Origin: Candidatus Omnitrophota bacterium
Lineage (GTDB): Bacteria; Omnitrophota; Gorgyraeia; Zapsychrales; Zapsychraceae
Assembly (NCBI GenBank): GCA_023136835.1
Contig: JAGLQN010000107.1
Coordinates: forward strand, 1 to 38,225
Length of the DNA: 38,225 nucleotides
Reading direction: 5' to 3'
Shown here: piece after piece, positions 1-38,225 of the stretch
Layout of the letters: each line of letters opens with the position of its first letter
Position numbering within the stretch: the stretch's first letter is position 1
Notes under the pieces: generated by a model
What the model was told of the DNA's origin: nothing
Database searches by the model: none
Seen by the model: the letters and a program-made list of their open reading frames with translations, nothing else
Made by a program: the position numbers and the translations under genes

Positions 1-357
1 ATCACCCGTATTGTGTTTTTTCTTACTCTTTTTTACGTTGGCCCAAACCCAATCAATGCCAGCTTGCACCATTTCGTGTATGTTTATTTCCGCTTCAATA
101 GTTATCTTGCCAGAGGCTATTTTTGTATCATCTTCATCTGTGGCAATTTCACCACCATTTTTAACAACGGCAAAACGGCTATCTCCGGGTGAATAATAAC
201 CGAAAACATCAAGTGGGCTTTCACACGAATGAAAACCGCCTTCGGCACAGCGAACAACCTCGCCCTCATGCTCGTATGTTTCGCCGACCTCATATTGAAA
301 ATCTCGGCATTTAAGGTCTTTATCAAAACCTTTGTAAGCTACTATTTCTTTAGTCAT
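1..357 (-). CDS. DUF7666-like phage protein, N-terminal part (gene cut by window start)
   Basis: 119 codons from an ATG at 357 run off the window edge without a stop. A strong AGGAGGG ribosome site overlaps the end of the upstream gene. The start MTKEIVAYKGFDKDLKCRDF and the later CAEGGFHSCESPLDVFGYY stretch match, from memory, the widespread phage DUF7666 family. The open end reads ...KKKHNTGD. The matching C-terminal part lies at 37993-38225 and begins with TGYQSAAS. Overlapping the shared 8 bases gives one in-frame protein of about 192 residues, or more if repeats were collapsed. Function unknown. Last gene before the wrap in the leftward operon. Confidence 0.8.
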   Translation of the reverse strand, partial: MTKEIVAYKGFDKDLKCRDFQYEVGETYEHEGEVVRCAEGGFHSCESPLDVFGYYSPGDSRFAVVKNGGEIATDEDDTKIASGKITIEAEINIHEMVQAGIDWVWANVKKSKKKHNTGD

Positions 358-359
358 TT

Positions 360-581
360 TTATAACCCTCCTACACTATCTGGTTTTCCCAATTCGTTAA
401 TAAGTTTTATCTCGGTTTCGGCTTCCTCAACTTGATTATAGCACAGTCTAGCCAGCAAGTCCAACTCCATCGCCCTTGATTTTCTCCCTTGCCGTGTGGC
501 GTTTCCGGCTCTGACAAGGTAATCTTTCGCGCTTGCGCTTTCCTGCCGGATTACCTCGTTAAGTTCGTCAATGCGGTTCAA
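360..581 (-). CDS. Hypothetical protein, 73 aa, TTG start
   Basis: Small charged, mostly helical protein (MNRIDELNEVIRQ..., LDLLARLCYNQVEEAE), likely a short coiled coil. The first in-frame start is TTG at 581. It overlaps the TGA of the upstream gene (TTGA) and follows GAGGATAGAGG, so coupled translation is likely. An internal ATG (MELDLL) is possible but would discard half the helix. The stop is embedded in the ribosome site of the next gene. Function not recognised. Confidence 0.65.
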   Translation of the reverse strand: MNRIDELNEVIRQESASAKDYLVRAGNATRQGRKSRAMELDLLARLCYNQVEEAETEIKLINELGKPDSVGGL

Positions 582-901
582 TTTCCTCTATCCTCTGTAT
601 AACGCTCGTAAATGTGTTCAACCGCATCGTCCTTGCCTTCGGCATCCAAATACTTTTCGGCCATTTCCTTCAACCATCGTGGGGCTGAATTATAGACATA
701 AGCCTCAACACGGGGTTTTCCCTCGACCCAGCCCTCAACCTCAATTTCCTCTGCATGGTCAATATAAAGGTCGTCATGGGGGCCGTTCACGATTAAAATG
801 CACTTCATTTCAACCTCTGTTATCATACCACCCTCAACCATAATTGGCATGGTAAATTGATATTCAGTGTGAAAATTATAGTCTGAGTTCCATTTAACCA
901 T
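578..901 (-). CDS. Hypothetical protein, 107 aa
   Basis: I chose the ATG at 901 (MVKWNSDYNF), preceded by GGGGAAAAG. An in-frame TTG eight codons upstream lies inside the previous gene. The protein looks like an N-terminal beta-sheet domain (QFTMPIMVEGGMITEVEMKC) with a C-terminal helix rich in acidic residues (WLKEMAEKYLDAEGKDDAVEHIYERY). It overlaps both neighbours by a few bases, typical of a polycistronic phage early operon. Function not recognised. Confidence 0.65.
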   Translation of the reverse strand: MVKWNSDYNFHTEYQFTMPIMVEGGMITEVEMKCILIVNGPHDDLYIDHAEEIEVEGWVEGKPRVEAYVYNSAPRWLKEMAEKYLDAEGKDDAVEHIYERYTEDRGN

Positions 902-1238
902 TTTCTTTTCCCCGTGCTTTCCCAATTACAGCATCAAACATTTTGCAAGCTGAATGTGTTAGGCAAATATCTGGGTCGTTGTACGCATATATTAACGCTT
1001 CAAGCATTTCTGGTGCAGCAGATATTAGGTGAGCATTGGCTTCGGACTCTTGAATACCGATGCCACCTTCAACATGGTTTGAACTTTGAATACTGCAAAT
1101 ATCATCTGTGTATTCGTTACCATCCTTATTTACCTTACCGCACCAATGATTGTGTGCGCCTTCTACGGAGTCTAGGTCGCCAACCATTTTAATTTTGCCA
1201 TATACTTCCCAAGGCCCTTGTGTAAATTTATTAGCCAC
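894..1238 (-). CDS. Small phage protein with GPWEV...EANAHLISAAPEMLEAL motif, 114 aa, GTG start
   Basis: The start is taken as GTG at 1238 because a near-perfect AGGAGAGAG ribosome site sits just upstream. Longer in-frame starts would run back across the promoter. After VANKFTQGPWEVYG the protein ends in EANAHLISAAPEMLEALIYAY, a signature common to many small phage early proteins of unknown role. It is the first gene of the leftward operon, directly behind the promoter at 1291-1322. Overlaps the next gene start. Confidence 0.7.
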   Translation of the reverse strand: MANKFTQGPWEVYGKIKMVGDLDSVEGAHNHWCGKVNKDGNEYTDDICSIQSSNHVEGGIGIQESEANAHLISAAPEMLEALIYAYNDPDICLTHSACKMFDAVIGKARGKENG

Positions 1239-1253
1239 TTTCTCTCTCCTAAT

Positions 1254-1272
1254 GCCACAAACCATCTGTGGC
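1254..1272 (-). promoter_or_regulatory. Inverted repeat in leader of leftward operon
   Basis: GCCACA / TGTGGC, a perfect 6-bp dyad with a 7-base centre. It lies between the leftward promoter and the ribosome site of the first leftward gene. It could be a regulator operator or a leader hairpin beside the ribosome site. Seen directly; role inferred. Confidence 0.4.
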
Positions 1273-1276
1273 GTGT

Positions 1277-1291
1277 TTGATTTCATATCAA
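1277..1291. promoter_or_regulatory. Candidate operator TTGAT-N5-ATCAA
   Basis: A 15-base perfect dyad (TTGAT, 5-base centre, ATCAA) sits at the predicted start point of the leftward promoter. That is where a repressor such as the neighbouring HTH protein would block it. The dyad is seen; the binding role is inferred. Confidence 0.4.
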
Positions 1292-1322
1292 GTATAATCC
1301 CACAATCCACCCCCATTGTCAA
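1291..1322 (-). promoter_or_regulatory. Leftward early promoter
   Basis: Consensus -35 TTGACA at 1322-1317. At 17-bp spacing the -10 would be GATTAT (1299-1294), with the better-matching TATACT (1296-1291) overlapping it at 20 bp. It points into the gene at 894-1238 and hence the whole leftward unit across the wrap. Confidence 0.6.
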
Positions 1323-1354
1323 CAAAATAATCTAAAATAAATCACTTTTTATGC

Positions 1355-1384
1355 TTGCAATGTCCATAGATATATGCCTATAAT
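1355..1384 (+). promoter_or_regulatory. Rightward early promoter
   Basis: A consensus -10 TATAAT at 1379-1384 with TTGCAA at 1355-1360, 18-bp spacing. The start point is expected at about 1391, on or next to the ATG at 1390, so the first transcript would have no leader. It is back to back with the leftward promoter, 33 bp apart between -35 boxes. Confidence 0.6.
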
Positions 1385-1389
1385 GATGC

Positions 1390-1599
1390 ATGACAAACAA
1401 ACAAAAACTACTTAAGGTGCAGGAAAGCTGGCAAGTCGCGCTGGATTTCATGGAAAAAACGGGCATGAGGCCGTCTAGGTTGGCTCTCAATGCTGGTCTG
1501 TCCAAAAATACCCTCCGAGGGGTGGATATGGACAAACTGCCTAGCGGGAGTACCTTGCTGGCACTCGAACAGTATATTAGAAAGGATAAATATAAATGA
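1390..1599 (+). CDS. Small helix-turn-helix regulator, probably translated from a leaderless mRNA
   Basis: A 69-residue protein with a Cro/CI-type helix-turn-helix at about residues 28-45 (RLALNAGLSKNTLRGVDM) and a trailing helix (TLLALEQYIRK). It has no effector or dimerisation domain of CI size, so it resembles Cro more than a full repressor. The ATG lies 5 bases after the TATAAT box and no ribosome site precedes it. It is the first gene of the rightward unit and sits in the divergent control region, so it probably autoregulates and controls the leftward promoter through the nearby dyads (inferred). Confidence 0.75.
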   Translation: MTNKQKLLKVQESWQVALDFMEKTGMRPSRLALNAGLSKNTLRGVDMDKLPSGSTLLALEQYIRKDKYK

Positions 1600-1847
1600 C
1601 CTGTAAAACATGCAGCGGAAAAGGCTGGATTACCAAAATGAGAATGTCGCCCCGGCGTGGCTCAAGGGCTGGACAAATAAAGGCCAGCGAGAGCCGCTTT
1701 GATTGCCCAACGTGCAAGGCAGACCCAAATCTTAGCCTTATTAAGCAAGACCCTAAAAAAGTGTCACAAGTCGCAGCTTTAGCTAGAAAGTTAGGGTTGT
1801 TGATTAGGGTTGATGGGTTGCCGTTTGGGAAAAGCCAAAATGGATAA
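1596..1847 (+). CDS. DnaJ-type zinc-finger protein, 83 aa
   Basis: It starts with an ATGA overlap on the HTH gene. The N-terminus holds CKTCSGKGW, the CxxCxGxG zinc-binding motif of the DnaJ cysteine-rich domain. CPTCKAD about 30 residues later completes a four-cysteine site. The rest is basic (MSPRRGSRAG) with a helical tail. Such stand-alone zinc ribbons are common in phages and may act as nucleic-acid or protein adaptors; no specific function can be assigned. Confidence 0.7.
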   Translation: MTCKTCSGKGWITKMRMSPRRGSRAGQIKASESRFDCPTCKADPNLSLIKQDPKKVSQVAALARKLGLLIRVDGLPFGKSQNG

Positions 1848-1917
1848 TTGGGACAGGCTCTTTCTGTTGACGCTTTTTGCAGCAGGAACAATTTTGCCTC
1901 TTATGGCAATGATTTAA
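1840..1917 (+). CDS. 25-residue membrane micro-protein
   Basis: ATG at 1840 overlaps the end of the zinc-finger gene by 8 bases. The peptide is MDNWDRLF followed by a single hydrophobic segment (FLLTLFAAGTILPLMAMI), so it is a predicted one-pass membrane peptide. Its stop codon lies in the 5' arm of the structured RNA that follows. No clear ribosome site beyond a weak GGGAAAAG; expression would rely on coupling. Confidence 0.45.
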   Translation: MDNWDRLFLLTLFAAGTILPLMAMI

Positions 1918-2048
1918 CGAAGCGGGGCGGTGAGAATGGTGTGCCTCGACGGAGGTTATGGGGTTCGAGTCCCTTGCTGGAATGGCTACATAGGCGGTTC
2001 AATTCCGCACTCACTGACAATGTTGACGGCCAGCCCCCGTTTCGTTAA
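1914..2048 (+). ncRNA. Candidate structured RNA with two T-loop-like hairpins
   Basis: A 14-bp stem with one G-U pair (1914-1927 with 2035-2048) closes the element. Inside are a 7-bp stem with one G-U pair (1928-1934 with 2010-2016), CCTC-gacg-GAGG (1944-1955), GGG-ttcgagt-CCC (1961-1973) and GCGG-ttcaatt-CCGC (1994-2008). The last two loops carry the tRNA T-loop signature TTCRA. GCTGG (1976-1980) could also pair with CCAGC (2030-2034). The inner 90 nt resembles a long-variable-arm tRNA at its ends, but no D arm can be drawn, so it is not called a tRNA. Pairings were read by eye, not computed. Confidence 0.5.
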
Positions 2049-2072
2049 GCTACCAAAATAGGGAGAAAAATA

Positions 2073-2249
2073 ATGAAAATATCAGAACAAGAAAATGACA
2101 CCCTAGCTATGTTAATGGGGCTTCCAGAAGGCCATAAGGTAACTAGTGGCGACCTAAAGAACTATTTACATGGAAGCACAGGAAATGGTTTATATATTAA
2201 CCACATTACAGTTTCAACATGGGTTGAAAAATTCTGGGATAACGAATAG
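2073..2249 (+). CDS. Hypothetical protein, 58 aa
   Basis: ATG at 2073 follows a good AGGGAGAA ribosome site. The product starts MKISEQENDTLAMLMGLPEG and ends STWVEKFWDNE; it is acidic with no transmembrane segment. It is the last gene before the terminator at 2259-2286, so it closes the promoter-proximal rightward transcript. Function not recognised. Confidence 0.6.
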   Translation: MKISEQENDTLAMLMGLPEGHKVTSGDLKNYLHGSTGNGLYINHITVSTWVEKFWDNE

Positions 2250-2258
2250 AGCAAACTG

Positions 2259-2286
2259 CCGGGGGTGTGATTCCCCCGGACTTTTT
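2259..2286 (+). terminator. Rho-independent terminator
   Basis: A perfect 7-bp stem CCGGGGG / CCCCCGG with a 7-base loop is followed by AC and five T. It lies 9 bases after the stop of the 58-residue gene. Read-through or antitermination would be needed for the early promoter to reach the replication genes. Confidence 0.8.
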
Positions 2287-2300
2287 GAGGGAGAGAGATT

Positions 2301-2438
2301 ATGGAAATTATCGGATATTACGTCATGCTTGGCCTTGGTGCTGGTGCAGTTGGTACTGTTGTCGGCCCGTCAAGAACAGCAAAAATCGTGGGTTTTTGTG
2401 GTGTTCTTTTACTTGTTTTCGCGCATAAAATCCTATGA
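2301..2438 (+). CDS. Small two-segment membrane protein, 45 aa
   Basis: ATG at 2301 follows GAGGGAGAGAG. The peptide has two hydrophobic stretches (YYVMLGLGAGAVGTVVG and IVGFCGVLLLVFAHKIL) joined by PSRTAK, so it is a predicted hairpin membrane protein. Its TGA overlaps the helicase ATG (ATGA), so translation is coupled to helicase. Function not recognised. Confidence 0.6.
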   Translation: MEIIGYYVMLGLGAGAVGTVVGPSRTAKIVGFCGVLLLVFAHKIL

Positions 2439-3808
2439 AAGACTTACCGCCACATAATCTACAAGCGGAGCAGACCCTCTTAGGCGCAATTCTAACGGAT
2501 AATGAAGTTATGGAACGGGTCGCTGAGTACCTTCTCCCGCATCATTTCGCCATGCCAGAACACGGCATATTATACGACAAATGCAAGCAACTAATTGACG
2601 AAAATCAAACCGCTAATACCATAACCCTAGCCGCCTCATTGGCTGATGAACTCCCCACTGTTGGCGGTGTAGAATACCTTGCACAACTTATGGGGTCAGC
2701 CGTTACCATTATCAATTCCGGCGAATATGGGCGGATAATCTACGACCTTGCCCAAAAACGCGAACTCATTCACCTATCCGAGTATATCGCAGAATCAACG
2801 AGAACACAAGCTGAACATTCAGAGATTATCGAAACGGTTGAGCGCGAACTAACCGCCCTGACTGACGACAATTCGCATGATGTTAGCACCCCCAAAAGCC
2901 AGATGGGGTTGGCAATAGCTAATATTGAAGCAGCTTTCAATGGTGACATTCCTCCGGGTCAAGAAACTGGCTTGACTGACCTAGACAACATATTAAGCAG
3001 ATTGCGCGATGGAAGTGTGTATGTTATCGGTGCTAGACCATCAATGGGTAAATCAGTACTTGCCTTGCAAATAGCCGAGAAAATATCCGAAACAAAACCA
3101 GTTTCCTTTTTTAGCTTGGAGATGCCAGCAGAAGAATTACAGGAACGGCGCATTTCAACCCATGCCAATATCAGTTACGAGGCCTTGCGGGCTGGGACAA
3201 TAACCTCAGACGAAATGAAACGTTCTGTGGAATCTTCCAATATTTTAGAGCAAAAACCTATGTTTGTCAACGATAAACCGGGGGTATCCGTTGAATATAT
3301 CCGCCGCCATGCTCGTAGGCAAATGCGTAAAACTGGTGTCAGGGCAGTGTTTATTGACTACCTGCAACTCATGTCTGGCGATGGTTTTAATCGGGTTGAT
3401 ATCATAGGCAACATTACTCGTGGATTAAAGACACTCGCCAAGGAGCTACGTTGTCCTGTGGTGGCTCTCAGCCAACTTAACAGGGGGGTAGAGGGCCGAG
3501 ATAGCCAAGTCCCTAGGATGTCGGATTTGAGGGAATCAGGCGATATCGAACAGGACGCAGATGTAATCGTGTTTATACATCGAGAAGAACAAAGCCTTAA
3601 TCAAAGGAAGCTGGCCATGAGAGAGGGCGAAACCACGGACAGTTTCAACAAACGACTTGACGGTCACGCCAACATGATAGCCGAGGCAAAAGGACTTGCA
3701 GACCTAATCATAGCCAAGAACCGCCAAGGCATTACAGGAATGATTGAATGTGGGTTTGATGGGGCGCATATGAAATTTACGAACATAGCACATACAGGAG
3801 AAAGATGA
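2435..3808 (+). CDS. dnaB: Replicative DNA helicase, DnaB family
   Basis: A 457-residue protein of usual DnaB length. The N-terminal domain (PPHNLQAEQTLLGAIL) matches the DnaB N-domain. The RecA-like motor has Walker A GARPSMGKS at about 199-207, SLEMP at 227-231, Walker B with D308 in AVFIDYLQL, and the later LSQLNRG and MSDLRESGDIEQDAD motifs. It would load on the phage origin and unwind DNA 5'-3' as a hexamer. No separate helicase loader is obvious; the downstream replication protein may fill that role. ATGA overlap with the membrane gene upstream. Confidence 0.95.
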   Translation: MKDLPPHNLQAEQTLLGAILTDNEVMERVAEYLLPHHFAMPEHGILYDKCKQLIDENQTANTITLAASLADELPTVGGVEYLAQLMGSAVTIINSGEYGRIIYDLAQKRELIHLSEYIAESTRTQAEHSEIIETVERELTALTDDNSHDVSTPKSQMGLAIANIEAAFNGDIPPGQETGLTDLDNILSRLRDGSVYVIGARPSMGKSVLALQIAEKISETKPVSFFSLEMPAEELQERRISTHANISYEALRAGTITSDEMKRSVESSNILEQKPMFVNDKPGVSVEYIRRHARRQMRKTGVRAVFIDYLQLMSGDGFNRVDIIGNITRGLKTLAKELRCPVVALSQLNRGVEGRDSQVPRMSDLRESGDIEQDADVIVFIHREEQSLNQRKLAMREGETTDSFNKRLDGHANMIAEAKGLADLIIAKNRQGITGMIECGFDGAHMKFTNIAHTGER

Positions 3809-3879
3809 GTTATTTGGTCATATATGGGTACTATGAGTACCGATGGTAAAACAAAAATAAACCAGCCTTTTAATACCAC

Positions 3880-3907
3880 TTGACTAATACTAAAATAGGG
3901 ATAAAAT
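3880..3907 (+). promoter_or_regulatory. Promoter in the helicase-replication protein gap
   Basis: TTGACT (3880-3885), 16 bp, TAAAAT (3902-3907). The expected start point, about 3913-3915, coincides with the first base pair of the RNA stem at 3913. It would supply the replication gene and the small early genes past the upstream terminator. Confidence 0.6.
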
Positions 3908-3912
3908 AACCA

Positions 3913-3979
3913 CGTCCCCGGTCTAGAGCGTTGAACTATGCTCCACGCCGTTTTCCCTCCAGCGTGTGTACCGGGGACG
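3913..3979 (+). ncRNA. Three-way-junction RNA at the 5' end of a predicted transcript
   Basis: A perfect 10-bp stem CGTCCCCGGT (3913-3922) / ACCGGGGACG (3970-3979) encloses two hairpins: GAGC/GCTC (3926-3929, 3940-3943) and CACGC/GCGTG (3944-3948, 3962-3966). The hairpins touch each other, with three unpaired bases on each side of the closing stem. The second loop contains the pyrimidine run TTTTCCCTCC. It sits at the predicted transcription start, so it would be a leader element or small RNA. No known riboswitch core was recognised. Confidence 0.5.
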
Positions 3980-4027
3980 ACTTTATTAAATAAAACCCTT
4001 GCGGATAACTCCGTTTAATGGTACTAT

Positions 4028-4124
4028 TCAGCTCCAGCAGAGGTTTGCAAGCCTCGGCCATAATCGTTTCTCCTTCTCACGAGGGCCACGCTGGAGCTGA
4101 TTCACCCCGAGAAGGCGAGAAGGA
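4028..4124 (+). promoter_or_regulatory. Leader RNA with loop complementary to the replication gene's ribosome site
   Basis: A perfect 11-bp stem TCAGCTCCAGC (4028-4038) / GCTGGAGCTGA (4090-4100) encloses GAGG/CCTC (4040-4043, 4052-4055) and GGCC/GGCC (4056-4059, 4084-4087). The large loop of the second hairpin holds TCCTTCTC (4071-4078). This is exactly complementary to GAGAAGGA (4117-4124), the ribosome site 6 bases before the ATG at 4131. Seven bases also match GAGAAGG at 4109-4115. Pairing would form a pseudoknot that hides the ribosome site. Confidence 0.5.
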
Positions 4125-4130
4125 CTACCA

Positions 4131-4862
4131 ATGCCACGTATAAGAACCGTTAAACCCGATTTCTGGAAAAGTGAAGCCCTTAGTGAGCTTCCACCAGAAA
4201 CACATATGCTTGCTTGCGCCCTCCTGAATTACTCCGATGATGAAGGCTATTTCAATGCCAATCCTAGATTGGTAGCGGCTGAATGTTGCCCTCTCCGTGA
4301 GCTTTCAGTGAGCGTTCCAGACAGCCTCAATCACCTAGTAAAAATAGGCTACATTAGGCTAGGCATTGGCGAGGATGGTAAAGCCTATGGTCATATCATT
4401 AATTTTCTTGAACATCAATTTATCAATCGGCCTTCTGAAAGCAAAATCAGTGTGTTAGAGATTGTGTGGGATGTTACAAGCACAGCTCATGGAATACTCA
4501 CGGAGCCCTCCATGCTGGAAAGGAAAGGAAAGGAAAGGAAAGGAAAGGAACAGTCAAAGAAGGAATTTGATTTAGCTTTTGCAGACTTCTGGAGCCTATA
4601 CCTAAAAAAGGTTGGTAAAGGACAAGCAGAGAAAGCATTTAAGTCTTCTTTGAAGATCACTTCCTTAAATCAAATAATGGAAGGTCTTGCGCGATACAAC
4701 GAAGCCAACGCCACAACCGAACAGAAATATATCAAACACCCCGCAACATGGCTAAACGGTAAATGCTGGCTAGACGAATACGAAACAGCCCCGCAGATGC
4801 TATCAGCCAAGGAACAAAAAGATTTAATGACTAGAAAAATGGCAGAGAAAGGGTTAAACTAA
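4131..4862 (+). CDS. Replication initiation / helicase-loading type protein
   Basis: 243 residues. The N-terminus (MPRIRTVKPDFWKSEALSEL..., ALLNYSDDEGYF) is the winged-helix start typical of phage replication proteins. The C-terminal half (FWSLYLKKVGKGQAEKAF, YIKHPATWLNGKCWLDE) is a domain often found in phage O- or DnaD-like proteins. A low-complexity ERKGKERKGKEQ linker at about 129-141 joins them and is encoded by the GGAAA tract. Next to dnaB, it probably recognises the origin and/or loads helicase (inferred). Start fixed by GAGAAGGA at 6-base spacing. Confidence 0.75.
   Translation: MPRIRTVKPDFWKSEALSELPPETHMLACALLNYSDDEGYFNANPRLVAAECCPLRELSVSVPDSLNHLVKIGYIRLGIGEDGKAYGHIINFLEHQFINRPSESKISVLEIVWDVTSTAHGILTEPSMLERKGKERKGKEQSKKEFDLAFADFWSLYLKKVGKGQAEKAFKSSLKITSLNQIMEGLARYNEANATTEQKYIKHPATWLNGKCWLDEYETAPQMLSAKEQKDLMTRKMAEKGLN
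4517..4550 (+). repeat. GGAAA pentanucleotide tract inside the replication gene
   Basis: 34 bases, 6.8 perfect copies of GGAAA, in the linker of the replication protein. The unit is not a multiple of three, so gain or loss of one copy shifts the frame. Lambda-like phages carry origin iterons inside the equivalent gene, but these 5-mers are shorter than normal iterons. Confidence 0.9.
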
Positions 4863-4863
4863 A

Positions 4864-5205
4864 ATGACCAATGATAAACCAACCTGTTCGGTATGTGGAG
4901 AACCAATGCAACCGGGCGAACTAATGTTCAAAATCCACGGCTCTTTAGGCCCATGCCCAAAGCCACCACTACCAAAAGAAAAAACCGAACTTGAACAGCT
5001 ACGGGAAGAAAATGAATTATTATGGCAACTATTGGCCCCATTTGCTCTCTTTGCTAAACCAGCCGCACTTGAGATTGCTGGTGGTGACCCTGATAAAATT
5101 GGCAAATCAGTTATCCAGCACGAAAACCAAGCGTTATGTTGGGGTGCGTTTCTGATGGCGCGTGAGGAATGGGAAAAAATGATAGCAGAAAGGGAAAAAC
5201 AATGA
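4864..5205 (+). CDS. Hypothetical protein with CxxC and coiled coil, 113 aa
   Basis: The N-terminus has CSVCGEPMQPGELM, a half zinc ribbon, with a further single Cys in LGPCPKPPLPKEK. A short coiled coil follows (LEQLREENELLWQLL), then a helical domain and an acidic helical tail. ATG at 4864, two bases after the replication gene stop. Its TGA overlaps the next ATG. Function not recognised. Confidence 0.65.
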   Translation: MTNDKPTCSVCGEPMQPGELMFKIHGSLGPCPKPPLPKEKTELEQLREENELLWQLLAPFALFAKPAALEIAGGDPDKIGKSVIQHENQALCWGAFLMAREEWEKMIAEREKQ

Positions 5206-5342
5206 TAACAGCATGGACACCTAATGGTCGCGACACCCTAGAAATCAACGGCCCGATAAACAAAAACCGCCTACTCGACACACCCTTGCATGACGAAAAA
5301 TCTGACCGCTGGAAAATCAAGGAGAAATCCAATGACAAGTGA
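5202..5342 (+). CDS. Hypothetical protein, 46 aa
   Basis: ATGATAA junction: the ATG at 5202 overlaps the TGA of the preceding gene, with AAAGGGAAAAAC just upstream. The peptide starts MITAWTPNGRDTLEINGPIN and ends in a basic tail (DRWKIKEKSNDK). It overlaps the next gene by 11 bases. Hydrophilic; no recognised motif. Confidence 0.5.
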   Translation: MITAWTPNGRDTLEINGPINKNRLLDTPLHDEKSDRWKIKEKSNDK

Positions 5343-5703
5343 ATGGGCAAAAGACGCACACAACCATATAGACAAAAAGCTGGAAACATTGCTTTGTGTG
5401 TTGCGTGGTAGGTCTAGGCCAATAGACCATGATATTGCAGACACAATCGAAACCCAAGCCAAGCAGATAGTGATGCTCGAGGGCGAACTTGAAGGCAACA
5501 AAATATTTGTTGAACACCACAGGGAGCAGATAGAGGAATTAATTGGGGCTTTGGAACCTTTTGCAAATTATGGCGAGGCCCTTGGAGGACAACTGATTAG
5601 TGATATGCGGGTAATGGCTGAATTATGGGATAATAAGATAATTGTTAAAGATTTAAAGCAAGCCCACACCATCCTAGCCAAACACAACAAAAGGGATGGG
5701 TGA
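5332..5703 (+). CDS. Hypothetical helical protein, 123 aa
   Basis: I chose ATG 5332 because AAGGAG lies 7 bases upstream; a longer in-frame start lies inside the preceding gene. The product is mostly helical: DAHNHIDKKLETLLCVLRGR, then a coiled-coil-like ETQAKQIVMLEGELEGNK and EQIEELIGALEPFANYGEAL. It resembles the many small phage early proteins that share an ...ALEPFA.Y... segment. Function unknown. Confidence 0.65.
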   Translation: MTSEWAKDAHNHIDKKLETLLCVLRGRSRPIDHDIADTIETQAKQIVMLEGELEGNKIFVEHHREQIEELIGALEPFANYGEALGGQLISDMRVMAELWDNKIIVKDLKQAHTILAKHNKRDG

Positions 5704-5984
5704 TGTTTAGTTGGTTTAAGAAAAAGAAGGAAAACGAATGGATTTGCGTCAATGAGTTTTGGGGCTGTGATAAGTATGTGGAAAGCCTTGTCCACCACCC
5801 CGATAATAGCCGCATGGTTGATTTGCACGTTGTTAACGGGAATGTCCACCACGGCATGACGGGTTTTTACTATGATGGCGAGTGGTACACCGATGATTAC
5901 TTGCCCGGATGGGGTGTGCATTTCAGGAAAGCAAAAGTAACCATTGTTGCATGGCGGGAATTGAAAAAGGAACAAACCAAATGA
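5703..5984 (+). CDS. Hypothetical protein, 93 aa
   Basis: Start ATG 5703 overlaps the previous TGA (TGATG) with GGGATGGG upstream; a GTG one codon earlier is also possible. After MFSWFKKKKENEWICVNEF it has an aromatic-rich, probably beta domain (GFYYDGEWYTDDYLPGWGV) with several His. Not recognised. Confidence 0.6.
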   Translation: MFSWFKKKKENEWICVNEFWGCDKYVESLVHHPDNSRMVDLHVVNGNVHHGMTGFYYDGEWYTDDYLPGWGVHFRKAKVTIVAWRELKKEQTK

Positions 5985-6211
5985 ATATACCTATGAAAGA
6001 CGGAAAGCCGGATTTTGAAACAATTTCTGCTAATATCCACGACTGCCATTACACCAAAGGTGGAAAAATCCTCAAAGCCCTCTATTCCCACGCATTAGGG
6101 GAAGCGGCGAAGGTGGCGGAAGACGGCCAATATATTTATGAAGGTGAAGCAATAGAAACAGCTAAAGACATTACCCAAGCAATCCTAGAATTAAAGGATA
6201 AAACAGAATGA
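5981..6211 (+). CDS. Hypothetical protein, 76 aa
   Basis: The ATG at 5981 overlaps the preceding stop (AAATGA). The product begins MNIPMKDGKPDFETISANIH and continues as helices (ILKALYSHALGEAAKVAED). It is acidic and cytosolic. Its TGA overlaps the next ATG in turn. Function not recognised. Confidence 0.6.
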   Translation: MNIPMKDGKPDFETISANIHDCHYTKGGKILKALYSHALGEAAKVAEDGQYIYEGEAIETAKDITQAILELKDKTE

Positions 6212-6399
6212 ATATCCTCTACATAATCCTCGTAACCACCTCAATCTTTTCAGGTGACGAAGTATGGATTCAGAGGTATGATATAAACAGCCAGCCCATA
6301 AGGCCCATGACCTTAGATGTTTGCATGGAAAAGGCGGGGCAGCTAACGAGAAACAGCGAAAACGATATATTTTGCTGGCCATATGAGGCTATAAAATGA
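6208..6399 (+). CDS. Small secreted or membrane-anchored protein, 63 aa
   Basis: The first 15 residues (MNILYIILVTTSIFS) look like a short signal peptide or anchor. About 48 polar residues with two Cys follow (LDVCMEKAGQ, DIFCWPYE), which could form a disulfide outside the cytoplasm. ATGA overlaps at both ends place it in the early operon just before RusA. Not recognised. Confidence 0.55.
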   Translation: MNILYIILVTTSIFSGDEVWIQRYDINSQPIRPMTLDVCMEKAGQLTRNSENDIFCWPYEAIK

Positions 6400-6758
6400 A
6401 CCACGAGAAATACAAAATAGTCCTACCAAAGCCCCCATCGGTTAACGCCCTTTATTCCACGGACTGGCGAACCAAACGGAGATTCAAATCCCCAAAATAC
6501 AAGGCATGGCTGGCAGAGGCAGAAGTAGCCCTATGCACCCAAAAGCGGCAAGAGTTCAAGGGTGAGGTGATTGTCAAAATATCGGTGGGCAAGCAGAATA
6601 AGCGCCGTGAAGATATCAGTAACCGGATTAAGGGAGTCGAAGATTTTCTAGTGAGCCAAGGAATTATTGAGGACGATAGCAAAGTGATGTACATTAGCGC
6701 ATGGTGGGAAAAGACCATAAGCGGATGTGTAGTTTCGATTGGACAAGCTGATGAATAA
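6396..6758 (+). CDS. rusA: RusA-type Holliday junction resolvase
   Basis: 120 residues, the normal RusA length. It has the N-terminal KPPSVNALY motif and the catalytic segment RREDISNRIKGVEDFL (D73, N76, K79, D83), then GIIEDDSKV with D93/D94 and K96. RusA enzymes are Mg-dependent dimers that cut four-way junctions. Together with the Rad52-type annealing protein and SSB on the other strand it gives the phage its own recombination set. Confidence 0.9.
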   Translation: MNHEKYKIVLPKPPSVNALYSTDWRTKRRFKSPKYKAWLAEAEVALCTQKRQEFKGEVIVKISVGKQNKRREDISNRIKGVEDFLVSQGIIEDDSKVMYISAWWEKTISGCVVSIGQADE

Positions 6759-6933
6759 GATACCAACATTGGAAAAGCCCTATGATATGCACCCGAACAA
6801 ATGGCGGGCATATCTGATTGAGTGCCGCAACCGAGGGCAGTTTTATGTCGGTCAACTTGGGGGCTGTGGCGTGGCCCGTATCCCTAGCCCAACAAATCAT
6901 GGACAAATCAATGAAGGAAATAAAAACCCTTGA
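6751..6933 (+). CDS. Hypothetical protein, 60 aa
   Basis: ATG 6751 overlaps the RusA stop (ATGAATAA). The peptide contains HPNKWRAYLIECRNRGQFYVGQLGG and ends in a disordered tail. Its last 88 bases overlap the next frame if that gene starts at 6845. Either one of the two is shorter than drawn or they truly overlap. No family recognised. Confidence 0.45.
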   Translation: MNKIPTLEKPYDMHPNKWRAYLIECRNRGQFYVGQLGGCGVARIPSPTNHGQINEGNKNP

Positions 6934-7063
6934 GGAAGGCTTAAAAAGCCTATTAGAGAGCCAAGCCAAGCTAATCAAGGCGGCTGAAATCTTGGGGGTT
7001 GACGAGTTTACCGTGTATCGTTTGAACAGAGAACTGGCAAAGACGAAGGAGGAAATAAATTGA
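6845..7063 (+). CDS. Small helix-turn-helix-like protein, 72 aa
   Basis: Start 6845 is supported by GAGGG at 7-base spacing, but ATGs at 6899 and 6911 would avoid most of the overlap. The C-terminal half is helical (TLEEGLKSLLESQAKLIKAAEILGVD) and ends EFTVYRLNRELAKTKEE. KAAEILGVDEFTVYRLNREL reads like a short helix-turn-helix as in terminase small subunits or resolvases. Function uncertain. Confidence 0.5.
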   Translation: MSVNLGAVAWPVSLAQQIMDKSMKEIKTLEEGLKSLLESQAKLIKAAEILGVDEFTVYRLNRELAKTKEEIN

Positions 7064-7227
7064 TTAATTTACTCACTAAATGGATGTTTATGATTGCATA
7101 TCTCATAACTTTGGCCGTGGTGTGGTTTGTTTTTGACACCGAATTATCCAACGATGTTATGCAAGGAGCATTTAACGGCGTTGTCCTTATGGCCCTTGGC
7201 ATGATATATAGCGGGCAAATGAAATAA
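7060..7227 (+). CDS. Small membrane protein, 55 aa, TTG start
   Basis: The start is TTG at 7060, overlapping the preceding TGA (TTGA), with a textbook AAGGAGG 7 bases upstream. The product has two hydrophobic stretches (MFMIAYLITLAVVWFVF and GAFNGVVLMALGMIY). Topology and role (holin-like or superinfection exclusion) cannot be decided from sequence. Confidence 0.6.
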   Translation: MINLLTKWMFMIAYLITLAVVWFVFDTELSNDVMQGAFNGVVLMALGMIYSGQMK

Positions 7228-7318
7228 TCCTTGCTTTCCCTTACCATAAGGGGTAGAATGGGGGCATTCACTATTCACTTAGGAATTTGTAATTGGACAA
7301 TGGCTAAAGGAGAATAAA

Positions 7319-7405
7319 ATGTATAATATCAGGGTAAATCCTGACCCGTATAACGGTGACATCGGCGTTAATCCCGCAACCATAAAGGGTGTTGGCGAAG
7401 TTTAA
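7319..7405 (+). CDS. 28-residue peptide before terminase
   Basis: A strong AAAGGAG ribosome site precedes ATG 7319. The peptide is hydrophilic (MYNIRVNPDPYNG...IKGVGEV). It stops 5 bases before the structured RNA at 7411, so it may act as a leader peptide whose translation affects that structure (inferred). The bases from 7228 to 7318 hold only a CCCTT/AAGGG hairpin near 7240 and no convincing promoter. Confidence 0.4.
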   Translation: MYNIRVNPDPYNGDIGVNPATIKGVGEV

Positions 7406-7410
7406 CTACA

Positions 7411-7491
7411 ATCTGTGGCGGTAACCGCAAGGAGCCGGACAACCAGCACCGAAGTTCAACGCTAGGATGGTATCTGGCCTAGCCCGCAGAT
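7411..7491 (+). ncRNA. Candidate structured leader of the terminase operon
   Basis: A closing stem ATCTGTGG (7411-7418) / CCGCAGAT (7484-7491) has one G-U pair. Inside are GCGG-taa-CCGC (7418-7428, sharing one base with the closing stem) and GCTAGG / CCTAGC (7461-7466, 7478-7483), the latter abutting the closing stem. The small terminase GTG start lies 16 bases further on, and its AGGA ribosome site is immediately 3' of the fold. Read by eye; not assigned to a known family. Confidence 0.4.
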
Positions 7492-7507
7492 AATTAGGAC
7501 AGCAATA

Positions 7508-7831
7508 GTGACTAAAAATAATACAAGCTTTACAAAGGATAACCAGCCAGCCACGGGAGCGAGTAACAAGCGCCGGACGGTAATGACTGATGCCCTTATG
7601 CTATCCCTCAATCGTGAGGTAGAAGGCATCATAGATGCCGACGGTAAGCCCACGAAGCGCCTAAGCATGATTGCTGACAAACTAACCGAGAAAGCCTCCG
7701 AAGGCGATACACAGGCCATTAAAGAGGTTTTTGATAGAACCGAGGGCAAGGCGGCTCAAGCTATCCAGCTATCAGGTGATGAGGATTCCCCACTTCAAAT
7801 CGTGCTAAAACAATATAATGTCAAAGATTGA
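7508..7831 (+). CDS. terS: Terminase small subunit-like protein (DUF5681-type N-terminus)
   Basis: 107 residues from a GTG start behind TTAGGACAG. The N-terminal TKDNQPATGASNKRR resembles the basic start of DUF5681 proteins. The middle (EKASEGDTQAIKEVFDRTEGKAAQAI) matches the conserved helix pair of phage small terminases. Its end overlaps the large terminase start by 14 bases. It would bind the packaging site and recruit the motor. Confidence 0.7.
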   Translation: MTKNNTSFTKDNQPATGASNKRRTVMTDALMLSLNREVEGIIDADGKPTKRLSMIADKLTEKASEGDTQAIKEVFDRTEGKAAQAIQLSGDEDSPLQIVLKQYNVKD

Positions 7832-9134
7832 GATACCACATAACTGGAATCCAAGGGATTATCAACTTCCCTTTTGGAAGTATATGGAACAGGGCGGCAA
7901 ACGTGCCGTTCTTGTTTGGCCTCGAAGGCATGGCAAAGATGATGTGTGTTTACACTACCTCGCTACTGCCGCATTACAGAAAGCCGCAACCTATTGGTAT
8001 ATGCTCCCAGAGGCCGCACAGGCCCGCAAGGCCATTTGGAAGGCCATTAACCCCCATACTGGCATAAAGCGAATAGACGAGGCATTTCCCCCTGCTATCG
8101 TGGCTAAGAAAAACGACCAAGAGATGTATATAGAGCTGATTAACGGTGCATCCATCCAGATCGTAGGCTCTGATAACTATAACAGCCTTGTGGGTTCCCC
8201 ACCTTTGGGCGTTGTGTTCTCTGAATGGGCCTTGGCTAACCCTAATGCTTGGGCTTATTTACGTCCTATCTTGAGGGAAAACGGCGGATGGGCTGTGTTT
8301 AATGGAACGCCCCGTGGTCGCAATCATCATTCAAAGATGTTTGAAGCTGGTCTGACTGATGATGAATGGTTTAGCGAGCGCCTTACATTCGAGGATGCCG
8401 ATGTATTCACCAACGAACAAATGGACAAGGAACGAAAGGAGTACATACGGGAACACGGCATAGACCAAGGCGTTGCCCTGTTCGAGCAAGAATACCTATG
8501 CAGTTTTGATGCCGCTATCCTTGGTGCTTACTATTCCGGAGAGATGGCCAAAGCCTTGAAGGGTGGCCGGATAACCAAAGTACCGCACGATAACGGCAAG
8601 GTTGTCCATACCATGTGGGACTTGGGGAGGTCAGATAGAACGGTTGTCTGGTTCTTCCAGATAGTCGGCACCACTTGGCATATTATAGGCTGTCTTGCTA
8701 GCAGCGGTGTGAACATAGATTGGTTCATAACAGAGATGGACAAAAAGAACTGGAATTGGGGGACTGATTACATACCTCACGATGGTAGCCATGAACGCCT
8801 TGGCATGGATAAGAGCATTGACGGTCAGATGCGGGACTTAGGACGAAAAGATGTGGTGGTTGTTAAATCACCACCCGGCAGCGTACAGGTGGGCATTAAC
8901 GAGGTACGCAAGCAGCTTAACCTTTGCTGGTTTGACGAGGATGAGTGTAAGATGGGTCTTGAAGCCATGCGTATGTACCGTAAAGGATGGGATGATACGA
9001 ACAAGGTATTCAGGGATAAGCCTTTGCATGATTGGACTTCTGACTATGCTGACGCCTTTAGAACCGGGGTTATGGGCTATCAGGAGGAAATAAGTGCAGC
9101 CCCATTAGATTATAATGATGCTGGAATAGTGTAG
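7818..9134 (+). CDS. terL: Terminase large subunit
   Basis: 438 residues. The ATPase has a deviant Walker A WPRRHGKD (34-41), Walker B VVFSE (132-136, catalytic E136) and the coupling motif FNGTPRG (161-167). The RNase H-like nuclease follows with acidic residues D268 (MWDLGRSD), D322 (IPHDGSHERLG) and D409/D412 (DYADAFRTG). It translocates DNA into proheads and cuts concatemers. The RRHGKD form of the P-loop is common in P22/Sf6-like and related terminases. Confidence 0.93.
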   Translation: MSKIEIPHNWNPRDYQLPFWKYMEQGGKRAVLVWPRRHGKDDVCLHYLATAALQKAATYWYMLPEAAQARKAIWKAINPHTGIKRIDEAFPPAIVAKKNDQEMYIELINGASIQIVGSDNYNSLVGSPPLGVVFSEWALANPNAWAYLRPILRENGGWAVFNGTPRGRNHHSKMFEAGLTDDEWFSERLTFEDADVFTNEQMDKERKEYIREHGIDQGVALFEQEYLCSFDAAILGAYYSGEMAKALKGGRITKVPHDNGKVVHTMWDLGRSDRTVVWFFQIVGTTWHIIGCLASSGVNIDWFITEMDKKNWNWGTDYIPHDGSHERLGMDKSIDGQMRDLGRKDVVVVKSPPGSVQVGINEVRKQLNLCWFDEDECKMGLEAMRMYRKGWDDTNKVFRDKPLHDWTSDYADAFRTGVMGYQEEISAAPLDYNDAGIV

Positions 9135-9152
9135 AACAAACCATAAACACGC

Positions 9153-9181
9153 TTGCACTACGTTCGTAGTTAGTGTATAGT
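9153..9181 (+). promoter_or_regulatory. Possible promoter with palindromic spacer before portal gene
   Basis: TTGCAC, 17 bp, TATAGT (9176-9181). The spacer contains most of the perfect dyad ACTACG-tt-CGTAGT (9157-9170). A second dyad GGATT/AATCC lies at 9196-9212, just before the portal start. It could be a regulated late promoter or simply a pair of leader hairpins. Confidence 0.4.
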
Positions 9182-9230
9182 AACGAAAGGCCGCAGGATT
9201 GCGCCCGAATCCCTTTGATGGAACTACCAA

Positions 9231-11462
9231 ATGCTAACAAATGAAGAAATCCTATCCCTAGTACGCCAAGAGTCCAATGCGGCGGAATCCTATGTAACCA
9301 GCGAAATAAGCGAAGAACGCGAGGATGCGCTTGAACGCTATCTTGGCGAAGATTACGGCGATGAAATGCCGGGGCGCTCAAAGGTCATTGATAGGTCAGT
9401 ATTCGAGGTTATCGAATGGGCTATGCCTTCCATTATGCGGGTGTTCTCGTCTGGTGACGATGTGGTTGAATACACACCCAAAGGGCCAGAGGACGAGGAA
9501 AACGCCAAACAGGCTACCGATTACGCTAACTTTGTATTCTATTCAGATAACCCCGGCTTCCTGATTCTTAATACATGGTTCAAAGATGCCTTTCTAGCCA
9601 AGATGGGTGTTGTTAAAAGTTGGTGGGAAGAAAAGACTACCATTGAGCATGAGAGTTATAGCGGGCTTACAGATGACGAACTCATGGTGTTCGAACAAGA
9701 TGATGAGGTTGAGATAACCGCCCTTACTTCCTACGGCATGGATGGTATAGAAAGGGAAGATAACGAAACTGCTATACTCGGCATGGACGGTTTGCCACTA
9801 CCCAGCGTCTATGATATTGACATTAAGCGCACGATTACCGATGGCCGCATTAAAGTAATGCCAGTGCCACCCGAAGAATTTTATATTAGCTCACGCTCTG
9901 CTGACCCTGATACTGCGCCATACCTTGAGCATCGCACCAACAAAACCCCCACTGATTTGATTAACGAAGGCTTTGACAAGAAGATTGTTGAAAATCTACC
10001 GGGTGATGATAACAACGACCCTAACGGTGAACGTGAAACCCGTATGGGCCAAACCTATGACGAAGAAGATAGATCAGACAATGCCATGCGTGAGATTGCC
10101 ATACATGACAGCTATGTATGGCTAGACAAGGGTGAAACTGGCGTTGCTGAACGCTATAATGTAATATGGGCTGGCGAGGTTATCCTTGAGTGCAAACCAA
10201 CCAGCAAGCAGCCATTCAGCCTTATATCTCCCATTCCCATTCCCCATCGTGCCTATGGCCTGTCTTTCGCTGATATTGTAAGCGACTTACAGCGTATTAA
10301 AACCACGCTGCTTAGACAGACACTTGATAACCTTTACCTATCTAACAACCCTGAACGCGAAGTTGATATCAAGAAAATCGTGTCTATGGACGACTTCTTG
10401 ATGACCCGCCCCGGTGGGATTAAGCGCGTCAAAGAGATAGGAGCCACCCGTGAAATAAGCCACCCATTCGTAGCCCAACATAGCTTTGCCATGCTTGACG
10501 GCCTCGATAGCATGATAAGCAATCGCACAGGCATTAAAGATGCTGTGACAGGCGTTGATGCTGATGTACTGGCGAATGAAACGGCCACGGCAAGTAACAA
10601 CAACATGGCTGCGGCCAATCAGCGTATTGAGATGGTAAGCCGTATATTTGCAGAAACGGGCGTTAAGCACTTATTCCGCAATATGCTACACCTTATGGTG
10701 CAACACCAAGACAAGCCCCGCACAATCAGGCTCCGTAATGAATGGGTAGAAGTAGACCCACGTACATGGAATGCTGAAATGGATGTTACTATTGAGGTCG
10801 GGCTAGGACACGGCAACAAAGACCAACAGGTCGGCCACCTGATGAACATCCTCACTTGGCAGAAAGAAATGCTGGCTAGCGGCGGTGTTCAGGCCGAAGA
10901 TGGGCCGCCTATGGTTAAGCCCAAGCATATTTACAATACCTTTGAAAAGGTCATTAAGGCTGTTGGCTTCAAGAATGTGGATTCCTTTATGGATGACCCC
11001 GGTGATGGCCCATTGCCACAACCAGAGCAAGGCCAAGACCCCAACGCTGCACTAATCCAAGGCCAGATGCAGATTGAACAAATGAAGCTGCAAGGCAAGC
11101 AAATGGAACTGCAAGCCAAGATGTCAGCCGATGACGTTAAGGCCCAGCGCGAACATGAACTCGCCGTGGCCAAGCTACGCCTTGAGCAAGAGAAACTAGA
11201 GATTGACCGTGAAAAGATTAGGGCTGATATGCAACAAACAGCCGCCAAGATTGAATCGGACAAAGACCAAGCTGCGGCGAAGCTATACGCTGATGTTGAA
11301 CGTGACCGATTAAATGCACAGGAAGCCGATAAAGACCGGGTTCTAAACATATCAGAAAACCAACGGAATCGTGAAGCAAAGGCAGCTTCGCCGCAGCGCC
11401 AAGTCAAAGTTGAACGTGACGAAGATGGTAACCTTGTAGGCACAATGGATGCTGCTGAATGA
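9231..11462 (+). CDS. Portal protein, P22-like family
   Basis: 743 residues, the size of P22-type portals. The N-terminal region (RSKVIDRSVFEVIEWAMPSIMRVF, NPGFLILNTWFKDAFLAKMGVVKSWW) is the P22_portal signature. Middle wing and stem regions follow, with HRAYGLSFADIVSDLQRIKTTLLRQT. From about residue 595 onward it is a Gln/Lys/Glu-rich coiled coil (QMKLQGKQMELQAKM and on), matching the internal barrel of P22-like portals. It forms the dodecameric DNA channel. Overlaps the next gene by ATGA. Confidence 0.93.
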   Translation: MLTNEEILSLVRQESNAAESYVTSEISEEREDALERYLGEDYGDEMPGRSKVIDRSVFEVIEWAMPSIMRVFSSGDDVVEYTPKGPEDEENAKQATDYANFVFYSDNPGFLILNTWFKDAFLAKMGVVKSWWEEKTTIEHESYSGLTDDELMVFEQDDEVEITALTSYGMDGIEREDNETAILGMDGLPLPSVYDIDIKRTITDGRIKVMPVPPEEFYISSRSADPDTAPYLEHRTNKTPTDLINEGFDKKIVENLPGDDNNDPNGERETRMGQTYDEEDRSDNAMREIAIHDSYVWLDKGETGVAERYNVIWAGEVILECKPTSKQPFSLISPIPIPHRAYGLSFADIVSDLQRIKTTLLRQTLDNLYLSNNPEREVDIKKIVSMDDFLMTRPGGIKRVKEIGATREISHPFVAQHSFAMLDGLDSMISNRTGIKDAVTGVDADVLANETATASNNNMAAANQRIEMVSRIFAETGVKHLFRNMLHLMVQHQDKPRTIRLRNEWVEVDPRTWNAEMDVTIEVGLGHGNKDQQVGHLMNILTWQKEMLASGGVQAEDGPPMVKPKHIYNTFEKVIKAVGFKNVDSFMDDPGDGPLPQPEQGQDPNAALIQGQMQIEQMKLQGKQMELQAKMSADDVKAQREHELAVAKLRLEQEKLEIDREKIRADMQQTAAKIESDKDQAAAKLYADVERDRLNAQEADKDRVLNISENQRNREAKAASPQRQVKVERDEDGNLVGTMDAAE

Positions 11463-11770
11463 CTAACGAGGTAACAGAAGGCATATTGCCTGTTGGCACA
11501 AGTCTAAAGAACTTAGACACCACCATTGTAGAGCAAACAGACGGGACGCCAGCCCATCGTGAAACTGTTGTTATAGGCGACCCTGCTATTAATGGAGCAA
11601 GGGTAAATCTGGAATCAGAGTTGGGTCGCTACATATTGCCCGTCACTGACCCGGTAGCCACTAGCAAGCTGATTTGCGCCCTTGAAGGTTTGATTACCGA
11701 ACAGAAAATAACCAATCGCCACTTGGCAGAACTTAACGGCGAAACATTTACAGATAAGGACTTGATATAA
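11459..11770 (+). CDS. Hypothetical protein in head module, 103 aa
   Basis: ATGA overlap with the portal gene; its own TAA overlaps the next ATG (TAATG). Sequence features: GTSLKNLDTTIVEQTDGTPAHRETVVIGDP, then a helical tail (LICALEGLITEQKITNRHLAELNG). The N-terminal half resembles proteins of tail or head decoration clusters in marine phages, but no family is certain. Confidence 0.6.
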   Translation: MTNEVTEGILPVGTSLKNLDTTIVEQTDGTPAHRETVVIGDPAINGARVNLESELGRYILPVTDPVATSKLICALEGLITEQKITNRHLAELNGETFTDKDLI

Positions 11771-12369
11771 TGACCATTCTACAAGACCCCCTCAATGGGA
11801 ATACAGCGCGAGTCGATAGCGATAATCGCCTTCAAGTCGCGTCAGTTAGCGAAAGCATCCAGCACAGCACTAGCCATGACAAAGGCCAAGCATACCAAGT
11901 GCAAGGAACAGCCACGTTGGCCAGTGGAACAGTGGTGGGCCTTCAATTCGAAAATACATCCAGCGACAAGGATATGGTGATTTCCTATGTCCGTTCCCAG
12001 ATTATTGATGCCGCAGGAGGCACAGTCTTACCAAGTGTTGAGAATTATCTTCTTATGCAGTTTGGCCGCACCTATGCAAGCGGTGGCGCACAAGTGACCC
12101 CAGTAAACATGAACACTGGTTCCGGCAACCAAGCAGAGGCCACTATCTACAATGGCGGTGCCACCCTAGCCGGAACGGGCGTAGAGTTTGACCGCGAATA
12201 TTGGAAAGCCGAGGCCGAATTGGTGCGCTTCAACAAAGAAGGTGCAATGATTGTTGGGCCTAATGATACCTTCGACATATCTTTTGTTGGTGACCATACA
12301 TCCGGCACTGGGTACGTCCGTGTTTCCTTTATGATGGTTGAACGCTCTACAACGGGCAGCGGTAGCTAA
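11770..12369 (+). CDS. Probable virion structural protein, 199 aa
   Basis: Beta-rich and low in charge (ATLASGTVVGLQFENTSSDKDMVISYVRSQII, GTGYVRVSFMMVERSTTGSGS). It begins with DPLNGNTARVDSDNRLQV, a start seen on several phage head or neck proteins. Lies between portal and scaffold in a tightly coupled block, so a head decoration or neck role is likely. TAATG links on both sides. Confidence 0.55.
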   Translation: MTILQDPLNGNTARVDSDNRLQVASVSESIQHSTSHDKGQAYQVQGTATLASGTVVGLQFENTSSDKDMVISYVRSQIIDAAGGTVLPSVENYLLMQFGRTYASGGAQVTPVNMNTGSGNQAEATIYNGGATLAGTGVEFDREYWKAEAELVRFNKEGAMIVGPNDTFDISFVGDHTSGTGYVRVSFMMVERSTTGSGS

Positions 12370-12824
12370 TGATTGAAGCCAAGCTGATTGATGGACTAAC
12401 AGGTGATGCCCTGCATACCCATGACCCATACGGGCATGGTTCTATGTTGGCCGTCACCAATTTCCATGAGGCTCACGGCTCTTTCAAGGCTACACAGTCA
12501 ACGTCTGCACAGACAATAACCTTGACCGAACCGAGTGTCGGTGGAGCCTTAGCAATAAGCTCATTATTAATCAGCGCCAGAAAAAGCCAAGGTAACTCCA
12601 TTACGATACGATTCACGGACGAAACCAACACGGAAGTTGTATTTGCTCAACTGCTAACCAACCTTGATGTTAGTGTACCGATTGCCATCACCCACGGTTG
12701 GCGGGGGTGGAAGGACGCGAGGTTGGAACTAACCACAACGGGAACCGACCAAGTTAATATAACGGTGGGGTATTCCAAGCTTGAACGTGGCGTACCTTTT
12801 GATGCGTGGGATGCTATGCGATAA
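12369..12824 (+). CDS. Probable virion structural protein, 151 aa
   Basis: Translated by TAATG coupling from the preceding gene. It starts MIEAKLIDGLTGDALHTHDP and is mainly beta strands (SAQTITLTEPSVGGALAISSLLISARK, TGTDQVNITVGYSKLERGVPF). It resembles its upstream neighbour in style and may be part of the same multi-protein virion structure. No family assignment. Confidence 0.5.
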   Translation: MIEAKLIDGLTGDALHTHDPYGHGSMLAVTNFHEAHGSFKATQSTSAQTITLTEPSVGGALAISSLLISARKSQGNSITIRFTDETNTEVVFAQLLTNLDVSVPIAITHGWRGWKDARLELTTTGTDQVNITVGYSKLERGVPFDAWDAMR

Positions 12825-13189
12825 TGCTTGCTGGACTCTTGCTTAACGAGCCTGTCGGTGGCTTCAAGGTAAAGCGGAAATGCCCCCGCAACGGGATATT
12901 AAACGGGCGTTTTGTTATGATGGCTGGCGTTCAGTTTGACACCGAGTCAGCACCAGAGCCACAAATAATCAAGGCATTAGTCAAAGAGGTTAAGAAACTA
13001 AAGCTACCAAAGCAAGTAAGAACACGGGCATTAGCCTTTGCAAGCAGGATAGACACGGATGATAAATTGGGACTTTGCCGCGCTGGGGCAGATCACACCG
13101 CATATAAGGGACTTCTGGAATTGGTTAAAAAGCATATTAGCGAAGAAGAAGAAATGGCGCTTGTAATGATTTTGTTGGGTGTTGCATAA
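12824..13189 (+). CDS. Hypothetical protein, 121 aa
   Basis: ATG 12824 overlaps the preceding TAA. An internal start (MMAGVQFD) is possible. Basic helical region KALVKEVKKLKLPKQVRTRALAFASR, then LLELVKKHISEEEEMALVMILLGVA. Cytosolic, unlike its beta-rich neighbours; perhaps a head assembly helper. Ends before a hairpin at 13192-13222, so it may close an operon segment. Confidence 0.5.
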   Translation: MLAGLLLNEPVGGFKVKRKCPRNGILNGRFVMMAGVQFDTESAPEPQIIKALVKEVKKLKLPKQVRTRALAFASRIDTDDKLGLCRAGADHTAYKGLLELVKKHISEEEEMALVMILLGVA

Positions 13190-13191
13190 AT

Positions 13192-13222
13192 AACACAGTT
13201 GCATTATTGCAACACCTGTGTT
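13192..13222 (+). other. Intergenic hairpin AACACAG / CTGTGTT
   Basis: A 7-bp perfect stem (13192-13198 with 13216-13222) encloses a smaller GTTGC/GCAAC stem. No T tract follows, so it is not a standard terminator. It may instead protect or process the mRNA, or be an operator. Confidence 0.4.
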
Positions 13223-13247
13223 AAAGTAGAACAAACAAGGAACAAAT

Positions 13248-14006
13248 ATGGCTTATCGTAATATCCCCCAACCTACCTATGGCCCCGGCCTACTGGATAT
13301 AGCCCCTACTGTTGGGCCACAAGATTATCTTGCTAACTACCTAGCAGCTAACGAGGCTTGGCGCTTTCCCGGTGGTGGTAACGTAGAGACAGGCCGGGTT
13401 TTGCCTTCCCTCCCCCAGCCAGTATCCGAAGCTGCTACCGGGATTCCTATGCCACAAATAGCCCCATTGCTCGCAGAGGGTATGGGTGAAGGCGATAACC
13501 GCGAGCGTTGGATGGGCAGAACAGAAGGTACGGGCGACTTTATGACTGACCTCGGAGCCTTTGCCGAAGGTATCCCCGGATTGGTTCAAGGTGCTTATGA
13601 AAGCCCACTTGGCTATGCGTTGCCCTTTGGTTTTCCCTACAAGGCTGCCCAAGAGTTCGGTATCCTCGGCGATGGTCGCCCTAGTGGTGGTGTGCCATCA
13701 GGTATGCCGCAGCAGGGTGGTATTCTTGATTGGCTTGACCGTATGTATCAAGGCGCTGATAGGTTTGGTGGCCAACAGCAACGCCCCGAAGGTTTGGAAG
13801 AACAAAAAGCTGCTATTGCTGCTGATATTGAACGTAGACAGCAAGAACGTGCCGCAGCCGTAGCAGCAAGCGCAGCAGCCAAGATGAGGCCCAGCGGCGT
13901 GGGCCGCGATAGTGGCAGGAGTTATTCTGCTGCTGACGCAAGGGAAAGAGCAAGCAGACAAAGAGACCCATCGGCTAAATATGGTGGTAGAGAGTACGGT
14001 AGATAA
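13248..14006 (+). CDS. Hypothetical virion-associated protein, 252 aa
   Basis: Starts after CAAGGAAC. Rich in Pro, Gly and Ala with little hydrophobic core (PQPTYGPGLLDIAPTVGPQDY). It has an Ala/Gln/Arg coiled-coil-like tail (AAIAADIERRQQERAAAVAA) and ends in Arg- and Ser-rich disorder. Composition and place between portal and scaffold suggest a minor virion or internal protein. No family recognised. Confidence 0.5.
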   Translation: MAYRNIPQPTYGPGLLDIAPTVGPQDYLANYLAANEAWRFPGGGNVETGRVLPSLPQPVSEAATGIPMPQIAPLLAEGMGEGDNRERWMGRTEGTGDFMTDLGAFAEGIPGLVQGAYESPLGYALPFGFPYKAAQEFGILGDGRPSGGVPSGMPQQGGILDWLDRMYQGADRFGGQQQRPEGLEEQKAAIAADIERRQQERAAAVAASAAAKMRPSGVGRDSGRSYSAADARERASRQRDPSAKYGGREYGR

Positions 14007-14022
14007 CAAAAAGGAAAGCAAA

Positions 14023-14298
14023 ATGAGTACAGAAGCACAACAAGAAGAAGTAAGGGACGGCCAAGAAGCAACCCTGTTGTTGAGTAACAAACTATTAAAA
14101 GATGCCCTTGCTGGGGTCGAAAAAGCATATCTCGAAGCATCCCTAGAGGTGCCTGTCGAGGACGATATATCCCGGTTCCGTTTTCTGGAAGGGATTAAAG
14201 TGGCGCGTATGGTTGCCCAACACCTTGAATTTTATGTCAAGAATGGTCAATTAAGCGCGTTTGAACTGGAACGACTAGACGGGAATAAAACCCACTAG
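14023..14298 (+). CDS. Hypothetical protein, 91 aa
   Basis: ATG 14023 is chosen because AAAAAGGAAAG precedes it; a longer frame lies within the upstream gene. Helical and acidic: TLLLSNKLLKDALAGVEKAYLEA and FLEGIKVARMVAQHLEFYVKNG. Followed by a short AGCC/GGCT hairpin near 14314 and the scaffold gene. Function not recognised. Confidence 0.55.
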   Translation: MSTEAQQEEVRDGQEATLLLSNKLLKDALAGVEKAYLEASLEVPVEDDISRFRFLEGIKVARMVAQHLEFYVKNGQLSAFELERLDGNKTH

Positions 14299-14348
14299 TC
14301 ACAAACAACGCCAGCCGTGAGGCTCGCTAATCTCTAAGGAGAATAAAC

Positions 14349-15326
14349 ATGGAAGTCAACACGGCCCCGGCCACTGATAACCAACCAATGTCGCAAGACG
14401 CGGCTGCGGAACATCTTGCATCACTCTTGGTAGACAGCCCTGCTGCACCTACCACACCCGATAGCGAGGAACCCACAGAAGAACTGGAAGCCACGGAAGT
14501 TACCGAAGCCGAAGGAACCGAAGTGGAATTGGATGCTGTTTCAGACGAAGAACCAGCAGACGAGTATGAAGCAGAGGCAGTAGCAGCCGATGAAGCCGAG
14601 GCATCTGATTACATCGAAGTAGATGGCGAACAGATTACCCTTGATGAAGTCGGCAAAAGCTATATGCGCCAAGCTGATTACACCCAAAAGACGCAAGAAC
14701 TGGCTGAACAGCGTAAAGCTTTTGAGGCAGAACAAACGTCTATCGCACAAGAGCGCGAACACCTAAAGCAAATGCTTGAGTTTGCGGGAAAGAATAGTGA
14801 ACCTGAACCCGATTGGGTACAGCTTGCCACTGATGACCCGCTTGAGTACACACGGCAAAGAGCAATCTTTGATGCAAAGAAAGCTGAAAACGAGGTGGCC
14901 ACAGCAGAACGTGACCGTCTAAATCAGATAGAAGCGCAGCAAAGACAGGCTAATGCAGCTAAATATGTTGAAGAACAGAAGGACATACTGAGTGACACAA
15001 TACCCGAGCTAAAGGGTGAAACAGGTCAACAGTACCGTTCCGATATTCTCACTTACATGGCTAATTGTGGTTGGTCTAAAGATGAAATCGGCCAAATGTA
15101 CGACTCACGCGCAGTTATCGCCATTGACAAAGCTCGCAAATACGATGCCCTAACTAATAAAGGCAAAGTGGTAGCGAAGAAAGTCAAGGGTGTGCCGAAG
15201 GTGGTAAAACCCGGTGTCCAAACGTCCAAGAAGGCCAAAATGGTTACTTCGCGTAAAAAGGCACAGGCCCGCGCTCGTCAATCGGGAAGCGTTGATGATG
15301 CTGTTGCAGCATTGCTGGCGCTTTAG
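14349..15326 (+). CDS. Head scaffolding protein (probable)
   Basis: 325 residues. The first 90 or so are very acidic and disordered (EEPTEELEATEVTEAEGTE). A heptad-like coiled coil follows (YTQKTQELAEQRKAFEAEQ), and the C-terminus is strongly basic (KVVAKKVKGVPKVVKPGVQTS, ARARQSGS). An acidic start, coiled middle and basic C-terminal capsid-binding tail, directly before the capsid gene, are typical of phage scaffolds. Start behind CTAAGGAG. Confidence 0.75.
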   Translation: MEVNTAPATDNQPMSQDAAAEHLASLLVDSPAAPTTPDSEEPTEELEATEVTEAEGTEVELDAVSDEEPADEYEAEAVAADEAEASDYIEVDGEQITLDEVGKSYMRQADYTQKTQELAEQRKAFEAEQTSIAQEREHLKQMLEFAGKNSEPEPDWVQLATDDPLEYTRQRAIFDAKKAENEVATAERDRLNQIEAQQRQANAAKYVEEQKDILSDTIPELKGETGQQYRSDILTYMANCGWSKDEIGQMYDSRAVIAIDKARKYDALTNKGKVVAKKVKGVPKVVKPGVQTSKKAKMVTSRKKAQARARQSGSVDDAVAALLAL

Positions 15327-15346
15327 CTAAACAAGGAGTAATGTAA

Positions 15347-16285
15347 ATGGCTTCCCCCACAAACACTTTTCAAACCTATGATGCCATCGGTAATCGTGAA
15401 GATTTAGTCGATGTCATCTACAACGTAGCACCGTGGGAAACCCCGTTGCTATCATCCATGCCAAGCGTAGCCGCTACTGGCACATTCCACGAATGGCAGA
15501 CTGATACACTGGCTTCCCCAGCACAGAACGTCCAGATTGAAGGTTCAGATGCTTCCACCGATGCTACAACCGCTACTGTTCGTCTTGGCAACTATTGCGC
15601 CATTTCAGACAAAGTTGTTCGCATCTCTGGTTCGCAAGAAGCAGTTGACAAAGCTGGCCGTGCTAAAGAAATGGCTTACCAGTTGGTAAAACGTGGCCGT
15701 GAGCTTCGTACCGATATTGAGCTTATGATGTTTGATAACACTGTTCGCGCAGTTGGTACTGATACTGCCGCCCGCGATAATGCTGGTATCGAAACATGGA
15801 TTGACACAGCTACCTCTGCTGGTGCTGGCGGTTCTGATGGTTCACTTGGCACAACCGCACGTACCGATGGTACTCAGCGTGCCTTCACCGAATCTCTGTT
15901 GCTTGACGTACACCAAGCAGCTTGGACGGCTGGTGGTAACGCTGACAAACTGTATCTTGGTGCTTTCAACAAACGTGTAGCTTCTGGCTTCACTGGCGTT
16001 GCGACCAAGTTTAAAGATGTTGATGACAAAAAGATTATCGCAAGCGCAGACGTTTATGTGTCTGACTTCGGTGAACTGCAAATCATCCCATCCCGTCAGG
16101 TTCGTTCACGTTCAGCTATCTTGGTTGATACCTCAATGCTTGCCTATGCTACTCTGCGTAATATGCAGACGAAGGACTTGGCCCGCACAGGTGATTCCGA
16201 GCGTAAACAGCTTATCTGCGAATGGACTCTTGAAGTTCGTAACGAAGCTGCTCACGGTATCGTGGCTGACCTTACAACGGCCTAA
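15347..16285 (+). CDS. Major capsid protein, SU10/DUF5309 family
   Basis: 312 residues. The start TNTFQTYDAIGNREDLVDVIYNVAPWETPLLSS and the later GRELRTDIELMMF and SEFG-like DFGELQIIPSRQVRSR segments match HK97-fold capsid proteins of the DUF5309/SU10 type. It forms the icosahedral shell with the scaffold encoded just upstream. AAGGAG ribosome site. Confidence 0.92.
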   Translation: MASPTNTFQTYDAIGNREDLVDVIYNVAPWETPLLSSMPSVAATGTFHEWQTDTLASPAQNVQIEGSDASTDATTATVRLGNYCAISDKVVRISGSQEAVDKAGRAKEMAYQLVKRGRELRTDIELMMFDNTVRAVGTDTAARDNAGIETWIDTATSAGAGGSDGSLGTTARTDGTQRAFTESLLLDVHQAAWTAGGNADKLYLGAFNKRVASGFTGVATKFKDVDDKKIIASADVYVSDFGELQIIPSRQVRSRSAILVDTSMLAYATLRNMQTKDLARTGDSERKQLICEWTLEVRNEAAHGIVADLTTA

Positions 16286-16312
16286 TCTTAACCCACGAAT
16301 AGGAGAAAGATT

Positions 16313-16675
16313 ATGTCTATCTTACCACTTAACCACATCGTTCTGAACGTAACAGAAACCGATGTGTCAACTGCTGGTAGCGTTTGGGTTGTTTGCCCAT
16401 CTGACGGCAAGATTGTTTCGATTTCATCTGTTACTGACGGCGTACTTGCTACGGCACCCGCTGTCATTACGGTTGAACTAGGCGGTACTGCCGTTACTGG
16501 CGCAACATTATCCATCACGCATACTTCAAGTGCTGCTGGTGATGTTTACACAGCCGTTCCTACGGCGTTGAACCATGTAACGGAAAATCAGGCGATTGAA
16601 ATTATTACGTCTGGCGCTTCCACCAATACGGTATCAGCGACTTATTCTGTTGTCGTTGAACTGACTACCAACTAA
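16313..16675 (+). CDS. Probable head decoration or fibre protein, 120 aa
   Basis: Beta-rich, Thr/Val/Ala-rich with almost no Lys (TDVSTAGSVWVVCPSDGKIVSISSVTDG). It lies immediately after the capsid gene, the classic place for decoration proteins, behind TAGGAGAAAG. Its stop codon forms part of the long hairpin at 16672-16715. Identity inferred from position and composition. Confidence 0.6.
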   Translation: MSILPLNHIVLNVTETDVSTAGSVWVVCPSDGKIVSISSVTDGVLATAPAVITVELGGTAVTGATLSITHTSSAAGDVYTAVPTALNHVTENQAIEIITSGASTNTVSATYSVVVELTTN

Positions 16676-16715
16676 GGCTCTGGGGCTGGCAATAATGCTG
16701 GCCCCGTTACCTTAG
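16672..16715 (+). terminator. Strong hairpin after capsid/decoration genes
   Basis: The inner stem GGGGCTGGC (16682-16690) / GCTGGCCCC (16697-16705) is 9 bp with two G-U pairs and loop AATAAT. The outer stem is CTAAGG / CCTTAG (16672-16677, 16710-16715). No U tract follows, so it is more likely a partial terminator or a 3' stabiliser of the abundant capsid mRNA. Confidence 0.45.
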
Positions 16716-16732
16716 CATAAAGGATTTACAAA

Positions 16733-16987
16733 ATGAAAAAGGCAACAAAGAAGGCAGAAGTTAAAGAGGTTGTTGAAGAAGCGCCAAAATCTCAAACAGC
16801 CAACGTGCTCATCAGAACAGGCAACGTATGGATGAATGGCGCTAAGTTCTTGCAGTTTGATATTGTAGAGCTGACACCAGAACAAGTTGATTTCCTAGTC
16901 AAACGTGGGCAAGGCATGAAAACAAGTGACGCGCCCACCGTTGTGGGCATTAACGAAGATGGCAAACCGGGGCGGCGTGAAATATGA
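16733..16987 (+). CDS. Hypothetical head protein, 84 aa
   Basis: A Lys/Glu-rich start (MKKATKKAEVKEVVEEAPK) leads to a small fold containing NVLIRTGNVWMNGAKFLQFD and ELTPEQVDFLVKRGQG. It sits between capsid and neck genes, like small head-completion genes, but no family is certain. Start behind AAAGGATTT. Overlaps the next gene by ATGA. Confidence 0.55.
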   Translation: MKKATKKAEVKEVVEEAPKSQTANVLIRTGNVWMNGAKFLQFDIVELTPEQVDFLVKRGQGMKTSDAPTVVGINEDGKPGRREI

Positions 16988-17295
16988 AGCATAAGGAAGT
17001 CATAGCTAACAATGGTGGTATTGAAACCTCATTACATTATGAGGAAGAAGGCGACAAGCTGATTGTCCAGAATAGTGCTGACATTGGCGGGTTGCTTGAC
17101 AAGAACACCGAGTTTCGCAATGGCAACCTTGGCAAAGGTAAAGATATGCGTAAGGTGGCAAGTATCCCACTCCACGTTTTACATGAATTACAAACCATGT
17201 GGGAATCTATGGGAATAGACCCCACAGAAGGCATGAAGAAGTTTTTAAACGACCCCGACATGAAAGCATTTAGAACATCTAACGATAGGATTTAA
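16984..17295 (+). CDS. Hypothetical protein in head module, 103 aa
   Basis: ATGA start. Contains ETSLHYEEEGDKLIVQNSADIGGLLDKNTEFRN, then a helical end (LHVLHELQTMWESMGIDPTEGMKKFLNDPD). This arrangement recurs in phages with SU10-like capsids. The role is unknown; possibly head completion. Confidence 0.55.
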   Translation: MKHKEVIANNGGIETSLHYEEEGDKLIVQNSADIGGLLDKNTEFRNGNLGKGKDMRKVASIPLHVLHELQTMWESMGIDPTEGMKKFLNDPDMKAFRTSNDRI

Positions 17296-17296
17296 C

Positions 17297-17632
17297 ATGG
17301 CTAATAACCGCAATATTACAGTTTTCGATTTCACAGACCAGACTGCCACACAGACTGGCGGTGCTATGGATTTGACTGACTACAAAGATTTTCACGCGAT
17401 ATTAAGCGTTACAGCAGCATCAGGCACAGACGAAACCCTTGATGTTAAGTTTCAACATAGTGTGGACGGCGCGGTATGGCTTGACCATACCTCTTTCACC
17501 CAAGCAACAGCAGCTACCTCTGAGCTTAAAACAATGGCTAACGTATGCGGCGTTGTTCGTGCCGTGGCCACAATAGGCGGTACTGCTACACCGACATTCA
17601 CTTACGAACTGAAAGTAACTTGTAAAGCATGA
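17297..17632 (+). CDS. Probable virion protein, 111 aa
   Basis: Beta-sandwich-like, Thr/Ala-rich (TVFDFTDQTATQTGGAMDLTDY, TLDVKFQHSVDGAVWLDHTSF). It looks like small decoration or neck proteins that share the DVKFQHS.DG..W segment. ATGA overlap with the next gene. Function inferred from composition and neighbours. Confidence 0.55.
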   Translation: MANNRNITVFDFTDQTATQTGGAMDLTDYKDFHAILSVTAASGTDETLDVKFQHSVDGAVWLDHTSFTQATAATSELKTMANVCGVVRAVATIGGTATPTFTYELKVTCKA

Positions 17633-18156
17633 GAAAGGTAGCAATCATTGGACTTGGTAATGGCATGGAAAACGCCCCCGATGATTGGGAAAGGTGGGGA
17701 TTACCTTGGGGTGGTGATTCTGGCCTTGATAGATATTTTGAGATGCACTCCGTAATGGTTCGCCCTTACACGGAGAAATATTTACAAAAATTACGCGAAC
17801 TTGAGGTTCCTGTGATGATGCAACAAGAAATGGAGGCTCTACCAAACAGCGAGAGATTCCCCGAAGCAGCCCTAGCATTGGTTAACGATTATATCGAAAG
17901 TAGCATAGGATATATGCTTGCTTATGCAATTGAACAAGAGGTTGATAAGATAGGAATCTATGGCGTTGGCGCACCTTTTGATGACCATTATGTTTACCAA
18001 AGAGCCAACCTTGAATATCTAATAGGAATAGCCGTAGGAAGTGGTCTTTCAGTAACAATAGAAGGCGAAAGTGACCTTTGCACATCATACTGGAACGCTG
18101 GCTTGTATGGCTTTGATAAAGAAAACCTAAGACCGGGGACTGAATATGTCAATTAG
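17629..18156 (+). CDS. Rossmann-like nucleotide-binding protein of phage type, 175 aa
   Basis: Begins MRKVAIIGLGNGMENAPDDW followed by ERWGLPW, a glycine-rich loop typical of a Rossmann fold. Later DYIESSIGYMLAYAIEQEVDKIGIYGVG and YVYQRANLEYLIGIAVGSGL match a family of phage Rossmann-fold proteins that sit among structural genes. The substrate is unknown; a nucleotide or sugar-nucleotide is the usual guess. It is an apparently enzymatic gene between neck genes. Confidence 0.65.
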   Translation: MRKVAIIGLGNGMENAPDDWERWGLPWGGDSGLDRYFEMHSVMVRPYTEKYLQKLRELEVPVMMQQEMEALPNSERFPEAALALVNDYIESSIGYMLAYAIEQEVDKIGIYGVGAPFDDHYVYQRANLEYLIGIAVGSGLSVTIEGESDLCTSYWNAGLYGFDKENLRPGTEYVN

Positions 18157-18778
18157 CACCTACGCAGAATTGCAGACTTCCCTTCAAAATTGGCTTGCAA
18201 GAGCCGATGCTGATATTGTCGCCCGTATCCCTGAATTTATTGATTTAGCGGAGGCACAGTTTAACCGTGACATTATACACCGTAGCATGGAAACACAGGC
18301 CACACTTAATACCGTGGCTGGCACAGAAACCGTTGCATTACCCTCTGATTATATTGAAGCTAGGGCGGCAGTTATTGAGAGTACGCCAACATCGGTGCTA
18401 ACGCTTGTTACCCCCCAACAGCTTGCAACTAATTGGTCAGAAGGCTCTAGTGGTATCCCGTCTGAGTACACCATAATCGGCTCAAACATACATCTGGGCA
18501 AATTGCCTGATGCGGTTTACGACATTACGCTTACCTATTACCAGCGCATTCCCGCCCTGACCGATGTGGCCACAACTAATTGGATGCTGACGAACAATCC
18601 AGATATGTACGTCTATGGCGCATTGTTGCAAGCGGCCCCCTATCTAAAGAATGATGAGCGTATTCCGGTATGGGGTGCGTTTTATGACCGTGGAAAACAA
18701 GGCATTGAAAACGACCAGACCCGTTCCGCTTGGAATGGTGGGCCACTTGTCACCCGTGTTGATGTGGTAACACGATGA
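18146..18778 (+). CDS. Head-tail adaptor protein, SU10-like
   Basis: 210 residues. TYAELQTSLQNWLARADADIVARIPEFIDLAEAQFNRDI at the N-terminus, followed by LPSDYIEARAAVI and DITLTYYQRIPAL, is the signature of phage adaptor proteins that dock under the portal in SU10- and P22-like virions. Starts behind CCGGGGAC and ends with an ATGA overlap on the tail gene. Confidence 0.8.
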   Translation: MSISTYAELQTSLQNWLARADADIVARIPEFIDLAEAQFNRDIIHRSMETQATLNTVAGTETVALPSDYIEARAAVIESTPTSVLTLVTPQQLATNWSEGSSGIPSEYTIIGSNIHLGKLPDAVYDITLTYYQRIPALTDVATTNWMLTNNPDMYVYGALLQAAPYLKNDERIPVWGAFYDRGKQGIENDQTRSAWNGGPLVTRVDVVTR

Positions 18779-20229
18779 CAGTATTAGAATTAGGTGAATT
18801 TCTTCCTGACCAACCAGATTTCGCCAACCCCGGCGTGACTATAGTTAAAAATGCCATTTCAGCGCAGCAAGGGTATAGGCCGTTAAAGGCTCTATCATCG
18901 GTATCTGATGCCCTTGATAGTCGGCCATTAGGTGCGGCTGCTGCTACCAGTTCCGATGCCGACACCCACATATACGCTGGTGACGCTACCAAGCTATACG
19001 AACTTAGCACCACATCAGCGTGGGATGATGTTTCCAAAGCTGGCGGATATATAAGTACGTCCCTACATTGGGATATGGCAGCCTATGGCGGTATTATGAT
19101 AGCCACCAACTTTGCTGATAATCCTCAAAAGTTTGATATGGATAACGACTCATTATTTAGCGATCTCACTACTGACTTTAAGGCTAAGACTTGTGCTGTT
19201 GTTCGTGATTTTATGTTCTTCGGGAATACGGAAGATAGTGCAGATGGCCACGTTGCTAATCGTGTGCGGTGGTCTGCCAATGGCGATTATACCGATTATA
19301 CGATTTCGGCTACAACACAATCTGATTTTCAGGACACGCCCGGAGGCGGTAGTGTCATACGCATATTTGGCGGTGAGTATGCCGCCATCTTCTTTGAACG
19401 CTCAATCTATAAAGTCAGCTATGTTGGCAGCCCTGTTATATGGCAATTTGACGAAGTTGATAAGGGACATGGCCTGTATGCCTTTGGTGCGGCTGAACAA
19501 GTGGGCGAAACAATATTTTATTTGGATTCTGATGGTTTCTATGCGTTTAACGGTCAATCAAGCACCCCAATAGGTACTGAAAAGGTTGATAACTGGTTCT
19601 TTGATACACTTGACGAAAACTATATTGACCGCATTTCTACGGCTGTTGACCCCGCCAATAAATTGGTTGTGTGGTCTTTCCCCGGCACTAGCCACGTTGA
19701 CGGTAAACCCAATTTCCTACTTATATTTAACTATGCAATAGGCCGCTGGTCTTATGCAGAAGTTGATAATGATATGCTATTCCCGACCTTATCACAAGGC
19801 TTTACTGTTGAGCAGCTAGATAATATTGGTGCTACCCTTGATGATATTGATATTAGCTTGGATAGCCGTGCGTTAACTGGCGGTTCTATGCTTATGGGCG
19901 CTTTCGATTCCTTTAAACTATCATCGTTCGCCGGGTCTAACTTAGACGCTATCTTTGAAACAAACGAAAGACAGCCGTATGCGAATCAACGAACACTAAT
20001 TACAGAGGCATGGCCAATCGTTGACGGTGGCATTACCACTATACAGATAGGCGTGAGGAACCGCTTACAAGATAGCTATACATGGTCAACCGCCGAAGCC
20101 GTAAATGCCACTGGTTTTGCCCCCCTGCGGTCAGAAGGTCGCTATATAAGGGCTAGAATGAATGTAACTGGAACTTGGACTAATGCCCAAGGCGTTGAAA
20201 CCATTGATAGCCCGGTAGGTGGCAGATGA
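18775..20229 (+). CDS. Tail stabilisation protein, P22 gp10-like
   Basis: 484 residues. It starts LGEFLPDQPDFANPGVTIVKNAISAQQGYRPL, as in the packaged-DNA stabilisation family. A series of beta-propeller-like blades follows (DVSKAGGYISTSLHWDMAAYGGIMIATNF; RVRWSANGDYTDYT; YKVSYVGSPVIWQFDEV). It probably forms the hexameric hub that seals the portal-adaptor complex and carries fibres. Confidence 0.75.
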   Translation: MTVLELGEFLPDQPDFANPGVTIVKNAISAQQGYRPLKALSSVSDALDSRPLGAAAATSSDADTHIYAGDATKLYELSTTSAWDDVSKAGGYISTSLHWDMAAYGGIMIATNFADNPQKFDMDNDSLFSDLTTDFKAKTCAVVRDFMFFGNTEDSADGHVANRVRWSANGDYTDYTISATTQSDFQDTPGGGSVIRIFGGEYAAIFFERSIYKVSYVGSPVIWQFDEVDKGHGLYAFGAAEQVGETIFYLDSDGFYAFNGQSSTPIGTEKVDNWFFDTLDENYIDRISTAVDPANKLVVWSFPGTSHVDGKPNFLLIFNYAIGRWSYAEVDNDMLFPTLSQGFTVEQLDNIGATLDDIDISLDSRALTGGSMLMGAFDSFKLSSFAGSNLDAIFETNERQPYANQRTLITEAWPIVDGGITTIQIGVRNRLQDSYTWSTAEAVNATGFAPLRSEGRYIRARMNVTGTWTNAQGVETIDSPVGGR

Positions 20230-20546
20230 GCCACGGATTTACAACAGTTGCACAGGATGAGCAAGACCAACGAAGGCAGAATGAGGTGATTCGCGGGCTT
20301 ATGGATGGCAAGTCCAACAACACAGGCGAAGTGACATTGACAGAAAATGTTGCAACTACGGTTGTAGTTGACTTGCGTGTCGGTGCAGAAAGTGTTATCA
20401 TGTTTGTGCCGACTACTCTAAATGCAGCAGCAGAGCAAGCTGCTGGCGGAATGTATGTGTCGAGTCGTGGAAAACAGACGTTTACCATAACTCATGCCAA
20501 TAACGCACAGACTGACCGAGATTTTGTTTATGCAGTAATCGGCTAA
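20226..20546 (+). CDS. Hypothetical tail protein, 106 aa
   Basis: ATGA start on the preceding tail gene. A helical N-terminus (VAQDEQDQRRQNEVIRGLMDGK) is followed by a beta domain (VTLTENVATTVVVDLRVGAESVIMF) that ends QTFTITHANNAQTDRDFVYAVIG. It resembles small neck or fibre-base proteins. Followed by the hairpin at 20549-20563. Confidence 0.55.
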   Translation: MSHGFTTVAQDEQDQRRQNEVIRGLMDGKSNNTGEVTLTENVATTVVVDLRVGAESVIMFVPTTLNAAAEQAAGGMYVSSRGKQTFTITHANNAQTDRDFVYAVIG

Positions 20547-20548
20547 GA

Positions 20549-20563
20549 ACGCTGTGATAGCGT
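20549..20563 (+). other. Intergenic hairpin ACGCT / AGCGT
   Basis: A 5-bp stem with a GTGAT loop sits between the tail protein stop and the next gene. No T tract. Short enough to be chance. Confidence 0.25.
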
Positions 20564-20589
20564 CCTAGTCCTAATATGGAGTTAAAACT

Positions 20590-21468
20590 ATGGGTTTCCT
20601 TGATGGCGGTTTCTTAGGCGGTTCTTCCCCTGCACAGATTCAGACACAAACGACCAGTTCCGCACCGTGGGCAGCACAGCAGCCGTACTTGAAAGAGATT
20701 TTCACAGGCGCACAAGAGGCCTTTAGAGGCGACCAGCCTAGCTATTACCCCGAATCCACAGTAGTTGGCTTTGCTCCGCAGACAGAGCAAGCCCTACGCA
20801 TGACCGAAGAACGCGCGCTAGGTGGTTCCCCATTACAGCAAGCAGCCTTACAGCAAGCCCAGCAAACCGTTGAGGGTGGCTACCTTGGCATGAACCCCTT
20901 TTTACAGGGCGCAATCACCCAAGCGGCAGAGCCTATAATCGAACAATGGCAGACTGAAATTGCCCCCGGAATCGCTTCTCAGTTTTCCGGCGCTGGCCGT
21001 ATGGGTTCCGGCCTTTATGGTCAAGCCCGTGGCCGTGGTGAAGAAACCCTTGCTAAAGGCTTAACTGGAATGGCGGGTCAAATGGCTTACAGAGGTTATG
21101 AAGATGAACGCGCAAGACAGCAAGCCATGATTGGCCAAGCACCGGGTTTAGCGCAAGCTGAATACGCAGACATTGGCAAGCTAATGGGTGTTGGCGGTGC
21201 TAGAGAGCAACAGCAAGCCCTTGAATTACAGGATGCCATTAACCGCTATGAGTTCGAACAACAGCGCCCGTGGGAACAACTAGCACGGTATAGCGGCCTT
21301 GTTGGTGGCGGTTATGGTCAGGAAACTACAAGCGCAACTCCGCTTTATTCAAGCCCTGCTGCTGGCTTCCTTGGTGGTGCTTTAGGTGGCGCTCAACTAG
21401 GTCAGATGACCGGAATGGGTGCCGGAATGGGTGCTGGATTAGGTGGCCTTCTAGGCTTGTTAGGATAA
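20590..21468 (+). CDS. Probable internal/ejection protein, 292 aa
   Basis: A Gly-rich start (MGFLDGGFLGGSSPAQIQ) is followed by Gln/Ala-rich helices (LQQAALQQAQQTVEGGYLG, QEAFRGDQPSYYPESTVVGF). The C-terminus is a hydrophobic Gly/Ala/Met-rich run (GAGMGAGLGGLLGLLG) of membrane-active character. In podoviruses, proteins at this place are ejected with the DNA and cross the envelope. Assigned by composition and position. Confidence 0.6.
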   Translation: MGFLDGGFLGGSSPAQIQTQTTSSAPWAAQQPYLKEIFTGAQEAFRGDQPSYYPESTVVGFAPQTEQALRMTEERALGGSPLQQAALQQAQQTVEGGYLGMNPFLQGAITQAAEPIIEQWQTEIAPGIASQFSGAGRMGSGLYGQARGRGEETLAKGLTGMAGQMAYRGYEDERARQQAMIGQAPGLAQAEYADIGKLMGVGGAREQQQALELQDAINRYEFEQQRPWEQLARYSGLVGGGYGQETTSATPLYSSPAAGFLGGALGGAQLGQMTGMGAGMGAGLGGLLGLLG

Positions 21469-21471
21469 GAT

Positions 21472-22596
21472 ATGCCATATGACCCTAAAAACCCCCAAAT
21501 CAACCCCTACGCTAACCTTAGCGGCCTTTTAGGCCAAGCAGCCACTAACCCCTATGTTGACCCTAGACAGGCAGCCTACGGCGGGGGCGCACAGGCTTTA
21601 GCCCCAATGATGGGCTATCAAAACCGCCCCGTTGGCTTAGGTCAAGTCCTAGCGGCTGCTGGTGGTGGAATGGCACAAGGTATGCAGGGCGCACAGCAAC
21701 AGAATCTACAAATGCAGCAAATCCAACAGAAAATGATGGATGCTAAGACGGCTAGGGATGCTGCTGCACAACAAAAGCTGGCTATGGGTCGCCTTGCTAC
21801 CGAAAATCCAGAATTGGCGAATATAATCGCTGCTGGCGGTGGAACACAGGCTATTGAATCATTGTTGCGCGAACCAAAGGACGACAGAACCCCCCTTGAA
21901 AAGAACGCCGAAGCTGCCGGGATGACGATTCAAGAATACCAAGCCATGGTGCAACAAACCCCACTCCAAAGAAATGCGGCTGCTTCTGGTATGACAGTTC
22001 AGGAATATAGGGAAAGTCAAACACGCTCGAAAGCTGAAATAGAGGCCGATGTTAGAATTGAAAAAGAAATAGAAAAAGCCCTTCCAAACAAAAGACAAGC
22101 CATAATAGCCACAAGGGACAGATATAATATTGTCCAAGGTGCAATCACTGATGCTATCGGTTATTCTAAAAAATCAGGTGTTAGTGGTATTGCTGGTCAA
22201 ATAGCTTCGTTTAGCCCCACTAGTGACGCTGCCATGCTTTCCAACTCCGTAGCTATGATACGCTCGAAAGTAGGACTTGACGAATTGAAAGCGTTGAAAG
22301 CCACTGGTGCTACCATGGGCGCATTGAATGAATCAGAATTGAATTTGCTCATAGATAGCCTCGGCAAGCTAGACCCACATCAACGCCCAGAAAAACTGCG
22401 CTCTACATTGAACACAATCTCAAGGCTTATGGCTAAAGCGCAGAACAATGACCTTACCGCATTTGGCACGATGTACCCCGAAGAACAATTACCTTTTGGA
22501 GAGGTCGCTGTCCCTGATGTGTATGAAGAACCAGCACCAACACAGGCAGGAACCCCGGCGAATATACAGGCCATTATTGATAAGTATCGGAGATAA
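21472..22596 (+). CDS. Probable internal/ejection protein, 374 aa
   Basis: Pro/Asn-rich start (YDPKNPQINPYANLSGLLGQAA), then long Gln/Met/Ala-rich helices (GMAQGMQGAQQQNLQMQQIQQ). It contains a duplicated unit: EKNAEAAGMTIQEYQAMVQQ and QRNAAASGMTVQEYRESQTR, about 24 residues apart. The second half is a mixed helical domain (ALKATGATMGALNESELNLL). Likely a second ejection protein. Confidence 0.6.
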   Translation: MPYDPKNPQINPYANLSGLLGQAATNPYVDPRQAAYGGGAQALAPMMGYQNRPVGLGQVLAAAGGGMAQGMQGAQQQNLQMQQIQQKMMDAKTARDAAAQQKLAMGRLATENPELANIIAAGGGTQAIESLLREPKDDRTPLEKNAEAAGMTIQEYQAMVQQTPLQRNAAASGMTVQEYRESQTRSKAEIEADVRIEKEIEKALPNKRQAIIATRDRYNIVQGAITDAIGYSKKSGVSGIAGQIASFSPTSDAAMLSNSVAMIRSKVGLDELKALKATGATMGALNESELNLLIDSLGKLDPHQRPEKLRSTLNTISRLMAKAQNNDLTAFGTMYPEEQLPFGEVAVPDVYEEPAPTQAGTPANIQAIIDKYRR

Positions 22597-22598
22597 CA

Positions 22599-23885
22599 AT
22601 GGCTGATGACATTACCCAAGTACAAGAAGCTATTGTCAACGCTGATAAGGCGGGGGATGGGGAAGCTGTGCGTCAATTAGCTGCCCACCTAGAAACACTG
22701 CAAGCACCAACACTTGCTAGTCAGTCCCCATTTGACCCGACAATAACTGAACGTGGCGATATTATCTATCCATACGGCACAGACCCCGCAACCGGGGAAG
22801 AAGTGCTGGCTTGGCCGCAAATGTTCAAGAGTTTTTATGAAGGTGCCATGATACCGGGTCGCGCCATGCAAGGTGAGCAGATTTCACAGGAAGAAATTGA
22901 GCGTGGGGCAATGGCTGCAAATATTGGCGGCTCTAGATTGATAGGTGGAATGAGGCCAAAGCTACGCACCAAGGCAGCTAGTGAAATAAAGAAAGATGCT
23001 TCCGCGCTATACAAAAAGGTAGAAAACACACCAACAATGGTGCAAGCAAATACCTATGATAATATGCTTACTAGTCTTGCTGGAAAACTCGAAGAAAATG
23101 CCATCATTACTAGTGGATACCCAAAAGTACATAACGCCATTAGGGATATGATTAAATACAAAGGTAAAGAGATGCCCACCAAACGGCTTATGGCTCATTT
23201 GAAGGTGTTAAAAAAGGCGGTTTCACCGGAAGAGAAATATGCGGCTGATATGGTTTCAAGGCACATCAAAGAATACCTAGTAAAGCATGGCGATGATAGT
23301 GTTGCTGGTGACTTGGCGGTGCTAAAACAGGCTGATACACTTTGGGCGCAGGGTTCTACTGCTAAACTGTTTGAAAACGCCCTTGAAAAAGCAAAGCATA
23401 CAAGGTCAGGCTTTGAAAACGGCCTACGAACCGAATTTGGCAAAATACTTAGGCAGAATATTGATGGCAAGTTAAAAACACCGCTTTCACCGCAAGTGGT
23501 GACCGCCCTTGAGAAGGTTGTTGATGGCACTATCCCTGCTAACAACTTGCGCCGGGTTGGTAAGTTTGGCCCCGGTATTGGGGCGCAAACAAACGGCCTA
23601 ATGACTATGCTGCTAACAATGTCTGGTGGCGGCGCTTTAATGGCTGGAAACCCGCTGGTAGCTGCTGGTGTTGCTGGTTTAGCGGCTGCTGGCAAGGCTT
23701 CACAAGTTGGCGCTACTCAATTGACAAAGGGTGCAGCTAAAGAAGTATTAGCTGCCCAAGCTGGCCGTGTACCTACTGGTGGCCATCAAGTCGTTGGTGG
23801 GCCGTCACGGGCCAAGGCTCTCGTATCTCCATTAATTGAAAGCACCCAACCCCCCGGATTGCTTTCTGACAAGCAATGGTATTAA
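22599..23885 (+). CDS. Probable internal/ejection protein, 428 aa
   Basis: A helical N-terminus (QVQEAIVNADKAGDGEAVRQ), a basic helical middle with LMAHLKVLKKAVSPEEKYA, and a C-terminal hydrophobic, Gly/Ala-rich stretch (TMLLTMSGGGALMAGNPLVAA) with membrane character. No lytic transglycosylase motif is visible. Third member of the putative ejection set preceding the fibre. Confidence 0.6.
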   Translation: MADDITQVQEAIVNADKAGDGEAVRQLAAHLETLQAPTLASQSPFDPTITERGDIIYPYGTDPATGEEVLAWPQMFKSFYEGAMIPGRAMQGEQISQEEIERGAMAANIGGSRLIGGMRPKLRTKAASEIKKDASALYKKVENTPTMVQANTYDNMLTSLAGKLEENAIITSGYPKVHNAIRDMIKYKGKEMPTKRLMAHLKVLKKAVSPEEKYAADMVSRHIKEYLVKHGDDSVAGDLAVLKQADTLWAQGSTAKLFENALEKAKHTRSGFENGLRTEFGKILRQNIDGKLKTPLSPQVVTALEKVVDGTIPANNLRRVGKFGPGIGAQTNGLMTMLLTMSGGGALMAGNPLVAAGVAGLAAAGKASQVGATQLTKGAAKEVLAAQAGRVPTGGHQVVGGPSRAKALVSPLIESTQPPGLLSDKQWY

Positions 23886-23896
23886 AGGAATAAATT

Positions 23897-25105
23897 ATGA
23901 GCGAAATTAATGACCTCGATATCGTCGATGCCAACAACACAGGCCGCTTCCCCGAGGGGATGCTTGCTAGTGATGTAAACGATAGCGCAAGAGAATTAGA
24001 GGGCATTATAGCCCGTTGGCATGAGGACGGTAACGCCTCAATAGCTTCCACTGGTTCGGCTAATGCTTATGTACTTGCAGCAAAACAAACCCTATCAGCT
24101 TACTATGATGGGCTTATTGTGGCCTTTGACGCTAACTTTGCCAGTACAGGGGCTTGCACCCTAAGCGTGGACGCAGTAAGCGCAGACACAATTAAGAAGC
24201 ACGGCGCAACGGATTTAGCAGCCGATGACATTAAGGTTGGGCAGAAGGTCTTTGTTGTCCATGACGGCACTAACTGGCAGATGATTAGCCCCTTGGGTAA
24301 CGCCCCCGGAACTGGTAACGGTGATGTTGTCGGCCCCGCATCTGCTACTGATGGCGCTACGGCAACCTATGACGGGACAACGGGCAAACTCTTAAAAGAT
24401 GGTGTCGTTTTAGGTACTGTGGCTACGCTTGACAGCGGAACGGGGTCTGGTGCTGTTCCTTTAGTCGGAACCAAATCATCAACTGAAACACTTGCTGGTT
24501 TGGTCGAGAAATCTACCAGCGCCGAAAACGTAACTGGAACCGATGATACCGTATGGCCCACAGTCGCGGGTACTAAGGAAATGATTGACACTCACGCTAC
24601 TGGCGGGGGCTGGGTGTTTGTTTCGGCTTCTACTGCAAGCGCAAGTGCAACCATAGCCTTTACAGGCATGGAAGCTGGCTACGACTATCAAATTGAAATG
24701 TATAATCTTCAATCTGCAACAGACGCGGTTGACCTATACGCACAAGTTGGCATTACTGGCCCCACTTATCGAACAGCTAATTATAAAGGAACAACTGCTG
24801 ATATTGTTGCGGGAACTTCGGGGGGTATTGATTATACTTCCCAAATAGAATTAACTCGTTCCCCATTTGGTACAGGAGCTAACGAACTTGGGCGGTTCAC
24901 CTTTACCCTGAATGACCCTGCTGCTGTTGCGCTTACTTTCTTCCAACTATTAGGTGCGCTCAATAATTCCTCTGCTGGGGAAGCAGTTGTAATGGGGGGT
25001 GGCCACCACACAACATCGGAAGCTCACACAGCTATTCAGTTTAAAATGAGTAGCGGAAATATCGCTACGGGCGAGTTTAAACTTTATCGGAGGCTAAACG
25101 CATGA
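23897..25105 (+). CDS. Tail fibre / receptor-binding protein
   Basis: 402 residues. The first 130 (LDIVDANNTGRFPEGMLASDVND..., GIIARWHEDGNASIASTGSANAY) form a virion-attachment domain seen on many podoviral fibres. A Gly/Thr-rich linker (GNGDVVGPASATDGATATYDG) of the bacteriophage fibre-repeat style follows. The tip from about 235 is a beta domain of unknown receptor. The following DUF4376-like gene overlaps by ATGA. Confidence 0.75.
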   Translation: MSEINDLDIVDANNTGRFPEGMLASDVNDSARELEGIIARWHEDGNASIASTGSANAYVLAAKQTLSAYYDGLIVAFDANFASTGACTLSVDAVSADTIKKHGATDLAADDIKVGQKVFVVHDGTNWQMISPLGNAPGTGNGDVVGPASATDGATATYDGTTGKLLKDGVVLGTVATLDSGTGSGAVPLVGTKSSTETLAGLVEKSTSAENVTGTDDTVWPTVAGTKEMIDTHATGGGWVFVSASTASASATIAFTGMEAGYDYQIEMYNLQSATDAVDLYAQVGITGPTYRTANYKGTTADIVAGTSGGIDYTSQIELTRSPFGTGANELGRFTFTLNDPAAVALTFFQLLGALNNSSAGEAVVMGGGHHTTSEAHTAIQFKMSSGNIATGEFKLYRRLNA

Positions 25106-25563
25106 GGCACCATCTAATTAACGGCGTAGAAGTACCGTTCACCCCCGAAGAAGAAACCGCTCAAGATATTATTGATGCTGAATTTGAAGCCGGGCTATTG
25201 CCAAAAGCAATTGCGGATAAAAAAGAAGCTGTAGATGCGTTACATCTCCAAAAAGCAACTGCATCTTTTGCACATGGTGGACGAACTTTTGATGCCGATA
25301 AGTACGCGCAGCAAAATATCCGTGATGCGATACAATACAAACGAGACAAGCCCATAGCCGATGGAGTTAATAGGACATGGAGGCTTGCCAACAACACCAC
25401 AGTAACGCTAACATGGGGAGAGGTTCGCGATATGGGTCTTGCTTTATTTGAACGGGGCGACGATTATTTCGGATATGCCAGTATTCATAAAGATGCCATT
25501 GATGCGTTAACAACCGTTACCGCTGTAGATGCCTATGATATTACTATAAATTGGTCAGCATAA
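25102..25563 (+). CDS. DUF4376-like fibre-associated protein
   Basis: 153 residues. The C-terminal half has FAHGGRTFDADKYAQQNIRDAI and WRLANNTTVTLTWGEVRDMG, the pattern of DUF4376 domains that occur in or next to phage fibre proteins. Could be a fibre chaperone or accessory tip. ATGA overlap with the fibre gene supports a joint function. Confidence 0.65.
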   Translation: MRHHLINGVEVPFTPEEETAQDIIDAEFEAGLLPKAIADKKEAVDALHLQKATASFAHGGRTFDADKYAQQNIRDAIQYKRDKPIADGVNRTWRLANNTTVTLTWGEVRDMGLALFERGDDYFGYASIHKDAIDALTTVTAVDAYDITINWSA

Positions 25564-25574
25564 AGGATATAAAG

Positions 25575-25640
25575 ATGCCACGTAAACCCAAACCTAAGCC
25601 CAAACCTAGACCTAAGCCCAAGGGAGGCGGCAGAAAATAG
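25575..25640 (+). CDS. 21-residue Pro/Lys-rich peptide
   Basis: An ATG after AAAGGATATAAAG opens a peptide of alternating Lys-Pro with two Arg-Pro steps, ending GGGRK. The DNA is a run of near repeats of CCCAAACCTAAG. The stop TAG overlaps the GTG of the next gene (TAGTG). It is highly basic and unstructured. Similar tiny K-P peptides are known near phage lysis genes, but their role is unknown. Confidence 0.45.
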   Translation: MPRKPKPKPKPRPKPKGGGRK

Positions 25641-26365
25641 TGTTCTCGCTTATAGCCATTGCACTTTGTGCCGTCAACATAACCACGGCACATCTTATGG
25701 ATTTGCAATACGATGAATATCTGATCGTATTCCAAGCCTATATTGCGTTGCTTTGCGTGGCCGCCTTGGTATCCAAAGATACCCAACGCGATAAATCGGC
25801 ACTTTCTGTTCTTGCAATCTGGGCTATATGGATATTATTGACCGATCAATTTAATTTAAACTTGCCTGATTTTTTGCTTTCCATAGAGGCTTTTGCGTTT
25901 TCTTTCTTTGTTTTATGGGCCTTGATTCGTCCGTATTTTTACGCTTCCGCCGATCTTTCCCAGCGCGGTGAGAATGTTTATATCGGTTTCTACCAAGGAA
26001 CCCACGCCCCGCTTCTTTCATCTCTGGCAGCGTTGTTTGGCCTCCCATTTTCCTCCATTGTGATTGTTGCCGGGGATAAGGTATTGCGCTCATCTGGTGC
26101 GGGCAAGATGGTTATCAACAACACATCGTTACTAAGAAAAGGCGATTTTATTCTTGTCGATACCAATAAGCCCGCAACCAAAGATATAATTGATGCAATC
26201 ATTAAATGTGACGGATTGCCAACAAGGGCGTTTGGAGTATTTAAAACCAAATGTGTCCGTAACTGCGAACCAATTCTTGAATTGCTTGGGCTAAAACCAA
26301 AATCATGGCCGTACTATTTGCCGTCAATATTTTATTATCAAGCCGTTAGGGGTAGCCATGTCTGA
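25640..26365 (+). CDS. Membrane protein with C-terminal soluble domain, 241 aa, GTG start
   Basis: About four transmembrane segments in the first 95 residues (LIAIALCAVNITTAHL, YLIVFQAYIALLCVAALV, LSVLAIWAIWILL, IEAFAFSFFVLWALI). A soluble part follows: GENVYIGFYQGTHAPLLSSLAALF, SSIVIVAGDKVLRSSGAGKM, DGLPTRAFGVFKTKC. Start GTG 25640 with GGGAGG upstream. It lies at the start of the lysis region. Family not recognised. Confidence 0.65.
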   Translation: MFSLIAIALCAVNITTAHLMDLQYDEYLIVFQAYIALLCVAALVSKDTQRDKSALSVLAIWAIWILLTDQFNLNLPDFLLSIEAFAFSFFVLWALIRPYFYASADLSQRGENVYIGFYQGTHAPLLSSLAALFGLPFSSIVIVAGDKVLRSSGAGKMVINNTSLLRKGDFILVDTNKPATKDIIDAIIKCDGLPTRAFGVFKTKCVRNCEPILELLGLKPKSWPYYLPSIFYYQAVRGSHV

Positions 26366-26690
26366 GCATAATATGAGCAAAGAGGATATGGACGAAATCA
26401 AGGCGTTTATCCGTGATGTGGGAGAGGAACTGGCCGGGACAGTGGCAACCACCAAGATGGAGGCAATCGCTCGGGCGCACGTTCAGGAAGAATTTAGGAT
26501 GCTTGGGGTCGATGCGTCAACGGCTGATGGTGTTAAGGAGTTCCAAGCTAATATGGCCACCCTAGACCGCTTGAGAAGGGTATCTGAAAAGATTGGCCTA
26601 ACAATCATCTTAACATTCTTTACAGTTTTAACGGGTGGTATAATATCGCTCATTTGGCAATCAATCGGGGGTGGGAAAGGAACCGGATAA
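26358..26690 (+). CDS. Holin-like protein with C-terminal membrane segment, 110 aa
   Basis: A soluble helical N-terminus (MSKEDMDEIKAFIRDVGEEL) and one strong transmembrane helix near the C-terminus (GLTIILTFFTVLTGGIISLIW), ending GGGKGTG. Size, topology and location four genes around an endolysin fit a type III-like holin or pinholin. Starts 8 bases inside the preceding gene behind AGGGGTAG. Confidence 0.55.
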   Translation: MSEHNMSKEDMDEIKAFIRDVGEELAGTVATTKMEAIARAHVQEEFRMLGVDASTADGVKEFQANMATLDRLRRVSEKIGLTIILTFFTVLTGGIISLIWQSIGGGKGTG

Positions 26691-27020
26691 GTGAGATACT
26701 TAATTGTTCTGCTTTTGTTCTTTGCTAGTCCGGCCCTTGCTGCCATCAAGGGAGAAGTAATGCAGTTCGGGATAGTGTGCATAGACCCCTCCGCTGTAAG
26801 TCAAATAACCACCTCCGCCGAAACCTCAACCCAATTGGCAAGTGAAAAGATAAACCAAGCGCAAGTATCGGGAGTGTGCGTAGTAGGGCGATTCCTCGCC
26901 ACCTTGGAGGAAAGAATAGGAACCGGGGTGGACGCTGACGGTTATACATACGAAACATGGGCAATCAGCAAAAACGGTGTTACGGCTTATACTTTCATTC
27001 TAGTTCCTCCGAGTATTTGA
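26691..27020 (+). CDS. Secreted periplasmic protein, 109 aa, GTG start
   Basis: A clear signal peptide MRYLIVLLLFFASPALAA with cleavage after ALA. The mature part of about 92 residues holds two Cys (GIVCIDPSAV, SGVCVVGRFL) and a short beta C-terminus. Start GTG 26691 abuts the holin-like stop. It could be a spanin-type or other envelope protein; no lipobox is present, so it is not an o-spanin lipoprotein. Confidence 0.6.
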   Translation: MRYLIVLLLFFASPALAAIKGEVMQFGIVCIDPSAVSQITTSAETSTQLASEKINQAQVSGVCVVGRFLATLEERIGTGVDADGYTYETWAISKNGVTAYTFILVPPSI

Positions 27021-27021
27021 T

Positions 27022-27402
27022 ATGTGGCCTTATTTCCCCAAGGCAGAGTTCGAGCGCATTGGCTCAGACCCCACCAAGATGAACCCCGAGTTCATGGAAA
27101 AACTGGTGGATTTGCGCGAAGCCCTAAACAGCCCCATGAGGATTAATTCAGCCTATCGCACCCCAGAACATAATTCCCGAGTATCTAGCTCAGGTTTAAA
27201 CGGCCCCCACACCACAGGCAAGGCTATTGACATAGGAATAGCTGGCGAACCAGCCTACCATATGGTATTGTTGGCTATGAGTATGGGATTTACAGGAATC
27301 GGAGTAAGGCAATCCGGCGATTGGAACGGGCGATTCATCCATTTAGATTGCTTGGAAAATGAGGAAACCCGACCACGCCCGGCATTATGGAGTTACCCCT
27401 AA
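27022..27402 (+). CDS. Endolysin, M15 family peptidase
   Basis: 126 residues. SAYRTPEHNSRV (43-54), then H63 and D70 in HTTGKAIDIGI, and H107-x-D109 in GRFIHLDC are the zinc ligands and catalytic pattern of peptidase M15A (D-Ala-D-Ala type), as in phage L-Ala-D-Glu or D-Ala peptidases. It cuts peptidoglycan cross-links at lysis. No signal peptide, so export depends on the holin. Confidence 0.88.
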   Translation: MWPYFPKAEFERIGSDPTKMNPEFMEKLVDLREALNSPMRINSAYRTPEHNSRVSSSGLNGPHTTGKAIDIGIAGEPAYHMVLLAMSMGFTGIGVRQSGDWNGRFIHLDCLENEETRPRPALWSYP

Positions 27403-27803
27403 TGAAATACAAGCAAGGTTATAAATACCAGCTTTACAAAAACGAAGTCTTTCAAACCTACATCAAACCCAAGATGATGATTAAGACGGAATATATAACC
27501 CTAACTCCCCAAGGGTTATTAATCATTGAGAAGGGCTATGCTTGGGATGGGCCGAGTGGGCCAACCTTCGATACAAAGTCATTTATGCGGGGCTCTCTGG
27601 CCCATGACGCATTTTACCAGATGCTTCGTGAAGGTCACCTACCGCAAGCATGGCGCAGGGATGCAGACCGCGAATTGGTCAACATTTGCAAAGAGGATGG
27701 AATGTGGAAAGTTCGCGCTTGGTGGGTATATAAGGGTGTTCGTATGTTTGCCGCTTCTGCCGCTTCCAAAGATAATGTAAAAAAAGTGCTTACAGCGCCG
27801 TGA
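27402..27803 (+). CDS. DUF1353 family protein
   Basis: 133 residues from ATG 27402, overlapping the endolysin stop (TAATG). KGYAWDGPSGPTFDTKSFMRGSLAHDAFYQML is the DUF1353 signature, and WRRDADRELVNIC and WKVRAWWVYKGVRMF complete the domain. DUF1353 proteins lie commonly next to phage lysis genes; biochemical role unknown. Confidence 0.85.
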   Translation: MKYKQGYKYQLYKNEVFQTYIKPKMMIKTEYITLTPQGLLIIEKGYAWDGPSGPTFDTKSFMRGSLAHDAFYQMLREGHLPQAWRRDADRELVNICKEDGMWKVRAWWVYKGVRMFAASAASKDNVKKVLTAP

Positions 27804-27844
27804 AAATAGGGTATGTTTATGACTTATCATAGATTGGAGGGATA

Positions 27845-28783
27845 ATGCCAAAAGCAAAAGTGGAAGATGATGAGTTTATTCAGCTATTCAAACTTCACGG
27901 CGCAAGCGGAACGGCTGAAAGAACGCAATCCGATATTCGGGGCGTTTATAAAAGGCGCAAAAGGCTAGAGAATAAGTATCAAACGCGCATTATTGGCCCA
28001 AACCAAATGAACAGCCCAACCATCAAATACTCCCCGAGGGTTGAATTAGATATCCGCAACGGAACGGTACTAGTTGCCTCGGATGCCCACTACTGGCCCG
28101 GGCCCACCACAACAGCCCATAGAGCCTTTGTACGCTTCTGTGAGGAAATGAACCCATCCGCAGTCATAATGAATGGTGATGTATTTGATGGGGCAAGTAT
28201 ATCACGCCACCCCCCGATAGGTTGGGAAACCAGCCCAACGGTTGAACAAGAATTAGAGGTCTGCAAGGAACGGCTGGCAGAGATTGAATATGCCTCCCCA
28301 AATGCCGCCCATATTTGGACTTTTGGGAATCATGACCAAAGATTCGAAACCAAGCTGGCAAGCCACGTACCAGAGTTTAAGGGTGTTCACGGTATCCATT
28401 TGAAAGACCATTTTGAGGGGTGGCGGCCCGGTTGGGCTTGCTGGATAAACGGTAAAGTAGCAATCAAGCACCGCTGGAAGGGTGGAGTTCATGCCACCCA
28501 CAACAATACAATGGGTTCTGGCCTCTCAATGGTTACGGGCCACCTTCATAGCCTAAAGGTATCACCCTATACCGATTATACAGGAACAAGGTTCGGGGTG
28601 GATACGGGAACCCTTGCAGACCTATCTAGCGAACAATTCAGCTACGCAGAGGACAACCCAGCTAACCATAGAAGCGGATTCGCAGTCCTAACCTTTAATG
28701 ACGGCAATCTTTTGTGGCCCGAATTATGTCATGTCTTGGAACCAGGAAAGGTTGAGTTTAGGGGTGAGGTAATAAAGGTATGA
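27845..28783 (+). CDS. Calcineurin-like metallophosphoesterase
   Basis: 312 residues behind TTGGAGGGATA. The metal-binding motifs are present in order: SDAH (D80, H82), GDVFD (111-115), GNHD (161-164), H209 and GHLH (232-235). An N-terminal 60-residue helical piece (FIQLFKLHGASGTAERTQSDI...) may be a DNA-binding helix-turn-helix. It hydrolyses phosphate esters, perhaps nucleic acids or nucleotides; substrate unknown. ATGA overlap with the Ntn-hydrolase gene suggests coupled production. Confidence 0.88.
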   Translation: MPKAKVEDDEFIQLFKLHGASGTAERTQSDIRGVYKRRKRLENKYQTRIIGPNQMNSPTIKYSPRVELDIRNGTVLVASDAHYWPGPTTTAHRAFVRFCEEMNPSAVIMNGDVFDGASISRHPPIGWETSPTVEQELEVCKERLAEIEYASPNAAHIWTFGNHDQRFETKLASHVPEFKGVHGIHLKDHFEGWRPGWACWINGKVAIKHRWKGGVHATHNNTMGSGLSMVTGHLHSLKVSPYTDYTGTRFGVDTGTLADLSSEQFSYAEDNPANHRSGFAVLTFNDGNLLWPELCHVLEPGKVEFRGEVIKV

Positions 28784-29196
28784 CCACCATAGCCACAGAC
28801 GGAAAATCAATGGCTTGTGATTCCCGGCTTATAGGGTCGCACATAGACCAGATAAACACCAAAAAGATATTCCGTGTTCGTGGTAAGATTGTGGGCATAG
28901 CTGGCGCATTGGCAGAGGCACTTATATTCGTTGATTGGTTAAAAAGTGAAACCAAGGATACCAAGCCGGATTTATCTGACAGCTTTGAGGCTATCGTTGT
29001 CGGCCCCAATGGGGTGGATTGGTATGGGGACAGGTTGGTGGCCGTTTCCGTTGGGATTCCAGCCGCTATCGGCTCAGGTGGTGATTATGCTATGGGGGCC
29101 ATGATGGCAGGGGCTACCCCTAAAAAGGCGGTTGAGATAGCCAAGAAACTAGACCCCGGCTCTGGTGGCCCTGTTAAAGAGCTAATCCTCAAATAG
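28780..29196 (+). CDS. HslV/proteasome-like Ntn hydrolase
   Basis: 138 residues. It starts MTTIATDGKSMACDSR: Thr2 after Met matches the nucleophile of HslV (MTTI...) and D14 the conserved acid. TKKIFRVRGKIVGIAG parallels the HslV Lys33 region. AIGSGGDYAMGAMMAGATPKKAVEIAKKLD matches the HslV GSGGNYA signature. It is shorter than HslV (about 175). Such phage homologues are known; whether they assemble and cut proteins is not. No HslU-like ATPase is present. Last gene of the rightward arm. Confidence 0.8.
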   Translation: MTTIATDGKSMACDSRLIGSHIDQINTKKIFRVRGKIVGIAGALAEALIFVDWLKSETKDTKPDLSDSFEAIVVGPNGVDWYGDRLVAVSVGIPAAIGSGGDYAMGAMMAGATPKKAVEIAKKLDPGSGGPVKELILK

Positions 29197-29230
29197 CCCT
29201 ATATGCCCATATAAGCCCCGTACAGGCGTT

Positions 29231-29491
29231 TTAGCTTTTTGGGGTCATAGCGGTTATATATTCTTCCATCTCGCATACACGGCCATTCATGTGAGCCTCA
29301 CGCCTAGCAATCTCCCTTTGAATATACCACACGCTCTTTTCCAAGTCCTCAATGGCATCATTTTTAAGGTCAGCCCGCCAGATATATTTAATGGCATTAC
29401 CAAGGCAGAAATTCATATGTTCCGTTACTTGGATGCACTCAATTCCGCTGGCGTGCTTTCGGTAGTGGGGGGGTGAATTAACATTATCCAT
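29231..29491 (-). CDS. DUF3310 family protein
   Basis: 86 residues with the full DUF3310 signature: NSPPHYRKHASGIECIQVTEH, then LGNAIKYIWRADLK and DLEKSVWYIQREIARR. This phage family of nucleotide kinase-associated proteins has unknown function. Last gene of the leftward transcript, 34 bases from the convergent Ntn-hydrolase gene. The gap holds a TATATG/CATATA dyad but no convincing terminator. Confidence 0.88.
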   Translation of the reverse strand: MDNVNSPPHYRKHASGIECIQVTEHMNFCLGNAIKYIWRADLKNDAIEDLEKSVWYIQREIARREAHMNGRVCEMEEYITAMTPKS

Positions 29492-29754
29492 TATTTATCC
29501 TTTCTGAATTTTTTATGCAACAGCATGGAGAAAATAGCCCCCAATGCCCCACCTGTTCCTAACTGGAACCACAACCACACCTTATCCTCAAGATTAACGG
29601 CATTTATTGCAATCGTACCTATCAAAAACATATCAAAGTACGCCATCCCGTAACTAATGGGAACCGCCCATCCTATCTTATGATGCTGGACGTTCAGTTG
29701 TTGAAACGCCCGCAACGCGACATAGGCAAAAGATGCAAAAAATGGTGCTAACAT
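29491..29754 (-). CDS. Membrane protein, 87 aa
   Basis: Two or three hydrophobic segments (MLAPFFASFAYVALRAF, WAVPISYGMAYFDMFLIGTIAI, LWFQLGTGGALGAIFSMLL) and a basic C-terminal tail HKKFRKDK on the cytoplasmic side. It overlaps the DUF3310 start by one base. Could be a holin-like or superinfection-exclusion protein; not recognised. Confidence 0.6.
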   Translation of the reverse strand: MLAPFFASFAYVALRAFQQLNVQHHKIGWAVPISYGMAYFDMFLIGTIAINAVNLEDKVWLWFQLGTGGALGAIFSMLLHKKFRKDK

Positions 29755-29810
29755 AAGAAAACCTTATTTATCATATTGGGCATTATGCGATAACGCACGG
29801 TTGCGCTCGT

Positions 29811-30386
29811 TTACGCGCTTGATTTCATCGTTAGCGGTTGCATTTGGAATGGTCTATCCGCTGGTAAGAAATCAGGCTTAGGCGGCATATCATCCACGAT
29901 GTTGTCGGACGCTTCACAGATGGCCGCTGATGCCCAAGCCACAGCCACTTCGCGCTGTTCGTCTGTCCAGCTTGCGACTAATTCCTCGGTTAGTTCGTCA
30001 GTATGAACCGCACCCAAAAGAACCAGCCAAGCGGTGTGCGGTGTAAGTGGCGGTAGTTCTGGCTCAGAAATACGCACCGCCTTATTGCGGCTATCAAGAC
30101 CACAAGCTATCAGCGCACAAAACAAAAGGTCATAAGGGCCGCGCTTTTGACGGTGGAAACCTTCAAGGCCGCCGACTATTACTTCTTCATCTTCATAGCC
30201 AACAGTTAATTTGCCCTTTTTCCATACGGATTTAAGAGCGCCCTTCCAAGGTGGGGTTTTCTTGAGCGTCACAGTGTAATCGCCCAATTCCATATCGCCG
30301 CCAGTGTTGGCAATCTCAACAATGCCAAGGGGTCTTGCATTGGCTTCAACTCCGCTGGGTATCAATTCAATTGTGCATCTAAGCAT
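29811..30386 (-). CDS. Two-part phage hypothetical protein, 191 aa
   Basis: The N-terminal half (MLRCTIELIPSGVEANARPLG, GDYTVTLKKTPPWKG, RQKRGPYDLLFCAL) matches a small stand-alone phage family. The second half (TDEQREVAVAWASAAICEASDN, PPKPDFL) looks like another phage protein of unknown role, so this may be a fusion. Behind AAGAAGGAAAT. The stop lies in a GCGTAAACGAG junction; see the note on a second open frame just downstream. Confidence 0.65.
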   Translation of the reverse strand: MLRCTIELIPSGVEANARPLGIVEIANTGGDMELGDYTVTLKKTPPWKGALKSVWKKGKLTVGYEDEEVIVGGLEGFHRQKRGPYDLLFCALIACGLDSRNKAVRISEPELPPLTPHTAWLVLLGAVHTDELTEELVASWTDEQREVAVAWASAAICEASDNIVDDMPPKPDFLPADRPFQMQPLTMKSSA

Positions 30387-30417
30387 TTTATTTCCTTCTT
30401 TCTGGTGGCTCGTTTGG

Positions 30418-30582
30418 TTACGCTCTATTGATTTGTTGCTCGGTTTCTAAGCGAGAGCGCAGCCATGTATTCAAATCCCAAAGCAACGCCCTAACCTCAT
30501 CGGGGGTGGGTTCGGCTGGTCGGCTTTCCAGCCCCCGTTGCGCTTCATCCCGAAAATCAATCATAATTACGTTTATATCCAT
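30418..30582 (-). CDS. Hypothetical protein, 54 aa
   Basis: Begins MDINVIMIDFRDEAQRGLES and ends LRSRLETEQQINRA; helical and charged. The ATG at 30582 is preceded by ACGAGGAATAAACG. It fills the space between its neighbours exactly, with stop codon in the recurring AACGAG junction. Function not recognised. Confidence 0.55.
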   Translation of the reverse strand: MDINVIMIDFRDEAQRGLESRPAEPTPDEVRALLWDLNTWLRSRLETEQQINRA

Positions 30583-30597
30583 GTCGTTTATTCCTCG

Positions 30598-30894
30598 TTA
30601 TGTTTCATCTTTTGGCTTGATAAACACATACGGCTGTTCACCATTGTAATTTCTGTTTGCCCATTCAGGGTTGTGGTATTCCGGGGCCACCAATTTTGTG
30701 TTTTCGCTGGCTAAGATATTTCTAGCTAGGCAAATCATGTCCCACCAGTTCCCACAGAAAGAACAGCTTTCATCTTTCCCATAGCCATCAAACCAGTCAT
30801 ACGGGCCATCAAAGCCGTCAACATGGATATTAGCCCTCTTACCACCTGAAAGACTTGTTTGGGGCCATTCCCTTACTTCGATTTTCTCACTCAT
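30598..30894 (-). CDS. Hypothetical protein, 98 aa
   Basis: ATG 30894 (MSEKIEVREW) is chosen because GGAGGG lies 8 bases upstream; a longer in-frame ATG covers that ribosome site. The body has FDGPYDWFDGYGKDESCSFCGNWWD (CxxC pair) and YHNPEWANRNYNGEQPYVF. Aromatic-rich. Not recognised. Confidence 0.6.
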   Translation of the reverse strand: MSEKIEVREWPQTSLSGGKRANIHVDGFDGPYDWFDGYGKDESCSFCGNWWDMICLARNILASENTKLVAPEYHNPEWANRNYNGEQPYVFIKPKDET

Positions 30895-30918
30895 TTCTCT
30901 GCCCTCCATAGGCTCGTT

Positions 30919-31026
30919 TCAGTTCAAAATAATTACCGCCGTTTCCATAATCAAGAGCACGACGATTGCCACCGACGATATGGCCCAAGCCCGCAGAAAA
31001 GCATCTAGTGGTTCTCCGCTGTTCAT
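30919..31026 (-). CDS. 35-residue membrane peptide
   Basis: ATG 31026 overlaps the TGA of the upstream gene (GCATGA). After MNSGEPLDAFLRAWA there is one transmembrane helix (ISSVAIVVLLIMETAVIIL). Its stop is followed at once by AACGAGCC. One of several one-pass micro-proteins in this genome. Confidence 0.5.
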   Translation of the reverse strand: MNSGEPLDAFLRAWAISSVAIVVLLIMETAVIILN

Positions 31027-31232
31027 GCCAAAGCGGCCTTAACTAGTCCGCGCATTTTTCGGCGTTGTTCATCGGTCATGGCGGCTTCAATAATGAGCCT
31101 GTCCATTCTTTCGAGCGCAGCCCTTAGTTTTTCATTTTCATCCTCGGCACTTTTCGCTCGGCTTCTGGCTTGTCCAACCAGTTCTTGCCCCGCACTGTTA
31201 AGGTCATTATCTGTCCATGCTCTTGCTGTCAT
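31023..31232 (-). CDS. Small coiled-coil protein, 69 aa
   Basis: The ATG at 31232 follows GTAGGAGGCACAGAG, a near-perfect ribosome site. Almost entirely helical with heptads (ARSRAKSAEDENEKLRAALE, RMDRLIIEAAMTDEQRRKM). Likely an oligomerising small protein. Function not recognised. Confidence 0.6.
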   Translation of the reverse strand: MTARAWTDNDLNSAGQELVGQARSRAKSAEDENEKLRAALERMDRLIIEAAMTDEQRRKMRGLVKAALA

Positions 31233-31255
31233 TCTCTGTGCCTCCTACGGCTCGT

Positions 31256-31405
31256 TTACGCGCTATGCTGAAACAGTTTCCGGCGTAGCGTTGTGTTAAG
31301 TTTTCTGACGCGCTCTTGTTCCTTGGCGTTGCGTCTTTCCTGTTCCCTTTTGGCCTTTTGCTTTGCCAAATAAACGGCCTGTTCGTGGTATCGGTTGCTG
31401 TCCAT
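31256..31405 (-). CDS. Very basic helical peptide, 49 aa
   Basis: Begins MDSNRYHEQAVYLAKQKAKR and continues with Arg/Lys/Glu/Gln helices to a TAA inside the GCGTAAACGAGCC junction. The charge pattern suggests nucleic-acid binding, but there is no motif to prove it. ATG at 31405 is preceded by AACGAGGCCGATA. Confidence 0.5.
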   Translation of the reverse strand: MDSNRYHEQAVYLAKQKAKREQERRNAKEQERVRKLNTTLRRKLFQHSA

Positions 31406-31417
31406 ATCGGCCTCGTT

Positions 31418-31666
31418 TTATGTTTCAATTTCTTCTGCGTAAAATACTGGCTCATGCTCAACAGTGATTTTAACCTCGCGGGTTTCTTCGCCGTCATTGA
31501 TATAAAAGGCACATCCTTTTTGCATCCACTCCCACCCGTCACGCTCTCTATATGAATATTCTGCGTATTCGGTGGCGGCATCCTCAAAATCGAGAGCCTT
31601 TAATTCGTGTGGGTTTTTTGGCGGCTCTATACCACGGTCTTTGTCCCAACATGTAAAAGTGTGCAT
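31418..31666 (-). CDS. Hypothetical acidic protein, 82 aa
   Basis: MHTFTCWDKDRGIEPPKNPHEL..., EYAEYSYRERDGWEWMQKGC, then a beta segment YINDGEETREVKITVEHEPVF. Starts behind GAGG. Acidic, aromatic-rich, single domain. Function not recognised. Confidence 0.6.
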   Translation of the reverse strand: MHTFTCWDKDRGIEPPKNPHELKALDFEDAATEYAEYSYRERDGWEWMQKGCAFYINDGEETREVKITVEHEPVFYAEEIET

Positions 31667-31682
31667 ATCAATCCTCGATCAT

Positions 31683-31895
31683 TTACGTATAGGGGTAGTT
31701 ATTGGTGAATTTAATTGCCTCATCGAAGGTGTCAAAAGTTTCCATAAGCTGTGGCTCACCACCACCCAACGGAATATCCCAAACTTGGAACCCATTTTTT
31801 TCTGCTATATACACCCCATCCTCAATGTATGGGGCGCGTTGAAAAACTCTATCGCCTTCTGCATCTATGCCTGTATAAATCTTTTGCATTGTCAT
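31683..31895 (-). CDS. Hypothetical protein, 70 aa
   Basis: ATG 31895 (MTMQKIYTGIDAEG) follows ACGAGGGATTTGAGC. The same ribosome-site arrangement precedes the gene at 33821-34006, so this start is preferred over longer in-frame ones. The product reads like a small beta fold (PYIEDGVYIAEKNGFQVWDI) with a helical end (FDEAIKFTNNYPYT). Confidence 0.6.
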   Translation of the reverse strand: MTMQKIYTGIDAEGDRVFQRAPYIEDGVYIAEKNGFQVWDIPLGGGEPQLMETFDTFDEAIKFTNNYPYT

Positions 31896-31914
31896 GCTCA
31901 AATCCCTCGTTTGG

Positions 31915-32382
31915 TTACGTTGTTTTTTTGCGGTTTCGTTGTGCTTCAGCATAATCACGTCCAAGAGTAGTCTTGATGCCGTTCTTAAAATCTTCGGGGA
32001 ACAAGCCCTGTCCACAATGAGGACAACCCGGAACTGTTGAACGCTTGCGCCATGCCTTATCTATCTGTTGTGCCGCTATCGACCTCACTTGAAAAGCCTC
32101 GGCTTCTTTAAGTGCTTTTGCTCTCTTGTTTAAATTTTTGTAAACACCATCAATAAACCCAGCAAGGGTGACAAACGCATCAAATGGCTCAACATCATGC
32201 TCACAATCACTACACCAAATGCGGCGTTCCTTATCATCATAGACAACCCGAATATGGCGACACCCAGACTTAGGGCGGCGCGTCATTCCGCGAGAAATGC
32301 GATAATCACCAATATCAACTACCGTCAGGCCAGCTATGTAGCCACGTTCTTCAATAGGTGGGTCAGTTGTTTCGTCTGTCAT
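31915..32382 (-). CDS. Zinc-finger phage protein, 155 aa
   Basis: Two pairs of metal-binding residues: CRHIRVVYDDKERRIWCSDC (C41, H43, C57, C60) and the late CPHCGQGLFP. Between them is a helical stretch (DAFVTLAGFIDGVYKNLNKRAKALKEA). The C..H..CxxC pattern and position in an early accessory arm fit a nucleic-acid-binding or adaptor protein. Not assigned to a named family. Confidence 0.6.
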   Translation of the reverse strand: MTDETTDPPIEERGYIAGLTVVDIGDYRISRGMTRRPKSGCRHIRVVYDDKERRIWCSDCEHDVEPFDAFVTLAGFIDGVYKNLNKRAKALKEAEAFQVRSIAAQQIDKAWRKRSTVPGCPHCGQGLFPEDFKNGIKTTLGRDYAEAQRNRKKTT

Positions 32383-32391
32383 AGCTGGGCC

Positions 32392-32661
32392 TCATTTGAT
32401 AGACGGTTGCAGGTGCTTGGTTTCAACGTGCCGCTTTAACCCATCATCCGTCTTGAATGGGCGGTCACAGTGAAAACATTTAAGGGTTGGCTTTGGCGGC
32501 TCTGGTGCAGGGTATTTTCTATCGTCAAAATCATCAGCGGTCAGGGTGTATTCATCACCGGGCTTTGCCAAATCAACACCGCAAACGGCTATCCCATCAT
32601 CAGCCAAGCCCCTGCTTTGCAATTCAATCAATCCCGCCATTAGTGTTAAATTCATAGACAT
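32392..32661 (-). CDS. Protein with classical C2H2 zinc finger, 89 aa
   Basis: The C-terminus contains CFHCDRPFKTDDGLKRHVET followed by KH: Cys-x2-Cys-x12-His-x4-His with the hydrophobic Phe and Leu at the standard C2H2 positions. The N-terminal 60 residues are a separate small domain (LTLMAGLIELQSRGLADDGIAVCG) that resembles a common phage protein. C2H2 fingers are rare in bacteria and phages. Likely DNA or protein binding. Confidence 0.65.
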   Translation of the reverse strand: MSMNLTLMAGLIELQSRGLADDGIAVCGVDLAKPGDEYTLTADDFDDRKYPAPEPPKPTLKCFHCDRPFKTDDGLKRHVETKHLQPSIK

Positions 32662-32664
32662 TGA

Positions 32665-32786
32665 AAACCCTCGTTTGCGTTAATCAAATAATGTTGGTTT
32701 GTTTATGGGTTCATCCCACCCCAACCAAAGACCAAAAGTAAGTCCGACAACAAAAGCTAAAAATAATTCCATCGTTCTGCCCTCGT
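32665..32786. repeat. Direct repeat, copy 1 (122 bp)
   Basis: Identical over 122 bp to 34011-34132. It spans an entire 30-residue gene, its ribosome site and the junction to the next gene. The ends coincide with gene boundaries. Confidence 0.97.
32680..32772 (-). CDS. 30-residue membrane peptide, copy A
   Basis: Begins MELFLAFVVGLTFGLWLGW, one hydrophobic helix, then a polar tail DEPINKPTLFD. The start is preceded by ACGAGGGCAGAACG. Exactly duplicated at 34026-34118 including flanks. Could interact with the membrane or a membrane enzyme; function unknown. Confidence 0.6.
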   Translation of the reverse strand: MELFLAFVVGLTFGLWLGWDEPINKPTLFD

Positions 32787-32958
32787 CAGCGCACACGGCG
32801 CGTGTCTAATTCTTTCCGCACCGCTTCAAGCAATACGGACTTTGCGTTTTCAAACGCTTTATCTGTTGCGATGGAGCAATCATGGCAAACGTCCTTCTAA
32901 TTCGCGCTTGCCCCGTGCCCTCACTTCCACAAAAGTCGCATTTATAAATCCTTGCCAT
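32786..32958 (-). pseudogene. Zinc-ribbon micro-protein, apparently frameshifted
   Basis: ATG 32958 (MARIYKCDFCGSEGTG) follows AGGCTGAAAGGAAAACCG. As written the frame ends at 32806 after 50 residues. In the -1 frame the sequence continues DVCHDCSIATDKAFENAK to a TGA at 32786, exactly at the recurring ACGAGGG junction. It would supply the second CxxC pair, making a sensible 57-residue zinc ribbon. One base appears missing near 32895: real mutation, sequencing error or frameshifting. Confidence 0.55.
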
Positions 32959-32982
32959 CGGTTTTCCTTTCAGCCTAGAGGC

Positions 32983-33132
32983 TCATTTCCGTTCATTCGA
33001 TTTCGGCCCAATCTTGACGGGGCCATGTTGAATACTTACGCCAGCACCACAACAACAAGGACAGGGCCACCATTCCAAGCCACGCTTGAAAGTTAAAATC
33101 CATCCCGTTCCTTCGCATACATGGCAAGTCAT
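32983..33132 (-). CDS. DnaJ-like double CxxC peptide, 49 aa
   Basis: MTCHVCEGTGWILTF has CxxCxGxG, and PCPCCCGAG supplies the second half, giving one DnaJ-type zinc site in under 50 residues. ATG 33132 follows GCGAGGCCCATCT. It parallels the zinc-finger gene at 1596-1847. Likely a minimal zinc-binding adaptor. Confidence 0.6.
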   Translation of the reverse strand: MTCHVCEGTGWILTFKRGLEWWPCPCCCGAGVSIQHGPVKIGPKSNERK

Positions 33133-33144
33133 AGATGGGCCTCG

Positions 33145-33336
33145 CTATCGAACTTCCAAAACTTCGCGCACTTCTCTTGCCTTATCGGTGCGCCCTGCCT
33201 CATAAGCGGCTGAACATAATTGGGCGGCATTTTTAGCATCGCCCTCTGTTGAAAAATCGCGTCCTTGGTTGGCTGTGCAAGTACGCCATTTGCCGCTTTG
33301 CGTTACATCTGGCTCTGCAATCCTTGTATTATCCAT
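33145..33336 (-). CDS. Hypothetical protein, 63 aa
   Basis: Starts MDNTRIAEPDVTQSGKWRTC behind AGGCTGAAAGGAAAAC, then a helical half (AKNAAQLCSAAYEAGRTDKA). The GKWRTC..NQGRDF... segment looks like a small beta motif. Not recognised. Confidence 0.55.
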   Translation of the reverse strand: MDNTRIAEPDVTQSGKWRTCTANQGRDFSTEGDAKNAAQLCSAAYEAGRTDKAREVREVLEVR

Positions 33337-33365
33337 TAGTTTTCCTTTCAGCCTAATAAGGCTCG

Positions 33366-33611
33366 TTATGTTTCATCCATTGGCGGATATTCAGGCTCGT
33401 TTTCAATTAGTGCTAACGCCTCGTCAATTAAATCTCGAGCCTTATCCAATTTTTTGGTAGCTTCGTGCGGGGCATTAAACTCACCGCAATGATGGTGTCC
33501 AATAATTGGCCAAAGGTTGCTATACATATTTACAAGCACGGCAATCATATCTTTGCGCTTTTTCACCCAGCGAATTATCAATTCAGTTCGTTTGTTTTTC
33601 TTAAATATCAT
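33366..33611 (-). CDS. Hypothetical helical protein, 81 aa
   Basis: A basic start (MIFKKNKRTELIIRWVKKRK) is followed by a His-rich turn (IIGHHHCGEFNAPHEA) and an acidic helical end (KARDLIDEALALIENEPEYP). The HHHC...H cluster could bind metal. Starts behind ACGAGGGATTTAG. Not recognised. Confidence 0.55.
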   Translation of the reverse strand: MIFKKNKRTELIIRWVKKRKDMIAVLVNMYSNLWPIIGHHHCGEFNAPHEATKKLDKARDLIDEALALIENEPEYPPMDET

Positions 33612-33627
33612 GGGTCTAAATCCCTCG

Positions 33628-33798
33628 TTATCGAATTGCTATTTTTGCTACGACTTTGCCATCTTGAAGAACGCGAATTTCATCATCTGGCAATCCGGGA
33701 TCAGCCATAAATTTGATGCCGGCATATTCCCCAATCTCGCGGCGTTCCTTTTTGAAGGGGTCATATGTGTTCACAATTATTGTAATTTCATCACTCAT
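33628..33798 (-). CDS. Hypothetical protein, 56 aa
   Basis: MSDEITIIVNTYDPFKKERR, then EIGEYAGIKFMADPGLPDDE and a short beta end. A GGGCGAGAG ribosome site precedes ATG 33798. The stop lies in the TAACGAGGG junction. Small alpha/beta protein, not recognised. Confidence 0.55.
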   Translation of the reverse strand: MSDEITIIVNTYDPFKKERREIGEYAGIKFMADPGLPDDEIRVLQDGKVVAKIAIR

Positions 33799-33820
33799 TC
33801 TCTCGCCCTTTCACGGCTCT

Positions 33821-34006
33821 TTATCGAAATAGTAGGGTTAGGCGGTTGTTAATCCGCATCGTCATGTTTTTTCGGGCGGCATCTTCTGCCTTTGCTTTGG
33901 TTTCGTAGTAAATGGATACACCGTCCACATCTACCACCCACCCATTTGCCAATTCCATTATTGCAAGAGGCGGTAGGTCGTTAAAAAACTCTTGTTTTAT
34001 TTCCAT
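33821..34006 (-). CDS. Hypothetical protein, 61 aa
   Basis: Start ATG 34006 behind ACGAGGGTTTGAGC, inside the end of repeat copy 2's junction; a longer frame would overlap the repeat. MEIKQEFFNDLPPLAIMELA..., GWVVDVDGVSIYYETKAKAE and a basic helical end. Possibly a small beta-alpha fold. Not recognised. Confidence 0.5.
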   Translation of the reverse strand: MEIKQEFFNDLPPLAIMELANGWVVDVDGVSIYYETKAKAEDAARKNMTMRINNRLTLLFR

Positions 34007-34010
34007 GCTC

Positions 34011-34132
34011 AAACCCTCGTTTGCGTTAATCAAATAATGTTGGTTTGTTTATGGGTTCATCCCACCCCAACCAAAGACCAAAAGTAAGTCCGACAACAAA
34101 AGCTAAAAATAATTCCATCGTTCTGCCCTCGT
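34011..34132. repeat. Direct repeat, copy 2 (122 bp)
   Basis: Perfect copy of 32665-32786, 1346 bp away in the same orientation. Its right end abuts the recombinase stop codon (34133-34135) exactly. Confidence 0.97.
34026..34118 (-). CDS. 30-residue membrane peptide, copy B
   Basis: Residue-for-residue identical to the peptide at 32680-32772, with the same ribosome site. It directly follows the serine recombinase gene, so it is probably cotranscribed with it from the promoter at 34812-34840. Zero divergence points to a recent duplication. Confidence 0.6.
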   Translation of the reverse strand: MELFLAFVVGLTFGLWLGWDEPINKPTLFD

Positions 34133-34753
34133 TTAATTGTTGATAACTCTAGCTTGTCTTTCTGCTTTTCGTAATGCTTTGACTCTTACTTCCTCGCCTT
34201 CACGTTTCAGCGCCCTGTAAATAGCGGCACGACTTACCTTTACTGTGTCTGCTGCTTCCTGCATAGTCACCGTAGGATCGCCCAGCATGGCCTTTACAGC
34301 CTTTAGCATAGCTGGTGTTACCTTGGGTTTCCTACCGCCTCTGTGGCCCCTTGCGCGGGCCGCCTTAAGGCCAGCCTTGGTTCGCTCGCTGATAAGATTT
34401 CTTTCAAATTCTGCAAAGGCCGCCAGCATATGAAAAACCATTTTCCCGGCTGCTGTGGTGGTATCAATGGCTTCTGACAGACTTTTGAAGTCCACGCCCC
34501 TGGCTTCCAAATCAACCATTATCTTGATAAGTTCCGGCACACTACGGCCAAGGCGGTCAAGCCGCCACACAATCAAGGTATCGCCTTCCCGCATTGCCTT
34601 AAGACACTCAATTAGTTGTGGCCTCTGGGTTTTAACTCCAGAAACGTGTTCATGGTATATCTGTTCGTTTGCAACGCCAGCTTTGTTTAAAGCGTCTGTT
34701 TGCAAATTAAGCAGTTGGTCTTCTGTGGATACTCTGGCGTAGCCAAATAACAT
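34133..34753 (-). CDS. Serine recombinase, resolvase/invertase type
   Basis: 206 residues. YARVSTEDQ with nucleophile Ser9, SGVKTQRPQL, and WRLDRLGRS (Arg64, Arg67, Arg70) form the catalytic domain. The E helix is FAEFERNLISERTKAGLKAA, and the C-terminal HTH is DPTVTMQEAADTVKVSRAAIYRAL. The size is that of small resolvase/invertases, not large phage integrases. It could resolve dimers, invert a segment or integrate; no site pair is proven. Start behind CAGAGGGAAACG. Confidence 0.9.
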   Translation of the reverse strand: MLFGYARVSTEDQLLNLQTDALNKAGVANEQIYHEHVSGVKTQRPQLIECLKAMREGDTLIVWRLDRLGRSVPELIKIMVDLEARGVDFKSLSEAIDTTTAAGKMVFHMLAAFAEFERNLISERTKAGLKAARARGHRGGRKPKVTPAMLKAVKAMLGDPTVTMQEAADTVKVSRAAIYRALKREGEEVRVKALRKAERQARVINN

Positions 34754-34811
34754 TGTGCGTTTCCCTCTGTGTTCGTAATCCCAACTATGAGTGGATTAGC
34801 TGTTACATAAT

Positions 34812-34840
34812 AAAGTACATGATTAAGGACGTTCGGTCAA
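34812..34840 (-). promoter_or_regulatory. Leftward promoter before serine recombinase
   Basis: TTGACC (34840-34835), 17 bp, TACTTT (34817-34812). The surrounding 170 bases carry no gene. It would drive the recombinase and the string of small genes to 29231. Confidence 0.5.
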
Positions 34841-34904
34841 GTTTTATTTTGAAATTAATTCCCCCGACCCGTCACCAAAAGGGAACTTGAAAAACAGGCC
34901 GGGG

Positions 34905-34926
34905 TAGGCATCAGGGGAAATGCCTA
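34905..34926 (-). terminator. Hairpin at the end of the LexA-like gene
   Basis: TAGGCAT / ATGCCTA, perfect 7 bp with an 8-base loop, includes the LexA-like stop codon. Next to it CCCCGGCC can pair with GGTCGGGG across about 25 bases (one G-U). Together they could end or attenuate the upstream leftward transcript, though no long U run follows. Confidence 0.4.
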
Positions 34927-35337
34927 ATTTGCGTGTGGTATAAATCTTGGATTGCCAGACTTGGGGTAAACCATCATATCCGGTTCGTCAAATCTGCGCC
35001 CCTTTAGCACATCATCCCACTGCGGGGGCTCGGGGTTATAGCCGTAGTCTCTCGCCACAACGGATATGTATTCTTTCCTGCCAAACTCGATTTCCTCAAT
35101 TTCACGCCTTAACGCTTGGCCTAATGTCCGCCATTCGCCCAGCAAAACGATTGAGCGCAGCTTTCTAGGTTCCCACGTTATATGGCCAGATTCGCGCATA
35201 TTGCCCAAGTGAATGCTTACAGTCTTGGAGTTGGTTAGGCCAACGCCATCGGCTATTTCGCGGTATGTCGGGCTTATGCCGTTTTCCCTGATATATTCTT
35301 TCAGAAACTCGAATATCTGTTCTTGTCTTGGTGTCAT
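34924..35337 (-). CDS. LexA-type winged-helix DNA-binding protein without protease domain
   Basis: 137 residues. The first 65 (MTPRQEQIFEFLKEYIRENG, SPTYREIADGVGLTNSKTVS) are the LexA N-terminal winged helix. The Ser-Lys autoprotease domain is absent, replaced by a different tail (WRTLGQALRREIEEIEFGRK, YNPEPPQWDDVLKGRRFDEP). It may regulate the recombination operon or bind host LexA boxes, but could not be SOS-cleaved in the usual way. Behind CGAGGGAATG. Confidence 0.8.
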   Translation of the reverse strand: MTPRQEQIFEFLKEYIRENGISPTYREIADGVGLTNSKTVSIHLGNMRESGHITWEPRKLRSIVLLGEWRTLGQALRREIEEIEFGRKEYISVVARDYGYNPEPPQWDDVLKGRRFDEPDMMVYPKSGNPRFIPHAN

Positions 35338-35340
35338 TTT

Positions 35341-35727
35341 TCATTCCCTCGCTGTGTTTATTATGCTCAACATTTTACCATAATCCCCTGTGTTTTCATA
35401 CAACTTTCTAGCTATATAAAGCGGATTTATTATGCCTTTTGATTTGAACCATTCCGTTTCCCCACCGCATTTGTTATCGTGAGCGCAATCGTCACTTTGG
35501 GTATGGTGAATAAAACAAAGCGGCAACACTTCCGAATCCTTTGCTTTCAGCCCCCAGCCTCGGACGGTTCCGCGCAACAAATGATGAACCTCAATTCCGT
35601 GCGTTGTCCCGCAAACAAGGCAGGGTAATTGCCTTATAAGCATGAGGTGCGCTGGGTCTTTCAAGCGTTTAGGCTTGATTCGTCCGGGTTTAACCCCTTT
35701 CGGGCAAGGGCGGATTCCGCTATTCAT
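35341..35727 (-). CDS. HNH/Ref-like endonuclease
   Basis: 128 residues from ATG 35727, which overlaps the preceding stop (ATGAATAG) behind GTGGGGA. CLVCG (C36, C39), IEVHHLLRG (H48, H49), and LPLCFIHHTQ (C71, H74, H75) form a zinc-bound HNH-type nuclease site like that of recombination-enhancement (Ref) or DUF968 nucleases. It sits beside Rad52 and SSB, so it is probably part of the recombination set. Confidence 0.8.
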   Translation of the reverse strand: MNSGIRPCPKGVKPGRIKPKRLKDPAHLMLIRQLPCLVCGTTHGIEVHHLLRGTVRGWGLKAKDSEVLPLCFIHHTQSDDCAHDNKCGGETEWFKSKGIINPLYIARKLYENTGDYGKMLSIINTARE

Positions 35728-35920
35728 AGTTTTTATCCCCACACTCGCAGCCCTCGCACTTAACGCCCGTCCAAAGTTTAGCACACATTCCCTCTCCTGT
35801 GACCATATCGGCTAACCCCGATACCGCACCTCGTAGCTGTTCGATTTCATCACACATTCCCTCAACCATATTGGGGCCTATGCAATCTTTGTTTGCGCGC
35901 ACCGCTTCAAGGTCAGTCAT
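35720..35920 (-). CDS. Hypothetical Cys-rich protein, 66 aa
   Basis: Begins MTDLEAVRANKDCIGPNMVE and ends WTGVKCEGCECGDKNYE, so the C-terminus holds a CxxCxC cluster plus other Cys that may bind metal. The middle is a short helix (MCDEIEQLRGAVSGLADMV). Directly abuts the upstream gene (TAAATG) and overlaps the nuclease start. Not recognised. Confidence 0.55.
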   Translation of the reverse strand: MTDLEAVRANKDCIGPNMVEGMCDEIEQLRGAVSGLADMVTGEGMCAKLWTGVKCEGCECGDKNYE

Positions 35921-36337
35921 TTAATACCCCACTTTTGCTCTGGCCTCTCCTTCAAGGCTGTTTCTGTCAAATCCTAGTTTCACCGCAAAATCAAGTGTTT
36001 CGTCTACAAGTGTTTGAAAATCCTCTTTCGACATTTTCCCAAATGCCAGCGAATGAGCCATGGGCACATCACCCGTTTTCGTCTTGTGGATATCACATCG
36101 TCCGAGGCTTATTAAAAATAGCTTGCGGAAAACATCGAAGCTCTTGTGGTATTCTTGGCCCTCAAAAAGTTCGTTGATAATTGCAAACCAAAAATTGTGC
36201 TGGCGGGTTGACCTTCTTGACGGGTCTTTGATATCCACCACGACAGCCGCGCCGTTCTTGATGCTAGACAGGACTTTGTAGGCGGCATCAGTGTCCGGCT
36301 TAAGCGACCCCATCGACTTGGTTAACATAATCTCCAT
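35921..36337 (-). CDS. DUF1367-like / recombination-associated protein
   Basis: 138 residues. TKSMGSLKPDTDAAYKVLSS, KNGAAVVVDIKDPSRRSTRQ and HNFWFAIINELFEGQEYHKS resemble DUF1367 or NinB-type early phage proteins, which lie next to recombination genes. The GGEL-type nuclease motifs are absent. An ATG three codons in (36328) is an alternative start. Exact family uncertain. Confidence 0.6.
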   Translation of the reverse strand: MEIMLTKSMGSLKPDTDAAYKVLSSIKNGAAVVVDIKDPSRRSTRQHNFWFAIINELFEGQEYHKSFDVFRKLFLISLGRCDIHKTKTGDVPMAHSLAFGKMSKEDFQTLVDETLDFAVKLGFDRNSLEGEARAKVGY

Positions 36338-36340
36338 AGG

Positions 36341-36790
36341 CTACAGATACCCCCACCTTGTAATAAAGGGTATGCTGTCACTATCAAAATCATCGCCACC
36401 GATTCCATCCGAACCGGGGGCAGATTCACCACCGCCAGATTGCTTGGTATCCAGCATGGTTAGGGTGCTGTTGAAGCCTTGCAAGACAATCTCGGTGCTA
36501 TATTTATCCACACCGTCCTTGTCTGTCCATTTTCTCGTCTGCAAGGAACCTTCGATATAAACCTTTGAGCCTTTGCGTAGATATTTCTCGGCTATCTTGG
36601 CAAGCCCTTCATTGAAAATCTCGGCGCGGTGCCATTCCGTCTTTTCCTTGCGTTCGCCAGTGTTCTTATCTTTCCAGCTTTCGCTTGTGGCGATTGAAAG
36701 GTTGACGATTAGCTTGCCGTCTTGGGTGTTTCTGCATTCCGGGTCACGCCCCAGATTGCCTACCAAAATTACCTTGTTTACACTGCTCAT
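36341..36790 (-). CDS. ssb: Single-stranded DNA-binding protein
   Basis: 149 residues. [40 protein letters not shown] and [17 protein letters not shown] are the OB-fold signature of bacterial SSB. A Gly/Ser/Asp-rich tail follows. The usual C-terminal tip DDxIPF is present (DFDSDSIPF), but seven extra residues (ITRWGYL) come after it. It protects ssDNA for the helicase and the annealing protein encoded upstream. Overlaps its neighbour by one base. Confidence 0.95.
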
Positions 36791-37476
36791 TATTTATTCT
36801 CCAGTTCAATTTTGCGTTCATTAATCATTATTTCTAAGCCTCGGCTATCACCGCCAAGATGGGCATTACCAGTCCACCATTCAGGCAAGTCAACCTTGCA
36901 TTGCTCTGTAATATCACTGCTACTGTTTAGCAATATTTCGAGGCTGTCTAAATCCTCACTGGCTTGCACATCTTGGGCGAACCCTTTCAGGGATTTGCTT
37001 AGATTGCTTTTGTTCATTGGCCCCATCCACCCGCCGTCAACCACGTTGGTTTGGGTTTTATCATAAAGGGCTAGGCCGAAGGGATTGCCAAAGGTCATAA
37101 AGGCGCGTTTCATGGCATCGGTTTCAGCTTCTTTTATCGCGCTTTCGTGGGCGTGGCCGCAATCAACATCAATTCCATGCCCCGACCCGCAACCCTCACG
37201 GGCTATGCCGCAAGCTATGATGCGAACCTTGGTTGTGTATGTGACACCCCAACCGGGCTTTTTTTGTTTTCCTATTTCTCGCTCACGCTCTGAAACACAA
37301 TTGGTTTCCAGAGTTTCGCGTGTCCAGCCGTCAAAACCGAATATGCGGTTAGCCTCTGCGATAGCCCACCAGCCCTCAATGTAAGAGAGATTAATCCCGG
37401 CTTGTTTGCGTTGGCTAACGTGGCGTTTGTCCAAAGCCGCGCCAAGTTCCCTAGTTTGTTCGTCCGAAAAACTCAT
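36790..37476 (-). CDS. Rad52/Rad22-family single-strand annealing protein
   Basis: 228 residues. [40 protein letters not shown], the [20 protein letters not shown] motif and [15 protein letters not shown] match the Rad52_Rad22 annealing core found in phages. It would form rings that pair complementary single strands. Just downstream lies SSB, its natural partner. The C-terminal 70 residues are a variable tail. Confidence 0.9.
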
Positions 37477-37477
37477 G

Positions 37478-37675
37478 TCAATTCCCTTTCTGCGAGATAA
37501 TGCCCATAAGCAGGGCGGCTGTTTTTACAATCTCGGTCATTGTGCCAGCGTCAATGCTATCCATTTCCGCGAACATTTCAGCCTCACGCCTCATTAGGTA
37601 GGCATCATGTTCCGGCATTTCAAAACGAGCATCCCCGAAGTCAATCTCATTGTCGTGTTCGTATTCTTGTTTCAT
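37478..37675 (-). CDS. Hypothetical acidic protein, 65 aa
   Basis: Begins MKQEYEHDNEIDFGDARFEM and ends TEIVKTAALLMGIISQKGN; acidic and helical. Its ATG is preceded by GGAGAGGGAAC. Its stop lies 2 bases from the annealing-protein start. Possibly a small partner of that protein; not recognised. Confidence 0.6.
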   Translation of the reverse strand: MKQEYEHDNEIDFGDARFEMPEHDAYLMRREAEMFAEMDSIDAGTMTEIVKTAALLMGIISQKGN

Positions 37676-37685
37676 GTTCCCTCTC

Positions 37686-37898
37686 CTAAATTAATAAGCA
37701 ATTTGATACGCAACTATACCCTATTTTCCATCCCCATTGCCACTCTTTTCTCAAGTTTTCTGCGGTAAAAGGACAAGTGTACTGGATTAAATTACCAGCA
37801 AGAACTCCGGCAACCATTGCAAGCGTTTCCTGATTTTTCGGGTCGTCACAAGCCAAGCAATCAGCCGCCGCCTTTTCATCATCTCCGGGGTGTATCAT
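37686..37898 (-). CDS. Hypothetical Cys-containing protein, 70 aa
   Basis: ATG 37898 overlaps the TGA of the membrane peptide gene upstream (ATGA). Sequence MIHPGDDEKAAADCLACDDP (CxxC), a hydrophobic middle (LAMVAGVLAGNLIQY) and two more Cys at the end. A longer in-frame start would read through the membrane peptide gene in another frame and is not preferred. Confidence 0.5.
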   Translation of the reverse strand: MIHPGDDEKAAADCLACDDPKNQETLAMVAGVLAGNLIQYTCPFTAENLRKEWQWGWKIGYSCVSNCLLI

Positions 37899-37996
37899 AG
37901 CGCAGTCCAAGCAAACATAAAGAACAGCATGAACAAGAACCCGCCAGCGACACATACAGCACCGAAAATGTAGCTTAAAATATCAAGAACTTTCAT
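37895..37996 (-). CDS. 33-residue membrane peptide
   Basis: MKVLDILSYIFGAVCVAGGF followed by LFMLFFMFAWTAL: one long or two short hydrophobic helices. ATGA overlaps at both its start (with the DUF7666-like gene) and its end, so it is translated as part of the chain. Function unknown. Confidence 0.55.
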   Translation of the reverse strand: MKVLDILSYIFGAVCVAGGFLFMLFFMFAWTAL

Positions 37997-38225
37997 TTTC
38001 CTTCCTCCACAAACTTGCCATTTTTATCAAGGGTGTAATATGTGTTTGGCTTAATTCCATTCTTGCCAACCATTGAGGCGCGGATATGTGTAATTTCGTA
38101 ATCATTGTTACGATGGACTAAGCATATGGCCCCGGTTTTGGATGCCTTGGCTCTTGATTTATACCCAGTGGCGATTGCAACCGAGTGCTGACCTTCAACA
38201 GAGGCCGCGCTTTGATAACCCGTAT
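37993..38225 (-). CDS. DUF7666-like phage protein, C-terminal part (gene cut by window end)
   Basis: The frame is open from the window edge: TGYQSAASVEGQHSVAIATG, then KSRAKASKTGAICLVHRNND, DYEITHIRASMVGKNG and a TGA at 37993. The -SAAS-, -SVAIATG-, -SRAKAS- periodicity resembles the YadA-head left-handed beta-roll repeats. It continues the gene that starts at 357 (see there). Confidence 0.8.
   Translation of the reverse strand, partial: TGYQSAASVEGQHSVAIATGYKSRAKASKTGAICLVHRNNDYEITHIRASMVGKNGIKPNTYYTLDKNGKFVEEGK

What the first reader, a model, noticed from the sequence alone, without database searches (positions are those of the whole stretch)
1914..2048. Compact structured RNA with two T-loop-like hairpins in the early rightward leader
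A 14-bp closing stem, a stacked 7-bp stem and three inner hairpins pair almost without mismatch in 135 bases. Two of the hairpin loops (TTCGAGT and TTCAATT, each closed by G-C) are the T-loop motif used by tRNA and many riboswitches for tertiary docking. A possible 1976-1980/2030-2034 helix would make a pseudoknot. The outermost 90-nt core mimics tRNA acceptor and T arms, but no D arm can be folded. It sits between the early promoter and the terminator, so it is made early. It could be a tRNA mimic, a riboregulator or an unknown phage ncRNA.
Basis: partly seen in the sequence, partly recalled or inferred. Interest (0 to 1): 0.75.

Follow-up and report, generated by a model that had tools for sequence, protein, structure and literature searches.

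The report
Phage tRNA-like RNA with two T-arms
An early gene block of an uncultured phage carries a small folded RNA built like a transfer RNA, but with a second 'T-arm' where the code-reading arm should be; similar unnamed RNAs turn up in many unrelated phages, so this looks like an overlooked class of viral RNA whose job is not yet known.

Summary
The intergenic stretch 1914-2048 folds as a 14-bp outer clamp, a 7-bp acceptor-like stem stacked on a true tRNA T-arm, a hairpin with a GACG loop, and a second true T-arm where a tRNA has its anticodon arm. It is not a tRNA (no Aragorn hit; best Rfam score 16.4, cut-off 47). It is also not an isolated curiosity. Scans of IMG/VR found many non-tRNA tandem T-arm RNAs. 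In 23 of 59 with similar spacing a 7-bp stem abuts the 3' T-arm exactly; at most other offsets about 0-4 do. A covariance model built from six relatives, window excluded, finds window 1926-2018 (30.9 bits), but ordinary tRNA-Leu genes reach 28-30 bits, so that score alone proves little. Over 23 members all ten acceptor pairs show two-sided changes (93% of cells paired; about 46% when slid). A named relative lies unannotated in Pseudomonas phage Marin, at a site where related D3-like phages carry other folded RNAs. I read it as a new class of phage tRNA-like RNA without an anticodon. Most likely it is an accessory tRNA mimic or decoy; a cis-acting leader role is the main rival. Function is untested.

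The parts
1914..1927 (+). outer clamp stem, 5' strand (pairs with 2035-2048)
   Evidence: 14 pairs, one G-U; pair probability 0.999
1928..1934 (+). acceptor-like stem, 5' strand CGGTGAG
   Evidence: 7 pairs with 2010-2016; helix covaries at all 10 modelled pairs in relatives
1935..1942 (+). AATGGTGT, D-loop-like GG motif shared with relatives (A[AT]TGGTG)
   Evidence: alignments A2/A3
1943..1956 (+). P2 hairpin GCCTC-GACG-GAGGT
   Evidence: pair probability 0.97; GACG loop kept with a changed stem in L344, L349, L342, L354, L293, L437
1960..1974 (+). T-arm 1 (GGGG TTCGAGT CCCT), at the anticodon-arm position
   Evidence: sequence
1976..1980 (+). GCTGG, possible pseudoknot 5' strand
   Evidence: 5 Watson-Crick pairs with 2030-2034; same pairing GCTGG/CCAGC or GCAGG/CCTGC in L243, L263, L333
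1983..1988 (+). TGGCTA, GG motif in the linker between the T-arms
   Evidence: TGG/GGCTA shared with relatives; GG in 36 of 47 linker hairpin loops
1994..2008 (+). T-arm 2 (GCGG TTCAATT CCGC), next to the acceptor stem with one A between
   Evidence: sequence
2010..2016 (+). acceptor-like stem, 3' strand CTCACTG (followed by ACA, no CCA)
2030..2034 (+). CCAGC, possible pseudoknot 3' strand
2035..2048 (+). outer clamp stem, 3' strand
1840..1917 (+). possible 25-aa ORF (MDNWDRLFLLTLFAAGTILPLMAMI) whose stop overlaps the clamp; upstream border
   Evidence: read from the sequence; no homology test
2073..2249 (+). downstream 58-aa ORF with an AGGGAG ribosome-binding site; no PHROG
2259..2279 (+). 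terminator-like hairpin before the DnaB-like helicase gene (2435-3808)

Best explanation
A phage-encoded, tRNA-like noncoding RNA of a class that Rfam does not hold ('double-T-arm RNA'). Shown: an acceptor-like stem abuts T-arm 2; a second T-arm takes the place of the anticodon arm; a P2 hairpin (GACG loop) precedes it; a GG-bearing linker joins the arms; a long outer clamp isolates the fold inside an intergenic gap. Inferred: the two T-loops dock the two GG motifs as in the tRNA elbow, giving a compact nuclease-resistant tRNA-like body that cannot decode. Inferred and weaker: it acts in trans as an accessory mimic or decoy for host factors that handle or attack tRNA (tRNA-targeting defences, T-arm modifying enzymes, processing nucleases), made early from the leader transcript. 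How likely: about 0.85 that it is a real member of a conserved RNA class, about 0.35-0.4 that the trans mimic/decoy role is right.
For: Tandem T-arms: 1 match in the window, 0 in 100 shuffles. In IMG/VR, 134 nonredundant tandem T-arm places are not Aragorn tRNAs; of 59 with 28-36 nt spacing, 23 have a 7-bp stem starting exactly at T-arm 2 (offset 0 or 1) against about 0-4 at most other offsets. Linker and P2 hairpins exceed shuffles (44% v 18%, 49% v 23%). Position 6 of loop 1 is mostly T or C (48 of 59), unlike an anticodon loop, where base 37 is a purine. Model R1, built without the window, finds 1926-2018 at 30.9 bits, E 2e-5. Covariation on 23 members: 92.9% of cells paired v 44-50% when slid; 10 of 10 acceptor pairs, 2 of 2 P2 pairs and 3 of 3 linker pairs with two-sided changes. 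Close pair L295/L396: compensatory T-A to C-G in the acceptor, A-T to C-G in T-arm 2, A-T to T-A in the linker hairpin. Accessory nature: nearly absent from 84,980 species genomes, except beside a phage terminase in Cupriavidus; in D3-like phages the same clamped site holds at least five different folded RNAs, one of them this class. Phage tRNAs acting as decoy or supplement against a tRNA-cutting defence have been proposed (PMC13096335).
Against: No close homolog of the window copy was found. R1 scores of ordinary class II tRNAs reach 28-30 bits, so the R1 hit alone does not separate the window from tRNAs. The window lacks the linker hairpin seen in most relatives, and T-arm 2 is not in the MFE. 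At the Detrevirus site most genomes carry inserts without a T-arm, so T-arms are not needed there; this favours a cis role. No transcript data. The A3 alignment is fitted to the model and the search required T-arm closing pairs, so covariation in the T-arm helices is partly circular.
Confidence: 0.5

Rival explanations
1. Cis-acting leader element: the clamped fold stabilises, insulates or processes the early mRNA just upstream of the next ribosome-binding site (for example a 5'-end clamp, an RNase P or RNase III processing site, or a put-like antiterminator); tRNA likeness is incidental or serves processing.
For: Window clamp ends about 12 nt before the RBS of the 2073 gene; in D3-like phages the insert lies between a terminator and the RBS of the next gene, and structurally different inserts share one outer stem.
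Against: Relatives sit in very different places (inside a tRNA array in L354, upstream of terminase genes in L396, between short early ORFs), which suits a free RNA better. Acceptor stems of 10-19 bp do not fit the usual RNase P substrate. No resemblance to put RNA was tested.
Confidence: 0.33
2. Decayed, mis-folded or misread tRNA genes (for example tRNA-Ser with anticodon CGA or tRNA-Leu CAA), or two fused tRNA remnants.
For: Aragorn calls some tandem T-arm elements tRNA-Ser(cga) or tRNA-Leu(caa); R1 also scores class II tRNAs at 28-30 bits.
Against: Compensatory changes throughout the acceptor stem mean selection, not decay. Loop 1 base 6 is mostly a pyrimidine. Rfam scores of the checked class A members stay at or below about 30 bits (tRNA-Sec, cut-off 47) while true tRNAs in the same loci score 43-56; the window scores 16.4.
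Confidence: 0.08
3. tmRNA or tmRNA-derived RNA: P2 and its GACG loop recall the UUCGACGG motif of tmRNA.
For: TCGACGG in the window and TTCGACGG in L344.
Against: No tmRNA match at any threshold in the window; no room for a tag reading frame or pseudoknot chain; most relatives lack the motif.
Confidence: 0.04
4. A DNA-level palindrome (terminal repeats of a small mobile element, or part of a replication origin) rather than an RNA.
For: 14-bp inverted repeat ends, near replication genes.
Against: Single copy in the assembly; T-arm sequences, G-U pairs and RNA-type covariation; relatives not tied to replication genes.
Confidence: 0.05

Closest known systems
Transfer RNA, class II (Ser/Leu), and tRNA-Sec (Rfam RF00005, RF01852)
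   Same: acceptor-like 7-bp stem abutting a canonical T-arm; overall length; GG in the D region
   Different: anticodon arm replaced by a second T-arm, extra P2 hairpin, no D arm, no encoded CCA, outer clamp; scores far below the tRNA thresholds
T4 species 1 RNA (rnaC)
   Same: phage-encoded stable RNA annotated beside tRNA genes, with a T-arm at its 3' end (CCGGGTTCGAATCCCGG) and no anticodon arm evident
   Different: only one T-arm and a long different 5' domain; no sequence relation tested or shown
tmRNA tRNA-like domain
   Same: acceptor plus T-arm without a D stem; UCGACGG motif
   Different: no mRNA-like domain; not matched by tmRNA models
Tandem T-arm elements in IMG/VR phage contigs found here (L267, L286, L293, L295, L361, L354, L365, L304, L328, L344) and in Pseudomonas phage Marin
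   Same: layout acceptor - GGTG - P2 - T-arm 1 - GG linker - T-arm 2 - acceptor
   Different: most have a 3-5 bp linker hairpin and longer acceptors (7-19 bp); the window has a shorter acceptor plus a separate 14-bp clamp and a possible pseudoknot

Membership tests
tRNA | recognised by tRNA models (Aragorn, Rfam tRNA at gathering score) | tested here: not met
   Aragorn 0 genes; no Rfam match at gathering; best clan match tRNA-Sec 16.4 bits v 47
tRNA | acceptor stem (7 bp) abutting a T-arm with UUCRANY loop | tested here: met
   1928-1934/2010-2016 and 1994-2008
tRNA | anticodon arm with a decoding loop | tested here: inconclusive
   1960-1974 could be read as anticodon CGA with G37; across the class base 6 of this loop is mostly T or C, which speaks against a normal anticodon loop for the class
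tRNA | aminoacylation | not testable with these tools
   needs the RNA
tmRNA | match to tmRNA covariance models, tag frame | tested here: not met
Any Rfam 15 family | score above gathering | tested here: not met
   window; relatives (only true tRNAs, GOLLD, RT-15 and tmRNAs elsewhere in those loci pass)
double-T-arm RNA class (defined here) | two T-arms 28-36 nt apart | tested here: met
   34 nt
double-T-arm RNA class (defined here) | 7-bp or longer stem abutting T-arm 2 | tested here: met
double-T-arm RNA class (defined here) | P2 hairpin before T-arm 1 | tested here: met
   GCCTC-GACG-GAGGT, probability 0.97
double-T-arm RNA class (defined here) | GG-loop hairpin in the linker | tested here: not met
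   GG present (1984-1985) but no stable hairpin in the window linker
double-T-arm RNA class (defined here) | found by a covariance model built without it | tested here: met
   30.9 bits, E 2e-5 in the window; but class II tRNAs reach 28-30 bits
HK022-type put RNA | RNA that makes RNA polymerase ignore terminators | not tested
   considered from general knowledge only

The most novel reading that the evidence does not exclude
Phages carry a large, unnoticed class of anticodon-less tRNA-like RNAs made of repeated T-arm/GG elbow modules (two or three T-arms, some with pseudoknots), exchanged as cassettes at fixed sites and used against host systems that recognise or cut tRNA; some phage 'tRNA-Ser(CGA)' annotations are these RNAs.
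Probability: 0.35. Interest if true: 0.92.

Novelty: new variant of a known kind. Interest (0 to 1): 0.74.

Why it matters
It would add a widespread, conserved RNA class to tailed phages that current tRNA and Rfam searches miss or misname. It bears on the old question of why phages make stable tRNA-like RNAs such as T4 RNA C. A copy in a cultured phage (Pseudomonas phage Marin) makes expression, structure and function directly testable. The swapping of different folded RNAs at one site in D3-like phages suggests RNA, not only protein, is used as exchangeable accessory equipment.

Tried and rejected
DNA homologs of the window copy: none in INPHARED, in the own genome beyond itself, or in 190 relatives. 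DnaB-helicase relatives: none carry a tandem T-arm element; terminase relatives: only L224. T4 RNA C/D as direct relatives: RNA C has one T-arm, RNA D none. A first regex for the pseudoknot in the CTCG-type sub-group used the wrong register and gave 0 of 21; corrected, 11 of 21. R1 hits in 384 genomes of the host's class: of the nine fetched loci checked with Aragorn, eight contain tRNA-Leu at the hit and one (L424) is a low-complexity repeat. Most genome contigs matches of the TGGT pattern are ordinary tRNA-His and other tRNAs followed by an unrelated T-arm-like sequence. L135, L275 and L353 look like phage tmRNA genes and were set aside by eye; they still count among the 59 places, which makes those statistics slightly conservative. 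The first acceptor coordinates were off by one and are corrected. Paper searches (PMC open-access set only) found no description of such RNAs; subscription papers and preprints were not searched.

Full report
What is there. The window is a 38-kb phage contig of an uncultured bacterium's assembly (G000:C10) with a DnaB-like helicase, replication initiator, portal and major head protein. Nucleotides 1914-2048 fill the gap between the stop of a possible 25-aa ORF (1840-1917) and the ribosome-binding site of a 58-aa ORF starting at 2073. The fold has an outer clamp (14 bp), an acceptor-like stem (7 bp), a P2 hairpin with a GACG loop, T-arm 1 and T-arm 2. The sequences GGGGTTCGAGTCCC and GCGGTTCAATTCCGC are ordinary bacterial tRNA T-arms. 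Two such arms 34 nt apart occur nowhere else in the window or the 3.17-Mb assembly, and in 0 of 100 shuffles.

How solid the fold is. Folding energy alone is modestly better than shuffled (z -2.18). The MFE pairs the T-arm 2 region otherwise, but the T-arm fold is only 2.1 kcal/mol worse, and the energy rules give no credit for the T-loop motif or a pseudoknot. The argument therefore rests on comparison, not on energy.

It is not a tRNA or a known family. Aragorn finds none. Rfam 15 gives nothing at gathering score; with open thresholds the best match is tRNA-Sec at 16.4 bits against a cut-off of 47.

A class of such RNAs. Of 254 distinct places (spacing 20-60 nt), 138 do not overlap an Aragorn tRNA (134 after removing near-duplicates). 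The key test: if these are tRNA-like, an acceptor-like stem should start exactly where T-arm 2 ends. In the 59 places with spacing 28-36 nt, 23 have a 7-bp stem at offset 0 and 23 at offset 1; by offset 6 and beyond the count is 0-4. This is independent of the search pattern. The linker between the arms forms a hairpin of at least 4 bp in 44% (18% in shuffles), usually with GG in the loop (36 of 47 hairpins of at least 3 bp), and a P2 hairpin precedes T-arm 1 in 49% (23% in shuffles). GG next to a T-loop is what G18-G19 of the tRNA D-loop does in the elbow; that docking here is an inference. The first arm is unlikely to be an anticodon arm in the class, because base 6 of its loop (base 37 in an anticodon loop, normally a purine) is T or C in 48 of 59.

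Nearest relatives and covariation. L267, L286, L293, L295, L396 and L361 share the window's layout, including A(A/T)TGGTG-like sequence, P2, T-arm 1, a GG linker and T-arm 2. A covariance model built from these six, window excluded, finds window 1926-2018 with 30.9 bits and E 2e-5. I do not lean on that score alone: in 384 genomes of the host's class, tRNA-Leu genes reach 28-30 bits. What separates the two is that the relatives checked score at most about 30 bits as tRNA-Sec in Rfam while true tRNAs in the same loci score 43-56, and the window scores 16.4. On 23 aligned members, 92.9% of cells are paired, against 44-50% when the partner is slid; all ten acceptor pairs, both P2 pairs and all three linker pairs have changes on both sides. 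Identical T-arm closing pairs were required by the search and say nothing; the alignment was fitted to the model, which leans towards the structure. A clean case that needs no fitting is L295 against L396, close relatives with compensatory changes in the acceptor, T-arm 2 and linker hairpin.

A named phage, and a cassette site. The L396 element (a Cupriavidus necator genome, beside phage terminase genes) led to Pseudomonas phage Marin, where the same fold with a long continuous acceptor stem, a GACG hairpin and two T-arms sits in an unannotated gap (fold z -4.68). Directly downstream, Marin shares the sequence before the next gene with many D3-like (Detrevirus) phages. In those phages the space between a terminator and that sequence holds one of several different folded RNAs with a shared outer stem: a 38-nt hairpin, a 136-nt RNA with one T-arm abutting an acceptor-like stem, an 86-nt and an 89-nt RNA without T-arms, and Marin's double-T-arm RNA. 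The site behaves like a slot for exchangeable RNAs.

Related sub-groups. (i) A CTCG-type group has a hairpin whose loop pairs with a segment followed by UGAC in 11 of 21 members, in the forms GGCC/GGCC, GGCC/GGCU, UGCC/GGCA, AGCC/GGCU, UGCU/AGCA and UGUC/GACA. (ii) L243, L263 and L333 have the pseudoknot GCTGG/CCAGC or GCAGG/CCTGC at the place where the window has GCTGG/CCAGC, and L243 and L263 also have 14-15 bp outer clamps. The window thus shares features with both the acceptor-type relatives and this group; its pseudoknot is plausible but not proven. (iii) Some contigs have three T-arms.

What it does. No anticodon, no encoded CCA, phage-restricted, accessory and exchangeable: I think a tRNA mimic acting in trans is most likely, for example a decoy for tRNA-targeting host systems; decoy or supplement roles have been proposed for ordinary phage tRNAs (PMC13096335). 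The strongest argument against this is the Detrevirus slot itself, where most inserts have no T-arm and all lie just before a ribosome-binding site; that favours a cis role as a leader clamp. I give the trans role 0.35-0.4, the cis role about 0.33, and leave the rest to unknowns.

Novelty. No Rfam family and no paper in the open-access set matched. The general kind (tRNA-like RNA) is known, so I call this a new variant of a known kind, though the class itself appears undescribed. Closed-access literature could not be searched.

Noticed in passing
window 3909-3981 and 4026-4105: Two more compact RNAs closed by 10-11 bp stems in the gap between the helicase and replication initiator genes; folding z -4.55 and -5.16, 0 of 200 shuffles as good. 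No T-arms. They may be further RNA cassettes of this phage.
   Followed up: partly
Pseudomonas phages of the D3 group, e.g. L437-L448 and L449-L512: One site before a conserved ribosome-binding site carries at least five different folded RNA inserts sharing an outer stem.
   Followed up: partly
L119, L172, L184, L209, L224, L244, L247, L250, L253, L256, L347: A phage RNA sub-group: T-arm, CTCG hairpin, T-arm, then a covarying pseudoknot partner before UGAC, often followed by a GGGAAAGACC-type hairpin. A related pattern had 0 hits in 84,980 bacterial and archaeal genomes.
   Followed up: partly
L257, L261, L266, L276, L285, L298, L310, L335, L348: RNAs with three T-arms; the third is often preceded by AATAGGG-TAGCT-CCCGCC, like the P2 plus T-arm module of the window's class.
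   Followed up: no
L258, L312, L318, L352, L362, L375, L409: Aragorn calls tandem T-arm elements tRNA-Ser(cga), apparently by reading the first T-arm as an anticodon arm; some phage tRNA annotations may be wrong.
   Followed up: partly
L130 632-963: Permuted tmRNA (Rfam RF04321) in a phage contig, about 450 nt from a tandem T-arm element. L135, L275 and L353 also show T-arm, CCACCA, then a tmRNA-like GGTTTCGACA start.
   Followed up: no
L241 1409-1547, - strand (phage T4 rnaC): T4 species 1 RNA ends in a canonical T-arm; z -4.57 for its fold. RNA D has no T-arm.
   Followed up: partly
L113, L125, L131, L247, L267, L293, L295: A recurrent hairpin-like motif AAGCCGG...AGCACCGGCC lies near many of these phage RNAs.
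   Followed up: no
L293, upstream of the element: A long run of GGGTACGG/GGGGACGG repeats precedes the element.
   Followed up: no

Follow-up and report, generated by a model that had tools for sequence, protein, structure and literature searches.

A predicted C4-like RNA module ahead of the replication initiator gene of a phage in a Candidatus Omnitrophota assembly

The stretch of DNA that we analysed (the window, 38,225 nucleotides) is a 38-kb contig, one of 573 in its assembly, and carries the genes of an uncultured phage. The set includes a DnaB-like helicase, a replication initiator, a terminase, a portal and a major head protein. The portal is only ~37% identical to those of the nearest phages, and therefore the phage has no close relative among named phages. 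The DnaB-like replicative helicase gene (dnaB) occupies 2435–3808 on the plus strand. It is followed on the same strand by rep (4131–4862), which encodes a phage replication initiation protein of 243 residues with matches to phrog_270 (E 4e-31), phrog_16167 and phrog_1408. The ATG at 4131 is the correct start of rep; homologues likewise open with M(A)RIRT. The two genes are separated by a gap of 322 bases, from the dnaB end at 3808 to the rep start at 4131, with no convincing gene in it. Small open reading frames in this leader are all short, at most 41 residues on the plus strand, and one of them overlaps rep. Within the rep gene itself, GGAAA is repeated 6.8 times (window 4517–4550), a candidate origin feature such as is found inside other phage initiator genes. 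Two further features lie far downstream. A 25-nt tandem pair (CAACAAAAGACCAAAAATAAGTCCGA) occurs in two copies 1.3 kb apart (window 32722–32770 and 34068–34116), one of which adjoins a serine recombinase gene (34133–34753, minus strand), and the copies are possibly recombination sites of this recombinase. A LexA-like DNA-binding domain with no recognised peptidase domain is encoded at window 34924–35337 on the minus strand, in a leftward operon with SSB and Rad52-like genes.

The leader region is predicted to be highly structured, with a folding energy of −84.4 kcal/mol against −67.3 ± 4.3 kcal/mol in shuffles (z = −4.0). Nine inverted repeats with arms of at least 10 nt are present in the whole window, and two of them fall in the dnaB–rep gap: H1 at 3913–3979 and H2 at 4028–4100. 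A sigma-70-like promoter sequence, TTGACT-16-TAAAAT, lies on the plus strand at 3880–3907, directly before H1, and matches 10 of 12 consensus positions. As 0.9 such sites are expected in the region by chance, its placement just before H1 is suggestive only. A second candidate promoter before H2 (TTGCGG-TACTAT) was dropped with just 7 of 12 matches, and a consensus scan of 3780–4300 found no promoter-like site on the minus strand. There is no visible terminator after H1 or H2 and no terminator or processing signal that would free H2.

H2 lies on the plus strand and is predicted to fold into three stems, with a minimum free energy of −35.0 kcal/mol for 4025–4104. Its stem P1 is a perfect 11-bp helix (4028–4038/4090–4100, TCAGCTCCAGC/GCTGGAGCTGA). 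The initial annotation had described a large loop under this stem; the stem is as described, but its interior is not a plain loop and holds two hairpins. P2 is a short 6-bp hairpin (4040–4055) with arms 4040–4045 and 4050–4055. P3 is formed by 4056–4059/4084–4087 and 4064–4067/4079–4082 and closes an apical loop of 11 nt (4068–4078). The last 8 nt of this loop are the octamer TCCTTCTC (4071–4078), which is unpaired with probabilities of 0.83–1.0 in the predicted ensemble. It is the exact reverse complement of GAGAAGGA (4117–4124), the Shine-Dalgarno (SD) sequence of rep, which ends 6 nt before the ATG at 4131. A first copy of the target, GAGAAGG at 4109–4115, is half of an 8-nt direct repeat (CGAGAAGG, two copies) and gives a 7-nt match to the octamer; in this second register, 9 of 10 positions are complementary to 4069–4078. 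Both matches had been proposed before, and their letters and coordinates proved correct on checking. The rep ribosome site begins 16 nt beyond H2, and the octamer loop and the SD are 38 nt apart on one transcript.

H1, just upstream on the same strand, is also predicted to form three stems. Its P1 has 10 bp (3913–3922/3970–3979), P2 pairs 3926–3931 with 3938–3943, and P3 starts at 3945 and presents a pyrimidine-rich loop, TTCCCTCC, at 3953–3960. The segment CTCCAGCGTG (3957–3966) in H1 is a perfect 10-nt complement of CACGCTGGAG (4087–4096) in H2 (P = 0.003 against shuffles), where it spans the junction and part of the 3′ strand of stem P1. This segment could act as a target site upstream of an antisense module, or as a competitor of the H2 stem P1. 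Homology of H1 and H2 was considered and rejected, as the alignment score was not significant (P = 0.28). When the two P1 stems are aligned, 5 of 10 pairs are changed on both sides with pairing kept, as in 14 of 500 shuffles; this comparison holds two sequences, each picked for its perfect stem, and is no proof by itself. The H1 loop (window 3949–3961) also matches, over 7–8 nt, SDs of the GAGGGAA type ahead of several leftward-operon genes (starts 34133, 34924 and 35341, minus strand), and over 8 nt the SD of a phosphoesterase gene (start 27845).

The computed energy of the octamer:SD helix is −11.0 kcal/mol, compared with −8.6 kcal/mol for the b′:b2 helix of the C4 RNA of phage P1. An anti-SD core paired with the rep SD gives −5.4 kcal/mol; this is a generic core from which the host's own tail may differ, and the host 16S was not found in the assembly. 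It is thus thermodynamically reasonable for the loop to pair with the rep SD, and such pairing is still the best reading of how the initiator could be repressed, as the initial annotation had proposed. We give about even odds, from the modelled fold and by analogy, to H2 being an antisense module of C4 type that holds down translation of the replication initiator.

The transcription, processing, repression and biological role that we infer would run as follows. The 322-nt gap would encode a structured leader RNA, transcribed from the site at 3880–3907. Stem P1 of H2 would present the two hairpins, with the 8 anti-SD nucleotides held in the P3 loop. This loop would pair with GAGAAGGA, or in the second register with GAGAAGG, so that ribosome binding is blocked and less Rep is made. 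In trans, H2 might be cut from the transcript as C4 is, and a resident phage could then silence an incoming one or replication could be capped. In cis, the H2 loop and the rep SD would form a pseudoknot. H1, which has a 10-nt complement to H2, is probably a modulator of it. Repression of this kind might serve copy-number or timing control, as also put forward earlier. A more elaborate form is improbable in our estimate: a two-tier RNA immunity or copy-control system on the initiator, in which H2 blocks Rep translation and H1, as an anti-antisense, pairs with the H2 stem and releases Rep, with H2 unrelated or only distantly related to C4 by sequence.

Cis and trans action of the proposed antisense module cannot be told apart from the sequence alone. 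A purely intramolecular mechanism, in which the H2 loop and the rep SD, both in the rep mRNA, form a pseudoknot that a protein, a ligand or ribosome traffic might alter, and no free antisense RNA is made, is unlikely but credible. It agrees with the short distance between loop and SD on one transcript and with the lack of a visible processing signal. Forcing the octamer:SD helix into a nested fold gives −65.6 versus −79.7 kcal/mol, a cost of about 14 kcal/mol, and P1 must open; pairing therefore needs P1 intact and in cis would likely occur only as a pseudoknot. However, 8 bp within an 11-nt loop is tight for such a pseudoknot, and the mechanism leaves both the C4-type layout and the second element H1 unexplained.

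The bare match between octamer and SD is only mildly unusual. A complement of at least 8 nt arises in dinucleotide-shuffled interiors with P = 0.03, and one to the rep SD with P = 0.0155 when pyrimidine-rich 14-mers from this phage stand in for the loop and P = 0.018 for shuffled loops. Any pyrimidine-rich loop has a 1.5% chance of matching the rep SD over at least 8 nt and a 4% chance over at least 7 nt. These numbers leave some room for the hairpins to serve otherwise, whether in transcription antitermination like the put RNAs of HK022, in stabilising the RNA or as a DNA element of the replication origin, the loop–SD match being a by-product of a pyrimidine-rich loop. H1 stands immediately behind the promoter-like site, helicase and initiator genes flank the region, and both strands of the leader fold about equally well, all of which would suit this explanation. 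We nevertheless judge it unlikely, by a shade more than the purely intramolecular pseudoknot. The leader contains no iteron-like repeats, so far as we find, and a better candidate for an origin feature is the GGAAA array within rep. Moreover, the octamer match by itself is commoner than the complete layout. We described this layout by a composite of stem, two hairpins, unpaired octamer, SD and start codon, and scanned both strands of shuffled sequences. The layout appears in 8 of 800 dinucleotide-shuffled windows, and in 1 of 800 at comparable stability (≤ −30 kcal/mol); we devised the descriptor with H2 already in view, and such rarity figures somewhat overstate the surprise. On 3.13 Mb of other loci it returned two weak, AT-rich cases. 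It recovers H2 and the C4 octamer of phage P1, in the latter reaching the right octamer via an overlapping stem.

Among 56 genes of the phage, rep is the only one with an SD complement of at least 8 nt in its own upstream region. The H2 loop also complements the SDs at 5332 (9 nt) and at 14349 and 16313 (8 nt each), so that it has complements of 8 nt or longer in 4 of 56 start regions, an excess over shuffled loops (P = 0.007); the loop is therefore anti-SD-like in general. The H1 loop reaches 2 of 56 start regions (P = 0.05). That H1 and H2 are multi-target small RNAs, with generic CU-rich anti-SD loops suited to many ribosome sites of the phage or the host, that of rep being just one, would account for these matches but is quite improbable, as neither element is followed by a terminator, both stand directly ahead of rep, and rep ranks first of 56 by duplex energy for the H2 loop, though only by 0.4 kcal/mol.

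No similar leader was found by rep, DnaB and portal scans of viral contigs or a rep scan of genome contigs, by blastn of phages and plasmids, or in 384 genomes of the class, and the leader seems private to this phage in the collections searched. The genes of 80 Rep homologues (46–68% identical at the N-terminus) almost all start directly behind the upstream open reading frame, with no leader. The homologues that do have gaps (L124, L138, L141/L143 and L167/L168) carry other structures, none of which was picked by the descriptor. L167/L168 have a pair of stable hairpins some 110 nt ahead of rep, with complementary 7-mers in the loops (GGACUAG and CUAGUCC); behind the second come a run of T and the SD of rep, an arrangement that might permit kissing-loop control. 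In the two related contigs L141 and L143, a three-stem hairpin lies 20–94 nt upstream of rep, followed by nine T right before the rep SD; the two differ in the loops while the stems are intact. In L015 (G000:C166, 413–490), a hairpin with a long GC-rich stem and a structured loop of about 45 nt is followed by TTTTT and lies upstream of genes leading to another rep-like gene of the same assembly.

If H2 does act as a C4-like module on the initiator, antisense control would bear directly on the commitment of the phage to replicate, and such an RNA may serve the phage as a brake on its own DNA replication. If H2 is independent of C4 in origin, a three-stem scaffold with an anti-SD loop would have evolved repeatedly; should H2 instead be a diverged C4, present models overlook members of this sort.

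Several known systems share part of this arrangement. IncI/IncB-type plasmids rely on a pseudoknot to activate repZ and make their antisense RNA from the opposite strand. As in those rep leaders, a structured leader here would govern translation of the initiator via loop pairing near the ribosome site, but it is the SD itself that would be covered, and the consensus scan revealed no promoter-like site on the opposite strand. The immunity CI RNA of phage P4 works by premature transcription termination. It resembles the present leader as an RNA with internal complementary segments ahead of replication genes, but it acts by termination rather than at a ribosome site, and no terminator is seen here. 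The put antiterminator RNAs of HK022 are likewise stem-loops, at the start of the early phage transcript, but have no link to an SD.

Phages P1 and P7 regulate an antirepressor operon through C4 antisense RNA, which in phage P1 belongs to the immunity system. In L197, our phage P1 control, C4 lies at 8344–8420, b2 at 8453–8460 and the icd ATG at 8471. The family model RF01695 recognises this RNA at 68.8 bits. Its fold has two hairpins on a single long stem, and the loop of the second hairpin, P3, ends with the 8 nt of b′ (TCACTAAC). Genuine C4 RNAs (RF01695) are present elsewhere in the genome in 5 of 49 sampled records with relatives of this Rep. Three of them (L198, L199 and L203) have a 9-nt complement in P3 reaching the SD of the next gene. 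In L202 the complement has 7 nt and is predicted to be partly base-paired. L201 has no complement of at least 7 nt at the b′ place. Five of the six C4 RNAs checked, phage P1 included, thus have a P3-hairpin complement of 7–9 nt to the SD region of the next gene; these complements lie mostly in open loops, with targets about 8–11 nt before the ATG.

H2 differs from C4 in several respects. Its stem P1 has 11 bp against about 17 bp in C4, and its target is the replication initiator and not the icd-ant operon. RF01695 gives no match in 3800–4200 at E ≤ 10 and none in the window at the gathering threshold. There is no a′/a2 pair: the octamer gives the sole complement of at least 7 nt that H2 has in the 110 nt following it. 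The a′ place, covered by 4087–4096, has its 10-nt complement upstream in H1 rather than in a downstream a2. A GGW motif at the 5′ end of P1 marks C4 for cutting by RNase P (PMC5320573); it is absent from H2, in which P1 begins with TCAGC. On paper, then, H2 could do the job of a C4 RNA, yet it is no recognisable member of the C4 family. The likeness lies in the layout. Both have three stems, a long P1 enclosing the hairpins P2 and P3, and in both the second-hairpin loop holds a complement of 7–9 nt to the SD of the gene that follows in the same transcript, a few nt ahead of the start codon; in H2 these are the 8 nt at the loop end, with the target 6 nt before the ATG. Both have a promoter upstream, here the promoter-like site at 3880–3907. 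In both, complements to the module also occur upstream of it, in H1 here and in a1/b1 in phage P1. As phage P1 has C4 target sites upstream of c4, the complement in H1 may be an analogue of a1/b1, or H1 may compete with stem P1 of H2. The initial annotation had likened the leader to the pseudoknots of some plasmid Rep genes; a C4-type module fits the anatomy better, because the octamer sits at the b′ place and the upstream element H1 can pair with the module.
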